Assembly (NCBI RefSeq): GCF_006715975.1
Contig: NZ_VFOF01000001.1
Span: forward strand, 10,001-74,000
From: Zymomonas mobilis
Lineage (GTDB): Bacteria; Pseudomonadota; Alphaproteobacteria; Sphingomonadales; Sphingomonadaceae
DNA: 64,000 nt
Reading direction: 5' to 3'
Each line of letters starts with the position of its first letter. The first letter of the stretch is position 1. The position numbers and the translations under genes are program-made. The notes beneath the pieces are model-generated. The model did not search any database. It saw nothing but the letters and a program-made list of their open reading frames with translations, and had not been told where the DNA came from. Shown piece after piece: positions 1-64,000 of the stretch.

Positions 1-94
1 CTTCAAAAACGCAATCTGGCTGAACAGATTTTAACGCCTCGGTTATCTCTCCGTTAAAAACATGTGCGAAAAAGTTTTTCACAGGATTACCCAT
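1..94 (-). CDS. Hypothetical protein, N-terminal fragment (cut by window edge)
   Basis: Only the first 31 codons lie in the window. They begin at an ATG whose complement ends at position 94 and start MGNPVKNFFAHVF. An AAGGA ribosome binding site sits about six bases upstream, which supports a real start. The short, charged helix resembles the N-terminus of small NTF2/SnoaL-like fold proteins, but this is a guess from 31 residues. It is on the same strand as rnj and downstream of the rnj terminator, so it should have its own promoter in 95-222. Confidence 0.5.
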   Translation of the reverse strand, partial: MGNPVKNFFAHVFNGEITEALKSVQPDCVFE

Positions 95-222
95 CGTTTT
101 TCCTTTTTTATTGCGTGAAGATTTCTCGAGCTGTTTTGCTACGCGCGTTAATTTTGACTGAAACAACCGAGGCTACGGCCAATATATCCTGATGCAGGTT
201 CAAATTATAATTTTAGAACAAG

Positions 223-260
223 CAAAAAAAAATCCTGCCAGAAAAATATCCAGCAGGATC
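223..260 (-). terminator. Intrinsic terminator after rnj
   Basis: Arms ATCCTGC (232-238) and GCAGGAT (253-259) pair. On the minus strand the hairpin is followed by nine T residues. It lies 56 bases beyond the rnj stop codon and closes the birA-coaX-rnj block. Confidence 0.85.
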
Positions 261-315
261 TTATCATTAAGCAAGAAATAGGCGCTATCAGACTATAACG
301 CTATATTCCCTGATA

Positions 316-1956
316 TTAGACGTGAACGGCCACAACATCGACGATAGGTTTCTTCCCTGTCCAATGATGGGCACGCCGCCGGACAGCAAGCCGGACAGCT
401 TCCCGCATCCGTTCTTCGCTTTTATGGCCATCATTAACTGCTTTAATCGCAGCCCGAGAGGCATCTTCGATAAATTCGATACGATCGGCTTCGATCGGCA
501 CACCATGCAGGCTGATCGTCGGGTGGCCTTTAAGGTGATTATGCTTATCAACCGCCAAGCTGACCGAGATCAGGCCATTAATCGCCATTTTCCGGCGTTC
601 ACCGATCGTTGGGCCATTGGCTGATAAAATAACATCACCATCCAAGAGCAAGCGGCCTGTATTTTCATGGCTAACAAAGACAGGCCCTTTAGGTGCAAGA
701 CGAATAAGATCACCATTGCCCTGAACTAGACTACGGGGAATGCCCGTTGCCAAACCAAGGCGCGCTTGTTCTGCCATATGGCGCAATTCACCATGAACAG
801 GGATAAGCATTTCTGGTCGAATCCAGCGATACATTGCCTGCAAATCAGGCCGTCCTGGGTGACCCGAAACATGAATCATTGCCTGACGATCGGTTACCAT
901 GCGGATGCCTTTGGCGGCCAAAGCATTCTGAATACGTCCAACAGCGATCTCATTGCCGGGAATCTGACGAGATGAGAAAATAACACTGTCGCCCGCTGAT
1001 AATTTCAGATGATGGCTATCAAAGGCAATACGAGAAAGCGCTGCGCGGGATTCACCCTGCCCTCCGGTAGCCACGATCATTACCTTTTCAGGCGGTAGCC
1101 GCATCGCTTCGTCATAAGAAAGCGTTTTAGGGAAATCCATCAAATATCCCGTACTTTGGGCGATTTTGATAATCTTTTCGATAGATCTACCGGCGACAAC
1201 CAAATGCCGTCCAACATCTTGAGCAACCTGCCCCAATGTCTGGATGCGCGCGGCATTGGAAGCAAAGGTCGTTACAAGAACGCGACCAGGTGCCTTGCGG
1301 ATAACTTCATCCAGTCCTTTTCGAACATCGCCTTCGGAACCGGATGTTTTTTCATTAAAAGAATTAGTTGAATCGCACACCAAAGCCAGAACGCCGTTAT
1401 CACCGACTTTTCTGAGCATTTTCGCATTGGTCGTATTGCCAACCAACGGGTCATCATCCAGTTTCCAATCGCCCGTATGGAAAACATTTCCGTAAGGCGT
1501 TTCGATAAGAAGCGCATTTCCTTCAGGAATCGAATGGGCAAGTGGAATGTAATTAAAATGAAATGAACCTAAATTAAACTGGCCATTGTTATCGATAACA
1601 TGGAGCTTAACCTTATCGGCGATGCGTTCTTCTTGTAACTTGCTGCGGATAAGCCCCGCAGTGAAAGGGGTTGCATAAATAGGCACGCCCAAATCAGCAG
1701 CAAGATAAGGAATGGCACCAATATGATCTTCGTGACCATGGGTAATGACAATGCCAAGGAGGTCTTTTGCCCGATCTTCTATAAATTCAATATCCGGTAA
1801 AATAACTTCTACGCCCGGATAATTGGCATCACCAAAAGTGATACCAAGATCAACCATTACCCATTTGCCATCACAACCATAGAGGTTGGCATTCATTCCG
1901 ATTTCGCCTGACCCACCAAGGGCCAGAAAAAGTAGTTCTTTACCTGGTCTTTTCAC
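316..1956 (-). CDS. rnj: Ribonuclease J
   Basis: Metallo-beta-lactamase/beta-CASP ribonuclease, 546 aa, the usual length for the RNase J family, which has 5'-3' exonuclease and endonuclease activity in RNA processing and decay. The zinc motif HGHEDH is at residues 73-78. The beta-CASP region contains TTFASN and the later HVSGHPGR, with the motif C-like PVHGE downstream. The start codon is GTG. It is the last gene of a block with birA and coaX, an arrangement common in alphaproteobacteria, and is followed directly by an intrinsic terminator. The identification is firm; whether endo- or exonuclease activity dominates cannot be read from the sequence. Confidence 0.95.
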   Translation of the reverse strand: MKRPGKELLFLALGGSGEIGMNANLYGCDGKWVMVDLGITFGDANYPGVEVILPDIEFIEDRAKDLLGIVITHGHEDHIGAIPYLAADLGVPIYATPFTAGLIRSKLQEERIADKVKLHVIDNNGQFNLGSFHFNYIPLAHSIPEGNALLIETPYGNVFHTGDWKLDDDPLVGNTTNAKMLRKVGDNGVLALVCDSTNSFNEKTSGSEGDVRKGLDEVIRKAPGRVLVTTFASNAARIQTLGQVAQDVGRHLVVAGRSIEKIIKIAQSTGYLMDFPKTLSYDEAMRLPPEKVMIVATGGQGESRAALSRIAFDSHHLKLSAGDSVIFSSRQIPGNEIAVGRIQNALAAKGIRMVTDRQAMIHVSGHPGRPDLQAMYRWIRPEMLIPVHGELRHMAEQARLGLATGIPRSLVQGNGDLIRLAPKGPVFVSHENTGRLLLDGDVILSANGPTIGERRKMAINGLISVSLAVDKHNHLKGHPTISLHGVPIEADRIEFIEDASRAAIKAVNDGHKSEERMREAVRLAVRRRAHHWTGKKPIVDVVAVHV

Positions 1957-2002
1957 AGACTATCATTCGCTTTCATCTTAACAGAGTAGTAAAAATCCCC
2001 GA

Positions 2003-2830
2003 TTACAGGGGGCTAAAATCTGCAGCAAACCCACCGGAATGCGCAGTGAATTTCGTAGGAGCTCCGCGCTCGTAAAGCAGCGCCATGCCCCGAATAGTTA
2101 AATCAGGCTCGATCACGTCAAAAACAGAAGTGTGCACGGCAAAAAGAGAAGCCAAACCGCCGGTGGCTATAACCGTCACAGGATGGCCGATTTCCTGTTT
2201 CATTCTCTCTGTTAAGCCTTCTATCATAGCGATATATCCCCAATAGATACCGCTATGCATGCTTTCTTCTGTACTACGCCCGATGACTTTCCCTGTTTTC
2301 GGAATCTCGATTGCAATCCGTGGCAAGCGCGCTGCCGTTGCAACCAAAGCATCCAGTGACAGGTTAATACCCGGGGCAATGATCCCTCCTCGATATGCCC
2401 CTTTTTCATCTATCCAGTCAAAAGTCGTCGCCGTTCCGAAATCAATCGCTATCTTGTGGCCGGAATGAAGATGATGAGCCCCGATAGCATTCACCAATCG
2501 ATCTGCGCCGACGGTTTCAGGGCTAACTACATCAATATCCATGCCCCATTCCAGAGGGGGTGTTCCAGCGATTAAAGCTTTTACGCCAAAATATTTCGCC
2601 GATAGCACCTCAAGATTATGTAGCGTACGCGGAACAACTGTACAAATAACGACGCTATCAATTTCTTCGCGTGTAAATCCCCCGATAGCCATTAACTGCA
2701 CCAGCCAAACAGCATATTCGTCTGCTGTTCGCCGACCTTCTGTTGCAATCCGCCATCGCGCTCGAATTTCCCGCCCATCGACCAACGCAAAAACTATATT
2801 TGTATTGCCGGCATCAATAGCGAGCAGCAT
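2003..2830 (-). CDS. coaX: Type III pantothenate kinase
   Basis: 275 aa ASKHA-fold kinase catalysing the first step of coenzyme A synthesis, phosphorylating pantothenate with ATP. The N-terminal phosphate-1 motif DAGNTN is at residues 6-11. [11 protein letters not shown] and the DFGTATTFD motif follow at the expected spacing. Type III enzymes are not feedback-inhibited by CoA and need a monovalent cation (family knowledge). It lies 46 bases upstream of rnj and 28 bases after birA on the same strand, consistent with co-transcription. No PanK of another type is visible in the window. Confidence 0.95.
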
Positions 2831-2858
2831 GTATTAATTCCTGAACAAAGAAAACATT

Positions 2859-3617
2859 TTATGACCTTGCTAACAAAACATCACCGCTATGAAACAGACA
2901 TATTTGATTAGTATGCAAACGTAACTTTAGAGCCCCGCTAGAATCAAGGCCTGCAAAATATCCGCAAACCAATTCGCCATTTTCCTTATGGATAGTAAGC
3001 GGAGTATGAATATTATGTGCTTTTTTCAACCAGTTATCGTGAATAATTTCAATACCTTGTTTACGCCAGATATCTAACCAATCTGAAAAAGAAGCGGCTA
3101 ATGCTTCGGAAAAAGCCGTTTTTTCTGGTGCTTTATCCGTAAAATCAGCGAGAGCTGCCGTTGGGCGATCTAATTTTGCAGCCTGTTTAAGATTAACACC
3201 GAAGCCAAAGATCATAGCATCTTCATGACCTTCAAGCAAAATACCCGCGCATTTCGCCCCTTTCAGCATAAGATCGTTAGGCCATTTTAACGAAAGCAGC
3301 TCTGGTTTCACGAAAAGGCTAGCCGCCTGATACAAGGCCAGCGCCGCCACAAAAGCAAGGCCTGACAGGTTGGAATCTGTTTTTTTTAGACGAACCAATG
3401 TGCTGATTGCGAGATTACCTTCTGGCAACTGCCATTGCCGCCCTTGCCGTCCACGTCCTTTTGTCTGTGTATCCGCTTTTAACCAGAAGCCTTCGGGAAG
3501 ACCTTGATCTGCGAGAAGACGCATGTCGTTATTCGTGGATTCTGTTTCTTTTACTGTCCTGATACGGCTATTTTCAGCCCATAAAGCAGTGATGTCGTTT
3601 TTTTCTGCAAAGGCCAT
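2859..3617 (-). CDS. birA: Biotin--[acetyl-CoA-carboxylase] ligase, catalytic domain only
   Basis: 252 aa biotin protein ligase that makes biotinyl-5'-AMP and transfers biotin to the biotin carboxyl carrier protein. The adenylate-binding loop GRGRQGR is at residues 54-60 and LKWPND follows near residue 105. The N-terminal winged-helix DNA-binding domain of E. coli BirA is absent: only about 18 residues precede the catalytic fold. This is a group I, ligase-only enzyme and is not expected to repress bio genes. The biotin cluster lies about 45 kb away at 48.2-52.9 kb. Confidence 0.93.
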   Translation of the reverse strand: MAFAEKNDITALWAENSRIRTVKETESTNNDMRLLADQGLPEGFWLKADTQTKGRGRQGRQWQLPEGNLAISTLVRLKKTDSNLSGLAFVAALALYQAASLFVKPELLSLKWPNDLMLKGAKCAGILLEGHEDAMIFGFGVNLKQAAKLDRPTAALADFTDKAPEKTAFSEALAASFSDWLDIWRKQGIEIIHDNWLKKAHNIHTPLTIHKENGELVCGYFAGLDSSGALKLRLHTNQICLFHSGDVLLARS

Positions 3618-3662
3618 TTTGTCAGCCTTTATTTTGAAATAAAATTAGAAAGATTGTCTCTA

Positions 3663-4403
3663 TCATCCAAACACTGGCCGTAATTGGAAACCGGGTTTAA
3701 TTTTTATCTTCATCTCGGCAGGTAATGCCGAAGAATCCACGGCACAATCCTGAAACTTGAAGTCAGAATTATAACATATTCTTATTCCGGTGAGCCAGTT
3801 TTTGCGATTAACGGCTATTTTTATAGCATTCGCATTTAAATGATGGTTCGCTTCAAGAAAGGCGTCCTTGACCCGAGCAATAGTTAAATCGGGATCACTG
3901 GACAATTTATTCATATCAGGCAGGTGTATTTTCCGAAAAAGTGTCGTTGTTCGCGAAAAATACTCTTCCGGTTTAGGGGCAACACAGACACCATATTTTG
4001 CCCATTGCTGCTGTAACAATTGAGCTGATGGCGTAATATCAGCCATTTTATCAACCATTGCCGGTGATAAAGGCGTTGCGTCCTTGCAAGATTGCAGCCG
4101 TTTTTGCTGGGCATCTTCTGGCCATAAACCTTCGGAAATAAAACCAAAGAAGCGGCCACTGCCACATTGATAGGCATCGGCGGCCTTGGTCGTTTTTCCG
4201 CGGCAATATTCGGGTGACCATTGAAGCGCCAAGACATAGCCAGAAATCGAAATAGTATGATTATTAGATTGTTCGGTAGAGCTGTCAGAATGAGCAGGCA
4301 AGGCGCTTTTTTGTGGAGCGCCCCAAACACTGCCGCTGACACAGATGCCTAATAAACAGCCTGTTAAAGCTATTTTTTTGATAAGCCTGTAGGTATTTTT
4401 CAC
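3663..4403 (-). CDS. Secreted T2 RNase-like protein lacking catalytic residues
   Basis: 246 aa with an N-terminal signal peptide (hydrophobic core about residues 8-27, likely cut near GSVWGA). The fold signature of ribonuclease T2 is clear: LALQWSPEYC at 59-67, GLWPE at 92-96 and WAKYG at 134-138, with the family cysteines. The active-site residues are gone. The His of HGLWP is Glu91. In the HEWxKHG motif both His and the Glu are replaced (Gln132, Gln133, Tyr137). It is therefore probably not an RNase; a binding or inhibitor role is possible but unsupported. It lies between nadC and birA on the same strand. Confidence 0.75.
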   Translation of the reverse strand: MKNTYRLIKKIALTGCLLGICVSGSVWGAPQKSALPAHSDSSTEQSNNHTISISGYVLALQWSPEYCRGKTTKAADAYQCGSGRFFGFISEGLWPEDAQQKRLQSCKDATPLSPAMVDKMADITPSAQLLQQQWAKYGVCVAPKPEEYFSRTTTLFRKIHLPDMNKLSSDPDLTIARVKDAFLEANHHLNANAIKIAVNRKNWLTGIRICYNSDFKFQDCAVDSSALPAEMKIKIKPGFQLRPVFG

Positions 4404-4506
4404 TGATTTTTCCTGTAATAGCCGGTCATTGAAACCGGCTATAAAAACTGAAAACCAAAGTGACTAGATACCCAATCATTGGCTGGTGACAATAAAAAAT
4501 GAGTTA

Positions 4507-5490
4507 TTAAACGGACGGCAATAAGGAAAAATCCAGTCCGATATCAACGGCCGGTGCAGATTGGGTCAATCGACCTACAGAAATATAGGTCACGCCGCTT
4601 TCTGCTCTCGCTCGGATATTATCAAGCTGCACACCACCAGATGCCTCGGTCGGCACTTTACCCTTTACTATAGACACCGCTTTTTTGAGGGTGTCCGGCG
4701 TCATATTGTCCAACAACAAATGTGTTGCACCTTCATCCAAAGCGGGCTTGATCTGATCAAGATTGTCGATTTCGACAATAATATAAGGAATATGTGCTTC
4801 GGTGGCTCTTCTAACCGCCAGTCCGACACTACCAGCAACGGCAATATGATTATCTTTAATCATGGCGCCATCATCAAGCCCCATGCGGTGATTTTGCGCG
4901 CCACCCATACGGGTCGCGTATTTTTCAAGCAACCTTAAACCCGGAATGGTTTTGCGCGTATCAAGCAAAATAGTGCCGGTGCCCTCAATTGCATCGACAT
5001 ATTGGCGGGTCATAGTCGCTATGCCAGAAAGATGCTGGCAAAGATTGAGCGCAGAGCGTTCGCATTCTAATAACGCACGCGCTTTGCCTTTGATTTTTAG
5101 AAGAATTTGCCCTGCAGGTAAGAAGTCGCCTTCTTTTGCCAAAATTTCAATTTCAGCTTGTGGATCAAGGGCTTTAAAAAATGCCGCAGCCAAAGGTAAT
5201 CCGACGACAACGATAGGTTCACGTGTCGCCATGACACCCGAAAAAACAGATTCTTCAGGAATAACGGCATTAGCTGTTATATCGCCTGCCTGTCCGAGGT
5301 CTTCCGCCAAGGTAGAACGGATAAAGGCTTCCGCATCAAAACCCTCAATATCGAGCACCATTCCTGTCGGAAGGTTGATATTTTTTGCCCATGAAGGTGC
5401 TTCGGCATGTTTGTCATTCTGCCAAGGCGTAGAATGATGAAAAGCCGAACGCGGCGGATGGCCAGTGGTAAGCCCCGAATTATCCTGCAT
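4507..5490 (-). CDS. nadC: Nicotinate-nucleotide pyrophosphorylase (carboxylating)
   Basis: Quinolinate phosphoribosyltransferase of de novo NAD synthesis, converting quinolinate and PRPP to nicotinate mononucleotide. Hallmarks are EDLGQAGDIT, the ECERSALNL helix, DTRKTIPGLR, GGAQNHRMGL, KDNHI and the C-terminal ASGGV and SVGRLT phosphate loops. The 327 aa frame has about 43 extra N-terminal residues compared with typical NadC. Met44 (MVLDIEGFD) is an in-frame alternative start that gives the usual length. It follows nadA by 23 bases, forming a nadA-nadC pair. nadB is not in the window. Confidence 0.95.
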   Translation of the reverse strand: MQDNSGLTTGHPPRSAFHHSTPWQNDKHAEAPSWAKNINLPTGMVLDIEGFDAEAFIRSTLAEDLGQAGDITANAVIPEESVFSGVMATREPIVVVGLPLAAAFFKALDPQAEIEILAKEGDFLPAGQILLKIKGKARALLECERSALNLCQHLSGIATMTRQYVDAIEGTGTILLDTRKTIPGLRLLEKYATRMGGAQNHRMGLDDGAMIKDNHIAVAGSVGLAVRRATEAHIPYIIVEIDNLDQIKPALDEGATHLLLDNMTPDTLKKAVSIVKGKVPTEASGGVQLDNIRARAESGVTYISVGRLTQSAPAVDIGLDFSLLPSV

Positions 5491-5513
5491 TAATTAAAGC
5501 CCTTCACATCCGA

Positions 5514-6512
5514 TTATTTGGCAGTAGCTATAGCGCCAAGATCGCCAGTGCCTACCGTTGAAGAGGCCATTTCAAGCATTTTATCCAATGGCTTTTTAGC
5601 CGCCAGCCGCGTTTTTTCGTCGAGGGTGACTTCTGGTGCCATATTTTTCAATGCCAGATAGAGCTTTTCCATCGTATTAAGCGCCATATAGGGGCACATA
5701 TTGCAATTACAGTTGCCGTCCATACCGGGCGCACCGATAAATTTCTTATTCGGAGCCGCCTTTTCCATCTGGTGGATAATATGGGGTTCCGTTGCAACGA
5801 TAATGGTATCGGACTTTGAACTTAACGCAAATTCCAAAATAGCGCGGGTCGAACCGACTACATCGGCATGATCCAAAATAGCCGCCGGACATTCTGGATG
5901 AGCGGCAATCGGGGCATCAGGATAATGCTGCTTTAATTTCAGTAATTCGGTTTCTGAAAAATTTTCGTGAACGATACAAGAACCCGGCCAAAGTAGCATA
6001 TCGCGCCCTGTTTTCCGGTTCAGCCATGCGCCCAGATTACGATCAGGCGCAAAAATAATCGGCTGATCTTCAGGTATTTGGGATAAAATCTTTTCAGCCG
6101 AAGAGGATGTCACGATGACATCAGATAAGGCTTTTACCTCGGCAGAGCAGTTAATATAGGTCAAAGCGATATGATCAGGATGCGCTTTTCGGAAGGCGGC
6201 CAGTTCTTCTGGCGGGCAACTGTCTTCAAGCGAGCATCCGGCTTCCATATCGGGAACCAGAACTGTTTTTTCCGGTGACAGGATTTTTGCGACCTCAGCC
6301 ATAAAGCGGACACCGCAAAAAACGATAACATCAGCATCGGTTGCGGCGGCTTTGCGGGAAAGATCGAGACTGTCACCGATGAAATCGGCAATATCCTGAA
6401 TTTCAGGCGTTTGGTAGTAATGCGCCAAGATAACAGCATTGCGCTCTTTTTTCAGACGCTTGATTTCTTGTACCCAATCGGTCTGAACCAAATTATTTAA
6501 CGGCGCATTCAT
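5514..6512 (-). CDS. nadA: Quinolinate synthase A
   Basis: 332 aa iron-sulfur enzyme that condenses iminoaspartate with dihydroxyacetone phosphate to quinolinate. It has the [10 protein letters not shown] substrate-site segment and three cysteine regions suited to the [4Fe-4S] cluster: [19 protein letters not shown] and [11 protein letters not shown]. The last has several close Cys, as is usual in NadA. The downstream neighbour nadC uses its product. Upstream lie a DUF4230 gene and the monothiol glutaredoxin/BolA pair, whose families act in iron-sulfur cluster trafficking. A functional link to this Fe-S enzyme is inference. Confidence 0.96.
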
Positions 6513-6526
6513 TCCCGATATACTCC

Positions 6527-7153
6527 TTAACTCCTAAAGCGGACTTCAACATTTGCGGTAAGGCCGGCAGATTTAAGAGGCATCAAAAACGCCCGTTCTA
6601 CCGCCCGACATGCCGCTTCATTTGCCAGCTTCATTGACAGATTATTCCGAGCCTGTCGTGATAAATCTTCTATAGCAGCTTTTCGGTTGGCTGAATCAAG
6701 TTGTTGTTCAGCATCCGTCAACGCCATAAGCATGCCGCCGGAATCATATTCCCGGAGAGAGGCCATATCAACTTCCGGTTGGCTTATTTCTATAGGAGGG
6801 AGAGATACGGTCAAAAGATGACGGTCGTTATCCCATTTCAAATCATGCGGTGAAAGCGCAGCCAAATTGACTTCGTACCGCACATTCCCCGGCATAATTA
6901 GGGTTTTTCTGGCAGAGAAACCAAAATGCTGTTCGCTTGACGTCGAGACCGCGACATAACGCGCCATAAAAACCGTCAGCCGGTTTTCTTCCCGAATGGA
7001 TTGCAAACTGCTGCTCGTCACAGTTTCCAGCGAAGGACGGGAATAGAAATCAAGAAAATTTCTGGTTCCCAACCTAATCGCAAAAAGGATAATCAACAGA
7101 AAAAGTAGTATGGTTGCAAAAAACCAAAGCCACTTTTTCGATGTCGTTGTCAT
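6527..7153 (-). CDS. DUF4230 membrane-anchored protein
   Basis: 208 aa with one N-terminal transmembrane helix (about residues 8-27), then a soluble domain that looks like DUF4230: a repeated pattern around [13 protein letters not shown], a [12 protein letters not shown]-type strand and [11 protein letters not shown]. The orientation is probably N-in with the domain in the periplasm. No enzymatic motif is visible and the family function is unknown to me. It ends 14 bases before nadA and starts 36 bases after the glutaredoxin gene, so it is probably co-transcribed with both. Confidence 0.75.
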
Positions 7154-7189
7154 AGAAATTATATTATCCCCAATTTGTCATTGCCCGTC

Positions 7190-7519
7190 TTATTTTCGGG
7201 CAATATTTTCTTTTTGAGCCAATTCAGCCAGCTCACCATTTTCGAACATTTCCGTAATGATATCGCAGCCGCCGACCAGTTCGCCTTTAATGTAAAGCTG
7301 CGGGAAGGTTGGCCAATCGGAATAAACCTTGATCCCCTGTCTGATTTCTGGATCTTGTAAAACATCGACAGAGTCATATTCGATGCCAATATTGTTCAAA
7401 ATGGCGACGACCTGATTAGAAAATCCGCATTGCGGAAAAAGAGGCGTGCCTTTCATAAATAACACTACCGGACTTTTTTCCAGAATTTCCTTGATCCGGT
7501 CGTTGATCGTATCAGCCAT
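7190..7519 (-). CDS. grxD: Monothiol glutaredoxin, Grx4 family
   Basis: 109 aa from the preferred ATG at 7519, which has an AGGGA ribosome site nine bases upstream; an ATG three codons earlier is the alternative. It carries the monothiol CGFS active site in FPQCGFSNQ, preceded by FMKGTP, and the WPTFPQLY and GGCDI glutathione-binding segments. Members bind a [2Fe-2S] cluster with glutathione and deliver it to targets, often as a heterodimer with BolA. The BolA gene is directly upstream on the same strand, 54 bases away. Confidence 0.94.
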   Translation of the reverse strand: MADTINDRIKEILEKSPVVLFMKGTPLFPQCGFSNQVVAILNNIGIEYDSVDVLQDPEIRQGIKVYSDWPTFPQLYIKGELVGGCDIITEMFENGELAELAQKENIARK

Positions 7520-7573
7520 AAACAACATTCCCTTTAATAAATTTCAAAAATAAAATGCGCTTTTTCAAGCAGG

Positions 7574-7807
7574 TTATTCCGCAATCCGGGTCGTCAGCTT
7601 TAACGCGTGAAGCTCTTCCCCCATACGTCCGCCAAAGGCATCATAGACAAGGCGATGCTGTGCCAAACGGGATAAGCCTTTAAAAGAAGCCGCCGTCACA
7701 ACCGCGCTATAATGCTCCCCATCGCCCCCCATATCGGTGACTTCTATTTTCGCATCAGGGACAGCCGTAATAATAAACTGTTCAATCTCTTCGATGGTCA
7801 TGGCCAT
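7574..7807 (-). CDS. BolA family protein
   Basis: 77 aa, a minimal BolA fold. The conserved segment GDGEHYSAVVTAASFKG contains the His proposed to ligand the shared Fe-S cluster, and LSRLAQHRLVYDAF carries the signature helix. The length and gene order (BolA next to CGFS glutaredoxin) match BolA partners of Grx4. The start at 7807 lies three bases after the stop of the upstream DUF1476 gene; Met3 is an alternative. Probably co-transcribed with the glutaredoxin. Confidence 0.9.
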   Translation of the reverse strand: MAMTIEEIEQFIITAVPDAKIEVTDMGGDGEHYSAVVTAASFKGLSRLAQHRLVYDAFGGRMGEELHALKLTTRIAE

Positions 7808-7810
7808 ACG

Positions 7811-8179
7811 CTACACAACTCCCAATAATTGGCGCTTGGCTTCAATCGATTTACGATCAAGCATAGCTCGAATCTGGCTTTCTTCTATTTCAACATGCGC
7901 TGACAGAATGTCCCCCAACAAACGGGACACAATGCTTTCTTCGTCCATTTCTTCAAAGCCAGCCCCAACAAATCCTTTGGTATAAGGATCGGCCTCTTCA
8001 GGGGTCAGATGCATCATCTCGGCTGCCCATGTGGCTAACAGGCGGTTACGTCTTGCTAGGAAACGTAACAACATCGCCTGATCCCGAGAAAAGAGCTCGT
8101 CTGCTGTTTTTTGATGGAAAGAAGCTTCATGCGAATCAGAAACATCAGAACTTCTATGACCGGAAGCGTGGATGCCCAT
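7811..8179 (-). CDS. DUF1476 protein, likely F1-ATPase inhibitor zeta subunit
   Basis: 122 aa from the ATG at 8179, chosen because AGGAG lies seven bases upstream; the frame stays open further upstream without such a site. The conserved core is ARRNRLLATWAAEMM followed by a GFVGAGFEE segment and a C-terminal helical region with EESQIRAMLD. This matches DUF1476, the zeta subunit shown in Paracoccus to inhibit ATP hydrolysis by the F1Fo-ATP synthase. The N-terminus, which holds the inhibitory region in Paracoccus, is longer and divergent here, so inhibitory activity is inferred. It heads the block with BolA and the glutaredoxin. Confidence 0.75.
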   Translation of the reverse strand: MGIHASGHRSSDVSDSHEASFHQKTADELFSRDQAMLLRFLARRNRLLATWAAEMMHLTPEEADPYTKGFVGAGFEEMDEESIVSRLLGDILSAHVEIEESQIRAMLDRKSIEAKRQLLGVV

Positions 8180-8532
8180 ATAATCTCCTGCTCTTTTACA
8201 AGAATGTAGGAAGCCCGATAAAGCCACACAACAGGCTATTGATAGAAGCCAGACAGAATGGGTAAAATAATCATATAAAAATCGATTTTCTCATGGAAAA
8301 TATGAATATTTCTGATTGATTATAAATAAAAAACGGCAAATCCTGTTGAAAAAGCAGGCTTTTACGGTTTATCTTGTCTTCAGAATTCGGCTAATTTAAT
8401 CCGTTTCCATGACATAAGGGTTAAAAACCCTTTCTGTATAAGGCTATTTCCGGCTAAAATATCACAGTGATATTGCCGTTAATATAATTATACAAAACTA
8501 CTCGTGACAAAAAAAACAGAAACAGGCACATT
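8180..8532. other. Intergenic region between divergent zeta-like gene and popZ
   Basis: This AT-rich stretch of about 350 bases holds no convincing gene. It contains a short hairpin (AAGGGTT-AAA-AACCCTT near 8415-8431), a 17-bp perfect palindrome at 8458-8474 and a TATAAT at 8483-8488 suited to popZ. The minus-strand promoter for the zeta-bolA-grxD block should also lie here, but I could not assign it. Confidence 0.5.
8458..8488 (+). promoter_or_regulatory. Putative popZ promoter with 17-bp palindromic operator
   Basis: AATATCAC-A-GTGATATT (8458-8474) is a perfect palindrome. A perfect -10 hexamer TATAAT (8483-8488) begins eight bases later, so the palindrome covers the -35 position (8460-8465, which matches the consensus poorly). 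Such a layout fits regulation by a dimeric DNA-binding protein. The GTG/ATG start of popZ is 45-51 bases after the -10. Confidence 0.5.
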
Positions 8533-9036
8533 GTGAGCATGATGGATATGCGACCTGACCCTTCGATGGAAGACATCTTGGCTTCTATCAAACGCATTAT
8601 TGCGGATGGTGACCGAAAACCCAATGGCCGTTCCTTATCACCAGAAACGGATCATTCCGATGATCTGCGTAAACATGATTCGGATAGTAGTGTCTTGGAA
8701 TTGACGGATCCCGTTACCTCTAGCCTATCGAAGGATCAGCCGATGAATAACGAGCATCGCGATTATACTGAAAATAATACCCCGTTAAATGGTCACTCTT
8801 CAAAATCGCAGGATTCTCTCATGTCAGAAAAAGCAGAACAGGCAAGTCGCCAAGCCTTAAAAAACCTGTCTGCGATGATGGTCAGCCAGACTTCCCATCA
8901 GGATTTAACCCTGGAAGACCTCGTTAAAGAAATGCTGCGCCCCATGCTGAAAGACTGGTTAGATTCCAACTTGCCAGCAATCGTCGAAGCTATGGTTTCC
9001 CGCGAAATATCCAGAATTACCGGACAGCATCTCTAA
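8533..9036 (+). CDS. popZ: PopZ-family polar organizing protein (DUF2497)
   Basis: 167 aa with the three-part PopZ layout. A short N-terminal helix, PSMEDILASIKRIIADG, is the client-binding element. A polar, acidic, low-complexity middle covers about residues 30-105. A C-terminal helical bundle, LEDLVKEMLRPMLKDWLDS followed by NLPAIVEAMVSREI, drives self-assembly. In Caulobacter PopZ forms a polar hub that tethers parS/ParB. The start is GTG (8533) or ATG (8539). The middle region is shorter in charge repeats than the Caulobacter one. valS lies downstream beyond a minus-strand gene; popZ-valS proximity is common in alphaproteobacteria. Confidence 0.88.
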   Translation: MSMMDMRPDPSMEDILASIKRIIADGDRKPNGRSLSPETDHSDDLRKHDSDSSVLELTDPVTSSLSKDQPMNNEHRDYTENNTPLNGHSSKSQDSLMSEKAEQASRQALKNLSAMMVSQTSHQDLTLEDLVKEMLRPMLKDWLDSNLPAIVEAMVSREISRITGQHL

Positions 9037-9075
9037 TATTTCTATTAAGGCGTTGCCGCATTTCAAAGACGGTTG

Positions 9076-9111
9076 GCTATTTCCTGAAAAATAGACATTT
9101 TAGGAAATAGC
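9076..9111. terminator. Long hairpin between convergent popZ and cyclotransferase genes
   Basis: GCTATTTCCTGAAAA pairs with TTTTAGGAAATAGC with one G-T pair, giving a stem of about 14 bp and a loop of about 7 bases. There is no T-run directly after it on the plus strand. It sits between two gene ends and probably marks transcript ends or protects them. Confidence 0.5.
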
Positions 9112-9185
9112 AAAAAACGCCTTTATTTTGAATGAATGCCCTAAAATCCTTTTTCAAAACCGCCCAATATCATCCCAAGGCTATT

Positions 9186-10037
9186 TTATTTATGTCTGCT
9201 GACATGGGGGATGAGGGTGATTTCAAATATCTTCGGCCATAATTTACCGGTGACAAATAAGCGGTGGTTATCTTTATCCCATGCGATGCCGTTCAAGACA
9301 TCTATCGGTGAAGGCAAAGGCCCCGCTTGATCCAAAAGACCAGTCAGATCAATAATGCCGGTGACTTTACCGCTTTCGGGATCGATGCGAACAATCTTGT
9401 TCGTTTGCCAGACATTGGCGAATATTTCGCCATCGACCCATTCCAGTTCATTTAATTCCGGTAATTCTTCCCCATGCGCTGTCACAGTAATCATACGAAG
9501 GGTTGTCAGGCTTTCCGGATCAAGGAAGCGCAGAACAGGTGTGCCGTCACTCATAATCAGATATTGATCGTTATGGGTCAGCCCCCAGCCCTCACCTTCA
9601 TAGTGAAAGCTTCTGACCTGCCGTAAATTTTTAATATTCCAGACAAAACCCAGCTGGCTTTGCCAAGTCAGCCCAATGATTTTATCTTTCCAGTCGCTGA
9701 TACCTTCACCGAAATAACTTTTTCCGATGTCTATTTTTTGCAGCGTTTGGCCCGTTTCAATATCGACTTTCCGAATAGACGAATGGCCGTTCAGGCCGGT
9801 GCTTTCGTAGAAATAACCGTTCCGGTAAAATAAACCTTCGGTAAAGGCCTTAGTATCATGGGGATAACTATGGACGATTTGATAATCATAGACAGGGATA
9901 GCCGGAGTCGCAGCATGTGACGCCACGGAACAGACAAGAATTATCGTGCTGAAAAGCAGAAAAAAACTGATAACTTCGGATATCAACAATATGATGGTAG
10001 GCGAAATTGAAAAATCTTTCGATTTTTTTCTAAGCAT
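9186..10037 (-). CDS. Glutaminyl-peptide cyclotransferase (plant/bacterial type)
   Basis: 283 aa with an N-terminal hydrophobic segment (about residues 16-40) that acts as a signal peptide or anchor, so the enzyme faces the periplasm. The rest is a beta-propeller of the plant-type glutamine cyclotransferase family: HSYPHDTKAFTEGLFY, ESTGLNGHSSIRKVD, LTWQSQLGFVW, EGEGWGLTHN, ELEWVDGEIFANVW and LNGIAWDKDNHRLFVTGK. The reaction converts N-terminal Gln of peptides to pyroglutamate. It lies on the minus strand between popZ and valS and appears monocistronic. The natural substrate is unknown. Confidence 0.9.
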   Translation of the reverse strand: MLRKKSKDFSISPTIILLISEVISFFLLFSTIILVCSVASHAATPAIPVYDYQIVHSYPHDTKAFTEGLFYRNGYFYESTGLNGHSSIRKVDIETGQTLQKIDIGKSYFGEGISDWKDKIIGLTWQSQLGFVWNIKNLRQVRSFHYEGEGWGLTHNDQYLIMSDGTPVLRFLDPESLTTLRMITVTAHGEELPELNELEWVDGEIFANVWQTNKIVRIDPESGKVTGIIDLTGLLDQAGPLPSPIDVLNGIAWDKDNHRLFVTGKLWPKIFEITLIPHVSRHK

Positions 10038-10178
10038 TATTTCTTCCTGAAATCAGGCTGTCCATTTTCTTTTCAATCAGGCTATACGCCTTCAATCTCA
10101 AGAATCCTTCATAAAAAGCGCCTTTAACGTAATATTGCGGCTGGCATCCCCCGAAAGGAGGCGATAGAAACAGCCCTT

Positions 10179-12833
10179 ATGACCATAGATAAGACGTTTG
10201 ATCCTGCCACGATAGAATCCCGTTGGTATACCCATTGGGAAGAAAAAGGCTTATTCCATCCGGAACGACCGGGAGCTGATCCTTTCACTCTGGTCATTCC
10301 CCCGCCCAACGTTACCGGCTCTTTACATATCGGCCATGCGCTGGATGATACCTTGCAAGATATTTTGGTGCGTCATGCCCGATTAAAAGGCAAAGATGCC
10401 TTATGGGTTGTCGGAACCGATCATGCTGGTATTGCCACCCAAATGGTTGTGGAACGCAATCTGGCCAAGATCGACCAGAAGCGTACCGATATGAGCCGTG
10501 AAGCTTTTGTCGATAAAGTTTGGGAATGGAAAGCTGAATCCGGCGGCACGATTACCCGCCAGCTTCGCCGTTTGGGCGCATCTTGCGACTGGGCGCATGA
10601 ACGCTTTACTATGGATGAAGGCTTCTCCGAAGCCGTTATCAAAGTCTTCGTCTCTCTTTATAATGAAGGTTTAATCTACCGCGACAAACGGCTGGTTAAC
10701 TGGGACCCTCATCTGGGAACGGCAATTTCCGATCTCGAAGTCGAAAGCCGTGAAGTTCAAGGCCATTTCTGGCATTTCCGTTATCCATTAGAGGATGGTT
10801 CCGGTGAAATCGTGGTGGCTACCACCCGTCCGGAAACCATGTTGGCCGATATGGCGGTTGCGGTTAATCCCGATGATGAACGCTATAAAGCCCTCATCGG
10901 CAAAAATATCTGTTTACCGATCACCAACCGTCTAATTCCAATTATTGCCGATATTCATGCTGATCCTGAATTGGGATCAGGCGCCGTGAAAATTACCCCG
11001 GGTCACGATTTTAACGATTTCGAAGTCGGAAAACGGGCAGGCATCAAACCGGCTGACATGTTAAACATGCTGGATAGTAGCGCCCGCGTTATCCAGACTG
11101 CCGAAAATGATGTTCCAGCAGAACTGGTTGGCCTCGATCGTTTCGAAGCCCGCAAGATCATTGTCGAAAAAATCGAAGCACTCGGTTTCCTTGATAAAAT
11201 CGAAGACCGTGTCATTCAGACGCCTTATGGTGATCGCTCTGGTGTGCCGATCGAACCTTGGTTGACCGACCAATGGTATGTTGATGCTGAAAAGCTGGCA
11301 CAGCCGGCTTTGGAAGCGGTACGTTCTGGCAAAATCAAGATCATTCCGGAAAGCTGGACAAAAACCTATTATAACTGGCTGGAAAATATTCAGCCTTGGT
11401 GTATTTCACGCCAGCTTTGGTGGGGTCATCAGATACCGGTATGGTATACCGATGATGGTCAGGCTATCGTTGCCGAAAATGAAGATGCCGCCCAAGAAAA
11501 AGCAGGTAAAGGCGTCAATCTTCGTCGTGATCCTGATGTGCTGGATACGTGGTTTTCTTCAGCATTATGGCCTTTTGCTACCTTGGGATGGCCGGAAAAA
11601 GATCCGAGAGCCTCGGGTCGCTATCCGAATGATGTCCTGATTTCTGGTTTTGACATTCTATTCTTCTGGGATGCCCGCATGATTATGCAGGGTTTGCATT
11701 TCATGAAGGATGTGCCTTTTCCGAAGCTTTATTTGCATGGACTTGTTCGGGCGGCTGATGGCTCGAAAATGTCTAAATCAAAAGGCAATACGGTCGACCC
11801 CCTTGGGCTGATTGATAAATACGGTGCAGATGCCTTGCGCTTCACGCTTTGCGCGATGGAAAGTCAGGGACGCGATATCAAGCTCGATGAAAAGCGGGTT
11901 GAAGGCTATCGCAATTTTGCTACCAAATTGTGGAATGCGGTTCGTTTTGCTCAGAATAATAACTGCGCCGTCAACAAATCGAAACAGCCGCCAGAAGCAA
12001 GCTTAACCACCAACCGCTGGATCATTGCCGAAACTGCTCGCGTTGCCCGCTCACTGGATCAGCATATTACCGATATGCGTTACGATGAGTTGGCCAACAG
12101 TCTGTATCATTTCGTCTGGAATGATTTCTGCGATTGGTATCTTGAGCTGATTAAGCCGATTCTGATGTCTTCAGAAAATCAGGATCAGGGTGAGCTGCAA
12201 GAAACTTTGTCGGTTCTGGGCTGGGTCATTGATCAGATTTTGATCATGCTGCACCCGATCATGCCGTTTATCACAGAAGAATTATGGCATGCCTTGGGTG
12301 ACCGCGATCATGATCTGATTATCGCTTCATGGCCGGATTATCAGAATTGGACGGTCGATGAGACAGCCCAAAATGATATTGATTGGTTGATCCGCCTTAT
12401 CACAGCGATCAGAGCAACCCGATCAGAATTGAATGTGCCGCCGGCTCTTAAGGTACCGCTGCATAGCCATGGCATTCCAGAAAAGACCGTAAAAAGTCTG
12501 GAACGCTTTGATCCCTTTATTAAAAGATTGGCACGAATCGAGTCGATCCACGAAGAGGCCGCCCCTAAAGGCGCGGCGGCGCAGATCGTTGTTGATGAAG
12601 CCACCTTTGTATTGCCTTTGGAAGGCGTCATTGATCTTGATGCTGAAAGAGGTCGCCTGAAAAAAGCGATCGAAGCGGTCGAGAAAGAAAAGACGGCGAC
12701 AGAGAAACGTCTTGGCAATCCCAATTTTGTCGCACGGGCAAAGCCCGAAGTTGTCGCTGAAAATCGGGAAAGACTTGAAAGTTTTGTGGGCGAAATTTCT
12801 AAGTTGAAAGCCGCCCTTGATCGCCTGATGTAA
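10179..12833 (+). CDS. valS: Valyl-tRNA synthetase
   Basis: 884 aa class Ia aminoacyl-tRNA synthetase. The HIGH motif occurs as [17 protein letters not shown] near residue 45 and KMSKS as [14 protein letters not shown] near residue 530. Between them is the editing domain with TTRPETM. The C-terminus ends in the coiled-coil arm ([18 protein letters not shown] onward). An AGGAGG at 10156-10161 lies about 17 bases before the ATG, rather far for a ribosome site. A strong terminator follows at 12857-12895. Confidence 0.98.
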
Positions 12834-12856
12834 AAGCTTTGCAAGAATTTCGCTTA

Positions 12857-12895
12857 AAACCCCTGTCGTTCTGTTCATAACGGCAGGGGTTTTTT
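12857..12895 (+). terminator. Intrinsic terminator after valS
   Basis: AACCCCTGTCGTT and AACGGCAGGGGTT pair over about 13 bp (one G-T pair) around an eight-base loop and are followed by a run of T. It begins 23 bases after the valS stop. Confidence 0.93.
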
Positions 12896-12961
12896 GTAGA
12901 TATCTGTAATTCGATAGGATTCTGTCTGGTCATTATAAAAGAGCTGTTTTAATAAATTACT

Positions 12962-13963
12962 ATGTCTTTAGTCCCTACCCAATATCCGGCAACGCGCCTT
13001 CGTCGCGTTCGTGCTTCCGCGTGGAGCCGGAGTATGCATTCCGAAAATGTCCTGACCCCTGCCGATTTCATCTGGCCGTTATTTGTAACGGGTGGAAAAT
13101 CGGTGAAAGAGGCCGTCCAATCTATGCCCGGCGTGTTCCGTTGGTCTGTCGATTTGATTGTCGAACAGGCCAAATTGGCACATAGTCTGGGTATCCCCTG
13201 TTTGGCATTGTTCCCGAATACGGACATATCCAAACGGAGCGAAAACGGGAAAGAAGCGTGGAACGCTGACAATCTGATGTGTCAGGCTATCCGCGCCATC
13301 AAAGATGCGGTGCCTGATATCGGTTTATTAACCGATGTTGCACTCGACCCATATACCAGCCACGGTCATGATGGCGTTATTGATGATCAGGGTTACGTCT
13401 TGAATGACGAAACCAAAGAATTGCTGATCAAGCAGGCGCGCGTTCAAGCCGAAGCCGGTGCAGATATTATTGCGCCGTCCGATATGATGGACGGTCGTGT
13501 GGCCGCTATTCGCGAAATGTTGGAAAGTGAAGGACATCGCAACGTCCAGATCATGTCCTATGCCGCAAAATATGCGAGCGTCTTTTATAATCCCTTCCGC
13601 GATGCCGTAGGGTCAGCCGGTATTTTTAAAGCCGACAAGAAAACTTACCAGATGGATCCGGCCAATAGCGATGAAGCCTTGCGTGAAGTCGCTATGGATA
13701 TCGCAGAAGGGGCTGATAGCGTCATGGTCAAGCCCGGCTTACCTTATCTTGACGTTTTATACCGCGTCAAAGAAAGCTTTAAATTGCCGGTCTTCGCCTA
13801 TCAGGTATCTGGCGAATATGCGATGTTGGAAGCCGCTTTTGCTGCTGGCATGCTCGATAAAGACAAAGCCGTTTTGGAAACGCTCACCTGTTTCAAACGG
13901 GCGGGTGCTGCAGGCGTTCTGACCTATCATGCGGTTCATGCTGCAAAGCTTTTGAATGGTTAA
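12962..13963 (+). CDS. hemB: Delta-aminolevulinic acid dehydratase (porphobilinogen synthase)
   Basis: 333 aa TIM-barrel enzyme that condenses two 5-aminolevulinate molecules to porphobilinogen in haem synthesis. The active-site lysines fall in APSDMMDGR/YAAKYAS-type and VMVKPGLPYLD segments, and VFAYQVSGEYAM follows. The cysteine cluster of zinc-dependent enzymes is replaced by DVALDPYTSHGHDG, which has no Cys, pointing to a magnesium-type, zinc-independent enzyme. hemC and hemD lie about 22 kb downstream. A lipoprotein gene overlaps its 3' end by eight bases. Confidence 0.97.
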   Translation: MSLVPTQYPATRLRRVRASAWSRSMHSENVLTPADFIWPLFVTGGKSVKEAVQSMPGVFRWSVDLIVEQAKLAHSLGIPCLALFPNTDISKRSENGKEAWNADNLMCQAIRAIKDAVPDIGLLTDVALDPYTSHGHDGVIDDQGYVLNDETKELLIKQARVQAEAGADIIAPSDMMDGRVAAIREMLESEGHRNVQIMSYAAKYASVFYNPFRDAVGSAGIFKADKKTYQMDPANSDEALREVAMDIAEGADSVMVKPGLPYLDVLYRVKESFKLPVFAYQVSGEYAMLEAAFAAGMLDKDKAVLETLTCFKRAGAAGVLTYHAVHAAKLLNG

Positions 13964-14567
13964 TCCGCTTCTTTCAAAAAATGTTATCCAGTCAGGCAAC
14001 TCTTCTAGCAGGCCATTTTATGGCCTGTTAGGAATCGGTTGCTGTTGTCTGGGTTTTGCTTTGTCCGGCTGTAAGGCGGATAAAAGATTCCCGTCTTTGG
14101 AACCCCGCCCTTTGGAGCGGCAAGCAATACAAACGCATATTATCGAGGATGTGCAGCCCCAGACGGTTAATTTACCGGATGATCCGGAATTTAATGCCCA
14201 ACTCGAAAAAATTCTGAACACAGCCGAAAACGGCCATGCTCTTTTTGGGAAACAGGCCAATCAGCTTTCAACACAGATTGCGAAATTGCATTTTTCTTGT
14301 AAGGCCTCAGATACGCAATGCCTGATTGCAAAATCCCAAAATGAAAACTGGATTGCGGCACAGCAAAGTCTAACAAGTTTGGCCTCCACTGGAAGAGACC
14401 CGATGTTAAATGCGTTGATGCAGCTAGAAGAAAAGCGCGTGACATTGCTCCAGCATAACCCGCCAATCAGCGGCAAAAAGCTGGATGAGATTTCTGATAA
14501 GCTGCAAAATATGGATAAAGAAGAAAAAGAAAAAGTGACGCAGCTTGGCGAGCGTTTGCAGAATTAA
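13956..14567 (+). CDS. Hypothetical lipoprotein, helical
   Basis: 203 aa. An N-terminal signal sequence ends in the lipobox LSGC (about residues 36-39), so the mature protein should be a lipid-anchored periplasmic or outer-membrane protein. The mature part is mostly charged helix with two further Cys (FSCKASDTQC) that could form a disulfide. It ends in a Lys/Glu-rich helix. I do not recognise a family. It overlaps the hemB stop by eight bases, so translation is probably coupled. A role in haem synthesis is not implied by sequence. Confidence 0.75.
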   Translation: MVNPLLSKNVIQSGNSSSRPFYGLLGIGCCCLGFALSGCKADKRFPSLEPRPLERQAIQTHIIEDVQPQTVNLPDDPEFNAQLEKILNTAENGHALFGKQANQLSTQIAKLHFSCKASDTQCLIAKSQNENWIAAQQSLTSLASTGRDPMLNALMQLEEKRVTLLQHNPPISGKKLDEISDKLQNMDKEEKEKVTQLGERLQN

Positions 14568-14654
14568 CGCCATGATCTTTATTCGAAGTGGCAGTGTGCA
14601 ACCTTTTGGATAGAAACCAACGCCTTAATTCTATTTTTGAAATTTTGTTTGTGG

Positions 14655-14683
14655 GGGGTAGAAAAAAACTGCCCCTTTTTTTT
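14655..14683 (+). terminator. Intrinsic terminator of the hemB-lipoprotein unit
   Basis: GGGGTAG pairs with CTGCCCC around a loop of seven A residues, followed by eight T residues, 87 bases after the lipoprotein stop. Confidence 0.9.
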
Positions 14684-15209
14684 CGAACTTTTTTATGCAC
14701 GAAAATAAGAACAGGCTTCAAAACTAGGAAAGTCTTATTCAATTTCTCGGAAAGCCTCTTCATAGATAAACTGTCGAAGAAAGACGTTACCGTTTTGACA
14801 CTCAATTTATGGGATTAGATCTCTCTTGAAATAAAGTCGGTAAGTGTTTTTCAAAAAAAATATTGCTGTCCTTCTGAACTTCATTGAAGCCCTGTCTTAT
14901 CCTGAAAGTTTCTTTTTTTACAAAAAGATAAAAAACTAAAAATAGCTATCAAGGATATCAAAGCGATCATCTCTTTTTTTAAATTGAGTTAAGCTATTGT
15001 TTTTATTTTATTTTTTATGATTTAGGCAATGGGGGCCAGAAAAAGAAATCAACATCCAGAAAAGCTATTCCTATTTTTTTAAAAAAAACAAAGAATCTTA
15101 AAAATAAGGCTTGCATAAAGAAAAGAGTTTCTCTAATTGTGCGCTACGGACAGAGACAAAGACGTTAAGTTTTTGATTTGTCATTATAATTGCTTTAAGC
15201 ATACAGAAT
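14684..15209. other. AT-rich gene-free region before tRNA-Arg
   Basis: About 525 bases between the hemB-unit terminator and tRNA-Arg. It is strongly AT-rich with many homopolymer A and T tracts, and I see no coding frame with a ribosome site or family resemblance. A TATAAT at 15185-15190, 20 bases before the tRNA, is a good -10 for that tRNA; the -35 at 17-bp spacing (ACGTTA) is poor. Confidence 0.5.
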
Positions 15210-15286
15210 GCGCCCGTAGCTCAGCTGGATAGAGCATCAGACTACGAATCTGAGGGTCGGACGTTCGAATCGTTCCGGGCGCACCA
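15210..15286 (+). tRNA. tRNA-Arg (ACG)
   Basis: A 77-nt cloverleaf with acceptor arms GCGCCCG/CGGGCGC, discriminator A and encoded CCA. The anticodon stem TCAGA/TCTGA encloses the loop CTACGAA, giving anticodon ACG (read as ICG after deamination). The T loop is TTCGAAT. A TATAAT lies 20 bases upstream. Confidence 0.97.
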
Positions 15287-15663
15287 TTACACAGTTTTTA
15301 TTTTGTTATTCTCCCCCATAAAATTAATTAAAAAAAAGCTTCGTTTTTAAAGTTGCTTTTGTAAAAATAATGTCACTATTCAAATATTAGTGAACAGTAT
15401 ACTTCCCAGCCTATCATTTTACAAAAAATAAACTTTGTTTTTATTGTTTGATTATAAACAATAAAGCTTATTATATTTTAATCCTATATCAGACTATAGG
15501 TGGCTTTCTTCAAACTATTTCCCGATTCGGATGTCTATTGGGGCTTTATTGCCTGTAAGCGGCCTGATATCCGGACTATCATTATAAAACTATAATGATG
15601 ACGTTTTCCATGTGGCTTTCAGTATTTTAAGCCGCAAATGATGACTAGCATATTGAGATTTGA
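15287..15663. other. Intergenic region between tRNA-Arg and the AbrB-family gene
   Basis: AT-rich and without a convincing gene. The one ordered element is a perfect inverted repeat at 15578-15599, ATCATTATA-AAAC-TATAATGAT (9-bp arms, tetraloop), which lies 64 bases before the downstream start codon. It could be an operator or an mRNA leader hairpin. Confidence 0.45.
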
Positions 15664-16785
15664 ATGGTGAAATTTCTATGCCCGCCGTCCCGCTGGACAT
15701 TAAAAAACTGGCCGGTGCTGTGGCAGTGGACGGGACTGATTCTGGCGTCCCTTTTTTTCACCTTACTTTGGAATAGCCTACATATGCCAGCAGCCTTGCT
15801 GTTAGGCCCCATGTCAGCGGCGATCATCTTTTCTGTTTTGAATGGCCGTGTCCGGTTATCTAAAAAACCCTTCTCTTTTGCGCAGGGCGTTATCGGTTGC
15901 ATGGTAGCGCATAACCTATCCTTCCGAATATTGGGCGAAATAATCAAAGATTGGCCTATTTTCTTAGGCGGCGTTTTTTCGGTTATTATTATCAGCAACC
16001 TAATCGGATGGCTGATGACTCGATGGAAAATTTTTCCCGGAACGACGGCTTTATGGGGTGCCGCCCCTGGTGCCGCAACGGTTATGACCCTGCTGTCCGA
16101 ATCCTATGATGCCGATATCCGCCTTGTCGCCTTCATGCAGTATTTCAGAGTTATCTGCGTCGCGGTTATCGCTTCCTTTATTTCTCAAATATGGATGGCA
16201 TCTGGTAATAGCGGCTATCAGCTGCCTTCGATTGTCTGGTTTCCACTGATCGACTGGATGAGCCTTGCAAAGACGCTCGCACTCATTTTGGTAGCGATGC
16301 CGATATCTCGCCTTTTCCATATTCCCAATGGTCGCTTGCTGCTGCCTTTATTCTCAGGGCTGATCTTACAATATTTAGGCTATCTGAATTTAACCCTGCC
16401 GCCTTTGTTATTGGCTTTTAGCTATACGATGCTCGGCTGGAATATCGGGATGCGTTTTTCTAGACCCGTTGTAAGCTATGTTGCCCATTCTTTCTTTAAA
16501 GTTTTTGTAGCTATTATTGTTTTGATCGTACTCTGTGGGTGCATGGGCGCGTTGTTAGTGCATTTCACACATATTGATCCGCTAACAGCCTATCTCGCAA
16601 CGAGCCCCGGAGGTTCTGATTCTATTGCCATTATTGCAGCATCTTCCCCAGACAGGGTCGATATGGCTTTTATCATGGCGATGCAAACAGTGCGTTTAAT
16701 TGCGGTGCTGCTGTCAGTCCCGCTGATAACCTGTCTTTCTCATTATCATACCCAAAATAACAAAAAATCGGCTCAGCAGCGATAG
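15664..16785 (+). CDS. AbrB-family (PF05145) multipass membrane protein
   Basis: 373 aa with about ten hydrophobic segments. It belongs to the membrane AbrB superfamily, often mislabelled ammonia monooxygenase or AbrB regulator. The duplicated motif is visible as LLLGPMSAAI/FAQGVIGCMVAH and FPGTTALWGAAPGAATVM in the first half, and DPLTAYLATSPGGSDSIAII/MQTVR in the second. The substrate is unknown; a transport role is family inference. It ends one base before the convergent hydroxyacid dehydrogenase. A paralogue carrying a nonsense codon lies at 19902-20990. Confidence 0.85.
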   Translation: MVKFLCPPSRWTLKNWPVLWQWTGLILASLFFTLLWNSLHMPAALLLGPMSAAIIFSVLNGRVRLSKKPFSFAQGVIGCMVAHNLSFRILGEIIKDWPIFLGGVFSVIIISNLIGWLMTRWKIFPGTTALWGAAPGAATVMTLLSESYDADIRLVAFMQYFRVICVAVIASFISQIWMASGNSGYQLPSIVWFPLIDWMSLAKTLALILVAMPISRLFHIPNGRLLLPLFSGLILQYLGYLNLTLPPLLLAFSYTMLGWNIGMRFSRPVVSYVAHSFFKVFVAIIVLIVLCGCMGALLVHFTHIDPLTAYLATSPGGSDSIAIIAASSPDRVDMAFIMAMQTVRLIAVLLSVPLITCLSHYHTQNNKKSAQQR

Positions 16786-16786
16786 A

Positions 16787-17755
16787 TCAGTATCCCAAAG
16801 AACGGTTACAGCCGACGGGTATCATGCCATTTTGGCGGTATAATCTTATATTCTTAGCGATCACCGACGAAGCTGAGACGGGGTTAGTAGTAGCCGCGAT
16901 ATGGGGCAGTACCGTAACACGCGGATGTTCCCAAAAAACATGATCTTCTGGCAACGGTTCGATGCTGAAAACATCGAGCACGGCGTGGCGCATGCGACTT
17001 TTATCAAGATATTCAAGAAGATCCGCCTCAATAAGATGCGCTCCCCGTCCCAAATTAACAAGACAAGCATCAGGAGCCAGATACTGGTAAAGATTCCGGC
17101 TAAGAATACCCTTGGTCTGATCGGTTAAGGGAAGCAAATTAACCAGAATATCAGCCCGATCAACAGCCTCTCTTAGACCATCTGCCCCTTGATAGGTTTC
17201 GATATTTTTCAGTGTTTTCTTTGAGCGACTCCAGCCCTTTACGACAAAGCCTAAAGAAACCAATGAGGCCGCCGATACACGTCCCATTTCGCCTAACCCC
17301 AGAACCGTCACCTGACAGTCTCGCGTGGAACGAGAGGGAAGCTGCGCCCATATTTTCTTTTGCTGCTGTGCTTTAAAAATATCGAAATAGCGGTGTACCC
17401 CCATGACAGCAGCGACCACCGTTTCAGCCATGGCTTGCGATAAATCAGGATCAATCAAACGACAGATAGGGATATCGGGCAGCGTTTTATCGGCCAGCAG
17501 GTTTTCAACGCCTGCCCAAAGACTCTGTATCCACTTCAGATTTGAGAAATGCCCTAAAGCGCCAGCCGGCGGATTGGCAATCAAAGCAATTTCGATAGCT
17601 GAAGCATCCTGAACCTGATCCAAGGTTATGATTTTTTCTTCTGGCATCGCAGCTTGCAAATGCTGCAGCCATATTTTTTCTAATGGAGCCGCAAGAGAAG
17701 TTGCCAAAAGGATAGGAGAATCATTCATATTCAGACTGCCTTTTCCAGAAAACAT
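16787..17755 (-). CDS. D-2-hydroxyacid dehydrogenase (GhrA-like glyoxylate/hydroxypyruvate reductase)
   Basis: 322 aa NAD(P)-binding dehydrogenase. The Rossmann loop is VTVLGLGEMGRVSA and the catalytic elements are LVNLGRGAHLIEADLL (Arg), EPLPEDHVFWEHP (Glu) and LPHIAATT (His). Similarity is closest to the GhrA group, which reduces glyoxylate and hydroxypyruvate; the exact substrate is inferred. The start could be nine codons further in (ATG at 17728, MNDSPILLATS), which places the first strand at the usual distance. It converges with the AbrB-family gene. Confidence 0.88.
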   Translation of the reverse strand: MFSGKGSLNMNDSPILLATSLAAPLEKIWLQHLQAAMPEEKIITLDQVQDASAIEIALIANPPAGALGHFSNLKWIQSLWAGVENLLADKTLPDIPICRLIDPDLSQAMAETVVAAVMGVHRYFDIFKAQQQKKIWAQLPSRSTRDCQVTVLGLGEMGRVSAASLVSLGFVVKGWSRSKKTLKNIETYQGADGLREAVDRADILVNLLPLTDQTKGILSRNLYQYLAPDACLVNLGRGAHLIEADLLEYLDKSRMRHAVLDVFSIEPLPEDHVFWEHPRVTVLPHIAATTNPVSASSVIAKNIRLYRQNGMIPVGCNRSLGY

Positions 17756-17795
17756 AATGCGGGATGTTTTACCCCTACCCTATCTGATTTAAGGC

Positions 17796-18431
17796 TTAGT
17801 CTTTGCCATAGTATTTTCGTGTCTTGATGGTAGGACGACCTTGCGAAAGCCGGTGAGCATTGGCATCTCTCAAGGAATAAGCACAGCCACAATATTCCTG
17901 TTGATAGAAATTTTCGCGTTTGCTGACATCCAACATGCGGTTGGTACCGCCTTTTTTCCGCCAGTTAAAATTCCAATAGCTGAGGCCAGCATAACGCGCC
18001 GCTGCATGCTGGCCGCAAGCCACAACTTGTTCAAAATTTTTCCAGCGAGAAATCCCCAAAGAACTGCTCATCAATGGGAATCCGTGTTCATGCGCAAAAA
18101 GAGCCGCCTGTTCCAAACGGATATCAAAACATAAGCTACAGCGCGTGCCTCTTTCAGGTTCATGCTCCATCCCTTTTGTTCGGAGGAACCAATTATCGCT
18201 GTCATAATCCCCATCAACAAAAGGCACGCCTAGCTTATTCGCGAAACGGATATTTTCTTCTTTCCGTAACCGATATTCCGGCTCGGGATGGATATTCGGA
18301 TTATAAAAGAACACCGTATAATCAATGCTCGCCTCAAAGAGGGTTTCCATGATGCCCCCTGAACAAGGTGCGCAACAGGAATGCAAAAGGAGCTTTTGGG
18401 CCTTATCGGGAAGAACGAGAGGAAGTGACAT
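17796..18431 (-). CDS. queH: Epoxyqueuosine reductase QueH
   Basis: 211 aa, formerly DUF208. QueH reduces epoxyqueuosine to queuosine in tRNA and replaces the unrelated QueG. The N-terminal [12 protein letters not shown] holds the first cysteine pair, [14 protein letters not shown] the second and CGCAYSL the C-terminal pair, matching the [4Fe-4S] and catalytic Cys of the family. It appears to be a single gene; the neighbours are unrelated. Confidence 0.93.
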
Positions 18432-18559
18432 ATATCAGCGATCAGAAACCATTTTCGTGAAAAACAGATTTCTAGACATAGGCTATAGCGCTGAAAAAAA
18501 CAGACTCTTGATTGAGATATGGCTCAATGGGTCACTCATCTAGAAATAAGATTGGCATT

Positions 18560-18598
18560 TAAAATGGCCTGCCTGCCGACCAAAGCAAACAGGCCATA
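18560..18598 (-). terminator. Probable terminator after the Old Yellow Enzyme gene
   Basis: ATGGCCTG (18564-18571) pairs with CAGGCCAT (18590-18597). On the minus strand the stem is followed by TTTT. It lies 20 bases after the stop of the flavin reductase. Confidence 0.65.
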
Positions 18599-18617
18599 AA
18601 TCGCATAACCGTTTCTA

Positions 18618-19694
18618 CTAGCCATCGATAAAAGGATAATCGGTGTAACCTTTGGCACCAGCGGAATACCATGTTTCGATCACATCTTTGGCAAGCGGGG
18701 CTTTTTCAAAGAAGCGGCGCGGTAAATCAGGATTGGCGATAAACAAACGGCCAAAGCTGATCGCATCAGCAACGCCAGAATCAAGCGCAGCCTGTGCTTT
18801 TTCAAAAGTGTAATCCTGATTAAGCACTAAAGGCGGCTTAAAGACTTTGCGTATTTCCGGTGATAATTTGGGCTGATCGGTCTGACCAAAAGTGCCATCG
18901 ACAGCCCCTTCCCGCATACCGAGAAAAGCAATATTCAAATCGGATAGCATTTCAGCAGCCGGTATAAATACCTGTTCGGGATGACTATCAACCAAACCTT
19001 GTATTTCGCCATTAGGTGATAATCTGACTGCTGTCCGGTCAGCGCCAACCGTCGCAATAACCCGCTCCGTTATCTCTTTCAGAAGACGGATACGATTTTC
19101 TGGGGAGCCGCCATAGGCATCACTACGATGATTGGCACCATCCCTTATAAATTCATCAATCAAATAGCCATTGGCGGCATGAATTTGCACACCGTCGAAA
19201 CCCGCTTTCAACGCATTCTTTGCCGCAACCTCGTAATCATTAAGGAGGCGGGGAATTTCATCCAGACGTAAGGCACGCGCCATATCGTAAGGCTTTTTAC
19301 CGTCATAGGTATGCGCCAATCCCGGTGCCTGACTGGCAGAAGGCGCGACGGGCTGCATTCCGCTGACACTGGAAGGAACTAATCGTCCCATATGCCAAAG
19401 CTGAGCGAAAATAAGGCCGCCAGCATCATGGACAGCCTGCGTAATGGGCTGCCAACTATTTACTTGGGCATCACTCCAAAGGCCGGGGGCGTATGGCCAT
19501 CCCGAACCTTCTTGAGTAATACCGATAGCTTCAGAAATAATCAGACCAGCACTTGCCCGTTGAGCATAATATTTGGCCATAATATCAGTTGGAACATGCT
19601 CACGCGTGGCACGGCCACGGGTTAATGGCGCCATCAAAATTCTATTTTTTGCGGTAACGGCGCCGAAGCGGATGGGATCAAACAAGCTAGGCAT
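18618..19694 (-). CDS. Old Yellow Enzyme family alkene reductase (NemA-like)
   Basis: 358 aa FMN-binding TIM barrel. It starts FDPIRFGAVTAKNRILMAPLTRGRA, then GLIISEAI, and has the substrate-anion site QIHAANGYLIDEF with the His/Asn pair and following Tyr. The C-terminal FMN phosphate site is near DAISFGRLFIANPDLP. The family reduces activated C=C bonds, N-ethylmaleimide and nitro compounds with NADPH. The ATG at 19694 is preferred because GGGAG lies seven bases upstream; a GTG one codon earlier is possible. It is followed by a probable terminator. Confidence 0.93.
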   Translation of the reverse strand: MPSLFDPIRFGAVTAKNRILMAPLTRGRATREHVPTDIMAKYYAQRASAGLIISEAIGITQEGSGWPYAPGLWSDAQVNSWQPITQAVHDAGGLIFAQLWHMGRLVPSSVSGMQPVAPSASQAPGLAHTYDGKKPYDMARALRLDEIPRLLNDYEVAAKNALKAGFDGVQIHAANGYLIDEFIRDGANHRSDAYGGSPENRIRLLKEITERVIATVGADRTAVRLSPNGEIQGLVDSHPEQVFIPAAEMLSDLNIAFLGMREGAVDGTFGQTDQPKLSPEIRKVFKPPLVLNQDYTFEKAQAALDSGVADAISFGRLFIANPDLPRRFFEKAPLAKDVIETWYSAGAKGYTDYPFIDG

Positions 19695-19901
19695 CACCGG
19701 ACTCCCAAAGTATCAGTCTAAAATCTGCTACTCTTTATAGCCATGATTCTACCATATTTCGTCAAGGATAACATCCGCCACAGCATAACATTATAAAAAA
19801 TATTGTTATTATATTGATATATTATTTTTCGATAAAAGCCTTTTTCAGGTTGGTTTAAGCGCTTGATAATGAAACGCTATTAGCGAGACGCGTTCTTTTC
19901 T

Positions 19902-20990
19902 TTAAGAATCTCTATCTTTTTTCCTACTTAGGTATCGAGCAATCGGTGGAGCCGTCAATAAAACGACCACAAAGCGCACGGTCTGCATACCCATGACGAA
20001 AGGCATGTCCACCGGACTTGACGCAGCAACAACCGCAATAGAATCAACACCGCCAGGACTCGCCGCTAAATAGGCAGTTAAAAGATCAACATGGGCAGTT
20101 TTGGCCAGAATGACGGCTAAACCACTACAAAGAAGAATAAGCGTCAGAATAGAGCCCAAAACCCGAAAGAAAGAACGCGCCGCATAGAGGACAATCGATC
20201 GAGAAAAGCGTAATCCAATACTCCAGCCGACCAAAGTATAGCTGATTGCTAATAACCATGACGGCAACTCGATATCCAACCAGCCAAAATCTTGCAAAAT
20301 GACGCCGATTCCCAAAGGCAATAGAATACCACCTGCGGGAATTTTAAACCAAGCTGCCAAAGGTATGGTTACCCCGATCAAAGCCAAAGTTTCGATAAAG
20401 GGAAGCGGATGGATAGTCGGGAACCATATAATCGACGAAGAGATATGATGGCTGCCAATAGATATTTGGGCAATGGAAGACGCGACCAGGGCCACGCAGA
20501 CAACCCGCAGATATTGCATAAAGGCAACCAGTCGCACATCAGCCCCATAGGCTTCAGCCATCAAGGTCATGGTTAATGCGGCACCGGGTGAAGATCCCCA
20601 TAATGCCGTTGTTCCTGGTACGACATGGAAACGCACCAATAACTAACCCAAAAGCGAGCTGACCAGAATAACCGAAACAACACCGGCGAGAAAAAGCGGC
20701 CATTGCCGCAGCATCAAATCCAAGATCGGAAGCGGCATGCTATGGGCGATCATGCAACCGATCACCCCTTGTGACAGTATGAAAGGCCAGCGCGGCACAG
20801 CTACCGAACCTTCCATAACGGCCACTAAAATTGCGGCGGCCATAGCGCCCAACAACAAAGCGGCGCCCAGATGAAGCATTTCAAATAAGCTGATAAAAAG
20901 AACTGAACCCAAGAGCAGGCTCGCCCATTGGATCATGATGTGATGGTTCGCAAAGGAAAACCGGCGGAATACATGGGGGAGCGTAAACAT
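19902..20990 (-). pseudogene. AbrB-family membrane protein interrupted by in-frame TAG
   Basis: Residues 1-115 and the downstream 245 residues lie in one reading frame separated only by TAG at 20645-20643. Aligned with the intact paralogue at 15664-16785, the stop falls exactly on a Trp: SNLIGWLMTRW there versus SSLLG-stop-LLVRF here, a TGG to TAG change. Both halves otherwise keep the family motifs (LLLGAMAAAI, VVPGTTALWGSSPGAAL, DLLTAYLAASPGGVDSI, GMQTVRF), so the lesion looks recent. A TTG 4 bases after the stop could in principle restart translation. It starts four bases after the stop of the YecD-like gene. Confidence 0.8.
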
Positions 20991-20994
20991 CCGG

Positions 20995-21573
20995 TTATTT
21001 CAGGACTATCTTTTCACTTTGCACAACGCGCGAAAGCCGCGGGAATATCTGTTGAACCGCCATATCATGCAAAGGGCGTGAAAAACTGGTGCAGCCGTCT
21101 TCAGCTATGACCAGATCATAACCATGTTCCCATGCCTGCCTTGCCGTAGACTCAACCCCAAAATTGGTGGCAATACCGCTTAAAACAATGGTGGTAATAC
21201 CACGCCGTCTCAATTGAAGATCGAGTTCGGTGCTATAAAAAGCGCCCCATTGTCTTTTGGTAATCACGAAATCACTCGCCTGTTTTAAACCATCGGCAAA
21301 CTGATCCCATTCAGGCGAAAAACCACCTTCAGGATAATCGGCAGGTTGATCGACATTCTGGGACGGAACATCTGGAAAGCCGTCAGAAAAAGTTACTCTG
21401 ACCAAAAAGACTGGAGCACCGGCTTCTCTGAATTTTTCAGCCAAATTTTTACCGACAGACAGCGCCTTTTGGCCATCGTAAGGTTCCAAAGGCAGATTGA
21501 TAATGCCGTTTTGTAAATCAATCAGGACGAGGGCAGTTGTTTCAGGATTAAGGGAAAGCATAGGACGCGTCAT
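20995..21573 (-). CDS. Isochorismatase-like hydrolase, YecD type
   Basis: 192 aa cysteine-hydrolase fold. The Asp (Asp19 in VLIDLQNG) and Lys (Lys106 in ITKRQWGAFYSTE) of the usual Asp-Lys-Cys triad are present. The nucleophile Cys is Gly139 in GIATNFGVESTARQA. The same substitution, with the same KRQWGAFY segment, is remembered in E. coli YecD, so this is a subfamily feature rather than a lesion here. The reaction is unknown. The broken AbrB-family gene follows four bases downstream, suggesting a two-gene unit. Confidence 0.82.
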   Translation of the reverse strand: MTRPMLSLNPETTALVLIDLQNGIINLPLEPYDGQKALSVGKNLAEKFREAGAPVFLVRVTFSDGFPDVPSQNVDQPADYPEGGFSPEWDQFADGLKQASDFVITKRQWGAFYSTELDLQLRRRGITTIVLSGIATNFGVESTARQAWEHGYDLVIAEDGCTSFSRPLHDMAVQQIFPRLSRVVQSEKIVLK

Positions 21574-21806
21574 CTCCGTGATTCACTGAACATAGCCAAA
21601 GCAGGCGTGCATAACCATACAAACCGGATAAATCGCCATGAAACGATCATCCGATAGAATCCGAAGGAATATAGACCGTGGCCTAAGAAGTGACCAGCGC
21701 CTCATCTTTTTGAAAAGATATATCTCATTTTATGGACGCTGAAGATTAAGGCGAATAGATCGTTTATTCTGAAACAGGACAGAAAAGATGCCTTTTGAAA
21801 TGGGCA

Positions 21807-21831
21807 CAAAAAAAGCACCCTAAAGGTGCTT
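21807..21831 (-). terminator. Intrinsic terminator after tRNA-Gly
   Basis: AAGCACC pairs with GGTGCTT around a short loop. On the minus strand it is followed by seven T residues, 14 bases after the CCA end of tRNA-Gly. Confidence 0.88.
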
Positions 21832-21845
21832 GTTTTTGTAGAAAC

Positions 21846-21920
21846 TGGAGCGGGCAAAGGGATTCGAACCCTCGACCCCAACCTTGGCAAGGTTGTGCTC
21901 TACCCCTGAGCTATGCCCGC
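21846..21920 (-). tRNA. tRNA-Gly (GCC)
   Basis: A 75-nt tRNA with acceptor arms GCGGGCA/TGCCCGC, discriminator T and encoded CCA. The anticodon stem CAACC/GGTTG encloses TTGCCAA, anticodon GCC. A candidate promoter lies upstream on the minus strand at 21961-21989. Confidence 0.97.
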
Positions 21921-21960
21921 TCTGGCATTTCGGTTAACCGTTTCCGGTGCCGTGGGAGGG

Positions 21961-21989
21961 TCACTAGCATTGCTTTTTTATTTCGGCAA
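21961..21989 (-). promoter_or_regulatory. Candidate tRNA-Gly promoter
   Basis: On the minus strand, TTGCCG (-35) is followed after exactly 17 bases by TAGTGA (a weak -10). The tRNA begins 40 bases after the -10. Confidence 0.4.
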
Positions 21990-22084
21990 GCTCTATTTCA
22001 CAAAAAAATGAAAAAAATATCTATTTTCTCAAATTTTTAGCAAAAATGACTGAAAAACTTGATTTTTCAAAGCGATTAACCCGT

Positions 22085-22111
22085 CAGAGGCACTGGAACA
22101 CAGTGCCTCTG
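22085..22111. terminator. Perfect 10-bp hairpin after the methyltransferase gene
   Basis: CAGAGGCACT and AGTGCCTCTG pair perfectly around seven bases, 32 bases beyond the stop of the minus-strand methyltransferase gene. There is no T-run on that strand, so termination may be Rho-assisted. Confidence 0.5.
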
Positions 22112-22142
22112 TTAAAAACAGGATATCCCAAAAGGATGTTTT

Positions 22143-23021
22143 TTATTGATCGTTTTTCCAACGTGCAAAAATAGCCGTTGGAAGATTGAGGCCGCGTGCT
22201 TCTTCTTTGATCGCCATTTCACCGACTTCGACAGATCCGCCCAGATGCTGCGTCGCCTGAGAAAGCAATTCACCAATGGCTAAAGCCGACATTCTGACAG
22301 CATACACCGTCAAAACTAGAAATTTTGATTTCTTATCTAGCAGTTTGACGGCTTCGCTTATCAAATCAGATAAATTTTCTTCCAGCCGCCAGACTTCATG
22401 GGCAGGGCCTCGCCCGAATTTCGGGGGATCCATCAAAATACCATCATAGCGCCGATTACGACGGGCTTCCCGTGCGGTAAATTTCACAGCATCATCGACA
22501 ATCCAACGAATAGGTTTGTCTGCCATGCCAGAGAGCTCAGCGTTATTTTTAGCTGAGGCTACTGATTTTTTAGAAGCATCGACATGGGTGACCTTGGCAC
22601 CCTTTGCCGCAAGGGCAAGACTGCCCACGCCGGTATAGCCAAAAAGATTAAGAATTTCGGCATTTTCGGTAACGCGTTCTCTCATCCATGCCCATTGTGG
22701 TGCCATGTCTGGGAAAAATGCCAAATGACGAAATGACGTATTCTGGGCAAGAAAGCAGACATCTTCCCACTGCAAAAGCCAGCCTTCTTTGGGAACATAG
22801 GGTTTCAGATGCCAGCGTCCGCCGCCGTCTTCATCAGAAGCGCCGATAAATTCTCCGTCAGCCTGCCAGTTATCTTGAGCAGGACTCCACATCGCCTGTG
22901 GTTCGGGACGGATAAAATGATAACGCCCATAACGTTCAAGCTTACGCCCGTGGCCGCTATCGACCAGACCATAATCTTCCCATGCTTCGCCTGTCAGGGT
23001 GATCAGGGAATCGATCGCCAT
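22143..23021 (-). CDS. Class I SAM-dependent methyltransferase (RlmI/RlmK-like, PF10672)
   Basis: 292 aa. The Rossmann SAM site is ILNLFGYTGVGSLALAAKGA, followed by VTHVDASKKSVASAKNNAELSG. The catalytic-loop motif is ILMDPPKFGRGP. This layout is typical of RlmI/RlmK-type rRNA cytosine or guanine methyltransferases, but the N-terminal PUA domain of RlmI is absent, so the target is unassigned. It lies 27 bases after the M16 peptidase gene on the same strand, probably as the third gene of a thrC-peptidase-methyltransferase unit. Confidence 0.8.
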   Translation of the reverse strand: MAIDSLITLTGEAWEDYGLVDSGHGRKLERYGRYHFIRPEPQAMWSPAQDNWQADGEFIGASDEDGGGRWHLKPYVPKEGWLLQWEDVCFLAQNTSFRHLAFFPDMAPQWAWMRERVTENAEILNLFGYTGVGSLALAAKGAKVTHVDASKKSVASAKNNAELSGMADKPIRWIVDDAVKFTAREARRNRRYDGILMDPPKFGRGPAHEVWRLEENLSDLISEAVKLLDKKSKFLVLTVYAVRMSALAIGELLSQATQHLGGSVEVGEMAIKEEARGLNLPTAIFARWKNDQ

Positions 23022-23048
23022 TTTTATCCTGCCTTTTATTTTCGTTTT

Positions 23049-24275
23049 TTATGAAAGAGTAAGCCCATCGCCAACACTGGCAAGGGCTTCGCCTTGGGAT
23101 ATCGCCTGTTGTCCGACATGACGGATATCATCCAATGTAACAGCATCAATCCATCCGACAATTTCTGATGGGTGAACAATTCGGTTATGGATTTGGATTT
23201 GCCGTCCCAAATGATCGCAACGGGCAGCAACCCCTTCCAAATTCATCAGAAGCCCTGCCCTCGCCTGTGCTTTAGCGCGTTGCAATTCTTCTTCAGACAT
23301 TGAACCGACTGAATCGACAACGATCTTACGTATCAATGCCAGAGCTTTGTCAGCGTCTTTTTTATCTGCCGCGCAATATATACCAAAAATACCGGTTTCG
23401 AGCCAAGATTGCGACCAGCTATAAACCGAATAGACTAAGCCTTCCTGTTCCCGAAGGGTCTGGAATAATCGGGAGGACATTCCCCCGCCCAAAATAGAAG
23501 CAAACAAGGCTAAAGCGTGGGAACGGATATCCTGATAGGAAAAGCCTTGATAGCCCAAAGCTATATGGGTCTGATCACTTTCACGCCGATCAATATGACA
23601 TCCGCTGGTAAAATGTGCCTTTTCAACTTCGATAGATTGGCCTTTTTCCCAATCACCAAAGCGATCTTCAGCCATTTTCAGAAAAGCATCTTCATCTACT
23701 TTGCCAGCGGCAGCTAGAACGAAACCTTCCGGCTGGTAATACTGCCCTACCCATTGGCTTAAGGCATTCCGATCAATAGCATTGATGGTCTTTTCATCGC
23801 CCAAAACTGGCCGACCTAAGGCCTGATCTTTGAAAGCGACCGATTGTAAATGGTCATGGATAATATCATCAGGCGTATCATAAGATTCACCTAATTCAGA
23901 TAAGACCACGCTTTTTTCCCGTTCCAGCTCGTCACTATCCAAAGTCGGATTGCGGACGAGATCGGCTACCAGCTCTAACCCCAAATCCCAATATTCGGAA
24001 AGCATTCTGGCCTGAAAAACGGTGTGGTCTCGGGCTGTCCATGCATTGAGCTGGCCGCCACAATTTTCGGCCGCCTCGGCAATCATGCGGGCGTTACGCT
24101 CACCCGCACCTTTGAAGACCATATGTTCGACCATATGAGCCAGTCCGCTATAGCGTGCCGGTTCAGAACGGGCGCCCACATTAGAATAAAGACCAACGGC
24201 CATCGTCTCGACTCCGGACATCGGTTGAAGAGCGATGGCCAGACCATTAGACAGACGGTGAAGTCTAGGACTCAA
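23049..24275 (-). CDS. M16 family zinc metallopeptidase (processing-peptidase-like)
   Basis: 408 aa single-chain M16B peptidase. The inverted zinc motif HxxEH is HMVEH at residues 47-51, with the downstream Glu in the ELEREKSVVLSELGE region. The C-terminal half has the non-catalytic M16 fold with EEGLVYSVYSW. Family members resemble the beta subunit of mitochondrial processing peptidase; the bacterial substrate is unknown. The start is TTG overlapping the thrC stop as TTGA, so translation is coupled. No signal peptide is visible. Confidence 0.9.
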   Translation of the reverse strand: MSPRLHRLSNGLAIALQPMSGVETMAVGLYSNVGARSEPARYSGLAHMVEHMVFKGAGERNARMIAEAAENCGGQLNAWTARDHTVFQARMLSEYWDLGLELVADLVRNPTLDSDELEREKSVVLSELGESYDTPDDIIHDHLQSVAFKDQALGRPVLGDEKTINAIDRNALSQWVGQYYQPEGFVLAAAGKVDEDAFLKMAEDRFGDWEKGQSIEVEKAHFTSGCHIDRRESDQTHIALGYQGFSYQDIRSHALALFASILGGGMSSRLFQTLREQEGLVYSVYSWSQSWLETGIFGIYCAADKKDADKALALIRKIVVDSVGSMSEEELQRAKAQARAGLLMNLEGVAARCDHLGRQIQIHNRIVHPSEIVGWIDAVTLDDIRHVGQQAISQGEALASVGDGLTLS

Positions 24276-25669
24276 AGCTGAAATCCGGCATCGATATAAG
24301 CCTGAATTGTCTGACGTGATGCAGGCAATTCAACACAACGTTCTTCGCGGCTGTAAAGATCAGCCAGACGATGCGGTAACGGTGCATTTTTACCCGTGAT
24401 ACGCGCAACAGCATCAGGGAATTTAGCCGGATGCGCGGTTGCCAAGGTAACGACCGGAACATCTTTGGGAAGGGCGGTTTCACGAGCAGCAGCAAGACCG
24501 ATCGCCGTATGCGGATCGATAACTTGCCCTGCTTTATCAGAAGCCCAGCGCATGGTTGCGGCCATTTCTTCTGGATCAATCCGGTTGCTGCTGAAGATCG
24601 TTGCCGCCTGCTGACGCATGGCATCCGAAATCTGGATAGCGCGGCTCTGTTCGAATTTAGCCATGGTAGCGGCCAAAGAAGCTGAATCTCGACCATGCAG
24701 ATCAAAGAGCAGACGTTCGAAATTGGAACTGATCTGGATATCCATCGAAGGAGCATCGGTTGGCGTCACACTGCCAACAGAATAATCACCCGCAGATAAT
24801 GCACGATAAAGAATATCGTTGATATTGGTTGCGACAATCAGTCTTTCTACAGGGAGACCCATTTTCTTTGCCGCATAGCCAGCAAAGACATCACCAAAGT
24901 TACCCGTCGGGACAGAGAAAGCGACTTTCCGGTCAGGCGCGCCCAGACGGACAGCCGCATAGAAATAATAGACAATCTGCGCCATCAGACGCGCCCAGTT
25001 AATCGAGTTGACAGCCCCTAAACGATGACGTTTTCTGAAATCACTGTCGTTGAATATCGCTTTCACAATGGCTTGCGCATCATCAAAGCTGCCATCAATG
25101 GCGACATTATGAACATTGTCATCAAGAACCGTCGTCATCTGGCGACGCTGTACTTCGGAAACACGACCATTCGGGTGCAACATAACAATCTGCACACCAG
25201 CACGTCCGGCCACAGCCGAAATAGCCGCCGATCCCGTATCACCCGAGGTTGCCCCGACGATCGTCAGATCTTGGCCTTTTTCTTCGGAAAGAAATTTTTC
25301 GAATAAATGACCAAGAAGCTGTAAAGCGACATCCTTGAAAGCCAAGGTAGGGCCATGAAACAGTTCAAGCAGAAAATTCCGTTCATCCAGCTGCACCAAC
25401 GGCGTCACTGCCGCGTGGTTAAACTGGCCATAAGCGGCTTCGCACAGATTTTTTAAAGCCTGATCATCCAGCACGCCGCTGACAAATGGCCGCATAACCG
25501 CAACCGCCGTATCGACATAGGATAAGCCAGCCAAAGCGGCGATATCCTCGCGGCTGAAAGAAGGCCAGTTTTCCGGCACATAGAGACCACCGTCCGAGGC
25601 AAGCCCCGTTAAGGTAACGCCTTTAAAATCCTGCGCGGCTGCCGCGCCCCTTGTACTGATATAGCGCAT
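24272..25669 (-). CDS. thrC: Threonine synthase
   Basis: 465 aa PLP enzyme converting O-phosphohomoserine to threonine. The N-terminal MRYISTRG is typical of the long proteobacterial type. The PLP lysine lies in GPTLAFKDVALQ. The phosphate-binding loop is VGATSGDTGSAAI, and VPTGNFGDVFAGYAAKKMG follows. It heads the unit thrC, M16 peptidase, methyltransferase; thrC next to an M16 peptidase is a recurrent alphaproteobacterial order. Confidence 0.97.
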   Translation of the reverse strand: MRYISTRGAAAAQDFKGVTLTGLASDGGLYVPENWPSFSREDIAALAGLSYVDTAVAVMRPFVSGVLDDQALKNLCEAAYGQFNHAAVTPLVQLDERNFLLELFHGPTLAFKDVALQLLGHLFEKFLSEEKGQDLTIVGATSGDTGSAAISAVAGRAGVQIVMLHPNGRVSEVQRRQMTTVLDDNVHNVAIDGSFDDAQAIVKAIFNDSDFRKRHRLGAVNSINWARLMAQIVYYFYAAVRLGAPDRKVAFSVPTGNFGDVFAGYAAKKMGLPVERLIVATNINDILYRALSAGDYSVGSVTPTDAPSMDIQISSNFERLLFDLHGRDSASLAATMAKFEQSRAIQISDAMRQQAATIFSSNRIDPEEMAATMRWASDKAGQVIDPHTAIGLAAARETALPKDVPVVTLATAHPAKFPDAVARITGKNAPLPHRLADLYSREERCVELPASRQTIQAYIDAGFQL

Positions 25670-25873
25670 GATGCCCGCTCAATTCTGAAATATAACAATA
25701 TGACCTTTGCCTCAGGCAAAAGACTTGGTGCTTTTCTAACGAGGGGCGACGCTTTCGGCAATCCGTCTGACACGAAAATAGAGCGATAAAGGCCAAAAAT
25801 CGCAGAAGTTACGAGTATAGAGTTTTTTTATTTCCTATCACGCTATTATCATTTTCTATCATCCGTAAATATC

Positions 25874-26332
25874 TTATTCGGATAATGCTTTCTGGCGCGG
25901 TTTCAGAAGAAGCCTTTTGAGACAGCTATCCTGATTGAAATCATTGCCCTGTAAATCTCTCACATCAATATGACGGACTGTCATCTCTTCATTTTTATGA
26001 GGCGGATAGAGATAGGCATCCAAAACACAAATCGAGCTTTGGAATTGCAAACGTCTGACCCAAGGCTCATCAATATCCTGATCGGGTAGACCAAAGAGAT
26101 CAATAAGATTAGCCGCCGTCATCCCTTGTAATTTCGGCAGACGGGCGGGTGACGGAATCGGAGCAACGGGACGTTTAACAGGTGAAGGCGTCACAACAGG
26201 ATGGGCTTTTTCTCCACCACATCCCGATAAAAACATAATGGCAGGGAAAAAACTGCCCAAAAGCAATTTTTTCAAAAAAGTTTTGTTGAACAGAATAGCG
26301 CCTGTCCACTGTCTACTGCCGGTTTGATCCAT
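25874..26332 (-). CDS. Hypothetical lipoprotein
   Basis: 152 aa from the ATG at 26332, which has AGGAAG upstream and places the signal sequence at the N-terminus; the frame is open 38 codons further. The hydrophobic segment ends in the lipobox LSGC (FLSGCGG). A Pro-rich linker follows, then a compact domain with two Cys (SSICVLDAY and DSCLKRLL) that may pair. GMTAANLIDLFGLPDQD resembles the SmpA/OmlA-type small-lipoprotein pattern where a short helix leads to an FG-xP-turn, but this is only a likeness. Confidence 0.65.
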   Translation of the reverse strand: MDQTGSRQWTGAILFNKTFLKKLLLGSFFPAIMFLSGCGGEKAHPVVTPSPVKRPVAPIPSPARLPKLQGMTAANLIDLFGLPDQDIDEPWVRRLQFQSSICVLDAYLYPPHKNEEMTVRHIDVRDLQGNDFNQDSCLKRLLLKPRQKALSE

Positions 26333-26602
26333 AAATAACGTGCTTCCTGATTCGAAAACCGATTCGCCTAAAGAAAATAGGCGTGTTTTATTGAGGCTCC
26401 TTATTTTCCAGAAAAGGTGGCTCTGTCTATTGGCTTTCTTTGCCAATAAGCCTGTATCCGCCTCTTTTGATCGCAGTTTACTTTTTTGCAGAAGTTAACG
26501 AAGAAGTTTTCTCGTGTTTTCTCGCTTTTATAAAGCCGTTATGGCATCTGAACTTTTAAATTCTCGCTCTGTTTCAGGCATGTTTATTCAGGAAAGGCCG
26601 CT

Positions 26603-27610
26603 ATGCCTCATACCCGCTATGATATTGTTGCTATCGGAAACGCCATCGTCGATGTGCTAGCCGCAACCGATGATAGTTTTTTAGATGAAAAAAACATTAC
26701 CAAAGGCTCTATGCAGCTGATTGATGCTGATTCTGCTGAACAGCTTTATCAGGAAATGAACGCCAGCCATGAAATCAGCGGCGGTTCAGCGGCAAATACC
26801 CTCGTAGGTGTAGCTTCTTTGGGTGGGCGCTGTGCTTTTATCGGACAGGTGGCCGATGACCAGCTCGGACAGGTTTTCCAACAGGATATCCGTGCCCAGA
26901 ATATCCATTTTGATGTTCCCGTCCACGGTACGACAATTCCGACAGGTCGTTGCCTTATTCTGGTATCGCCGGATGGCGAACGCAGCATGAATACCTTCTT
27001 AGGTGTTGCCCAGACATTGCATCAAACAGCGATCAAACCGGAAATTATCGAGAATGCAGAAATTCTCTATCTTGAAGGTTACCTTTGGGATCCGGAAGTG
27101 CCGCGTTCGGCGATGAAAGAAGCCATCCAGATCGCCAGAAAAGCAGGCCGTAAGGTCGCATTAACGCTGTCTGATATCTTCTGCATTGAGCGCCATCGCG
27201 AAGATTTCAAAAAGCTGATCAATGAAGGCTTGATTGATATTCTGTTCGCTAATGAAGGTGAGTTGAAATCACTAGTTGAGCATGATGATCTTGATCAGGG
27301 TATTCACGAAGTCGCCACCAAACTTCCTTTGTTAGTTGTGACCAGAGGCCCAGAAGGCGCAATTGCGGTTCAGGATATGACGCGCACGGAAGTCTCTGCA
27401 AAGAAAATTGACAAGGTAGTAGATACCACTGGCGCTGGTGATCTTTTTGCGGCTGGCTTCCTTGCCGGTCAGGCAAGAAATCTCTCTATTGCGGCAAGTC
27501 TTGAGATGGGCGCTATCGCTGCGGCAGAAGTTATTTCTCATTACGGCGCACGGCCTGAAAATGATATTAAAGCGATGATTGAATCTGCATTGAATATTAG
27601 CCTGAATTAG
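26603..27610 (+). CDS. PfkB-family carbohydrate/adenosine kinase
   Basis: 335 aa ribokinase-fold kinase. The N-terminal motif is IVAIGNAIVDVLA, the first PfkB signature GGSAANTLVGVASLGG, and the second DTTGAGDLFAAGFLAGQ holds the catalytic Asp. Alphaproteobacterial homologues are usually called adenosine kinase; the substrate cannot be fixed from sequence. The ATG has GGAAAGG seven bases upstream. The gene appears monocistronic and ends at a strong shared terminator. Confidence 0.88.
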   Translation: MPHTRYDIVAIGNAIVDVLAATDDSFLDEKNITKGSMQLIDADSAEQLYQEMNASHEISGGSAANTLVGVASLGGRCAFIGQVADDQLGQVFQQDIRAQNIHFDVPVHGTTIPTGRCLILVSPDGERSMNTFLGVAQTLHQTAIKPEIIENAEILYLEGYLWDPEVPRSAMKEAIQIARKAGRKVALTLSDIFCIERHREDFKKLINEGLIDILFANEGELKSLVEHDDLDQGIHEVATKLPLLVVTRGPEGAIAVQDMTRTEVSAKKIDKVVDTTGAGDLFAAGFLAGQARNLSIAASLEMGAIAAAEVISHYGARPENDIKAMIESALNISLN

Positions 27611-27672
27611 GGCAGGGGAAAATTCTCTTTGTTTGTTTTCTAAAAGACAAAGAGGCAACCTGATCAAAGTAA

Positions 27673-27709
27673 TAAAAAAGGCTCCGAAGAATTTTCGGAG
27701 CCTTTTTTG
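27673..27709. terminator. Bidirectional intrinsic terminator
   Basis: AAAAAAGGCTCCGAA pairs with TTCGGAGCCTTTTTT around a short loop. The A-rich left flank and T-rich right flank make it a terminator in both directions, serving the convergent PfkB kinase gene and secF. Confidence 0.93.
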
Positions 27710-27730
27710 TCAGAAGACATTCTGAATTTA

Positions 27731-28636
27731 TCAGGGTTTTGGCCGAAGATTGAGAAAAATAAGCAAAGAAGATGAGACATAAATCGATGAATATGTCCCG
27801 ACAATAACCCCGAGAAGCATGGCTGCAGTAAAGCTGCGAACCGCATCTCCACCGAAGACAAGCAAGATACCCAGAACCAGAATCATAGATAGACTGGTCA
27901 TAACGGTACGAGGCAAGGTTTCATTGACCGAGAGATCAATCAATGAACCGATATCCATCTTCCGGAATTTTCTTAGATTTTCACGAATACGGTCATCAAT
28001 AACGATTTTATCGTTAATCGAGTAACCGGCAATCGTTAGAATAGCGGCCACAATATTAAGGTCGAATTCCATTCGGGTTAAAGCAAAAAAGCCCAGAATA
28101 ACCAAAACGTCATGAGCGACAGATATAAAGGTGGAAACAGCAAATTGCCATTCAAAGCGCACCCATGTAAAAATGACGATACCCGCAATGGCGAGCAAGA
28201 CCGCAATAATACCGCTGCGCAGTAATTCGCCTGAGACCTTACCAGAGACGGTATCGACCCGTTCAAAATGCACATTCGGGAATTTTTGCGTCAAAGAACC
28301 CTGAACAATTTTGACCACTTTTTGAGAGGCGGTTTCATCACCCGGTGGCAAAGGCAGCCGGATCGAAACATTATTGTTAGTGCCTATTTGCTGGAGGCTA
28401 GCCTCACCGATATTCAGATGGTTGATGTCCCGTCTTAGGGTATCGAGCTCAACCGGTTTTTCAAAATGGGCTTCAATCATCAGACCGCCGACAAAATCGA
28501 CACCGAGATTGAGGCCTTTTACCCCCAAAAGGACGACAGAAGCTAATGTAAGAATGAAGGTAAGCAGAAATGCTACCCCTCGTAAGCGGACAAAACGGAT
28601 ATTCGTGTTATCCGGGACAATACGAAGCAAAGCCAT
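27731..28636 (-). CDS. secF: Protein translocase subunit SecF
   Basis: 301 aa inner-membrane protein that, with SecD and YajC, uses the proton gradient to assist late steps of SecYEG export. It has a first TM near residue 25, then the family motif GLNLGVDFVGGLMIE, a periplasmic domain and five C-terminal TM helices. TIAGYSINDKIVIDDRIREN and the LPRTVMTSLSMILVLG region are characteristic. It follows secD by 16 bases and ends near the bidirectional terminator. Confidence 0.96.
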   Translation of the reverse strand: MALLRIVPDNTNIRFVRLRGVAFLLTFILTLASVVLLGVKGLNLGVDFVGGLMIEAHFEKPVELDTLRRDINHLNIGEASLQQIGTNNNVSIRLPLPPGDETASQKVVKIVQGSLTQKFPNVHFERVDTVSGKVSGELLRSGIIAVLLAIAGIVIFTWVRFEWQFAVSTFISVAHDVLVILGFFALTRMEFDLNIVAAILTIAGYSINDKIVIDDRIRENLRKFRKMDIGSLIDLSVNETLPRTVMTSLSMILVLGILLVFGGDAVRSFTAAMLLGVIVGTYSSIYVSSSLLIFLNLRPKP

Positions 28637-28652
28637 GGTTATATGTCCCTTC

Positions 28653-30236
28653 CTAGATCGTCAGTTTGGCTGGACGACGTCTCAGATAGAGAGCCACCAA
28701 CATACGGGTAAAGGTAACAGCGGTAAAAACCGAAGTGATGATCCCGATTAAAAGAACCACAGCAAAGCCTTTGACGGGGCCTGAACCAAAACAGATCATG
28801 ATCAATGCAGAAATAGCATGGGTGACATTCGCATCGAAGATAGTCCGACTGGCTTCTTTGTAGCCCATATCCACAGAATGAAGAGGCGTCCGTCCTTTGC
28901 TTATTTCTTCACGAATACGTTCGTTAATAAGCACATTGGCATCGACCGCAGCCCCGATAGTCAGAACAAGACCAGCAATACCCGGAAGGGTTAAGGTTGC
29001 ACCCAAAATTGCCATAACCGCTAGGATCAGGAATAGATTGAGAATAACCGCGCTGGAAGCATAGATTCCAAAGCGGCCATAAACACTGACCATAAAAATA
29101 ACGATCGCAACAATAGCAATGCTGCAAGCCAGAGTACCTGCCCTGATTGAATCAGCACCAAGACCTGGACCGACAGTTCTTTCTTCCACCACTTTCAAGG
29201 CAACGGGCAAGCTACCCGACCGTAAAGCAATTGCCATTTGATTAGCAGAATCAACCGTGAAGCTACCTGTAATAATGGCAGAACCACCTAAAATGGGTTC
29301 ATTGATCGACGGAGCAGAAAGGATGACATTATCAAGAATAATGGCAAAGCGTTTACCTGAATTTTTCTGGGTAACCTCTGCAAAACGGCGACCACCATCG
29401 GCATTAAAACTGATAGAAACAGCCGGTAGGTTATTCTGATCCATCGTCTGGTCAGCGTGAACCAAATCAACACCCGTAACAATTGCCCGTCGTTGCACAG
29501 CGACTGGCTGTCCAGATTGGGCAATCATGACTTGGGTTCCGATCGGCACTTTTCCTTGAGCAAGATCGGCCGCTTTGACACTGTCATCGACCAATTTAAA
29601 TTCAAGTTTCGCTGTCTTACCAATCAAGGCTTTTAGGGCTGCTGGGTTTTGTAATCCCGGCACCTGAACCACGATACGATCATTACCCTGTCTGATAATG
29701 ATAGGTTCACGCGTACCAAGAGAATCAATCCGTTTACGGACGACTTCAGTTGCTCCTTCCATCGCCTGATTGACAAAAGACTGGATGCCTTCCTTTGTCG
29801 GATGCATGACGATGCGATTGCCATCGATAACCCGAACATCCCAATCGCGCTGACCTGTCGCACCGATACCATTTGTTAAGGTTCTGACCGCTTCAACAGC
29901 ACCATCAAGTTGATGGTTGTCGCGCACCATAAAGCTCAGCTGGTCATTATCGGCGGACATATCGCCAATAGTAATTGCAGGTTGTGTCCGACTGATTTGG
30001 GAGCGAACCATTTCTTCCATGGTAACGATACGTTGATGGGCAACATCTGCGGTATCGGCTTCAAGTAGAATATGGCTTCCCCCCGAAAGATCGAGGCCGA
30101 AATTAATGCGGGGCAATGCCCCTAAACCAAGTTTCTGGTCGAGGCCCGAAGGTAACAAGCTAGGGATCGCCAAAAAGACCCCCAGCATCAGCACCAAAAT
30201 AATCGACCAGATTTTCCAACGCGGGAAGTCAAGCAT
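28653..30236 (-). CDS. secD: Protein translocase subunit SecD
   Basis: 527 aa. An N-terminal TM (residues 8-28) is followed by the D1 motif NFGLDLSGGSHILLE, then a large periplasmic P1 domain and six TM helices. The conserved segments GAAVDANVLINERIREE and VTFTRMLVALYLRR close the protein. It works with SecF in post-initiation protein translocation. The yajC gene is six bases upstream and secF 16 bases downstream, giving the standard yajC-secD-secF operon. Confidence 0.97.
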   Translation of the reverse strand: MLDFPRWKIWSIILVLMLGVFLAIPSLLPSGLDQKLGLGALPRINFGLDLSGGSHILLEADTADVAHQRIVTMEEMVRSQISRTQPAITIGDMSADNDQLSFMVRDNHQLDGAVEAVRTLTNGIGATGQRDWDVRVIDGNRIVMHPTKEGIQSFVNQAMEGATEVVRKRIDSLGTREPIIIRQGNDRIVVQVPGLQNPAALKALIGKTAKLEFKLVDDSVKAADLAQGKVPIGTQVMIAQSGQPVAVQRRAIVTGVDLVHADQTMDQNNLPAVSISFNADGGRRFAEVTQKNSGKRFAIILDNVILSAPSINEPILGGSAIITGSFTVDSANQMAIALRSGSLPVALKVVEERTVGPGLGADSIRAGTLACSIAIVAIVIFMVSVYGRFGIYASSAVILNLFLILAVMAILGATLTLPGIAGLVLTIGAAVDANVLINERIREEISKGRTPLHSVDMGYKEASRTIFDANVTHAISALIMICFGSGPVKGFAVVLLIGIITSVFTAVTFTRMLVALYLRRRPAKLTI

Positions 30237-30242
30237 AGCAGA

Positions 30243-30590
30243 TTATTCAACCGTATTGGAATTAGCAGCCGTTAAAGGCTGAACACTTTGTAAAGTCGCT
30301 TTGACAACGGATATTTTAATACCCTTTGAAATTTCGATTTCGACTTCACGGTCGCTTACTTTTAAGACTTTACCAATCACGCCGCCTGCGGTGATGACGG
30401 TATCGCCTTTCTGGACAGCCTCAATAGAGCGACGCTGTTCTTTAAAGCGCTTTTGCTGCGGACGGATCAGCATCAGGTAAATAATGACGAAAACAATAAG
30501 AAAAGGCAGCATAGCAGGCAGCTGGCTGAGAATACCACTCAGGCCAGCGTTATTACCAGCTGTCTGAGCAAAGGCAGGAGTTGAAAACAT
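30243..30590 (-). CDS. yajC: Preprotein translocase accessory subunit YajC
   Basis: 115 aa with a single N-terminal TM (about residues 23-45, ending in YLMLIRPQQKRFKEQ, the family signature) and a small cytoplasmic domain with GDTVITAGGVIGKV. It heads the yajC-secD-secF operon. The promoter should lie in 30591-30700; I could not assign it with confidence. Confidence 0.95.
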   Translation of the reverse strand: MFSTPAFAQTAGNNAGLSGILSQLPAMLPFLIVFVIIYLMLIRPQQKRFKEQRRSIEAVQKGDTVITAGGVIGKVLKVSDREVEIEISKGIKISVVKATLQSVQPLTAANSNTVE

Positions 30591-30789
30591 CGGAGAACTA
30601 TATCCTGAAAAGGGAAAGAAAAGCCTGAGTTTATAGTGTTTGATAAACCTCAGACGATTAGTTTATAATTATCACGATAAAAGCGATAGCCGCAACCGAT
30701 CATTCTCTTTTATCATCGGATATCATTCGGATGTGACCGGATTATTTTAGTATACTGCGAAAAAATTTATAAAAACATGTAATCTTTAC

Positions 30790-30818
30790 TTGCGCATATA
30801 GAATAATTCCCCTAGATT
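30790..30818 (+). promoter_or_regulatory. Candidate tRNA-Pro promoter
   Basis: TTGCGC (30790-30795) and TAGATT (30813-30818) are separated by exactly 17 bases. The tRNA begins 14 bases after the -10, a sensible start distance. Confidence 0.55.
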
Positions 30819-30831
30819 TTGCCACCTCGGT

Positions 30832-30908
30832 CGGGGCGTAGCGCAGCCTGGTAGCGCATCACACTGGGGGTGTGGGGGTCGCTGGTTCGAATCCAGTCGC
30901 CCCGACCA
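30832..30908 (+). tRNA. tRNA-Pro (GGG)
   Basis: A 77-nt tRNA with acceptor arms CGGGGCG/CGCCCCG, discriminator A and encoded CCA. The C1-G72 start pair is typical of tRNA-Pro. The anticodon stem TCACA/TGTGG encloses CTGGGGG, anticodon GGG. Confidence 0.97.
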
Positions 30909-31285
30909 GTTAATCTAAAATAATTTTTCTTCCCAAAATTGGTATCTGACAGTGTTGTTCTTTAACGATGCCGTGTTGCATTTTATAATGCCGAGTAAAA
31001 AGCCCGTTAGCTTTCTTCCTTATCTGCTTTTACAAAGAAGCCTGTATCCAAGCACGGCAGACAATTTCAAAAATATATAATCATCGCTTCAAAGCAGAAT
31101 GCCGAATATTCATATCGGCAGCCTTTTTGAAAAAGTAAAAGGTATTCCAATAGGATAAATGTTTTTGACATTTATCGCGGTAATAGACTGGGAGTTGTTT
31201 GGGCAAACAGTTGATAAAAAAACAGGCTATCCCCTTTTCAGGGTATAGCCGACCAAACAGATTCAAAATAAAACAGGGGTAATTA
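30909..31285. other. Region between tRNA-Pro and the 3' end of fabH
   Basis: No gene is convincing. A small hairpin TGCCGA/TCGGCA followed by CTTTTT near 31100-31127 might end the tRNA-Pro transcript. The fabH terminator lies at 31214-31252. The open frame running from here into fabH on the minus strand lacks a ribosome site and overlaps the certain fabH frame. Confidence 0.4.
31214..31252 (-). terminator. Intrinsic terminator after fabH
   Basis: GGCTAT-CCC pairs with GGG-ATAGCC with one internal mismatch; on the minus strand it is followed by a run of seven T. It lies 34 bases after the fabH stop and closes the rpmF-plsX-fabH unit. Confidence 0.8.
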
Positions 31286-32257
31286 TTAGAAGCGGATAAC
31301 AGCCGCACCCCATGTAAAACCACCGCCCATAGCTTCCAAGACAACAAGGTCACCGGATTTGATACGACCATCCTGCACGGCTGCATCCAAAGCCAAAGGA
31401 ACAGAAGCCGCAGCCGTATTAGCGTGATAATCTACGGTGACGACCACTTGTTCAGAAGGAATGCCTAATTTTTGAGCAGTAGCCGTCAAAATACGGGCAT
31501 TCGCCTGATGAGGAACGACCCAGTCAACCTGTGAAGCGGAAAAACCAGAGGCTTCGAGAGCTTCTTCTGTGACAGAAACCAAATTGGTAACAGCGTGACG
31601 AAAGACCTCACGTCCCTTCATCAATAATTTTCCAACTGTTCCAGTTGTCGAGACACCGCCATCGCTGCACAATAAATCTTTGTAACGGCCATCAGCATGT
31701 AATTTGACTGTCTGGATACCTTTTTCGGTATCGTCTGTCTGGCGCAAGACAACGGCACCAGCCCCATCACCAAATAAAACGCAGGTGGTGCGATCTTCCC
31801 AGTTCAAAAGACGGGTAAAAGTCTCAGCACCGATGACGAGAGCAACTTTAGCGCTATTGGTTTGAAGCATGCTATCTGCAACTGACAGAGCATAAAGAAA
31901 ACCAGAGCAAACCGCCTGAACATCGAAGGCAACACAGTCACCAACGCCCAAAGCAGCCTGAACACTCATGGCTGTTGCGGGTAAGGTATAATCGGGTGTC
32001 GTTGTTGCAACGATAATCAGCCCGACTTCGTCAGGTGAGACCCCTGCATTCTCAAGCGCACGACGAGCGGCTTCTGTTGCCAGCGTTCCGGTTGTTTCAT
32101 CAGCGCCCGCGATATGGCGGTAATGAATACCTGTCCGCTCAACAATCCAAGCATCCGAGGTATCAATATGGTAGGTCTGCGCTAATTCGTCATTTGAAAG
32201 ACGTTTTTTTGGCAAAACCGAGCCAGTTCCGATGATTGCTGACCGCCGCATAGTCAT
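31286..32257 (-). CDS. fabH: 3-oxoacyl-[acyl-carrier-protein] synthase III
   Basis: 323 aa thiolase-fold condensing enzyme that starts fatty-acid synthesis from acetyl-CoA and malonyl-ACP. The nucleophile Cys lies in [14 protein letters not shown], the His in VPHQANARI and the Asn in [15 protein letters not shown]. The glycine-rich C-terminus [13 protein letters not shown] is intact. The start overlaps the plsX stop by four bases. plsX-fabH is the usual bacterial pair. Confidence 0.97.
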
Positions 32258-33309
32258 GCCTGCAATTCCTTATTGCTCGCCTTAGAAAAAAACATATCCA
32301 GATCAGCGGCGATACAATTGACCAGATTGGAACGGACAAGTTTGGCTGTTAAATGAACAGCTTGCGCTACGCCGGATACGTTAGCATTCCCGTGACTTTT
32401 AACAACAATACCATTGAGGCCAAGAAAAATTGCCCCGTTATGGTTATTAGGATCAAGATAAACCCTGAATAACCGAAAAGCTGGTTTTGCAAGCAAAAAG
32501 CCCAGTTTGGAGCGTAACGAACTTGAGAAAGCACGCCGAAGAAGATTGGTGATAAAGCGCGCCGTACCCTCGATCGTTTTCAAGGCAATATTGCCAGAAA
32601 AACCATCGGTTACAATAACGTCAGCATCGCCCTGCCCAATCCTGTCCGATTCAATAAAGCCGGTATATTGGAAAGCGGTTTGCTCTGTCTGACGTAAGAG
32701 GGCAGCGGCAGCCCTTAAATCTTCGGTACCTTTCATTTCTTCGGTACCGATATTGAGTAAGGATAAGCGCGGACGCGGGATGCCCATAGCTGACTGTGCA
32801 TAGACAGCCCCCATTACCGCAAATTGCACCAAATTACGCATGCCACATTCGGTGTTAGCACCGAGATCCAGCATCACGACTCCGTTTTTGCCCAATGTTG
32901 GCAAAATACTTGTCAAAGCCGGTCGTTCAATGCCCTGCATCATCCGCAAGTAGAATTTTGCAATAGCCATTAGCGCACCCGTATTTCCTGCGGAAAGGGC
33001 AGCATCTGCTTCGCCCGATTTCACAGCAGAAATAGCCATACCCATAGAACTATTACGGGCGCGGCGCAGGGCAAGAGACGGCTTTTCCTCACCGGAGATT
33101 ACATCCGGTGCAGGACATATTGTACAGGCCGGTGCAAGCTCAGGAAACAAATCCATCTGCGCACGCACAAGCGCTTCGTCACCATATACGCGGAAACGCA
33201 AATCCGGATCAGTCGATAGCGCAAGTGCCAAAGCTGCAATGACAACTCTCGGACCACCGTCCCCGCCCATGGCATCGACAGCGATCAGAGCTTGATCCTT
33301 ACTCATCAT
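32254..33309 (-). CDS. plsX: Phosphate acyltransferase PlsX
   Basis: 351 aa enzyme that converts acyl-ACP to acyl-phosphate for phospholipid synthesis. It begins [15 protein letters not shown], the family hallmark, followed by [36 protein letters not shown] and [16 protein letters not shown]. It starts 12 bases after rpmF and overlaps fabH by four bases, so the three are co-transcribed. gpsA, which supplies the glycerol-3-phosphate used in the same pathway, lies at 37.6 kb. Confidence 0.97.
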
Positions 33310-33321
33310 TAATTAGACGGA

Positions 33322-33501
33322 TCAGGCTTCTACAGCGATGATCTCGCGCCCATTATAGTGACCACAAGCTGGGCACATATGATGCGGACGCTTTAATTCG
33401 CCGCAGTTTGGGCATTCCTGATAAGCTTCTACCGTCAAAGCATGGTGACTACGACGCATATTCCGCCGTGAAGGGGTAGTTTTTCTCTTAGGAACAGCCA
33501 T
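33322..33501 (-). CDS. rpmF: 50S ribosomal protein L32
   Basis: 59 aa. The N-terminus [20 protein letters not shown] is typical, and four Cys form the zinc ribbon: [24 protein letters not shown] lies eight bases before the ATG. It is the first gene of an rpmF-plsX-fabH unit, the classic order. The DUF177/YceD gene that normally precedes rpmF lies about 9 kb away at 42827-43366. Confidence 0.97.
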
Positions 33502-33720
33502 GTCGGAACCTTAAAATTATTTAAAATGAAGCGATAAAAAATTTAGCGACGATATGAGGCTTATGTCATAAACCAGCAAAGGAATAAGTATAATTCGCTG
33601 ATTTATGCAGCCAGAATCGTCGCGCATCAAAGCGCGTATAACGAATTTCGCCTGAGTTACAAGCCCCAAGCGACAATTTGCTTGAAATACGCCCCAAGAT
33701 TGGCGCTAAACCAACTATAT

Positions 33721-34743
33721 TTATCCCTGATGATTATCGGATGTCCTTGCAGGGTGTTTTTCACCCTCGCCAAGCGAATCAACATTTTTATCAGGAGCAG
33801 GACTATCGACACCAGGGTGATCGGGCGAGAGAAGAGCCGAAGTTTCGAGAATATCCAGTGCATTTCTTGCTAACGCATACCGCTTTGCAGCGACTAACCA
33901 ATTTTGGGCATAGCGAGCCCCCGGCAATTTTGTAATATCAGCAATGGCACCATCAACATTACCATTATTCAAAAAGCGGATAGCTTCTTCTAGCTGTTCA
34001 GAAGGCATTGTCGAGATTTCACCCCGACGGTGAATGACAAACAGATTAGAAAAGAATTGACGGAAATAGCTCAACCAACCTTGCTGTTTATCAGGCTTAA
34101 GCAAATCCGTTTTCAATGTAGCGAGACCAGCGACCAATTGTTCTAGCGTAACCGGTTGGCGTGAGGCATTTAAAATAACCGAAACAGCCTGCTGCTGACT
34201 ATTCCCAAATCGGGATTGGAGCAGACCTTCAAGATAGCCCAATGGTTGTCCACGGTTAAGCGCCCGTCTAGCGGCAAAAGCGACCAGCAAACTTTCAGCC
34301 CGCCCAGCGTCACCAATGGCCGCTTTGGCATCTTTACTGACATCATCGATCCGGTTCTCGAGGCGATCAACTCGACCATTCAAGGCATCAATAGAAGCTG
34401 TCAGATTAGGCGCTGGAGCTTCAGTTTGAGGAAGGGGCAAGCTACCATTTTGATTTTGGTTATTTCCGGACAGGGGAAGCTGTGGTGGTAGTTGCGCTAC
34501 TTTTTCAGAGGCTTGTTGGTTATTTGAAGCAGGCGCGGGTGCAATCAGCATTTGGGCAGGCTGCCAGTGGGACAGTAAATAGACAGTAACCCCGACTCCA
34601 CCAAGAAAGGCTGCACAGGAGAAAAACAGTTTTGACTGCCATGGCCGTTTTTTAGAAGACTGGGAGGCATTCATTAAAGGATCATTCGAAGCGTTCGGTT
34701 CTTTATTTCCGGCATAATTATGAATACCGTTGTTATCTGTCAT
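33721..34743 (-). CDS. Mic60/mitofilin-like inner-membrane protein
   Basis: 340 aa. A polar N-terminal tail is followed by one TM helix (about residues 38-58), a Pro/Gln/Asn-rich linker, a short coiled coil (IDALNGRVDRLENRIDDVS, about 113-131), helical repeats and a C-terminal region (NWLVAAKRYALARNALDI) like the mitofilin signature. In alphaproteobacteria the Mic60 homologue is encoded beside haem genes, as here with hemD and hemC. Mic60 shapes membranes into cristae or intracytoplasmic folds. The sequence is short and divergent; the assignment rests on layout and context. Confidence 0.65.
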   Translation of the reverse strand: MTDNNGIHNYAGNKEPNASNDPLMNASQSSKKRPWQSKLFFSCAAFLGGVGVTVYLLSHWQPAQMLIAPAPASNNQQASEKVAQLPPQLPLSGNNQNQNGSLPLPQTEAPAPNLTASIDALNGRVDRLENRIDDVSKDAKAAIGDAGRAESLLVAFAARRALNRGQPLGYLEGLLQSRFGNSQQQAVSVILNASRQPVTLEQLVAGLATLKTDLLKPDKQQGWLSYFRQFFSNLFVIHRRGEISTMPSEQLEEAIRFLNNGNVDGAIADITKLPGARYAQNWLVAAKRYALARNALDILETSALLSPDHPGVDSPAPDKNVDSLGEGEKHPARTSDNHQG

Positions 34744-34818
34744 GCGTCTGTCCCTGAATATTTGCCTCTGATTCCATTAAGAATCCGCCTTTACTTAATC
34801 GATCATGCTATCTGAACT

Positions 34819-35547
34819 TTATTTCAAGCTAGCTGCAGCCTTCAACAAATACATGTCATCAGGATGTTCAGCTATTGCCACTGCTCGCCAATCTTTTCCA
34901 ACCTGCTCTGCTACTGTTGGGCTAATAACAGCAATCTGAACTTCATCTGGATTGATATCCGTTTTTGCGAGCAAAAGACGAAATTGCTGTGCAAAACGAG
35001 AGGAGTGTAACAAGACTATGGCATTTTCTACTAATGCCTGACAGGCTTCTGTGGGTAAACAGGCAATATTTTGCATTCTATAAAGAATTTTTATCAAAAA
35101 TTGTCGATTTTCTTCTCTAGAATTTTTTTCAGCGGTGTAATCTTTATATATTTCACCACAAAGTCTTAATATCCGCATGCGTTTATCACGTTTAAGATAC
35201 TGAAGCACGGATTCGCCATTTCCTTCAGCGGTTATAATAGACTGGAATCCGGCGAGACCCGCCGCCTTAGCCGTTGCTTTACCCACCGCGTAGAGAGGAT
35301 AGTCTTTTATCTTATCCAGTTCTGTGCCGCCGTGATAAATAGCCTGCGCACTTGTGACCATAACAGCATCAAACAATAGATTTTTCTCTATCGCCCAAGG
35401 GACGGAAACAGCCTTTGCAAGAGGTGTTGTTGCGACGAGCCATCCTTCTTTTTGAGCCAGCTCGGTTGTAGTTGTTGCCCCCGGTTCCGGTCGCAAAACT
35501 AATAAGCGTCTTGGACAATGATTGTTTAGCAGCACGCTACTCGGCAT
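34819..35547 (-). CDS. hemD: Uroporphyrinogen-III synthase
   Basis: 242 aa from the ATG at 35547; the frame also has a TTG ten codons upstream, immediately after the hemC stop. Two-domain HemD fold: RRLLVLRPEPGATTTTELAQKEGW at the start, MVTSAQAIYH, YAVGKATAKAAGLAGF and AVISPTVAEQVGKDW. HemD cyclises hydroxymethylbilane to uroporphyrinogen III, using the product of HemC encoded directly upstream. The sequence family is poorly conserved, but order and motifs agree. A run AATTTTTTTCAGC inside the gene is AT-rich but the frame is intact. Confidence 0.9.
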   Translation of the reverse strand: MPSSVLLNNHCPRRLLVLRPEPGATTTTELAQKEGWLVATTPLAKAVSVPWAIEKNLLFDAVMVTSAQAIYHGGTELDKIKDYPLYAVGKATAKAAGLAGFQSIITAEGNGESVLQYLKRDKRMRILRLCGEIYKDYTAEKNSREENRQFLIKILYRMQNIACLPTEACQALVENAIVLLHSSRFAQQFRLLLAKTDINPDEVQIAVISPTVAEQVGKDWRAVAIAEHPDDMYLLKAAASLK

Positions 35548-35577
35548 ACAGAACTCTTTTTGAAAAAAAGACTCCAA

Positions 35578-36504
35578 TCAACGGACAGAAGAAGTTTCAA
35601 TCTGAAAAAGGTTACGTAATTCTGGTGCGGCCTGATTCAATAGCAGACTGCCGATTTCAAAAGCATCTGAAGGCTGGCTGATATTTTTATCAATAGAAGT
35701 CGAAGATTGACCATCTTCTGTATAAAGGCACGCGCGAAGACGAATACCGTTTTCTGTGATTTGGGCATAAGCGGCGATCGGAGAATGACAATCCGCATTG
35801 AGGCGCATCAACAGTTGTCTTTCAGACTGAACCGCCAGATGGGTCGGACGATGGTCAATCGCGGACAGTTTTTTCCAAGCCAAAGAATTAGCCAATGCCT
35901 CTATACCAATCGCCCCCTGCCCTGCGGCTGGTAACATATGGTCTAGCGGCACATCAGACCCAAGCGTTTTACGACCGAGTCGGATAAGACCGGCTGCGGC
36001 AAGAAGGGTCGCATCGAATTGCTTACTCGCCAATTTTTCAAGACGAGTATCAATATTCCCTCGCAAAAGCTGTATTTCAATATCAGGTCTGACACGCCTT
36101 ATTTGAGCGGCACGCCGAGGAGAAGCTGTCCCTACACATCCTGAAATAGGAAGAGACTCCAAAGAAATTGCGCCTATCAAGCGGTCATGCACGTCTTCTC
36201 TTGGGAGCATTGCCGCAATAGAAATATGAGGTGGACGAAAGGTTTCGACGTCCTTCATAGAATGTACCGCCGCATCAATTTCGCCCGCAGTCAGGGCAAT
36301 ATCGAGCTCTTTTGTCCAAAGCGCTTTGCCTCCGATATCGGCCAAGGCCTGATGACGGTTTTTATCACCTGATGTGCGGATAGGCACAATCACAACGGTA
36401 TCCTCTGGCCAGCCATGGGTAGCACATAAAGTGGCTGCTACCGAACGTGCCTGAATAAGGGCTAAAGGAGAACCACGAGATCCGAGACGAAAAGGAAGTT
36501 GCAT
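35578..36504 (-). CDS. hemC: Porphobilinogen deaminase (hydroxymethylbilane synthase)
   Basis: 308 aa enzyme that joins four porphobilinogens to hydroxymethylbilane. LGSRGSPLALIQA begins the protein. KDVETFRPPHISIAAMLPREDVHDR and GTASPRRAAQIRRVRPDIEIQLLRGNIDTRLEKL are family signatures. The dipyrromethane cofactor Cys lies in LNADCHSPIAAYA. Its ATG overlaps the most upstream possible start of tsaD on the other strand. hemD follows directly. Confidence 0.97.
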   Translation of the reverse strand: MQLPFRLGSRGSPLALIQARSVAATLCATHGWPEDTVVIVPIRTSGDKNRHQALADIGGKALWTKELDIALTAGEIDAAVHSMKDVETFRPPHISIAAMLPREDVHDRLIGAISLESLPISGCVGTASPRRAAQIRRVRPDIEIQLLRGNIDTRLEKLASKQFDATLLAAAGLIRLGRKTLGSDVPLDHMLPAAGQGAIGIEALANSLAWKKLSAIDHRPTHLAVQSERQLLMRLNADCHSPIAAYAQITENGIRLRACLYTEDGQSSTSIDKNISQPSDAFEIGSLLLNQAAPELRNLFQIETSSVR

Positions 36505-36547
36505 GATAGTTGCTCTACCGTCCCTTATGGTGGCAGAAAAGCCCCCT

Positions 36548-37594
36548 ATGGCATTAGTTTTAGGTCTTGAGTCGAGTTGCGACGAAACAGCGGTCGCATT
36601 GGTTGATAATGATGGTAATATTATTGCCCATCATTTGGCAACACAAGAAATTTTACATCGCCCATACGGTGGCGTTGTTCCAGAAATTGCGGCAAGGGCG
36701 CATGTTGAGCGTTTAGAGCCGTTAATCAGAAAGGTTTTGGACGAATCAGGAAAAAATCTGTCAGATGTGGATGCCATTGCGGCAACAGCCGGTCCCGGGC
36801 TGATTGGCGGCGTTATGGTTGGATTAGTCACTGGCAAGGCATTATCCCTTGCTTGCAATAAACCATTAATTGCAATCAATCATCTTGAAGGCCATGCGTT
36901 AACGCCTCGCTTGGCTGATCAATCGTTATCTTTCCCATATTTATTATTGCTTATCTCTGGCGGCCATTGTCAAATTTTGTTGGTTAAAAATGTTGGCGAA
37001 TACCGCCGTTTAGCGACCACCATTGACGATGCCGGAGGAGAGGCTTTTGACAAAACTGCCAAAATTTTAGGCTTGGGATTTCCAGGAGGACCTGCGGTTG
37101 AGCAGGAAGCTTTAAAGGGTGATCCCACGGCAGTACCTCTTCCGAGACCACTCGTAAGAAGCAAGGAACCACATTTTTCATTTGCAGGTTTAAAGACCGC
37201 TGTTTTGAGAGCGCATCAATCTGGGCTTTATAAAAGAGAAGATATTGCGGCATCTTTCCAGCAGGCGGTTATTGATTGCTTGGTCAATCGCAGCGAAAAA
37301 GCACTCAGAAAAATCGAAAGCGAAAATACTGCTATAAATGCTTTTGTTATTGCTGGAGGAATGGCGGCTAATCAGGCTATTCGCCCTGCTCTTACAGCTT
37401 TAGCAGAGGCGCATAATTTACCCTTCGTTACTCCAGCACCTTGGCTATGCACGGATAATGGCGCTATGATTGCATGGGCTGGAATTGAACGGTTCCGCCT
37501 CGGAATGATTGATACGCTTGATAGTCCAGCAAGGGCTAGATGGCCGTTAGATCCTCATGCTGAAAAAGCACGTGGTGCCGGAGTAAAAGCGTAA
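36548..37594 (+). CDS. tsaD: tRNA threonylcarbamoyladenosine transferase TsaD
   Basis: ASKHA-fold protein that transfers threonylcarbamoyl to A37 of ANN-decoding tRNAs, with TsaB and TsaE. VLGLESSCDETAVALV starts the fold. HVERLEPL supplies one metal His and INHLEGHA two more. SGGHCQILLV and GGEAFDKTAKILGLGFPGG follow. Met at 36548 is preferred because it gives the usual short N-terminus; in-frame ATGs at 36527 and 36503 exist, the last inside the hemC start codon. The gpsA ATG follows the stop with no gap. Confidence 0.95.
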   Translation: MALVLGLESSCDETAVALVDNDGNIIAHHLATQEILHRPYGGVVPEIAARAHVERLEPLIRKVLDESGKNLSDVDAIAATAGPGLIGGVMVGLVTGKALSLACNKPLIAINHLEGHALTPRLADQSLSFPYLLLLISGGHCQILLVKNVGEYRRLATTIDDAGGEAFDKTAKILGLGFPGGPAVEQEALKGDPTAVPLPRPLVRSKEPHFSFAGLKTAVLRAHQSGLYKREDIAASFQQAVIDCLVNRSEKALRKIESENTAINAFVIAGGMAANQAIRPALTALAEAHNLPFVTPAPWLCTDNGAMIAWAGIERFRLGMIDTLDSPARARWPLDPHAEKARGAGVKA

Positions 37595-38617
37595 ATGTCT
37601 GTTATAACAGAAAAAAATCCGACAGATGATTTTCATCATATAGGCGTGTTGGGCGCTGGTGCTTGGGGGACGGCCTTGGCAGCAGTCGCCAGTTATAACG
37701 GTGCGGTCACTTTATGGGGTCGCAAGAAAGAAGTCATTGACGCCATTAACAGCGCGCATATCAATCCTGATTATTTACCAGATATTGTCCTGCCATCGTC
37801 GATTCATGCGACAGATAATCTTGATGATCTAGCCACCGCGGCGGCTCTGTTAGTCGCTATCCCCGCCCAAAGAATGCGGTCGGTTTTAAAACGGCTTCCT
37901 GATGACAGCCGACCATTGATTTTATGCGCCAAAGGAATCGAAGCGGAGTCGGGATTACTCATGTCCCAATTGGCAGCCGAGATTTTTCCCAATCGTCCAA
38001 TCTCTGTTTTATCAGGTCCGACTTTTGCGAGTGAAGTGGCGCAGCATTTGCCAACAGCCGTAACTTTGGCAGCGAAGGAACATTCAATACGAAGTGCCTT
38101 GATGCGCCGTTTGGCGATTCCGACATTCCGTCCTTATGCTTCATCAGATGTTATTGGTGCCGATGTTGGTGGTGCCGTCAAAAATGTGCTGGCAATTGCT
38201 TGTGGTGTTGTTGCGGGTGCTCGACTGGGACATAATGCCCGTGCTGCCGTTATCAGTCGCGGCTTTGCTGAAATGAATCGCTTTGGTATTGCTTTAGGCG
38301 CCAAGGAAGAAACCTTAACGGGACTATCTGGTTTGGGTGATTTAGTGCTGACCTGCTCATCTGAATTATCCCGCAATTTTACCTTCGGGAAAAAATTGGG
38401 TGAAGGGTATAGTTACGAGGAACAGCAGAAAACAAAAGCGGTCACGACAGAAGGAGTCTTTACGGCGCCCGTTTTACAGAGAGTCGCAGTAGCATTGAAA
38501 GTAGAGATGCCACTGGTTTCAGCCATATGCGATTTGATTGACGGTGAATCTGTTAACTCAGTTTTAGGAAAACTGTTATCTCGCCCATTAAAGGGGGAAT
38601 ACCGACTATCTGAATAG
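37595..38617 (+). CDS. gpsA: Glycerol-3-phosphate dehydrogenase [NAD(P)+]
   Basis: 340 aa enzyme making sn-glycerol 3-phosphate from dihydroxyacetone phosphate for phospholipids. The nucleotide loop is GVLGAGAWGTALA, followed by LILCAKGIE and SVLSGPTFASEVA. The catalytic Lys is in DVGGAVKNVLAIACGV, and GFAEMNRFG and TGLSGLGDLVLTC are conserved. TAA of tsaD is followed immediately by its ATG, so translation is coupled. It converges with infC. Confidence 0.96.
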   Translation: MSVITEKNPTDDFHHIGVLGAGAWGTALAAVASYNGAVTLWGRKKEVIDAINSAHINPDYLPDIVLPSSIHATDNLDDLATAAALLVAIPAQRMRSVLKRLPDDSRPLILCAKGIEAESGLLMSQLAAEIFPNRPISVLSGPTFASEVAQHLPTAVTLAAKEHSIRSALMRRLAIPTFRPYASSDVIGADVGGAVKNVLAIACGVVAGARLGHNARAAVISRGFAEMNRFGIALGAKEETLTGLSGLGDLVLTCSSELSRNFTFGKKLGEGYSYEEQQKTKAVTTEGVFTAPVLQRVAVALKVEMPLVSAICDLIDGESVNSVLGKLLSRPLKGEYRLSE

Positions 38618-38693
38618 TGTCGTATTATGCCTTCATATCAGCATAATCAGGATAGGCGTTTTTAAAAATAAGATTCGGTAGATGAGTAGCGCG

Positions 38694-38716
38694 TGACGCG
38701 GCATTATGCCGCGTCA
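38694..38716. terminator. Perfect hairpin between convergent gpsA and infC
   Basis: TGACGCGGCA-TTA-TGCCGCGTCA, a 10-bp GC-rich perfect stem, lies 14 bases beyond the infC stop. There is no T-run next to it. A weaker hairpin ATTATGC/GCATAAT lies at 38624-38647 nearer gpsA, with TTTTT downstream. Confidence 0.55.
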
Positions 38717-38729
38717 TCGCTGGATGGTA

Positions 38730-39281
38730 TTACTTCGGAGCCACAACCATCAACATCTGACGTCCTTCCATGCGAGGATGTTGCTCTACCTTTGCAACTT
38801 CCTGAGTATCAGCCTGAACACGCTGCATTACCTGCATACCAAGCTGACCATGCGCCATTTCACGACCACGGAAACGTAAAGTAACCTTGACCTTGTCACC
38901 TTCTTCGAGAAATTGGATAACCTTTTTCATCTTGGTGTCGTAGTCATGCTGGTCGATATTTGGACGCAGCTTGATTTCTTTAATTTCCTGTGTTTTCTGG
39001 GTCTTTCTGGCAAGATTGGCCTTTTTCTGGGCTTCATACTTGTATTTGCCAACATCCAGAAATTTGGCAACAGGCGGATCAGCATTCGGAGAAACTTCGA
39101 CCAAATCAAGGCCTACTTCCTGCGCTTGCTCCATCGCCTGACGCGTGTACATGACGCCAATATTTTCACCAGTTTCATCAATGACACGGACACGGGGACT
39201 TTGTATGAACTCATTATAGCGTGGGCCACTCATCGGCATAGCTGCCTGGCCATGAGGGCGCCTCATCATCGGCGGACGTAT
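38730..39281 (-). CDS. infC: Translation initiation factor IF-3 (probable AUA start)
   Basis: IF-3 prevents premature 50S joining and checks start codons. [18 protein letters not shown] begins the N-domain. The linker [19 protein letters not shown] and C-domain [13 protein letters not shown] are conserved. The first ATG (39269) has no ribosome site in range. An ATA at 39281, four codons upstream and in frame, has AGGAGA (39289-39294) eight bases before it. E. coli infC uses AUU for autoregulation by IF-3, so a rare start here fits the known mechanism. It is 183 aa with that start, 179 from the ATG. Confidence 0.93.
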
Positions 39282-39380
39282 AGCGGATTCTCCTGTTATT
39301 ATTATGACGCTTTAAGCTTCAAACTCCTCTCACTTATTCCAAAAAATTATCAAGAAAAAGCCAGAGAATATATTTTTCTT

Positions 39381-42056
39381 TTACATCACCTTATCCTTCG
39401 CTGCCAGTTCTTTCAGCCGATAGATAACATCCAACGCCTGGCGAGGGGTAAGCGCATCAGCGTCCAGTTCTAAAACAGCGTCGTAAAGAGGATCTTTTTC
39501 GGGCAAAGCCGGTTGATAGGCCTGCATTCCGAAAAGAGGCAGATCAGCGAAACTAGCGGAGAAATCGCCGGTTTTATCGGTGGAATTTTCTAGTTGAGCC
39601 AACACTTCGCTTGCCCGTTTCAAGACAACAGGTGGCAGTCCAGCTAAGCGAGCGACTTCGATACCATAGCTTCTATCTGCGGGACCTTCAGCCATCTGAT
39701 GAAGCAAGACCAGATCGCCTTGCCATTCCTTGGCGCGAACATGGTGAAGGGATAAAGCAGGAAGCCGATCAGACAATTGAGTCAATTCATGATAGTGAGT
39801 CGCGAATAGACAGCGAGACATATTGATATCATGCACAGCTTCGACCACCGCCCAAGCAATGGCGAGCCCATCATAAGTCGAAGTACCACGACCAACTTCA
39901 TCAAGAATAACAAAACTGCGTTTAGTTGCTTGTGATAAGATGGCGGCCGTTTCGACCATTTCAACCATGAAGGTCGATCGACCACGTGCCAGATTATCAG
40001 AGGCGCCGACACGACTAAATAAACGATCAACAAGACCGATGCGGGCTTTTTCAGCGGGAACAAAACTTCCGGCCTGTGCCAAGACAGCTAATAAAGCATT
40101 TTGTCGTAGAAAGGTTGATTTACCGCCCATATTAGGACCGGTTACCAACCACAAACGATTTTCGGGATTTAAGTTAGTATCATTGGCAACAAAGCGTTCA
40201 CCGGTTTTTGCCAAAGCTGTTTCGACGACAGGATGTCGTCCTTGAACGATATCAAAACTACAGGAATCGTCAACATCTGGTCTTATCCAGTTTTTCTGGA
40301 CAGCACAATCTGCCAATCCGGCAGCGACATCAAGGCGAGCCAAAGCATCCGCACAAGCCGCGATGATATCACGCTGTTCCAAGGCAGATTGGATCAGAAA
40401 TTCTAGATGCTTGCTTTCGGTTGCGATCGCCTGAACACCGGCCTGTGTTGCTCTGATAGCTTGCTCGTGCAGCTCTGTTGCATTGAAACGAACAACACCC
40501 GCTAATGTCTGGCGATGAGTGAATCCTGAATCTGATTGCATCAAGGCATCGGCATGACGCGAAGGCACTTCGATATGATAGCCTAAAACATTGTTATGCC
40601 GAATTTTTAAGGCATTGATTCCCGTTTTTTCACGATAAGCCGCTTCCAATGCTGCGATAGCGCGGCGACTTTCCCCACCCATTTCTCGCAATTCATCTAA
40701 AGCGTGGTCATACCCTTTGGCGATAAAGCCACCTTGTGAGGCATCAATTGACGGTTGCTCGATAAGCGCCCGTTCTAAAAGATCAACGAGATTGCCGTGC
40801 CCGCGAAAGCTGGGAAGGATTTGATCTAATAATTCTGGACGACTTTCGAGGGTAATCAGTTTTTCGTAAAGTTTGAAGGCTTGCTTTAAGCCATCGCGTA
40901 ACAAGCTTAAATCACGGGGTGTTCCTCGACTTGCGACTAACCGCCCGAGCACTCTTGCAAGATCAGGAGATCCCTTTAAATCATCGCGGACGTCATCCCG
41001 AAAAAGCGTATCGTTGAAAAAAAATTCAACCAAGTCTAACCGTTGATGGATCAAACCAATATCCATCAAAGGCGCACTGATATCTGCGGTAAGAAGACGC
41101 GCGCCGGCACCAGTAACCATATGATCAACAGAAGCCGACAAGCTACCATCGCGGCGGCCTTCTGTGGATAAGGTTAATTCAAGACTGGCACGGGTCGCTG
41201 CATCTATCAGCATATGATCCGCATAAGCACGCCGGACAGGTTGCTGTAAAAATGGTAATTTGCCCTGCCCTGCGCGATCAAGCCATGCCAACAAACCATC
41301 AGCAGCAGCGAGTTCTGCACGAGAAAAAACGCCAAAACCATCAAGGGTAGAAACCTTGAAGATATCCTTCAGTCTCGCCTCACCATGACGGCTATTAAAA
41401 TGATCGTTGCCTAGTGCGACAGATTGCGGAATGCGATTTTCATAGTTTTTTTGCTGAAGCAGAGATTCAGGTGCAATAATTTCGGCAGCAGATAAACGTG
41501 CTAATTCAGAATCGAGGCGGCCTTCCGAAAGGGCTATGGTTTCGAAACGCCCCGTCGAGATATCAGCAGCAGCTAGGCCAAAATCATCACCGGCTTGAGC
41601 AATCGCGACTAGCCAGTTCGCAGCGCGAGAATCTAACAAAGCTTCTTCTGTAAGCGTGCCGGCTGTAACAACTCGAATAATAGCTCTTTTGACTAGGGTT
41701 TTGGCACCGCCGCGCTTTTTGGCTTCGGCAGGTGTTTCTACCTGCTCAGCGATCGCGACCCGACAACCTGCCCGTATCAGACGAGCTAAATAAGATTCGG
41801 CGGCATGAATAGGAACGCCACACATCGGAATAGATTCTTCAATATGAGTTCCGCGACTGGTAAGGGCTATATCAAGAATAGCTGATGCTTTTTTTGCATC
41901 ATCAAAAAATAGCTCGAAAAAGTCGCCCATACGATAAAAAAGCAGGCAGTCTTCTGCCTGCGCTTTTAACTCGTAATACTGTTCCATCATCGGCGTCACA
42001 CCGCGCGTTTTTGATGCAGAAACACGCTTGGTGGCTTTGGTCTTTTTGACAGTCAC
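39381..42056 (-). CDS. mutS: DNA mismatch repair protein MutS
   Basis: 891 aa mismatch-recognition ATPase. TPMMEQYYELKAQAEDCLLFYRMGDFFELF holds the mismatch-binding Phe-x-Glu (GDFFELF). The P-loop is GPNMGGKSTFLRQ, the Walker B region VILDEVGRGTSTYDG, and FATHYHELTQL follows. The length matches full MutS with all domains. Its ATG is 60 bases from the bamE stop; infC is 100 bases downstream. Confidence 0.98.
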   Translation of the reverse strand: MTVKKTKATKRVSASKTRGVTPMMEQYYELKAQAEDCLLFYRMGDFFELFFDDAKKASAILDIALTSRGTHIEESIPMCGVPIHAAESYLARLIRAGCRVAIAEQVETPAEAKKRGGAKTLVKRAIIRVVTAGTLTEEALLDSRAANWLVAIAQAGDDFGLAAADISTGRFETIALSEGRLDSELARLSAAEIIAPESLLQQKNYENRIPQSVALGNDHFNSRHGEARLKDIFKVSTLDGFGVFSRAELAAADGLLAWLDRAGQGKLPFLQQPVRRAYADHMLIDAATRASLELTLSTEGRRDGSLSASVDHMVTGAGARLLTADISAPLMDIGLIHQRLDLVEFFFNDTLFRDDVRDDLKGSPDLARVLGRLVASRGTPRDLSLLRDGLKQAFKLYEKLITLESRPELLDQILPSFRGHGNLVDLLERALIEQPSIDASQGGFIAKGYDHALDELREMGGESRRAIAALEAAYREKTGINALKIRHNNVLGYHIEVPSRHADALMQSDSGFTHRQTLAGVVRFNATELHEQAIRATQAGVQAIATESKHLEFLIQSALEQRDIIAACADALARLDVAAGLADCAVQKNWIRPDVDDSCSFDIVQGRHPVVETALAKTGERFVANDTNLNPENRLWLVTGPNMGGKSTFLRQNALLAVLAQAGSFVPAEKARIGLVDRLFSRVGASDNLARGRSTFMVEMVETAAILSQATKRSFVILDEVGRGTSTYDGLAIAWAVVEAVHDINMSRCLFATHYHELTQLSDRLPALSLHHVRAKEWQGDLVLLHQMAEGPADRSYGIEVARLAGLPPVVLKRASEVLAQLENSTDKTGDFSASFADLPLFGMQAYQPALPEKDPLYDAVLELDADALTPRQALDVIYRLKELAAKDKVM

Positions 42057-42116
42057 GATTACCAGATCAAATTAAGAAAATTATAGATATAGAAAAGCCG
42101 GAAAGAATTCTGACCT

Positions 42117-42611
42117 CTAAGGCGTAGTACCACCAGGTCCAGCCCCAACAGGAGTCATACCAGCCATACCGCCAACTGCCGCAACGTTATTAAACAGTTC
42201 AGCAAAGAAGCCACGATGCATACTTAGTGTAGCGGTTTGATCTCTGATCGGACGGATATGGGAAACATGTTCAAGCCCCATCGTTTCGACACGGGCAACA
42301 TTGCCTCTGGGATCGAAATAGATAGCCAAAACATTTTGCTTGTAGGCTTTGGGCAGAGAGAAAACGAGCTGTTTTGTATCGGTGCTAATATAATACCAAA
42401 CGTTAGGATCGAATTCGCCCTCAAACGTGGGGCGGCCTAAAGTCTTTTCAACGGATTGCCGATTATCCACACTGGGAGAAACAGACTGAACCATGGCTTT
42501 ATCGACCATGTAACCCCTATGGTCACGTATTCTTGTGCACCCGACAGACAAGCCGGCCAGCATAAGAAGAATGCCTGCTTTGCCTTTTTTTCCCAACCGG
42601 TTAATGGTCAT
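42117..42611 (-). CDS. bamE: Outer membrane assembly lipoprotein BamE (SmpA/OmlA)
   Basis: 164 aa from the ATG at 42611, which puts the signal peptide at the N-terminus; the frame extends 23 codons upstream. The lipobox is LSVGC. The BamE core includes GYMVDKAMVQSVSPSVDNRQSVEKTLGRP-type helix-turn segments, WYYISTDTKQLVF and VLAIYFDPRGNV. BamE is a subunit of the Bam complex for outer-membrane beta-barrel insertion. It is divergent from the DUF177 gene; bamE-DUF177 proximity is common in alphaproteobacteria. Confidence 0.88.
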   Translation of the reverse strand: MTINRLGKKGKAGILLMLAGLSVGCTRIRDHRGYMVDKAMVQSVSPSVDNRQSVEKTLGRPTFEGEFDPNVWYYISTDTKQLVFSLPKAYKQNVLAIYFDPRGNVARVETMGLEHVSHIRPIRDQTATLSMHRGFFAELFNNVAAVGGMAGMTPVGAGPGGTTP

Positions 42612-42826
42612 ATTGAGATATGTACTCCGTATGCCTTTGTCTGGAACAAAGGCTATCCGCAAAATGTATGAAAAATTCAACTGCTCCCCTTAATGGGGTG
42701 ATATATTGAACTATATTACAGACAACAGCCACATTCTGTCTGATTAGAGTGTTTTTTCGATTTGGACAAACCGAAAAAAAGTTTAATTCAACAGATCCTT
42801 CATTCCTTTTTTTCGGGAGAGACCCG

Positions 42827-43366
42827 ATGGATACATCCGTATCTCCAGAATTTTCACGTATTTTTAGCTTAAATCATATTAGCGAGCAAGCGCAGCATAC
42901 TAGCTTGCAAGCAAATGACATAGAAAAGTTGGCACTCGCCAAACGATTTTCTCTGAAAGCGATAGATTCGCTAGAAGCCGATCTCGATTTCTATCGTGAA
43001 GGGACAACCGTTATTGCCCATGGACAAATTCGGGCATCGGTCATCCAGAACTGTTCTGCGACTGGCCTGCCTCTGCCTATTACGGTTGACGAGGATTTTT
43101 CCTTGCATTTCAAACCAGAAGGAAACGACCAGACGACAGAAGAAGAAATTGAGTTATCGCCAGACGACTGCGATACACTCTTTTATAATAATAACCGGAT
43201 TGATTTTGGCGAAGCAATTGCAGAAACCTTGCTTCTTGTTTTACCGGCTTTTCCCCGTCATCCTGATGCAGATCAAATTTTAAAGCAGGCTGGGGTTATT
43301 CCAGAAGAAAAAGCATCACCTTTTTCTATCTTGAAAAAGCTACAAGAAAAAACGGCAAACAAGTAA
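42827..43366 (+). CDS. DUF177 (YceD-like) protein
   Basis: 179 aa from the ATG at 42827, chosen because GGGAG lies nine bases upstream; the frame extends 26 codons further. It begins EFSRIFSLNHI, with the family core ADLDFYREGTTVIAHGQIRASVIQNCSATGLPLP and a DFGEAIAETLLLVLPAFPRHP C-terminal motif. The family is linked to 23S rRNA accumulation and is usually encoded just before rpmF. Here rpmF is about 9 kb away and rplY, another 50S gene, follows. Confidence 0.88.
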   Translation: MDTSVSPEFSRIFSLNHISEQAQHTSLQANDIEKLALAKRFSLKAIDSLEADLDFYREGTTVIAHGQIRASVIQNCSATGLPLPITVDEDFSLHFKPEGNDQTTEEEIELSPDDCDTLFYNNNRIDFGEAIAETLLLVLPAFPRHPDADQILKQAGVIPEEKASPFSILKKLQEKTANK

Positions 43367-43441
43367 AGTCGCATCAAGGCAAAAAAACCTTAAAAATCGA
43401 GATAATGATGCATAAAACAGCCGTTTTCTTTGGATAGCGAC

Positions 43442-43470
43442 TTGCCCGAAAGAGTGTCGTCCTTTATGAG
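43442..43470 (+). promoter_or_regulatory. Candidate rplY promoter
   Basis: TTGCCC (43442-43447), exactly 17 bases, then TATGAG (43465-43470). A transcript from here would start about at 43477, just before the leader hairpin. Confidence 0.4.
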
Positions 43471-43479
43471 CTGCTTCCT

Positions 43480-43516
43480 GTAGGCCGATCATCCCTGGAG
43501 GCGGCTTACCTTTTTT
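43480..43516 (+). terminator. Terminator-like hairpin in the rplY leader
   Basis: GTAGGCCG (43480-43487) pairs with CGGCTTAC (43502-43509, one G-T pair), followed by C and TTTTTT (43511-43516). The rplY start is only 22 bases further, leaving no room for a promoter in between, so rplY transcripts must pass through it. Confidence 0.6.
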
Positions 43517-43538
43517 AATTTAAATTTTGGAGACTGAC

Positions 43539-44201
43539 ATGAGCGAAGCGCTCAACCTGTTGGCTGAAAAGCGCGACCGGGCTGGTAAGGGAGCCTCCCG
43601 CGCTATCCGTCGCGAAGGCCTTGTTCCTGCTGTTATTTATGGCGACAAGACGCCTGCCTTGGCTATTACCGTTGATCATATTGCCCTGTTTAAAATGTTA
43701 AACACCGGCCATTTCATGAACTCCATCGTCACTGTCACGGTTGATGGTAAGAAACTGCCGACCATCCCGAAAGATGTCCAGTTTCATCCGGTGACCGATC
43801 GGGTTTTACATGTAGATTTCCTTCGCGTCAGCGCAAACAGCCTGATCGAAGTTGCTATCCCAGTTTCCTATGTTGACGAAGAAAAATCTCCTGGCATGAA
43901 GCTGGGTGGTGTTCTCAACATTATTCATCACGAATTGAAACTGAAGGTCAAAGCAACCGCGATTCCGGAAGAAATCGTTGTTTCTGTTGCTGGCCTTGAA
44001 GTCGGCGATTCTATCCATCTGAATCAGATCAAGCTGCCGGAAGGCGCTGAACTGGCTCATGGTGAACATGAATCAACTGCTGCTACTGTTATTGCCCCAT
44101 CAGGCATGAAGAGCACGGCAGATGAAGAAGCTGATGCAGCCCTTGCGGCAGCCGCTTCTGCAGCTTCTGCTGAAAAGAAAGAAGCTGAAAAGTCTGAATA
44201 A
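43539..44201 (+). CDS. rplY: 50S ribosomal protein L25/general stress protein Ctc
   Basis: 220 aa from the ATG at 43539 with GGAG eight bases upstream. The N-terminal 5S rRNA-binding domain has RDRAGKGASRAIRREGLVPAVIYG. The C-terminal CTC/TL5 domain includes VDFLRVSANSLIEVAIPVSY and GGVLNIIHHELKLKVKATAIPEE. An Ala/Glu-rich tail follows from about residue 190, as in many alphaproteobacteria. It is the long, two-domain type rather than the 94-aa E. coli type. pth follows, an arrangement common across bacteria. Confidence 0.96.
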   Translation: MSEALNLLAEKRDRAGKGASRAIRREGLVPAVIYGDKTPALAITVDHIALFKMLNTGHFMNSIVTVTVDGKKLPTIPKDVQFHPVTDRVLHVDFLRVSANSLIEVAIPVSYVDEEKSPGMKLGGVLNIIHHELKLKVKATAIPEEIVVSVAGLEVGDSIHLNQIKLPEGAELAHGEHESTAATVIAPSGMKSTADEEADAALAAAASAASAEKKEAEKSE

Positions 44202-44209
44202 GAGTGCTC

Positions 44210-44229
44210 CGCCTGCCGAAAGGCAGGCG
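44210..44229 (+). terminator. Hairpin between rplY and pth
   Basis: CGCCTGCC-GAAA-GGCAGGCG, an 8-bp GC-rich stem with a stable GAAA tetraloop, ends 48 bases before the pth ATG. The following tract is only GGGCCTTT, so it may attenuate rather than fully end transcription, letting some rplY mRNA continue into pth. Confidence 0.6.
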
Positions 44230-44276
44230 GGCCTTTATTCCATACTATTAGGCCATTGATTTTTAGGTGGAGCAGA

Positions 44277-44846
44277 ATGCAGATTTGGGCGGGTCTTGGT
44301 AACCCCGGGACATCTTATGCACTTAATCGGCATAATGTAGGCTTTATGACTGCGGATGTTATCGCCAGTGAAAAACATTTTGCTCCGTGGAAGAAAGCTT
44401 TTCAAGGTCAAGCATCCCTGGGCCAAATTGATCAAGAACGTATCCTTCTTTTAAAACCGGCTACTTTTATGAATGAAAGTGGTCGTGCGATCGGAGAGGC
44501 TATGCGTTTTTACAAATTGACGCCTGAAGATGTCACTGTTTTTCACGATGAATTAGATATTGCCCCAATGCGGGTAAAAGTAAAAAGAGGCGGGGGCGCT
44601 GCCGGTCATAATGGTCTTCGATCAACGATCGCCCATATCGGAGAAAATTTCCGTCGGGTAAGATTAGGTATCGGACATCCCGGAGAAAAATCTCGCGTCC
44701 ACGGTTATGTGCTTGGTAATTATGCCAAAAGCGAAACGGATGCCCTTGCCCATATGTTGAGCGCTATCAATCATGCGTCTCCATGGTTGGCAAACGGTGA
44801 TGATGCCCGTTTTATGAGTGAAATCGCTTTATCTCGTCAGTCCTGA
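44277..44846 (+). CDS. pth: Peptidyl-tRNA hydrolase
   Basis: 189 aa from the ATG at 44277, with GGTGGAG upstream. The enzyme recycles peptidyl-tRNAs released from stalled ribosomes. WAGLGNPGTSYALNRHNVGFM contains the catalytic His, KPATFMNESG and VFHDELDI follow (with the Asp), and GGGAAGHNGLRS and RLGIGHPG are conserved. It lies between rplY and ychF, the usual order. Confidence 0.97.
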   Translation: MQIWAGLGNPGTSYALNRHNVGFMTADVIASEKHFAPWKKAFQGQASLGQIDQERILLLKPATFMNESGRAIGEAMRFYKLTPEDVTVFHDELDIAPMRVKVKRGGGAAGHNGLRSTIAHIGENFRRVRLGIGHPGEKSRVHGYVLGNYAKSETDALAHMLSAINHASPWLANGDDARFMSEIALSRQS

Positions 44847-44894
44847 CACGGCCTTGTGCCTATTAAACGGGTTTTAAAATAGAAGGATAAAATA

Positions 44895-45995
44895 ATGGGT
44901 TTTCGTTGCGGTATTGTGGGTTTGCCTAATGTCGGTAAATCGACCCTCTTCAATGCGCTGACAGAAACCGCCGCGGCGCAGGCTGCCAATTATCCGTTCT
45001 GCACCATTGAACCTAATGTCGGCCAGGTTGCGGTTCCTGATCCTCGTTTGGACCAGATTGCTAAAATTGCCAATTCTCAACGTGTCGTCGAAACGCAGCT
45101 AGGCTTTGTTGATATTGCAGGTCTGGTTCGCGGAGCATCAAAGGGTGAAGGTTTAGGCAATCAATTTTTAGGGCATATCCGTGAAGTTGATGCTATCGTT
45201 CATGTTTTACGTTGTTTTGAAGACGACGATATCACGCATGTCGAAGGTAAAGTCGATCCAGTCGCCGATGCAGAAATTATCGAGACTGAATTGCTGTTAG
45301 CGGATCTTGAAAGCTTAGAAAAAAGAGTTCCCAATCTTCAGAAAAAAGCCAACGGCGGGGACAAAGAAGCCCAAGCGGCAGCAAGCGTTTTAGGACAAGC
45401 GCTTGAATTGTTACGGGATGGAAAGCCCGCACGTCTGACAAAGCCTAAAGATGTTGATGAAGAACGCCACTTCGCTCAGGCTCAGCTAATTACGGCTAAA
45501 CCGATCTTATATGTCTGCAATGTTGATGAAGCCTCTGCTGCAGAAGGCAACGAATTTTCAGCCAAAATTTTTGAGCGCGCCAAAGCAGAGGGCTCACGAG
45601 CCGTTATCGTATCAGCCGCTATTGAATCTGAAATCGCGACCATGGAGCTCGAAGATCGGGCGGTATTCTTGTCTGATCTGGGGTTGAAAGAAACGGGGTT
45701 GGGAAGAATTATCCGTGCAGGTTATGATTTGCTGGATTTGATCACCTTTTTCACAGTTGGCCCGAAAGAAGCGCGTGCATGGACAGTGACTAAAGGTTCT
45801 AAAGCACCGCAAGCCGCAGGTGTTATCCATACGGATTTTGAACGCGGCTTCATTCGTGCGGAAACCATTGGCTTTGATGACTACATCGCTTGCGGTGGCG
45901 AAGGAGGTGCACGTGAAGCTGGTAAGTTACGTCAGGAAGGCAAAGAATATGTCGTCAATGACGGTGATATCATGCTGTTCCGCTTTAACGTCTAA
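44895..45995 (+). CDS. ychF: Redox-regulated ATPase YchF (Obg-like)
   Basis: 366 aa OBG-family P-loop NTPase that prefers ATP. G1 is GLPNVGKSTLFNAL, G3 DIAGLVRGASKGEGLGNQFL and the altered G4 is CNVDE. The C-terminal TGS domain has FFTVGPKEARAWTV and HTDFERGFIRAE. It binds ribosomes and is implicated in stress responses and start-codon fidelity. It follows pth by 48 bases. Confidence 0.97.
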   Translation: MGFRCGIVGLPNVGKSTLFNALTETAAAQAANYPFCTIEPNVGQVAVPDPRLDQIAKIANSQRVVETQLGFVDIAGLVRGASKGEGLGNQFLGHIREVDAIVHVLRCFEDDDITHVEGKVDPVADAEIIETELLLADLESLEKRVPNLQKKANGGDKEAQAAASVLGQALELLRDGKPARLTKPKDVDEERHFAQAQLITAKPILYVCNVDEASAAEGNEFSAKIFERAKAEGSRAVIVSAAIESEIATMELEDRAVFLSDLGLKETGLGRIIRAGYDLLDLITFFTVGPKEARAWTVTKGSKAPQAAGVIHTDFERGFIRAETIGFDDYIACGGEGGAREAGKLRQEGKEYVVNDGDIMLFRFNV

Positions 45996-46314
45996 AACCT
46001 CATAAGATAAAATTTGATATTAATGCTCTTGAGAAGGCCATTATTTTTATGGCTTTCTCAGGGGAATATGGCTCTTTTGCTCAAAGATCCTCCAAAGATT
46101 TTTTATTCATTTTTGTGACTGCAGCAGCAATATATCCTGTATTTCATCTAAAAATAGAAAATATTCTTCAAAATAGGCTTTTTTACGAAAAACTATCAGA
46201 GAAGGTATCAAGACCACCGCCTCTAAAGAATTAGAATTTTCGACTTAATAGCTTGAAATGACTGAAGCAGAGAGGCACTTCTGAATAAGAAAATGTATTT
46301 TGGGAGATATTACG
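45996..46314. other. Intergenic region between ychF and gshB
   Basis: About 320 bases without a convincing gene; a 61-codon frame at 46049-46234 lacks a ribosome site and any family likeness. The ordered feature is a long hairpin at 46030-46060. The gshB promoter should lie in the AT-rich second half. Confidence 0.45.
46030..46060 (+). terminator. Hairpin after ychF
   Basis: TGAGAAGGCCAT and ATGGCTTTCTCA form a 12-bp stem (one G-T pair) around TATTTTT, 35 bases after the ychF stop. There is no T-run after it. Confidence 0.55.
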
Positions 46315-47259
46315 GTGAATCTTAGAGTCGCGGTTCAAATGGACCCTTTAGAATCGGTTAAGATTGCCGGTGATTCTTCCTTTGCTCTTATGCTGGCAGC
46401 CCAAAAACGGGGTTATAAGCTGTGGCATTATCTGGCCTCGGATCTTAGCTATAAAGAAGGTCGCGTTATTGCGAAAGCGCATCCGGTTCAGGTGAATGCG
46501 GTTCAAGATTCTCATTTTATAGCCGGTGCAGCAGAAGAGATTGATTTAGAAAACGACATCGATGTTGTTTTGATGCGGCAAGACCCCCCTTTTGACCTGG
46601 CTTATATTACCGCGACCCATTTGCTGGAGCGGATTACTAAAAACACTTTGGTCGTCAATAATCCCGCCGCAGTACGGAACGCCCCCGAGAAATTATACGT
46701 TCTTGACTTTGCCCAGTTCATGCCGCCGACACTGATTACACGTGATGTTGAACAGTTACGTGCATTTCATAAAAAGCATCATCAGATTGTCGTAAAGCCG
46801 CTCTATGGCAATGCGGGATCTGCTGTCTTTTATATCGGGCAGGATGGCAAAAATATTGGAGCCTTATCTGAACTGTTTGGGGAAGTCTGGCGCGAACCTT
46901 ATATGGCACAAGCCTTTATCCCAGATGTCAGCAAGGGTGACAAACGGATTATCATCGTCGATGGTGAGGTAGCTGGTGCTATTAACCGCGTCCCACGCCA
47001 AGGTGAAATTCGATCCAATCTAGGTGTTGGTGGAACAGCAGAAGCCGCAGTTTTAACCGAAAAAGAAAAAGAAATTTGCCATATTTTGGGCCCTGAATTG
47101 GCTAAACAAGGACTGCTCTTTGTTGGCATTGATGTCATCGCCGGTTATCTGACCGAAATAAATGTCACCTCGCCGACAGGTATTGTCGCCATGGATCGAT
47201 TTGATGGCAGCGATATTGCAGGCATGATCTGGGACAAGATCGAAAATAAATTGAAATAG
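46315..47259 (+). CDS. gshB: Glutathione synthase
   Basis: 314 aa ATP-grasp enzyme adding glycine to gamma-glutamylcysteine. The start is GTG at 46315, chosen because GGGAG lies nine bases upstream and because NLRVAVQMDPLESVKIAGDS then begins the fold as in family members. VVNNPAAVRNAPEKLYV, VKPLYGNAGSAVF, AQAFIPDV, KRIIIVDGEVAGAINR and EINVTSPTGI mark the ATP-grasp. gshA is not in the window. The gene converges with xerC with only 19 bases between stops. Confidence 0.96.
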   Translation: MNLRVAVQMDPLESVKIAGDSSFALMLAAQKRGYKLWHYLASDLSYKEGRVIAKAHPVQVNAVQDSHFIAGAAEEIDLENDIDVVLMRQDPPFDLAYITATHLLERITKNTLVVNNPAAVRNAPEKLYVLDFAQFMPPTLITRDVEQLRAFHKKHHQIVVKPLYGNAGSAVFYIGQDGKNIGALSELFGEVWREPYMAQAFIPDVSKGDKRIIIVDGEVAGAINRVPRQGEIRSNLGVGGTAEAAVLTEKEKEICHILGPELAKQGLLFVGIDVIAGYLTEINVTSPTGIVAMDRFDGSDIAGMIWDKIENKLK

Positions 47260-47278
47260 CCCCAAGGAATAAGGCTTT

Positions 47279-48202
47279 CTATTTATTCTCGGCGCGGGGA
47301 TGAGCTGCCCGATAGACATCAAGCAAATGGGCGGCATCGACAGCAGTATATATCTGCGTAGAAGAAAGGCTGGCATGGCCTAGCAATTCTTGGAGACTCC
47401 GGAGATCAACCCCGCGCCCTAATAGGTGGGATGCGAAGCTGTGACGAAGCGCATGCGGGGTTGCTTTGTTATCGAGTCCGAGATGATAGCGTGCTTTACG
47501 CACCGTCCGCCGGATAACATCGGGAGAGAGAGCCCCACCTTTGGCGCCTCTAAAAAAGAGGCTTTTATCTGAAAAAGGAAAAGGACAAAGCCGAACATAT
47601 TCTTCCATGGCTTTTTTGACTTTTTCCAGTAGCGGCACAATCCGGATTTTAGAGCGCTTCCCCATTACCCTTAAAGTTGGTTGAAGCGGTAATATCTCAG
47701 CGGTCAGGCTTAAGGCTTCACTAATTCGAAGACCTGAGCCGTAAAGAAGCAGAAGCAAGGATAGATCACGTGCTTCTATCCAGTCTTCAGAGGCTTCTTC
47801 ACTTACTTCTCTGGCTAAGGCGACGGCATCTTGTGGGGATAGAGGCCGAGGCACACTTTTCTTTACTCTTGCGCCTTTTATCGTAGGAACAGGATCGACA
47901 CCGGCAAAACGCAAGAATGCGCGCATTCCAGAAATTTCGCGCGCAACAGAGCTATTCGCTAAACCAGATTGGCGGCGATCGGCTAAAAAAGCACGAATTT
48001 CTGCAATATCGACTTTATGAAGCGCATCTCGATCAATGCGTTCTCCCCGATGAGAACCTAAAAAACCGATAAAGCGATGAGCTGTTGCCATATAAGCCCG
48101 AACACTATGCAGTGAACGCCGTAAGGAGAATTGCAAATGCTGTTCCCATTCTGCAGCAATTCGCCGTGCGGGATGTCCGTCCTCTGTTACGACTTCATTC
48201 AT
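47279..48202 (-). CDS. xerC: Tyrosine recombinase XerC
   Basis: 307 aa. The N-terminal SAM-like DNA-binding domain spans about residues 17-105. The catalytic residues are all present: Arg159 (GSGLRISEAL), Lys182 (GKRSKIRIVP), His250 and Arg253 (HALRHSFASHL), His276 (LGHASLSSTQIY) and Tyr285. With XerD it resolves chromosome dimers at dif. There is no attachment-site or phage context, so it is the housekeeping enzyme, not an integrase. It is 35 bases downstream of bioCD. Confidence 0.93.
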   Translation of the reverse strand: MNEVVTEDGHPARRIAAEWEQHLQFSLRRSLHSVRAYMATAHRFIGFLGSHRGERIDRDALHKVDIAEIRAFLADRRQSGLANSSVAREISGMRAFLRFAGVDPVPTIKGARVKKSVPRPLSPQDAVALAREVSEEASEDWIEARDLSLLLLLYGSGLRISEALSLTAEILPLQPTLRVMGKRSKIRIVPLLEKVKKAMEEYVRLCPFPFSDKSLFFRGAKGGALSPDVIRRTVRKARYHLGLDNKATPHALRHSFASHLLGRGVDLRSLQELLGHASLSSTQIYTAVDAAHLLDVYRAAHPRAENK

Positions 48203-48237
48203 AACCCAATCGCCTATGATAAGCTTTTTTGTAAGAC

Positions 48238-49659
48238 TTAGATAATATCATCAAAAGCGGGCATTTCGCTGGCAATAGCGGCAACCTGCTCAGGATCTAT
48301 CCTATCAAGTAAGGGAATTTCTGCGAGTACCCTTATTTTACCGTAATTTTCGATTGCCTGTCTGTTCTCATAATTTGTAGCGCCACTTAAAATAACGCCT
48401 GCAATAGGGATCTTTCTAAGACGGAGTGCTTCCAGACTAAGAAGCGTATGATTGATGGTGCCTAATCCACTCCTTGCCACCAGAATAACCGGCAACTTGC
48501 AATCTTGAATGAAGTCGATCATCATTTTTTCAGCCGTTATCGGCACCATTAAGCCGCCGGCGCCTTCTACTACAAGAGGAGCAGAGGAAAAAAGCGGAGG
48601 AAAAGAAAGATCATTTTCGGTTATTACGCGATTTTCCTGTCTCGCGGCGGCTTCGGGCGACAATGGTGCTGACAAGGTTATTGCCGGTAGGATTATCCGA
48701 TCAGAAGATAAATTAGCCAGTCGTGTGACCGTTGCACTATCCCCTTCCTCTTCGGCTAACCCTGTTTGTAAGGGTTTCCAATAATCGCCATTCCAAGCTT
48801 TAATGAGGCAAGCAGAGACCAAGGTTTTTCCGATACCTGTGTCTGTACCAGTAACGAACACACCTTTTCGAGGCATCTTTTCAAAAGAGCCATAGCCTAT
48901 ATGGTAGGTGATTTTTTTATTCCCCTGATCAAAAAGCTTTAAAAGTGTCTTGAGATTAGGTGCAGATAATGAGGCAACGGAATCTTGAGGTAAAGAGGCC
49001 CCTATCTTTTTTAAATGTCGAAGAAAGTCTAAGCCGTTTTCGGGACAGTCAATAATTTTTTCAGCCACCCATTCTCCATGCCCACAAACAGGCCAATCTG
49101 ATTTTAGCTGGCTGACTTCGGCACAGGCTAAAATAGGACAAGCCCATTCTTTTAAATTATAAAGACGCCGCCACTCATGAAAGCTTTGATCACATAGGGT
49201 TGAAACCCAGAGCCAGCCATTGGGATTGAGCTGTTTTACCAGACGGGAAAGACTCTCTCTGCGATTGGTAAACCATTGCATACTAAGGCTGGAACAGATC
49301 AAATCATAAAAGGAATCCTCGGGAGGATTCTCTGCATCCATTATTTCAAAAGTAAGAGAGGCTGTATTTGTTTGAGCCTTGCCGAATTTTGCTTTTGCTC
49401 GGCCAAGCATATCAGCAGAAATATCCGATACTGTGATATCTGCTTTTGGAAAAAGATGAATTAGCTCTTCTGTTAAAAAGCCAGTGCCGCAGCCAAATTC
49501 TAATATTTTAATTGGTCGAACAGAATGGTCAGGAAAAGATGTTTTTATCTTGTCCGCTAATCTTTTCGCGACAACCCTTTGAATAGATGCCGCTTGATCA
49601 TAACCGGAGGCCTGACTGAAGCGCTCTATAATTTTGATTTTACGGTCTGGATTGATCAT
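48238..49659 (-). CDS. BioC-BioD fusion: malonyl-ACP methyltransferase and dethiobiotin synthetase
   Basis: 473 aa uninterrupted frame. Residues 1-260 are a BioC-type methyltransferase (KILEFGCGTGFLTEEL at 51-66, VSDISADML, SSLSMQWF). It methylates malonyl-ACP to disguise it for fatty-acid synthesis. Residues 263-473 are BioD, with P-loop GTDTGIGKT (271-279), WKPLQTG, APLVVEGAGG and PVILVARSGLGTINH. BioD closes the ureido ring of dethiobiotin from DAPA and CO2. The two steps are not consecutive. Start and stop overlap the BioH-like gene by four bases. Confidence 0.93.
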   Translation of the reverse strand: MINPDRKIKIIERFSQASGYDQAASIQRVVAKRLADKIKTSFPDHSVRPIKILEFGCGTGFLTEELIHLFPKADITVSDISADMLGRAKAKFGKAQTNTASLTFEIMDAENPPEDSFYDLICSSLSMQWFTNRRESLSRLVKQLNPNGWLWVSTLCDQSFHEWRRLYNLKEWACPILACAEVSQLKSDWPVCGHGEWVAEKIIDCPENGLDFLRHLKKIGASLPQDSVASLSAPNLKTLLKLFDQGNKKITYHIGYGSFEKMPRKGVFVTGTDTGIGKTLVSACLIKAWNGDYWKPLQTGLAEEEGDSATVTRLANLSSDRIILPAITLSAPLSPEAAARQENRVITENDLSFPPLFSSAPLVVEGAGGLMVPITAEKMMIDFIQDCKLPVILVARSGLGTINHTLLSLEALRLRKIPIAGVILSGATNYENRQAIENYGKIRVLAEIPLLDRIDPEQVAAIASEMPAFDDII

Positions 49660-50306
49660 TCTGTATATAGTGCCACATCACGGATAAAACGGGCGCACAT
49701 ATCCGGTTCTGTTAATGGAAGCAAATGTCCGCCACCCTTTTGCCATTGAATAGAGATGGGATCAGGGAAACAGGCTTCGGTTAGAGAAACAGGCACAATT
49801 GGATCATTATCACTGGCAAGAACGGATATTTTTGAAGCCATTTCTTGGCTGATATGCCGGTTATCCAGTGTCATCAACCATTCAAGCCCTTTATTCAAGG
49901 CCATGAAATCGTAAATTCTTTCAGCGTTATCTGTAGGGAAGCCCAGTCTATTATAAAATTGAGAAACCGTTTTCTTTGCATCCCTGTGAAGAGTTGTCTG
50001 CATTCTCTCTGTTAACCGTTTAGGGATGCCTATAGGCCAGTTTTGATCTGCAGAAAAACGAGAGAAACCATTGATTGAAACTAGTCGCGAGCAAGCTGCT
50101 AGGGGTTGGTTTAATAACCATAATAGGCCAAGAGAATGGCCTACAGCAATAAATGGCTCTGACCAGTCATAATCTAAATCAGCCTGACCAAAATAGCCAA
50201 AATCAAGACTGTGGCCTTCATGGTTTCCCATCGCTCGACGTAGTGATGTCCAGAAATTCCGATCAAATCCCCAGCCATGCACAAAAAGAAAGCGAGATGT
50301 CTTCAT
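49656..50306 (-). CDS. BioH/BioG-like pimeloyl-ACP methyl ester esterase
   Basis: 216 aa alpha/beta hydrolase. HGWGFDRNFW (10-19) holds the oxyanion-hole HGW. The nucleophile is Ser58 in GHSLG, the acid is in ASDNDPIVP (Asp166 or Asp168) and the base is His194 in GGGHLLPL. Its position between bioF and bioCD, overlapping each by four bases, indicates it removes the methyl group from pimeloyl-ACP methyl ester. It is shorter than E. coli BioH (256 aa); which of the several non-homologous-named esterase groups it belongs to is not decidable by eye. Confidence 0.85.
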   Translation of the reverse strand: MKTSRFLFVHGWGFDRNFWTSLRRAMGNHEGHSLDFGYFGQADLDYDWSEPFIAVGHSLGLLWLLNQPLAACSRLVSINGFSRFSADQNWPIGIPKRLTERMQTTLHRDAKKTVSQFYNRLGFPTDNAERIYDFMALNKGLEWLMTLDNRHISQEMASKISVLASDNDPIVPVSLTEACFPDPISIQWQKGGGHLLPLTEPDMCARFIRDVALYTE

Positions 50307-51511
50307 TTCGCCCGCCTAGCCAATATAGAAGGTGCTAATGTTCCCATAACCTGACACAAATGCCCTAACATGCTTTCGTCATGAAGAGCGGTTAAAGCAA
50401 AGCGAAGGCGGCCAGAATGAGACGGAACAGTTGGTGGGCGAATTGCAATAGCCAAAACGCCTTGGCTTTTTAAATATTCTGCAGCAGACAAAGTCGTTTC
50501 GTTATCGCCTGTGATCACGGGAATAATATGGGTAGAAGACAAGCCCGTATCTAAGCCCATAGATTGGAACATGTTCCGTATCAGGTCAGATTTTGCAGCT
50601 AATTGGCGACGACTTTCTGATAAAGTTGGCACGATATCTAAGGCCGCATCCATTGCGCCGAGCATTGAAGGGGGAATAGCCGTACTATAGATAAAACCGG
50701 AACAGCTATTCAAAAGCCAGTCGCATAGAAGTTTTGACCCTGCAATATAAGCGCCAAAACAACCGAGCGCTTTACTAAATGTACCCATGACAAGATCAGC
50801 ACCATGGTTACCACCAGCTAATCCCTGTCCATTTGTACCAAGAATACCAGTGGCATGGGCTTCATCGACGTAAAGAAAAGCATCATACTGATCAGCAACC
50901 TGCCTTAAACGCCTTATATCGGCCTGATCGCCATCCATACTAAAAACGCTTTCTGTTATAATAAAGCGTAGACCTGATGCCTGTTTTTGTTTTTCAAGCA
51001 ATGCTGCTAAATGGGAAAGATCGTTATGACGGAAACGAATTTGCCGAACACCTGCAGCTGCGCAACCATGATGCAAGCTAGCGTGATTTAACCTGTCGGT
51101 AAAAACAAGAGCCTTATGGCCTGTCTGTTCAAAAGAAAGCCTAAATAAAGCGGGCAATACGGAGGCATTGGCCTGCCAACCAGATGGGAACAATAAGGCC
51201 GCTTCTTTATTTTTGAAATTGGCAACTTTACTTTCGACTTGAAAATGAGCCGGTAGGGTTCCAGAAACCAGACGTGAAGAACGAGCCCCTGCTCCAAATT
51301 GAGCAGTCAATAATTGCGATCGCTCTTTTAAAAGAGGGTGGGCAGAAAGCCCTAGATAGTCATTTGAAGAAAAATCGCATAAGAGTTTGCTATCGGAAAC
51401 ATGGTTAACCATCGCTCCATCTTCGGGCTTGATACTATGGAGTGCCCGTCTTAACTTTTGTTGGGAGAGGCCAAGAAGAGCCTGATGGAAATAATGATCA
51501 AAGCGCGTCAT
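50303..51511 (-). CDS. bioF: 8-amino-7-oxononanoate synthase
   Basis: 402 aa PLP enzyme that condenses pimeloyl-ACP with alanine. NDYLGLSAHPLLKE, GAGARSSRLVSGTLPAH, the DEAHATGILGTNGQGL motif and the PLP lysine in MGTFSKALGCFGAYIAG are all present, followed by YSTAIPPS. It is the first gene of the minus-strand bioF-bioH-bioCD unit and diverges from bioA with a 69-base intergenic region. Confidence 0.96.
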   Translation of the reverse strand: MTRFDHYFHQALLGLSQQKLRRALHSIKPEDGAMVNHVSDSKLLCDFSSNDYLGLSAHPLLKERSQLLTAQFGAGARSSRLVSGTLPAHFQVESKVANFKNKEAALLFPSGWQANASVLPALFRLSFEQTGHKALVFTDRLNHASLHHGCAAAGVRQIRFRHNDLSHLAALLEKQKQASGLRFIITESVFSMDGDQADIRRLRQVADQYDAFLYVDEAHATGILGTNGQGLAGGNHGADLVMGTFSKALGCFGAYIAGSKLLCDWLLNSCSGFIYSTAIPPSMLGAMDAALDIVPTLSESRRQLAAKSDLIRNMFQSMGLDTGLSSTHIIPVITGDNETTLSAAEYLKSQGVLAIAIRPPTVPSHSGRLRFALTALHDESMLGHLCQVMGTLAPSILARRAK

Positions 51512-51580
51512 GAAAGCCCATTTCAGTTAATCGACCCCTTATACAATTTTGAAGATTAAAAGTTTAGCAAGGCAGCAACT

Positions 51581-52852
51581 ATGCAGAATCCCGATTGGCT
51601 TACAGAAGGGCTTTCCCACATTTGGTTACCTTATACCCAAATGCAAACAATGACAGCGCCTGTTCCTGCGGTTGCGACAGAAAAAAGCAGCATTTATCTA
51701 GCCAATGGACGAGAGCTAGTAGACGGGATCGCATCATGGTGGACAGCATGCCATGGCTATAACCATCCTTATATCCGAAAACAGGCTGAAGAGCAGCTTC
51801 GAAAGATGCCTCATATCATGTTTGGGGGTATTGTTCATGAACAGGCTTTACGATTGGCAAGTCGGTTATCAGATATGCTGCCAGGAAATCTCAACCATGT
51901 CTTTTTCAGTGATTCTGGATCAGTTGCGGTAGAAGTTGCCTTAAAGATGGCCATGCAATATTGGCTAAACAAAGGCGAGAAGAAGCGAAAGAAACTGCTG
52001 GCTTTTCGGGGTGGTTACCATGGTGATACCATGGCGACAATGGCGATTTGCGACCCAGAAGAGGGTATGCATAGTCTTTTTACGGGTATCTTACCAGAAC
52101 ATTACATTGTTGATTTGCCCAAAAATGAGGAAAAGACAGCAAATCTTGAGCTGTTTTTACAGCAGCATCATCGCGAGATTGCCGCGATTATTGTCGAGCC
52201 ATTGATACAAGGTGCAGGTGGAATGCTGTTCCATTCGCCAGAAGTATTAAAAAAACTCCGCTATTTCGCAAATAAGTATAATTTATTACTTATTTTTGAT
52301 GAAATTTTTACTGGATTTGGACGGACGGGCACAATGTTCGCCTGTGAGCAAGCTGGTGTAACACCTGATATCATTACGCTTTCAAAGGCATTAACCGGTG
52401 GCACTATGGCCTTAGCCGCAACCGTAGCCACAACATCGATATTTAAAACATTCCTGTCAGATAATCCCGTTCATGCATTAATGCATGGCCCAACATTCAT
52501 GGCCAACCCTCTAGCATGCGCCTGTGCTAATGCCTCTCTTGATCTATTTGAGAAAGAAAACAGGCTGGATCAGGTTGCTCAGATTTCTCAACAAATGTTA
52601 GAAGAGCTTGCGCCCTGCCGAGCGCTATCCTGCGTAAAAGATGTAAGAGTTATGGGTGCTGTTGGGGTCGTCGAATTAAAAGAAACAACAGACATAAATC
52701 AGCTAAAAAGCCGACTATTGCAACAAGACGTCTGGATACGCCCCTTCCTTAATATCGTTTACCTCACCCCAGCCTTTACGATTACCCCCAAAGAATTAAA
52801 CAGCCTGACAACCGCTATTTATAATGTGCTGTCGCAAAACAAGGATGTCTAG
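51581..52852 (+). CDS. bioA: Adenosylmethionine-8-amino-7-oxononanoate aminotransferase
   Basis: 423 aa class III aminotransferase using S-adenosylmethionine as amino donor to make 7,8-diaminopelargonate. [13 protein letters not shown] starts the protein as in Bio[42 protein letters not shown] and the PLP lysine in TLSKALTGG follow. It is divergent from bioF. Its stop overlaps the stop of the convergent thioredoxin-like gene by four bases. No bioB is in this window. Confidence 0.97.
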
Positions 52853-53358
52853 CGCACCCATTGCGCTAGCCAGTCGGCTATAGCCTGTGGTGTCATGGAA
52901 CGGGCATCGGCTAAAGCTGTAACATGACCTCCATTTAAAAGCTTGTCTGTTCTTGGATCAACAACCAATAATGTCGGTGCGCCTTTCAGCCGGTCAGTCA
53001 GACCATAATGAGCAGGGATAGACAGATTTTTATCAAAACGGCCAACATCAATAGTGACGATTTCATAATATTTGTCCATGAACCGCTTTAAATCTGGCTG
53101 GTCGAACATACCTCCTAGGATACGGCAGTCAGGACACCAGTTACCGCCCAAATCAATTAAGAGCAATTTATGCATCTTTTTTGCTTTGGTACGAGCCGCA
53201 GCCACAGCTTTTTCCGCGTTAAGCTGTTCATTATAAGGCATTGGCAATGGATGAGCCAATTGATCAAAATTTGTTATTGTTATTTTAGGTGCAGGCAACG
53301 CATTCGCTGGCGAGATGGCCAACAACATAAAAAGAGATGCAGTAAGTAGACGGCTCAT
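52849..53358 (-). CDS. Secreted thioredoxin-like protein (CPDC)
   Basis: 169 aa from the ATG at 53358, selected because AGGTG lies seven bases upstream and the signal peptide then begins at residue 1. Predicted cleavage is after SPANA (residue 20). The thioredoxin fold has LLLIDLGGNWCPDC with Cys75 and Cys78, followed by VTIDVGRFDKN and GAPTLLVVDP with the cis-Pro. It is probably a periplasmic thiol oxidoreductase; the partner is unknown. The CPDC site differs from CGPC thioredoxin and matches a distinct thioredoxin_7-like group. Confidence 0.85.
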   Translation of the reverse strand: MSRLLTASLFMLLAISPANALPAPKITITNFDQLAHPLPMPYNEQLNAEKAVAAARTKAKKMHKLLLIDLGGNWCPDCRILGGMFDQPDLKRFMDKYYEIVTIDVGRFDKNLSIPAHYGLTDRLKGAPTLLVVDPRTDKLLNGGHVTALADARSMTPQAIADWLAQWVR

Positions 53359-53638
53359 ATTGCGACACCTCAAACCAATAGGAATTAGGATAATATTACT
53401 TAATGTTATAATAAAAACTATTAAAAACAAGGATAGTTCGACAAAAAAAGAAGATAAAAAGTTAAAATATATCAAAAGTTAAAAAGAGATATATTTTTAG
53501 TTGAATTACGAATGAACGGAACATTCTAAGCCCATTCACATATTATATTATATAATGTGTTTAATCAGAACAAAGCTCGTGATTATGCCATTCCGGTCTT
53601 TGTTCAGACACAGATTTTGTTCTGGAAAAGAGGCAGTA

Positions 53639-54061
53639 ATGATAAAAAACTTTTGGCGATTACTTGTAACAGCTGTTGCAGCATCATCATTGGCAGTGAC
53701 CGTTGTTTCTCCGGCTTTGGCACATCATCATGGTGGAGGTCCAGGTGGCCCAGGTGGGCCCGGCGGACGCGGAGGCTGGGGGCAAGGCCCTGGCGGTTGG
53801 GGTGGTCCCCGTGGTGGTTGGGATGGTCCAAGACATAATCGAGGCGGCTGGGGACCGGGCGCAGCTTTCGGTATGGGAGCATTAGGCCTGATGACAGGCG
53901 CGCTCATTGCTAACGGTTCCTATAATCGCGGTTATTATGATGGCGGTGCAGGTTACTACGGTGGTGGCGGTTACGGCGGCGGTTACTATGCAGCTTGTAA
54001 TACCCGGATGCAGTGGGATCCTTACATCGGCGATTACGTATCCATGAGATCATGCTACTAA
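53639..54061 (+). CDS. Gly/His-rich secreted protein
   Basis: 140 aa from the ATG at 53639, which has AGAGG upstream. A clear signal peptide (residues 1-27) ends at SPALA, followed by HHHGGG. The mature protein is dominated by Gly-Gly-Pro, Gly-Trp and Gly-Tyr repeats. A short hydrophobic stretch, GAAFGMGALGLMTGALIA, lies in the middle, and Cys appear only near the C-terminus (YYAACNT and MRSCY). The middle resembles the glycine-zipper seen in small surface proteins. Metal binding by the His run is possible but unproven. No enzyme motif; a strong terminator follows. Confidence 0.8.
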   Translation: MIKNFWRLLVTAVAASSLAVTVVSPALAHHHGGGPGGPGGPGGRGGWGQGPGGWGGPRGGWDGPRHNRGGWGPGAAFGMGALGLMTGALIANGSYNRGYYDGGAGYYGGGGYGGGYYAACNTRMQWDPYIGDYVSMRSCY

Positions 54062-54076
54062 AAATGTTATACTGAC

Positions 54077-54107
54077 AGGCAGGCTTTCCAGCCTGCCTAT
54101 TTTTTTG
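54077..54107 (+). terminator. Intrinsic terminator after the Gly/His-rich gene
   Basis: AGGCAGGCT-TTCC-AGCCTGCCT, a perfect 9-bp stem with a tetraloop, followed by ATTTTTTT. Confidence 0.95.
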
Positions 54108-54188
54108 AGAAGAGAAGCCTTTGCATGCGAGCATAGCAATCGAGTATAAAAAACTTTGGATAATTTATTATAGCGGATACAATTTTAC

Positions 54189-56357
54189 GTGAAGCGTCGC
54201 ATTTCTGTTCTGACGACCAATCCTACTTTAGGAATTCTGACATACAGCCTTCCAGAAGAAGAAGCCGTTTCATTAGGTCATATTGTACGCATTCCTCTAG
54301 GGCCACGGCAGATACTGGGAATGGTCTGGGAAGACAGAGCGCTCAATCAAAACGAAATCGCAGATAATCGGCTACGTCCGGTTAGCAAAATTTATAATTT
54401 TCCGGCGGCAAGTTCATCTTACAGGAAACTGATACGGTGGGTATCTTCGTATTATATGGCTCCATTGGGCGCTGTCCTTCGCATGGGATTACCGCTTTCC
54501 CCCGCAGCTATAGAAACTAAACAAACTAAAAATTACTATGTGCTTAAGCAAATTTCCCCAAAGTTAACCCCTTTACGGCAAAAAGCTTTAGAAAAACTGG
54601 CAGATGAAAAAGGATCTGTCAGCAGACTTGCTGAAAAAGCAGACGTATCAGCGGCCGTTATTCGGTCGCTAATAAAATTGGGCTACCTAGCCGAGAGTAA
54701 AAGCGATTCAGGAATAGAATTACCTTTACCTGACCCTGATTTTGATCCGCCGATTCTTTCGAAACAGCAGAGCCATGCAGCAGAGCTGCTAAAAACCTCT
54801 ATAAAGAAGGCAACATTTAAAACATTTTTATTGGATGGAGTAACAGGTTCTGGAAAAACAGAAGTCTACTTTGAGGCTATTGCCCAAGCTTTAAGAGAGA
54901 GAAAACAGTCTCTTATACTGTTGCCCGAGATTGCATTAACAGAACCTTTTTTAAATCGCTTTCAAGCTCGCTTTGGCTGTGAGCCAGTCGTCTGGCACTC
55001 AGATTTGTCGCAAGCCCGTCGAAGGAAAAACTGGCAAGCTATTTTAACGGAGGAAGCAAAAGTCGTTATTGGTGCAAGATCAGCCTTATTTCTGCCTTTT
55101 AAATCCATGGGGCTGATCATTGTAGATGAAGCACATGAAACCAGTTTCAAACAGGAAGATGGCGTATGTTATCAAGCGCGAGATGTCGCGGTCATGCGAG
55201 CAAAATTTGATAATATTACTGTTATTCTAGCATCGGCAACACCTGCACTGGAAAGCGTGATGCAGGTCCGATTGGGGCATTATCAAGAAATTCGACTGCC
55301 AGAGAGGCACGGCTCGGCGGGATTACCGACGATCCATGCTATTAATATGGCCGAATATCCGCTGCCGAAAGGGCGCTGGCTGGCACCACCTTTGATTAAA
55401 GCGCTAACTGAAGCGATAGAACGCCATGAGCAAGGACTTCTTTTTTTAAATCGCCGAGGTTATGCACCTCTGACACTCTGTCGGAATTGTGGCCATCGTA
55501 TTCAATGCCCTCACTGCACAGCATGGATGGTCGAACATCGCCACCAAGGGCAAATGATATGCCATCATTGCGGGTTTACAATGCCAGTGCCAGACAAATG
55601 CCCTGAATGCCAAAAGACAGATAGTCTTGTTGCATGCGGTCCAGGTGTCGAACGAATTGCAGAGGAAGCCACATTGCTTTTTCCAGATGCTCGAATTGAG
55701 ACCATCACATCAGATACATTAGCGACACCCAAGCAGGCCGCCGAATTTATCGAAAAGATGGATCAGGGGGCTATTGATATAATTATTGGCACTCAACTTA
55801 TTACCAAAGGATATCACTTTCCGCGGCTAACCGTTGTTGGGGTTGTCGATGCCGATATTGCTTTGCAAGGAGGCGACTTAAGAGCGTCCGAGCATAGCTT
55901 TCAGCAAATCGCTCAAGTCGCCGGACGAGCGGGTAGAAGTAAGCTGGATGGGCATGTTTTTATTCAGACTTATGAACCGGACATGCCTGTTATTCAGGCT
56001 CTAGTCTCAGGTGATCGCGAACAATTTTATCAAACAGAACTGGAAATTAGAGAAATAACCGAAGCGCCTCCCTTTGGAAGGTATGTGGCTTTGGTTATTT
56101 CTTCAGAAAAACAGGAAATAGTCGAAGCGTTGGGTCATAAATTAGGGCAGATAAAACCAGAAGTAGAGGGAGTTGAAATTTTTGGCCCCGCCCCTGCCCC
56201 ATTATTACAGCTGCGGGGACGCTATCGTTATCGATTTTTGATCCAAGCCAAGCGGACAGCTCCGGTACAAAAAGTTATTCAAAAGTGGCTCGCTTCTCTT
56301 TCTATACCGCCCTCTATACGTATTACAGTTGACGTTGACCCCTATAGTTTTTTTTAA
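54189..56357 (+). CDS. priA: Primosomal protein N' (replication restart helicase PriA)
   Basis: 722 aa DNA helicase that reloads the replisome at stalled forks. The start is GTG. The N-terminal 3'-end-binding domain is followed by a Walker A motif GVTGSGKTEVYFEAI, DEAH in IIVDEAHETSFKQEDG, and SATPALES. The zinc region has paired Cys: CRNCGHRIQCPHC, ICHHCGF and CPECQK. Later are the GTQLITKGYHFP and QVAGRAGRS motifs. It is convergent with the capsule gene, with two bases between stops. Confidence 0.97.
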   Translation: MKRRISVLTTNPTLGILTYSLPEEEAVSLGHIVRIPLGPRQILGMVWEDRALNQNEIADNRLRPVSKIYNFPAASSSYRKLIRWVSSYYMAPLGAVLRMGLPLSPAAIETKQTKNYYVLKQISPKLTPLRQKALEKLADEKGSVSRLAEKADVSAAVIRSLIKLGYLAESKSDSGIELPLPDPDFDPPILSKQQSHAAELLKTSIKKATFKTFLLDGVTGSGKTEVYFEAIAQALRERKQSLILLPEIALTEPFLNRFQARFGCEPVVWHSDLSQARRRKNWQAILTEEAKVVIGARSALFLPFKSMGLIIVDEAHETSFKQEDGVCYQARDVAVMRAKFDNITVILASATPALESVMQVRLGHYQEIRLPERHGSAGLPTIHAINMAEYPLPKGRWLAPPLIKALTEAIERHEQGLLFLNRRGYAPLTLCRNCGHRIQCPHCTAWMVEHRHQGQMICHHCGFTMPVPDKCPECQKTDSLVACGPGVERIAEEATLLFPDARIETITSDTLATPKQAAEFIEKMDQGAIDIIIGTQLITKGYHFPRLTVVGVVDADIALQGGDLRASEHSFQQIAQVAGRAGRSKLDGHVFIQTYEPDMPVIQALVSGDREQFYQTELEIREITEAPPFGRYVALVISSEKQEIVEALGHKLGQIKPEVEGVEIFGPAPAPLLQLRGRYRYRFLIQAKRTAPVQKVIQKWLASLSIPPSIRITVDVDPYSFF

Positions 56358-56359
56358 AT

Positions 56360-57757
56360 TTATGACCGTTTGAAAGCGATGTTTCGCTGATCAACTGCCG
56401 TATTTATGCGTTTTGAAGAGGATGCACGTGACGGGGTAGCAAAAGAAGATAAATCCCGAACAAGCCCTGGCTCGATCGGACAAGCTGATTGCAACCTAGT
56501 CAGAACGCCTTTCATCACTTTTTCTAAGGCTTCTTCGGAAAAGAAGCCGCCAGCGACAAGACAGCGTTCAATTAGAACCCGTCGAAAAGCTTCGAAAATT
56601 TCCTGATCAGGCTTACCAGGATTTGCCCAGAAATCGTCGAGATTTCCCTGATAAGTGACACCTTCGATGTCATAGACCGCATGCCCCAGCGTAATAACTG
56701 GAACATTACAGTTTAAAGCCAAAGTACCGCAGGTACTGTTGATAGTAACCAAAGCCTGCGCTTTTTGGGTCACTAGCGCAATATCGCCCCGTTCCATGTA
56801 ATCAATGCGACCTGTTATTCCGAGCCGATCAGCAATTATCTGTATCTCAGCCCACCAGTCTCGAACGCCGTTATCAAGAGGATGTTCTTTGATAACTAAT
56901 CTGAGGTGCTTGGGTGCATGAAGTGCAAATGAACCAAGAACCAATTCGATAGCCTCTAACATACCGTTAAAGGGGGAATGTAATCTAACCTGAGAATCAC
57001 CATCTAGCTGCAAGGGAAATAACACATAATCTGTCTGTTCTTGCTCAAGCCGATTAAGCAAAAGATCAGTGCGTGCTTGCGCCTTTTTACGGCGACATAA
57101 ACGTCTCAACCAACCAACCCCTTCAACAAGCGGAGGCCAAGGCCGATAATCTTTCCAATGAGGATAGTGCCATTTTAACGCTGCTGTGGCGAGACTATAA
57201 GCAACGCCTTCATATGCCCGTCGAACAAAAGAAGACGGGACTGGCTGATGTTCTGGGATGGGAGGAAGCTTTGCGGCCTCAGCTTTATACCACTCGGGAT
57301 CTTTTGGTAAGGAAGAGTGACCATTGACTCCACCCAACTCAAGCGTGACCCAATCTGGCCGCATGTAACCTTCTTCAAAGACATGCACAGGAATATGAAG
57401 TTTGCGGCAGACGTCAATAGCTGCCCGGTGAAGCGCCCGACAATCACCAAACAGAACAACGTCGGTAATATTTCGTTTTTTTAAGGTCTCTTCAAAGAAG
57501 ATGGGCCAATCTTCTTCATTCCCGCAGAAATCGATACCATTGGGTAAGCGCCAAAAGAAACGGTCTCCACCGTTAAAATTGATCTTATAAACGGTATAAC
57601 CGTGTTTGGTTAAAGCCTGCCCAAGACGCCGAAATAAAGGGCCCATCAAGCCTTGTAATAATAAGAGATTCCGCTTGGGGAGAGCCACTCGATTAGCAGG
57701 TGCAGCAACCAAGGGCGCATTATCGCTCTCTACAATCGTCTTCCGATATTCATACAT
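56360..57757 (-). CDS. Capsule polysaccharide biosynthesis protein, KpsS-like
   Basis: 465 aa with the capsule polysaccharide synthesis family pattern: NLLLLQGLMGPLFRRLG, YKINFNGGDRFFW, VVLFGDCRALHRAAI, VFEEGYMRPDWVTLE, VLFPLQLDGDSQVRLHSPF, LRLVIKEHPLDNG and VTINSTCGTLALNCNVPVITLG. KpsS-like enzymes are beta-Kdo transferases that build the lipid-linked primer for group 2-type capsules. No membrane segment is seen. Other capsule genes are not in the window, though a membrane LtaS-like transferase is divergently encoded next to it. Confidence 0.87.
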   Translation of the reverse strand: MYEYRKTIVESDNAPLVAAPANRVALPKRNLLLLQGLMGPLFRRLGQALTKHGYTVYKINFNGGDRFFWRLPNGIDFCGNEEDWPIFFEETLKKRNITDVVLFGDCRALHRAAIDVCRKLHIPVHVFEEGYMRPDWVTLELGGVNGHSSLPKDPEWYKAEAAKLPPIPEHQPVPSSFVRRAYEGVAYSLATAALKWHYPHWKDYRPWPPLVEGVGWLRRLCRRKKAQARTDLLLNRLEQEQTDYVLFPLQLDGDSQVRLHSPFNGMLEAIELVLGSFALHAPKHLRLVIKEHPLDNGVRDWWAEIQIIADRLGITGRIDYMERGDIALVTQKAQALVTINSTCGTLALNCNVPVITLGHAVYDIEGVTYQGNLDDFWANPGKPDQEIFEAFRRVLIERCLVAGGFFSEEALEKVMKGVLTRLQSACPIEPGLVRDLSSFATPSRASSSKRINTAVDQRNIAFKRS

Positions 57758-58167
57758 GGTTTGTGTTCTCTTGAATTAGCCTGATGGAATATCTGCTTAG
57801 GACTAAGCATTGAAGGACGATTCCGGCCATACGGCCCCTTTCACTTACGCTACACAAGCAAAACTATTTCTTATTTTGCTTAAAAAAACGACTATATAAT
57901 TCGTTACTCGACTATCTTTGATAGTAAGGAACGACCGAATTTAATAGCCCTGTTCATAGGGTATTTATGCACATTATGGCAAAAATTTCACAATCTGTTT
58001 ACTATTCAGAAGAATTATTATGAAATGATGTGTTACTGCAATAGTCAGACATTACAGAACATTTTCCTACATCTTAGGCCATAGACAGAACCAAAATAGC
58101 AGCCCATAGAGGCTTCCATTCCTAAGCTGATTTTCGAGTTCACCGTAGTTTAAGGCAGTAATCTAAA
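57758..58167. other. Intergenic region between divergent capsule and LtaS-like genes
   Basis: About 410 AT-rich bases with no gene I can support. It holds a small hairpin (GCTTA-GGAC-TAAGC near 57797-57810), CCCT/AGGG near 57945, and an AT tract around 57890-57905. It must contain both divergent promoters, but no pair of hexamers is clearly better than chance. Confidence 0.45.
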
Positions 58168-59643
58168 GTGATAAACGATCTACTGTTTTTGGCAGCAACC
58201 CTTATTTTGAGCTTTATAATAGACCATTATACCCTACCCTACGGCAGAAGAAGCTGTTGTGGTCTAACTCTTCATACTGGAGTTATAACGGCAGTATATA
58301 GTTTCTTTCTACTTTTATCAGGTAATGCCTTATTATCTTCGATTATTACTTTATCCATACAATCAGCTCTAATGGCTATCTCCAATGCAAAATATAAAAT
58401 GCTAGGAGAGCCTTTAATATTTTCAGATTTTCTTGTTTTAGTATCTGTAGTACGTCACCCACGTTTTTATTTAACTGCACTTTCTTCTTTAACATGCTGG
58501 TTATTAGCAACAGTAACGCCCACCCTTATTATATTTTTTGTTATTTTTAATAATAGAGAATTTTCTGCACATCTAAGAGGATTTCTATTCTTTGTCATAG
58601 ATGCGCTCGTTCTTTTGCTGATTTTCAAAATTCCACCTTTTAGTAAATTAGCCCCAGAGCCAGCGTTAGAAAAAGATGTAAAAAAAATGGGAATGGTTGC
58701 TGTCTTATTTTTATATTGGCAGCGATGGAGAGAGAGCCCAGATCCCATGCCTCTATCGCTCCCTCCCATTATTGAAGAGAAGAGAGAATCTTCGAAAAAA
58801 CCCGAAATCGTTATAGTTATTCAATGCGAATCTTTCATGGATCCAGCAGACCTTACCCATGAAGGAGAAAGAGCCCCTTTGCCAGCCTTACAAGAGGCTC
58901 GTAAATTAGCATGGAAGACAGGAAAATTGCATGTTAACGGGTTTGGCGCATATACAATGCGAACGGAATATGGTGTTTTATTCGGACGAGAAGAAAAGGA
59001 TTTAGGGTTTAGACAATTTGACCCTTTCATGACGGCAAAAAAAGAAATCACCTACGCCTTATCTGCCCGTCTAAAGCATGATGGTTATCATGCAATTTTC
59101 GTTCACCCCCATGACATGCGTTTCTATAACCGTGACGATATTATGCCTTCCGCTGGATTTTCTCGATTAGTCGGATTGGATTATTTTTCATCACCTAAAA
59201 AAGGTCAGCGTTACGTAGATGATGTAACGTTAGGTAAAAAGTTAACAGGTTTCATAGAAGAAAGCCGACAACCTACTTTTATTTATACGGTAACGATGGA
59301 AAATCATGGACCATGGGATGCAGATGGGAAAGCGACACCAGAAGCGTTACTGGTTTCCTATATCCGCCATGCAGAAAGCAGCGACAAGATGCTGGGGGAT
59401 CTGATCGACTATTTCAAAAAAGCGAAAAAACGGGCTATTTTAGCTTTTTTTGGAGATCATCGGCCAAGTATTCCTGCAATCAGTATACCTAGTCCTGAAC
59501 GCCATACGCCTTATGTCTTCCTTTGTTTTGATGAAAAAGGCGTCATAACCGCATCACAAGAAAAGGAAGAGGATTTGGCGCCCGCTGGACTGCACAGGCT
59601 CATTTTTCAATATAGTCATGAGCTTCCAGACAGAGAGGCATAG
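58168..59643 (+). CDS. LtaS-like membrane phosphotransferase (sulfatase/alkaline phosphatase fold)
   Basis: 491 aa. The first 155 residues hold about four to five TM helices. The extracytoplasmic domain (from about 212) has the LtaS pattern: VIVIQCESF with metal-binding Glu221, then the segment around AYTMRTEYGVLFG with candidate nucleophile Thr263, TVTMENHGPW with His380, and FFGDHRP with Asp430-His431. The family transfers phosphoglycerol or similar groups to glycans or lipids. The acceptor is unknown; cell-envelope or capsule decoration is plausible from the KpsS-like neighbour. The start is GTG. The TM part is noticeably AT-rich. Confidence 0.82.
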   Translation: MINDLLFLAATLILSFIIDHYTLPYGRRSCCGLTLHTGVITAVYSFFLLLSGNALLSSIITLSIQSALMAISNAKYKMLGEPLIFSDFLVLVSVVRHPRFYLTALSSLTCWLLATVTPTLIIFFVIFNNREFSAHLRGFLFFVIDALVLLLIFKIPPFSKLAPEPALEKDVKKMGMVAVLFLYWQRWRESPDPMPLSLPPIIEEKRESSKKPEIVIVIQCESFMDPADLTHEGERAPLPALQEARKLAWKTGKLHVNGFGAYTMRTEYGVLFGREEKDLGFRQFDPFMTAKKEITYALSARLKHDGYHAIFVHPHDMRFYNRDDIMPSAGFSRLVGLDYFSSPKKGQRYVDDVTLGKKLTGFIEESRQPTFIYTVTMENHGPWDADGKATPEALLVSYIRHAESSDKMLGDLIDYFKKAKKRAILAFFGDHRPSIPAISIPSPERHTPYVFLCFDEKGVITASQEKEEDLAPAGLHRLIFQYSHELPDREA

Positions 59644-59667
59644 CCGCTTCATCATAAAAGATTTCGT

Positions 59668-60606
59668 TTATAAGGCTGGGGCAGGATTCAAGACAGGACC
59701 ATCGGTAATAAATTTATGACCTGGTTGACCGTACAAAAAGCCATTTGCAAAAGAAGGCATTTCGGGATGCAGACTGGCTAAAATATCAGTTGCTTCCTTT
59801 GCCTCAATTTGCCCAGCCAAACATTTTCTGAATAGCTCTGCTGTTGCAACCATATCTCCTGATTGCGGGGAAAGCCGGAAGCTATGAATACCAACCTGCT
59901 GTAATTCAGGAAGCGCCTGTATTAAATTACCACAACCATAAGTTAGCGTTTGCATACCATTAACAGTGAGAAACGGTTGTTTTTCCAAAGTACTGATGGT
60001 CAGCCCGTCTTTATGGCTAAGACAGGCGAAACGACAATTGTCCTTGCTCCGCCCTTTGGCGCGGGCATCAAAACAACGTGCCGAAATAGAAATAGGTAAG
60101 CGACCAAAAGCAATAACTTCTAAAGGAATAGCGCTTCGTAAAGCGAGTTCTTTTATTACCGTGGCCGGAAGCTCTGGATTAAGGCAGACTTTTTCAGCAC
60201 CTAATCGCGTTAAAAAATCAAGAGCACCTTCGTTATAGATATTTACAAAAGGCCCTAAATGATGAGGTTTACCCTGTAGTAAACGAACTAAACTAACATC
60301 ATTAGCTTCGATAACACTTTGGGTATTTTCGACTAGTTCTTCCATAGCATGCACTTCATCGGCAGTTCCGACTAATGCCATGGAAGAATAAATTATTTTT
60401 TTACCGCCCCTATGAAGGCGGTCGGTAATTTCAGATAAATAGCGTTTTAAGAAGGGAGAGCGCTTTGAACAAATTACTTCCCCCAAATAAACGCTATCAA
60501 CATCACCTTCATCCGCAATACGAAAATAAAAATCGCGCAGAAATCTTGCTGGCCACGGGAACATGACCGGGCCCAAGGATAAATGGTCGTTTTTTGAGTT
60601 ATTCAT
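59668..60606 (-). CDS. ubiV: UbiV, O2-independent ubiquinone hydroxylation protein (U32 family)
   Basis: 312 aa from the ATG at 60606, which overlaps the ubiU stop as ATGA with AAGG seven bases upstream. LGPVMFPWP starts the protein. Four Cys match the [4Fe-4S] ligands of UbiV: one in EVICSKRSP (Cys46) and three in ARCFDARAKGRSKDNCRFAC (Cys178, Cys191, Cys195), with C-x12-C-x3-C spacing identical to E. coli (Cys180, 193, 197). UbiU-UbiV hydroxylate the ubiquinone ring without O2, using prephenate as hydroxyl donor. All ligands are present here. Confidence 0.93.
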   Translation of the reverse strand: MNNSKNDHLSLGPVMFPWPARFLRDFYFRIADEGDVDSVYLGEVICSKRSPFLKRYLSEITDRLHRGGKKIIYSSMALVGTADEVHAMEELVENTQSVIEANDVSLVRLLQGKPHHLGPFVNIYNEGALDFLTRLGAEKVCLNPELPATVIKELALRSAIPLEVIAFGRLPISISARCFDARAKGRSKDNCRFACLSHKDGLTISTLEKQPFLTVNGMQTLTYGCGNLIQALPELQQVGIHSFRLSPQSGDMVATAELFRKCLAGQIEAKEATDILASLHPEMPSFANGFLYGQPGHKFITDGPVLNPAPAL

Positions 60607-61991
60607 CGCCACCCCTTCCGGTATGCACCGCGGGTTTCTTCACCACCCTCGGCCAATTTACGTAATCTGTTAAGAACATCCGGCATGCTCTCAACAGATT
60701 TTCCTGAAGCTTCCGCATCCAACAAGGCCCGAAAACAGGAAACGACTTCAGTTGTATAAAAACGACTGCGCTGCCGCCCTTCGATTTTAAATGAAGTAAC
60801 ACCGGCTGCTCGCAAACTAGCAATATACTCGGCAGCATTCAGGCATTCCGGTTTTTCAAAAAGATAAGAGGCCTCGCCTCCCTCCGGGATGTAGCGCCCT
60901 TTGCAAAGAGTCGGATATCCAGCGGATTCACCTTCGTTAAAACGGTTGATCATAAAATCACCCAGTTGCGAGACCAGAACGCCATCTTGATTTTTATAAC
61001 GAACATGTTCAGCTGGAGAGCAAACGCCACATAAATTAGGTGACCGCCCAGTCGCATATGCAGAAAGGGCGCAGCGACCTTCTGACATTGGAGAGAGGCT
61101 ACCAAAAATAAAGGTTTCTATTTCGATCGGAGCTTTTTCTTTCAAGACCGCGATTTCATCAAGAGTAAACATTCTTGGCAAAACCATGCGGTTGATACCA
61201 AACATTTCATAATAGAACTGAATTGCGGCAGGAGTAGATGCCCCAGCTTGGACAGAGAGATGTCGAGACAAATCTGGATAATGCTGACTGGCATAAGATA
61301 GCAGCCCCATATCTGCCATAATCAAGGCATCAGCACCTAATTCAGCTGCGGTATCTATTGCTTTATACCATGAATCCATATGTCCGGCAGCAGCATAAGT
61401 ATTAATAGCAACATGGACACGCCGCCCTCTTTCATGAGCGTATTCCAAGCCGGCTTTCAGATCATCTCGACTAAAATTTAATCCAGGATAATTCCGCGCA
61501 TTTGTTTCATCGCGAAAGCCAAGATAGACAGCATCAGCTCCGGCATCAACTGCAGCCCTTAATGCGGCAGGTGTCCCTGCTGGTGCTAATAACTCTATGG
61601 CTTGTTTTGGAGTTGTCGCAACGTCAGGCGTATTTTTGAGATGATCTGCTGTTGCAAAGACAGGACTGTCGCTAACTGAGGCTGCTTCTTTTAGGGAAGC
61701 CTTTTGCTGCAAAATATCAATCTCAGCTTGCATCGCAGCTAGATGTTCTGCGAGCCTAGTCGTTTTTTTCAAGAAAGGATCAATAATACGATCAAGACAT
61801 CGATTGGCGATCCCTCCTGCACGATTGAACAAATGACGGAATGGTTCAGGCAGAGAAAAGACATCGCGTAATAGATCTTCTCCTACCCCATCCATCGCGT
61901 TTCGAAGAGCGACAACAACAGACATATCCCCATCGACTTTTAGATCGCGAGAAAAGAAGAGAGCATCACCGTCGCTTTCGCCATGCAACAA
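60603..61991 (-). CDS. ubiU: UbiU (U32 family) fused behind the C-terminal part of UbiT
   Basis: This frame begins inside UbiT: LHGESDGDALFFSRDLKVDGD is the second half of an SCP2 lipid-binding domain. A linker (about residues 104-130) leads to UbiU from IELLAPAGTPAALRAAVDAGADAVYLG (about 132) to the end. Normally ubiT and ubiU are separate; here no stop separates them, and no good Met lies near the UbiU boundary (nearest is Met87). UbiU ligand Cys307, Cys324 and Cys363 match E. coli Cys176, 193 and 232, but the Cys169 position is Ser300. Translation probably depends on the upstream frame change. Confidence 0.85.
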   Translation of the reverse strand: MLHGESDGDALFFSRDLKVDGDMSVVVALRNAMDGVGEDLLRDVFSLPEPFRHLFNRAGGIANRCLDRIIDPFLKKTTRLAEHLAAMQAEIDILQQKASLKEAASVSDSPVFATADHLKNTPDVATTPKQAIELLAPAGTPAALRAAVDAGADAVYLGFRDETNARNYPGLNFSRDDLKAGLEYAHERGRRVHVAINTYAAAGHMDSWYKAIDTAAELGADALIMADMGLLSYASQHYPDLSRHLSVQAGASTPAAIQFYYEMFGINRMVLPRMFTLDEIAVLKEKAPIEIETFIFGSLSPMSEGRCALSAYATGRSPNLCGVCSPAEHVRYKNQDGVLVSQLGDFMINRFNEGESAGYPTLCKGRYIPEGGEASYLFEKPECLNAAEYIASLRAAGVTSFKIEGRQRSRFYTTEVVSCFRALLDAEASGKSVESMPDVLNRLRKLAEGGEETRGAYRKGWR

Positions 61992-62359
61992 ACGAAAAAA
62001 ACTTCGAGTGAAGCTTCTAAATGCGCATCGATATCATCTCTTGTTGAAAAAAATTCGGGAGATGTTGCTGTTAAATGAGGGTGTCCATTTGAGAAAGATA
62101 ATAAGAATCCGACAGTCAAATCTTTCGGTTGGATAAAAACTTTTTTACCATCAAGAGGACGCAGCCGGTCTTTCAGACCAGGGATACGATGCTCAAGTCT
62201 AGCAATTATCATCCGACATAAAGGATTGATCATTGGCCGTGGTAAGGCCGTTAATGCCAATGAAAAGAATAAGTCCTGTCGTTCTGCCGACATAGCAAAA
62301 AACGGAGAGGGTCGTGCCGATAACGGCAAATGTCGAGAGAGCAAAGAAGAGGCATCCAT
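61940..62359 (-). CDS. ubiT: UbiT N-terminal part (SCP2 domain), frame-broken before the ubiU fusion
   Basis: 139 aa reading frame. ALTALPRPMINPLCRMIIARLEHRIP and KVFIQPKDLTVGFLLSFSNGHPHL match the UbiT SCP2 domain, which binds ubiquinone intermediates for UbiU-UbiV. After LEASLEVFF the 0 frame diverges into about 16 unrelated residues and stops at 61940. A -1 change at T-TTT-TTC (62000-61994) would instead give RLLHGESDGDALFFSRDL, exactly the missing SCP2 half. Either this is programmed frameshifting, transcript slippage at T7, a sequencing error or a true lesion. Confidence 0.82.
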   Translation of the reverse strand: MDASSLLSRHLPLSARPSPFFAMSAERQDLFFSLALTALPRPMINPLCRMIIARLEHRIPGLKDRLRPLDGKKVFIQPKDLTVGFLLSFSNGHPHLTATSPEFFSTRDDIDAHLEASLEVFFVCCMAKATVMLSSFLAI

Positions 62360-62393
62360 AAATGCGAATTCAGCCTTTAAAAATATTGCTTAA

Positions 62394-62422
62394 ATTATTC
62401 TACGAAAAGCGCTTTTAGGCAA
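62394..62422 (-). promoter_or_regulatory. Candidate ubiT promoter with palindrome in the spacer
   Basis: On the minus strand TTGCCT (62422-62417), 17 bases, AATAAT (62399-62394). The spacer contains AAAAGCGCTTTT (62405-62416), a perfect 12-bp palindrome. The ubiT ATG is 34 bases after the -10. No FNR-like TTGAT-N4-ATCAA site was seen. Confidence 0.45.
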
Positions 62423-62530
62423 GACAGTGCAAGAATAAATTATCAAAAACAGTTAGATGGCCCTGAATTGGTTTTAGAATGTGGTTTCCTAACCAAAATT
62501 TTGGATCAGAGTTACTCACATTTAAAGGAT

Positions 62531-62563
62531 AAAAAAAGGCGGAGAAATCTCTTCCTCCGCCTT
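62531..62563 (-). terminator. Intrinsic terminator after sppA
   Basis: AAGGCGGAG pairs with CTCCGCCTT around a 10-base loop; on the minus strand it is followed by a run of T. It lies 26 bases after the sppA stop. Confidence 0.9.
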
Positions 62564-62588
62564 AATCAATTCATCACCATCGAATGGA

Positions 62589-64000
62589 TCAAGGATGCAA
62601 AGCTGTTTGAGCCATTAAACGGTCGGCAAGATATTTATCTTCCGACGTAGGTTTAACATCAATATTACATTCCAGACAGCGTGCCTGCATGGTTGATGAC
62701 TGTGCAATATGTCTCATAGCGGCAACCATTTGTATCAGTTTCGCTTGGCTACTACCGGCTAAAGAACCGAAGGCATCCATGTTAGGATTTTGAGCCACTA
62801 TTTTGGCATCTGAAGACTGATGCTGGAAAACATTCTTCAATATCATTTCAAAGAAAGACGGTTCCTCATCAATAAACTGCATATGCGTATGTGATGGATC
62901 AAGATGTGCCCTTTTAGCTGCATCTGAAACAGCATCCTGTAAAGAGCCATACTGATCAATAAGACCAATTTTTTGGGCATCCACGCCTGACCAAACGCGC
63001 CCTTCAGCAATTTCCCGAACTCTAGTCAAAGGTAAATGTCTGGAGGTAGCAACAATCGACGTAAAATGATCGTAGACCGTATCCACGCCGAACTGCATCA
63101 GTTGGTCGAACTCAGTTGTGGTTCCTCGGAAGACATCGGGCTGACCAGATAAAGGTGTCGTTTTTACCCCATCAGCAGAAAGGCCAATTTTGTGGAGTGT
63201 CTGCTGAAATGTTGGAATAAGTGAAAAGACACCGATAGAGCCAGTAATCGTGGATGAGTCTGCAAAAATTTTATCAGCGGGTGTCGATATCCAATAGCCA
63301 CCGGAAGCCGCAACCGATCCCATTGAAACAACAACAGGTAGGCCTTTGGTTTTTGCGGCCAAAATTGCTGAACGCATTTGTTCAGAAGCCGAGACTGAAC
63401 CACCTGGAGAATCTACTCTGACAACCAAGGCTTTGATATCGCCTTTTGTTACAGCATCAAGAATAAGAGAGGATATAGTAGAACCACTCACCTGACCAGA
63501 TCGAGTCTCTTCATCAACAATTTCACCGGAAACTGTAACAACACCGATTGCACTTCCTGTGGAAGATGGCGGGTTCGCTCCGATAAAAGACGAAAGAGAA
63601 ACGGCTTTAAAGCTCCCAGGCTGCTTATCTTTACCGACAATCGCAGCAACACGATTCCCAAAATCAATCGAATTTCCGACATGATCAATAATACCTGCAG
63701 ATTGGGCAAGCTCTGCAAAGCTGTGACCCGCCTTTAGAAAGCTGGTCGGGTTAAGAGCCCATTCTGAAATATGAGCCTTGGGTCGAGCATGGCTTATATC
63801 TTGTAAAGTTGTTTGCCATAAGGAATCAGCCAGTGCTTGGTTAGCGGCTTTTGCATCTGGAGACTGATCCGTACGGGTAAAGGGTTCAACAAAAGATTTA
63901 AAACGACCGACCCGATAAATCTTGGTTTCAACACCTAACTTATCCAGCAAACCTTTATAATAAAGCTGGTTACCACCAACGCCCAATAAGGCAACTTCAC
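62589..64000 (-). CDS. sppA: Signal peptide peptidase SppA, 67K type (5' end outside window)
   Basis: The frame is open to the window edge, with VALLGVGGNQLYYKGLLDKLGVETK at the cut end, so the N-terminal TM and first part are missing. This is the long two-domain SppA, an inner-membrane serine protease that degrades cleaved signal peptides. In the C-terminal domain VRVDSPGGSVSASEQMR and the nucleophile Ser in VSMGSVAASGGYWIS are clear, followed by TGSIGVFSLIPTFQ. The reported start is therefore partial. A good terminator follows, so ubiT downstream is transcribed separately. Confidence 0.93.
   Translation of the reverse strand, partial: EVALLGVGGNQLYYKGLLDKLGVETKIYRVGRFKSFVEPFTRTDQSPDAKAANQALADSLWQTTLQDISHARPKAHISEWALNPTSFLKAGHSFAELAQSAGIIDHVGNSIDFGNRVAAIVGKDKQPGSFKAVSLSSFIGANPPSSTGSAIGVVTVSGEIVDEETRSGQVSGSTISSLILDAVTKGDIKALVVRVDSPGGSVSASEQMRSAILAAKTKGLPVVVSMGSVAASGGYWISTPADKIFADSSTITGSIGVFSLIPTFQQTLHKIGLSADGVKTTPLSGQPDVFRGTTTEFDQLMQFGVDTVYDHFTSIVATSRHLPLTRVREIAEGRVWSGVDAQKIGLIDQYGSLQDAVSDAAKRAHLDPSHTHMQFIDEEPSFFEMILKNVFQHQSSDAKIVAQNPNMDAFGSLAGSSQAKLIQMVAAMRHIAQSSTMQARCLECNIDVKPTSEDKYLADRLMAQTALHP

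Follow-up and report, generated by a model that had tools for sequence, protein, structure and literature searches.

The window, by which we mean the whole analysed stretch of 64,000 nucleotides from a 2.10 Mb genome of 7 contigs, carries ubiT, ubiU and ubiV one after the other on the reverse strand. The 0 frame of UbiT is a 139-aa ORF (62359–61940, reverse strand) ending at 61940, in which GAA GTT TTT TTC closes 122 UbiT-like residues and is followed by 17 out-of-frame residues and a stop codon. The run of 7 T at this site (62001–61995, reverse strand) is followed by C at 61994. From the run, the −1 frame reads FFRLLHGESDGDALFF and remains open through to the UbiU stop at 60603. The heptamer T-TTT-TTC (62000–61994, reverse strand), which is of the slippery X-XXY-YYZ type, lies in the correct register for a −1 slip. 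The first-pass annotation had placed the T run and the heptamer at these coordinates and in these frames, correctly, and its reading that the UbiT 0 frame stops early while the −1 frame holds the rest of the SCP2 domain and runs stop-free into UbiU was borne out.

In the −1 frame, Pfam and NCBIfam both located the C-terminal part of the SCP2 (UbiT) domain (61890–62000, reverse strand) and the UbiU domain (Peptidase_U32; 60606–61598, reverse strand, stop codon at 60603–60605). The UbiU equivalog NF047963 of NCBIfam matched this frame with 482.5 bits (cut-off 440). The NCBIfam UbiT model aligned only over its profile positions 78–116 of 120, with 38.1 bits, below its cut-off of 46.9, and the Pfam SCP2 model showed the same split, aligning over profile positions 65–101. 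The 139-aa product of the 0 frame, which is without the last third of SCP2, had no match of its own in Pfam or NCBIfam. As assembled, the UbiT/SCP2 domain is thus split over two frames, and a complete copy does not share a frame with UbiU; in G001, the only relative scanned, a complete UbiT domain was found in the UbiU frame with 65.9 bits (NCBIfam). Directly downstream, ubiV is intact, with 314 aa from a GTG start (59668–60612, reverse strand), overlaps the end of ubiU and matched NF047965 with 342.3 bits (cut-off 275). As for the beginning of UbiU, it had been claimed that no good start codon is present near the domain. This is a fair description, as the in-frame ATG codons downstream of the T run (61925, 61895 and 61733) have upstream matches to AGGAGG of at most 4 of 6 bases and poor spacing, though a restart at one of them may occur.

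We searched 20 relatives with the DNA of the locus and obtained matches in the three genomes of the same genus (G001, G002 and G003) besides the window's own genome. In each of the three, UbiT and UbiU share one uninterrupted ORF (581, 581 and 580 aa), and ubiV comes next. Their codons at the site of the T run are GTC TTT TTC CAT, GTC TTT TTT CAT and ACC TTT TTT GAT, compared with which the window sequence is one base short of the frame kept in all three. T-TTT-TTC stands in the slippery register in none of the three; G003, to which the second of these sequences belongs, has the letters TTTTTTC in another register. A scan of contigs with the fused alignment found one relative, the MAG Zymomonas sp. 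W26, with its match at the same position as in G003, and it was not counted separately; a plasmid collection searched with the locus gave no match.

The claim that ubiT and ubiU form a single fused gene is therefore sound, the gene being intact in the three congeners and already published (PMC6747719). The fusion itself is not new and has been known from Zymomonas since 2019, when Pelosi et al. reported fused ubiT-ubiU in two Z. mobilis genomes (PMC6747719). As in the window, the published gene belongs to the same genus and consists of a UbiT part and UbiU, with ubiV directly downstream. The published copies are described there simply as fused, whereas the copy in the window differs by its one-base frame break.

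For the wider distribution of the fusion, a family search of 397 genomes returned 7 matched genomes, which were the four Zymomonas genomes, G324, G209 and G274, the last with a weak match (E 4.5e-4). In G324 and G209, ubiT and ubiU are separate and adjacent genes, and ubiV follows. A search across the order gave matches in 50 of 396 genomes; among the order matches listed, a full-length match free of stop codons was found only in G001, and in G430 a single frame extends over both genes and carries two stop codons between them. We examined 30 junctions between ubiT and ubiU in Sphingomonadales, 2 from the family search and 28 from the non-Zymomonas loci among the order matches listed, and the fusion was absent from all of them. 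At all 30 loci the two genes share a strand and ubiT comes first, as in the window, but in contrast to Zymomonas they are separate in every one. In E. coli, too, ubiT and ubiU are separate genes. The junctions were formed by a 4-base ATGA or GTGA overlap (23), by a one-base overlap (2) or were scored as a gap (5), one of the last (L046) having been traced separately as a 4-base overlap. The UbiT-UbiU fusion is thereby shown in four Zymomonas genomes, of which the window's has the broken copy; the order matches examined revealed it in no further genus. At the other end of ubiU in the window (60603–60612), the stop codon and a possible ubiV ATG at 60606 also overlap as ATGA, the layout found between ubiT and ubiU in those 23 of 30 unfused loci (GTGA included).

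The first-pass annotation had proposed that fused UbiTU may be made by programmed −1 frameshifting or transcript slippage. In this reading, recoding would be functional in this lineage only, with the ribosome slipping by −1 at T-TTT-TTC or the RNA polymerase slipping on the run. The heptamer belongs to a valid slippery type and sits in the required register, and the protein sequence is conserved in both halves, with dN/dS values of 0.04–0.11 in 6 of 6 comparisons with the window's genome (dS saturated, 1.4–3.2). Judged from these substitution rates, however, low dN/dS on both halves fits an error, a recent mutation and recoding equally well. Programmed frameshifting finds no support in the relatives, all three of which read through in one frame with no need of a slip and with no heptamer in register, or in the RNA downstream, in which no structure beyond chance was predicted (90 bases, z −1.02, 28 of 200 shuffles folding as well, pseudoknots being outside the model). 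Also, the product of the 0 frame lacks any recognised domain, and one-base losses in unrelated genes of the same assembly, described below, need no recoding mechanism. E. coli dnaX, a programmed −1 frameshifting gene with an X-XXY-YYZ heptamer, has the type of heptamer in common with the window; in contrast to genes of the dnaX type, no stimulatory structure was found in the window, the heptamer is not conserved and the truncated product is without a recognised domain. We consider functional recoding in this lineage very improbable. Equally hard to credit is a variant in which the 7-T run is real and UbiTU has recently come under the control of ribosomal −1 or transcriptional slippage, yielding a short UbiT fragment and a little fused UbiTU.

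To look for frame breaks, we set 664 kb of the window's genome, made up of the window and another 600 kb, against 680 kb of G001, using non-overlapping ORFs of at least 120 aa. An earlier comparison with ORFs of at least 80 aa was set aside, as many of its flagged rows look like antisense ORFs or disagreements on the start site. Homologues were present for 411 G001 ORFs, 12 of which were flagged as interrupted in the window's genome; three of these (364, 252 and 540 aa) were dropped as breaks near the start, leaving 9 internal breaks, or 8 if a strict near-start rule also removes a 214-aa ORF with its break at codon 26. At the break, all 9 read as a loss in the window's genome, with a single base missing in 8 and two bases in the other. 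Besides ubiTU, the broken genes on contig C1 encode a copper-type (CopA-type) ATPase (near 1027061), a DUF2155 protein (the 214-aa ORF, near 1045810), Aat (near 1046504), a sucrose hydrolase of ScrB type (near 1059060, the loss of two bases), TsaC/Sua5 (L-threonylcarbamoyladenylate synthase, near 1110749, loci L098 and L099), RlmN (near 1142487), a TPM-domain protein (near 1153882) and a CdsA-type cytidylyltransferase (near 1265398, locus L120). Additional small gaps occur close to the breaks in Aat and the 214-aa ORF, which are less secure cases.

In the reverse direction, 9 of 406 ORFs were flagged, corresponding to 2–3 internal breaks in G001 under strict counting or 3–4 under lenient counting, in which the row of a 375-aa ORF was included too. 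Five near-start rows (190, 381, 266, 259 and 375 aa) were dropped, as was another mirroring the CopA break, while those kept were a 301-aa ORF (−1), a 219-aa ORF (−11) and a 187-aa ORF overlapping the 375-aa ORF on the opposite strand. The excess of breaks over G001 is modest. A 335-aa gene at 26603–27610 of the window is intact there and in G001 and lies over two frames in G002 (contig C1, near 1437750).

Two of the broken genes, tsaC and cdsA, are essential. TsaC/Sua5, which is near-universal, occupies a single locus in every one of the four Zymomonas genomes; it is split in the window's genome alone and unbroken in the three congeners, and its family was detected in all 14 control genomes (13 above the cut-off). 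Since the only TsaC/Sua5 copy is split by the same kind of loss, it is unlikely that such losses are all real. The CdsA-type gene, with a single locus per genome and its family in 13 of 14 controls (12 above the cut-off), shows T8 reduced to T7 compared with G001 near codon 60, a loss like that in ubiTU. The CdsA conserved domain is nevertheless kept within a single frame, so that a shorter product might work, which counts against an error. Another point against an error comes from the 264 kb that hold the ubiTU locus, at which the only internal break among 104 ORFs is ubiTU itself (one near-start row dropped), with 44 A/T runs of at least 7 in the 110 kb of conserved coding sequence (the ubiTU site possibly included); the assembly is thus not generally poor at such runs.

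It is in this light that a real and recent one-base contraction of the T run in this strain has to be weighed. T runs are prone to contraction, ubiTU is the sole clear break in its 264-kb neighbourhood (1/104), and strong conservation on either side of the site would be expected of a very recent break as well. Breaks are also met in relatives (2–4 of 406 ORFs in G001, and the 335-aa gene in G002), and the 0-frame product is without the last third of SCP2. In this case a truncated UbiT would be made, with UbiU produced only by a weak restart (e.g. at ATG 61925) or missing altogether, and O2-independent ubiquinone synthesis would be lost or reduced. On the other hand, the downstream ubiV is intact and conserved, and the same kind of loss in the only TsaC/Sua5 copy makes it doubtful that these losses are all real. 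We regard a genuine contraction as unlikely.

The frame break is most likely an assembly error in an already known fusion gene, since one-base losses interrupt other genes of the same assembly as well, the single copy of TsaC/Sua5 among them. Sequencing error, which the first-pass annotation had named as a rival to its own proposal, is accordingly the best fit, and we infer that the ubiTU loss belongs to the same class as the one-base losses found elsewhere. A single T would have been lost from the T run during long-read assembly; PacBio-only assemblies may retain one-base deletions. The living cell would then carry an ordinary uninterrupted gene, with the fusion protein made by normal translation. 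The gene is the fused ubiTU of Zymomonas, made up of a lipid-binding SCP2 part (UbiT) and a UbiU part, with ubiV following, and, by analogy with the published family, UbiTU and UbiV would serve the O2-independent hydroxylation of ubiquinone. With 8 or 9 broken genes per 664 kb surveyed, frame breaks in this assembly are not readable as biology without the reads.

Regarding the literature on anaerobic ubiquinone, anaerobic ubiquinol synthesis was gap-filled in PMC7451989, and strong gene candidates for it were not found there, as far as the accessible part of that paper goes. The main text of PMC11707229 mentions neither the fusion, nor Zymomonas, nor a frameshift. In the accessible text of PMC10746277, ubiquinone is unmentioned and "ubi" occurs only within the reference list. 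On the sequencing side, the accessible part of PMC7604302 attributes homopolymer errors to Roche-454 and Ion Torrent and not to PacBio, so that we did not take it as support for an assembly error here. For Z. mobilis subsp. francensis, assembly with HGAP4 from PacBio Sequel reads alone is described in the published record, which gives 7 scaffolds, equal to the contig number of the window's genome and also of G001. The window's genome probably belongs to this subspecies, as suggested by the identity of its CcrM to that of G001, which is 94.2%, compared with 81.4% for G002. These values are close to the published identities to ZM4, 95% in the case of subsp. francensis and 82% in that of subsp. 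pomaceae (PMC8088579), and so fit francensis for the window's genome and pomaceae for G002.
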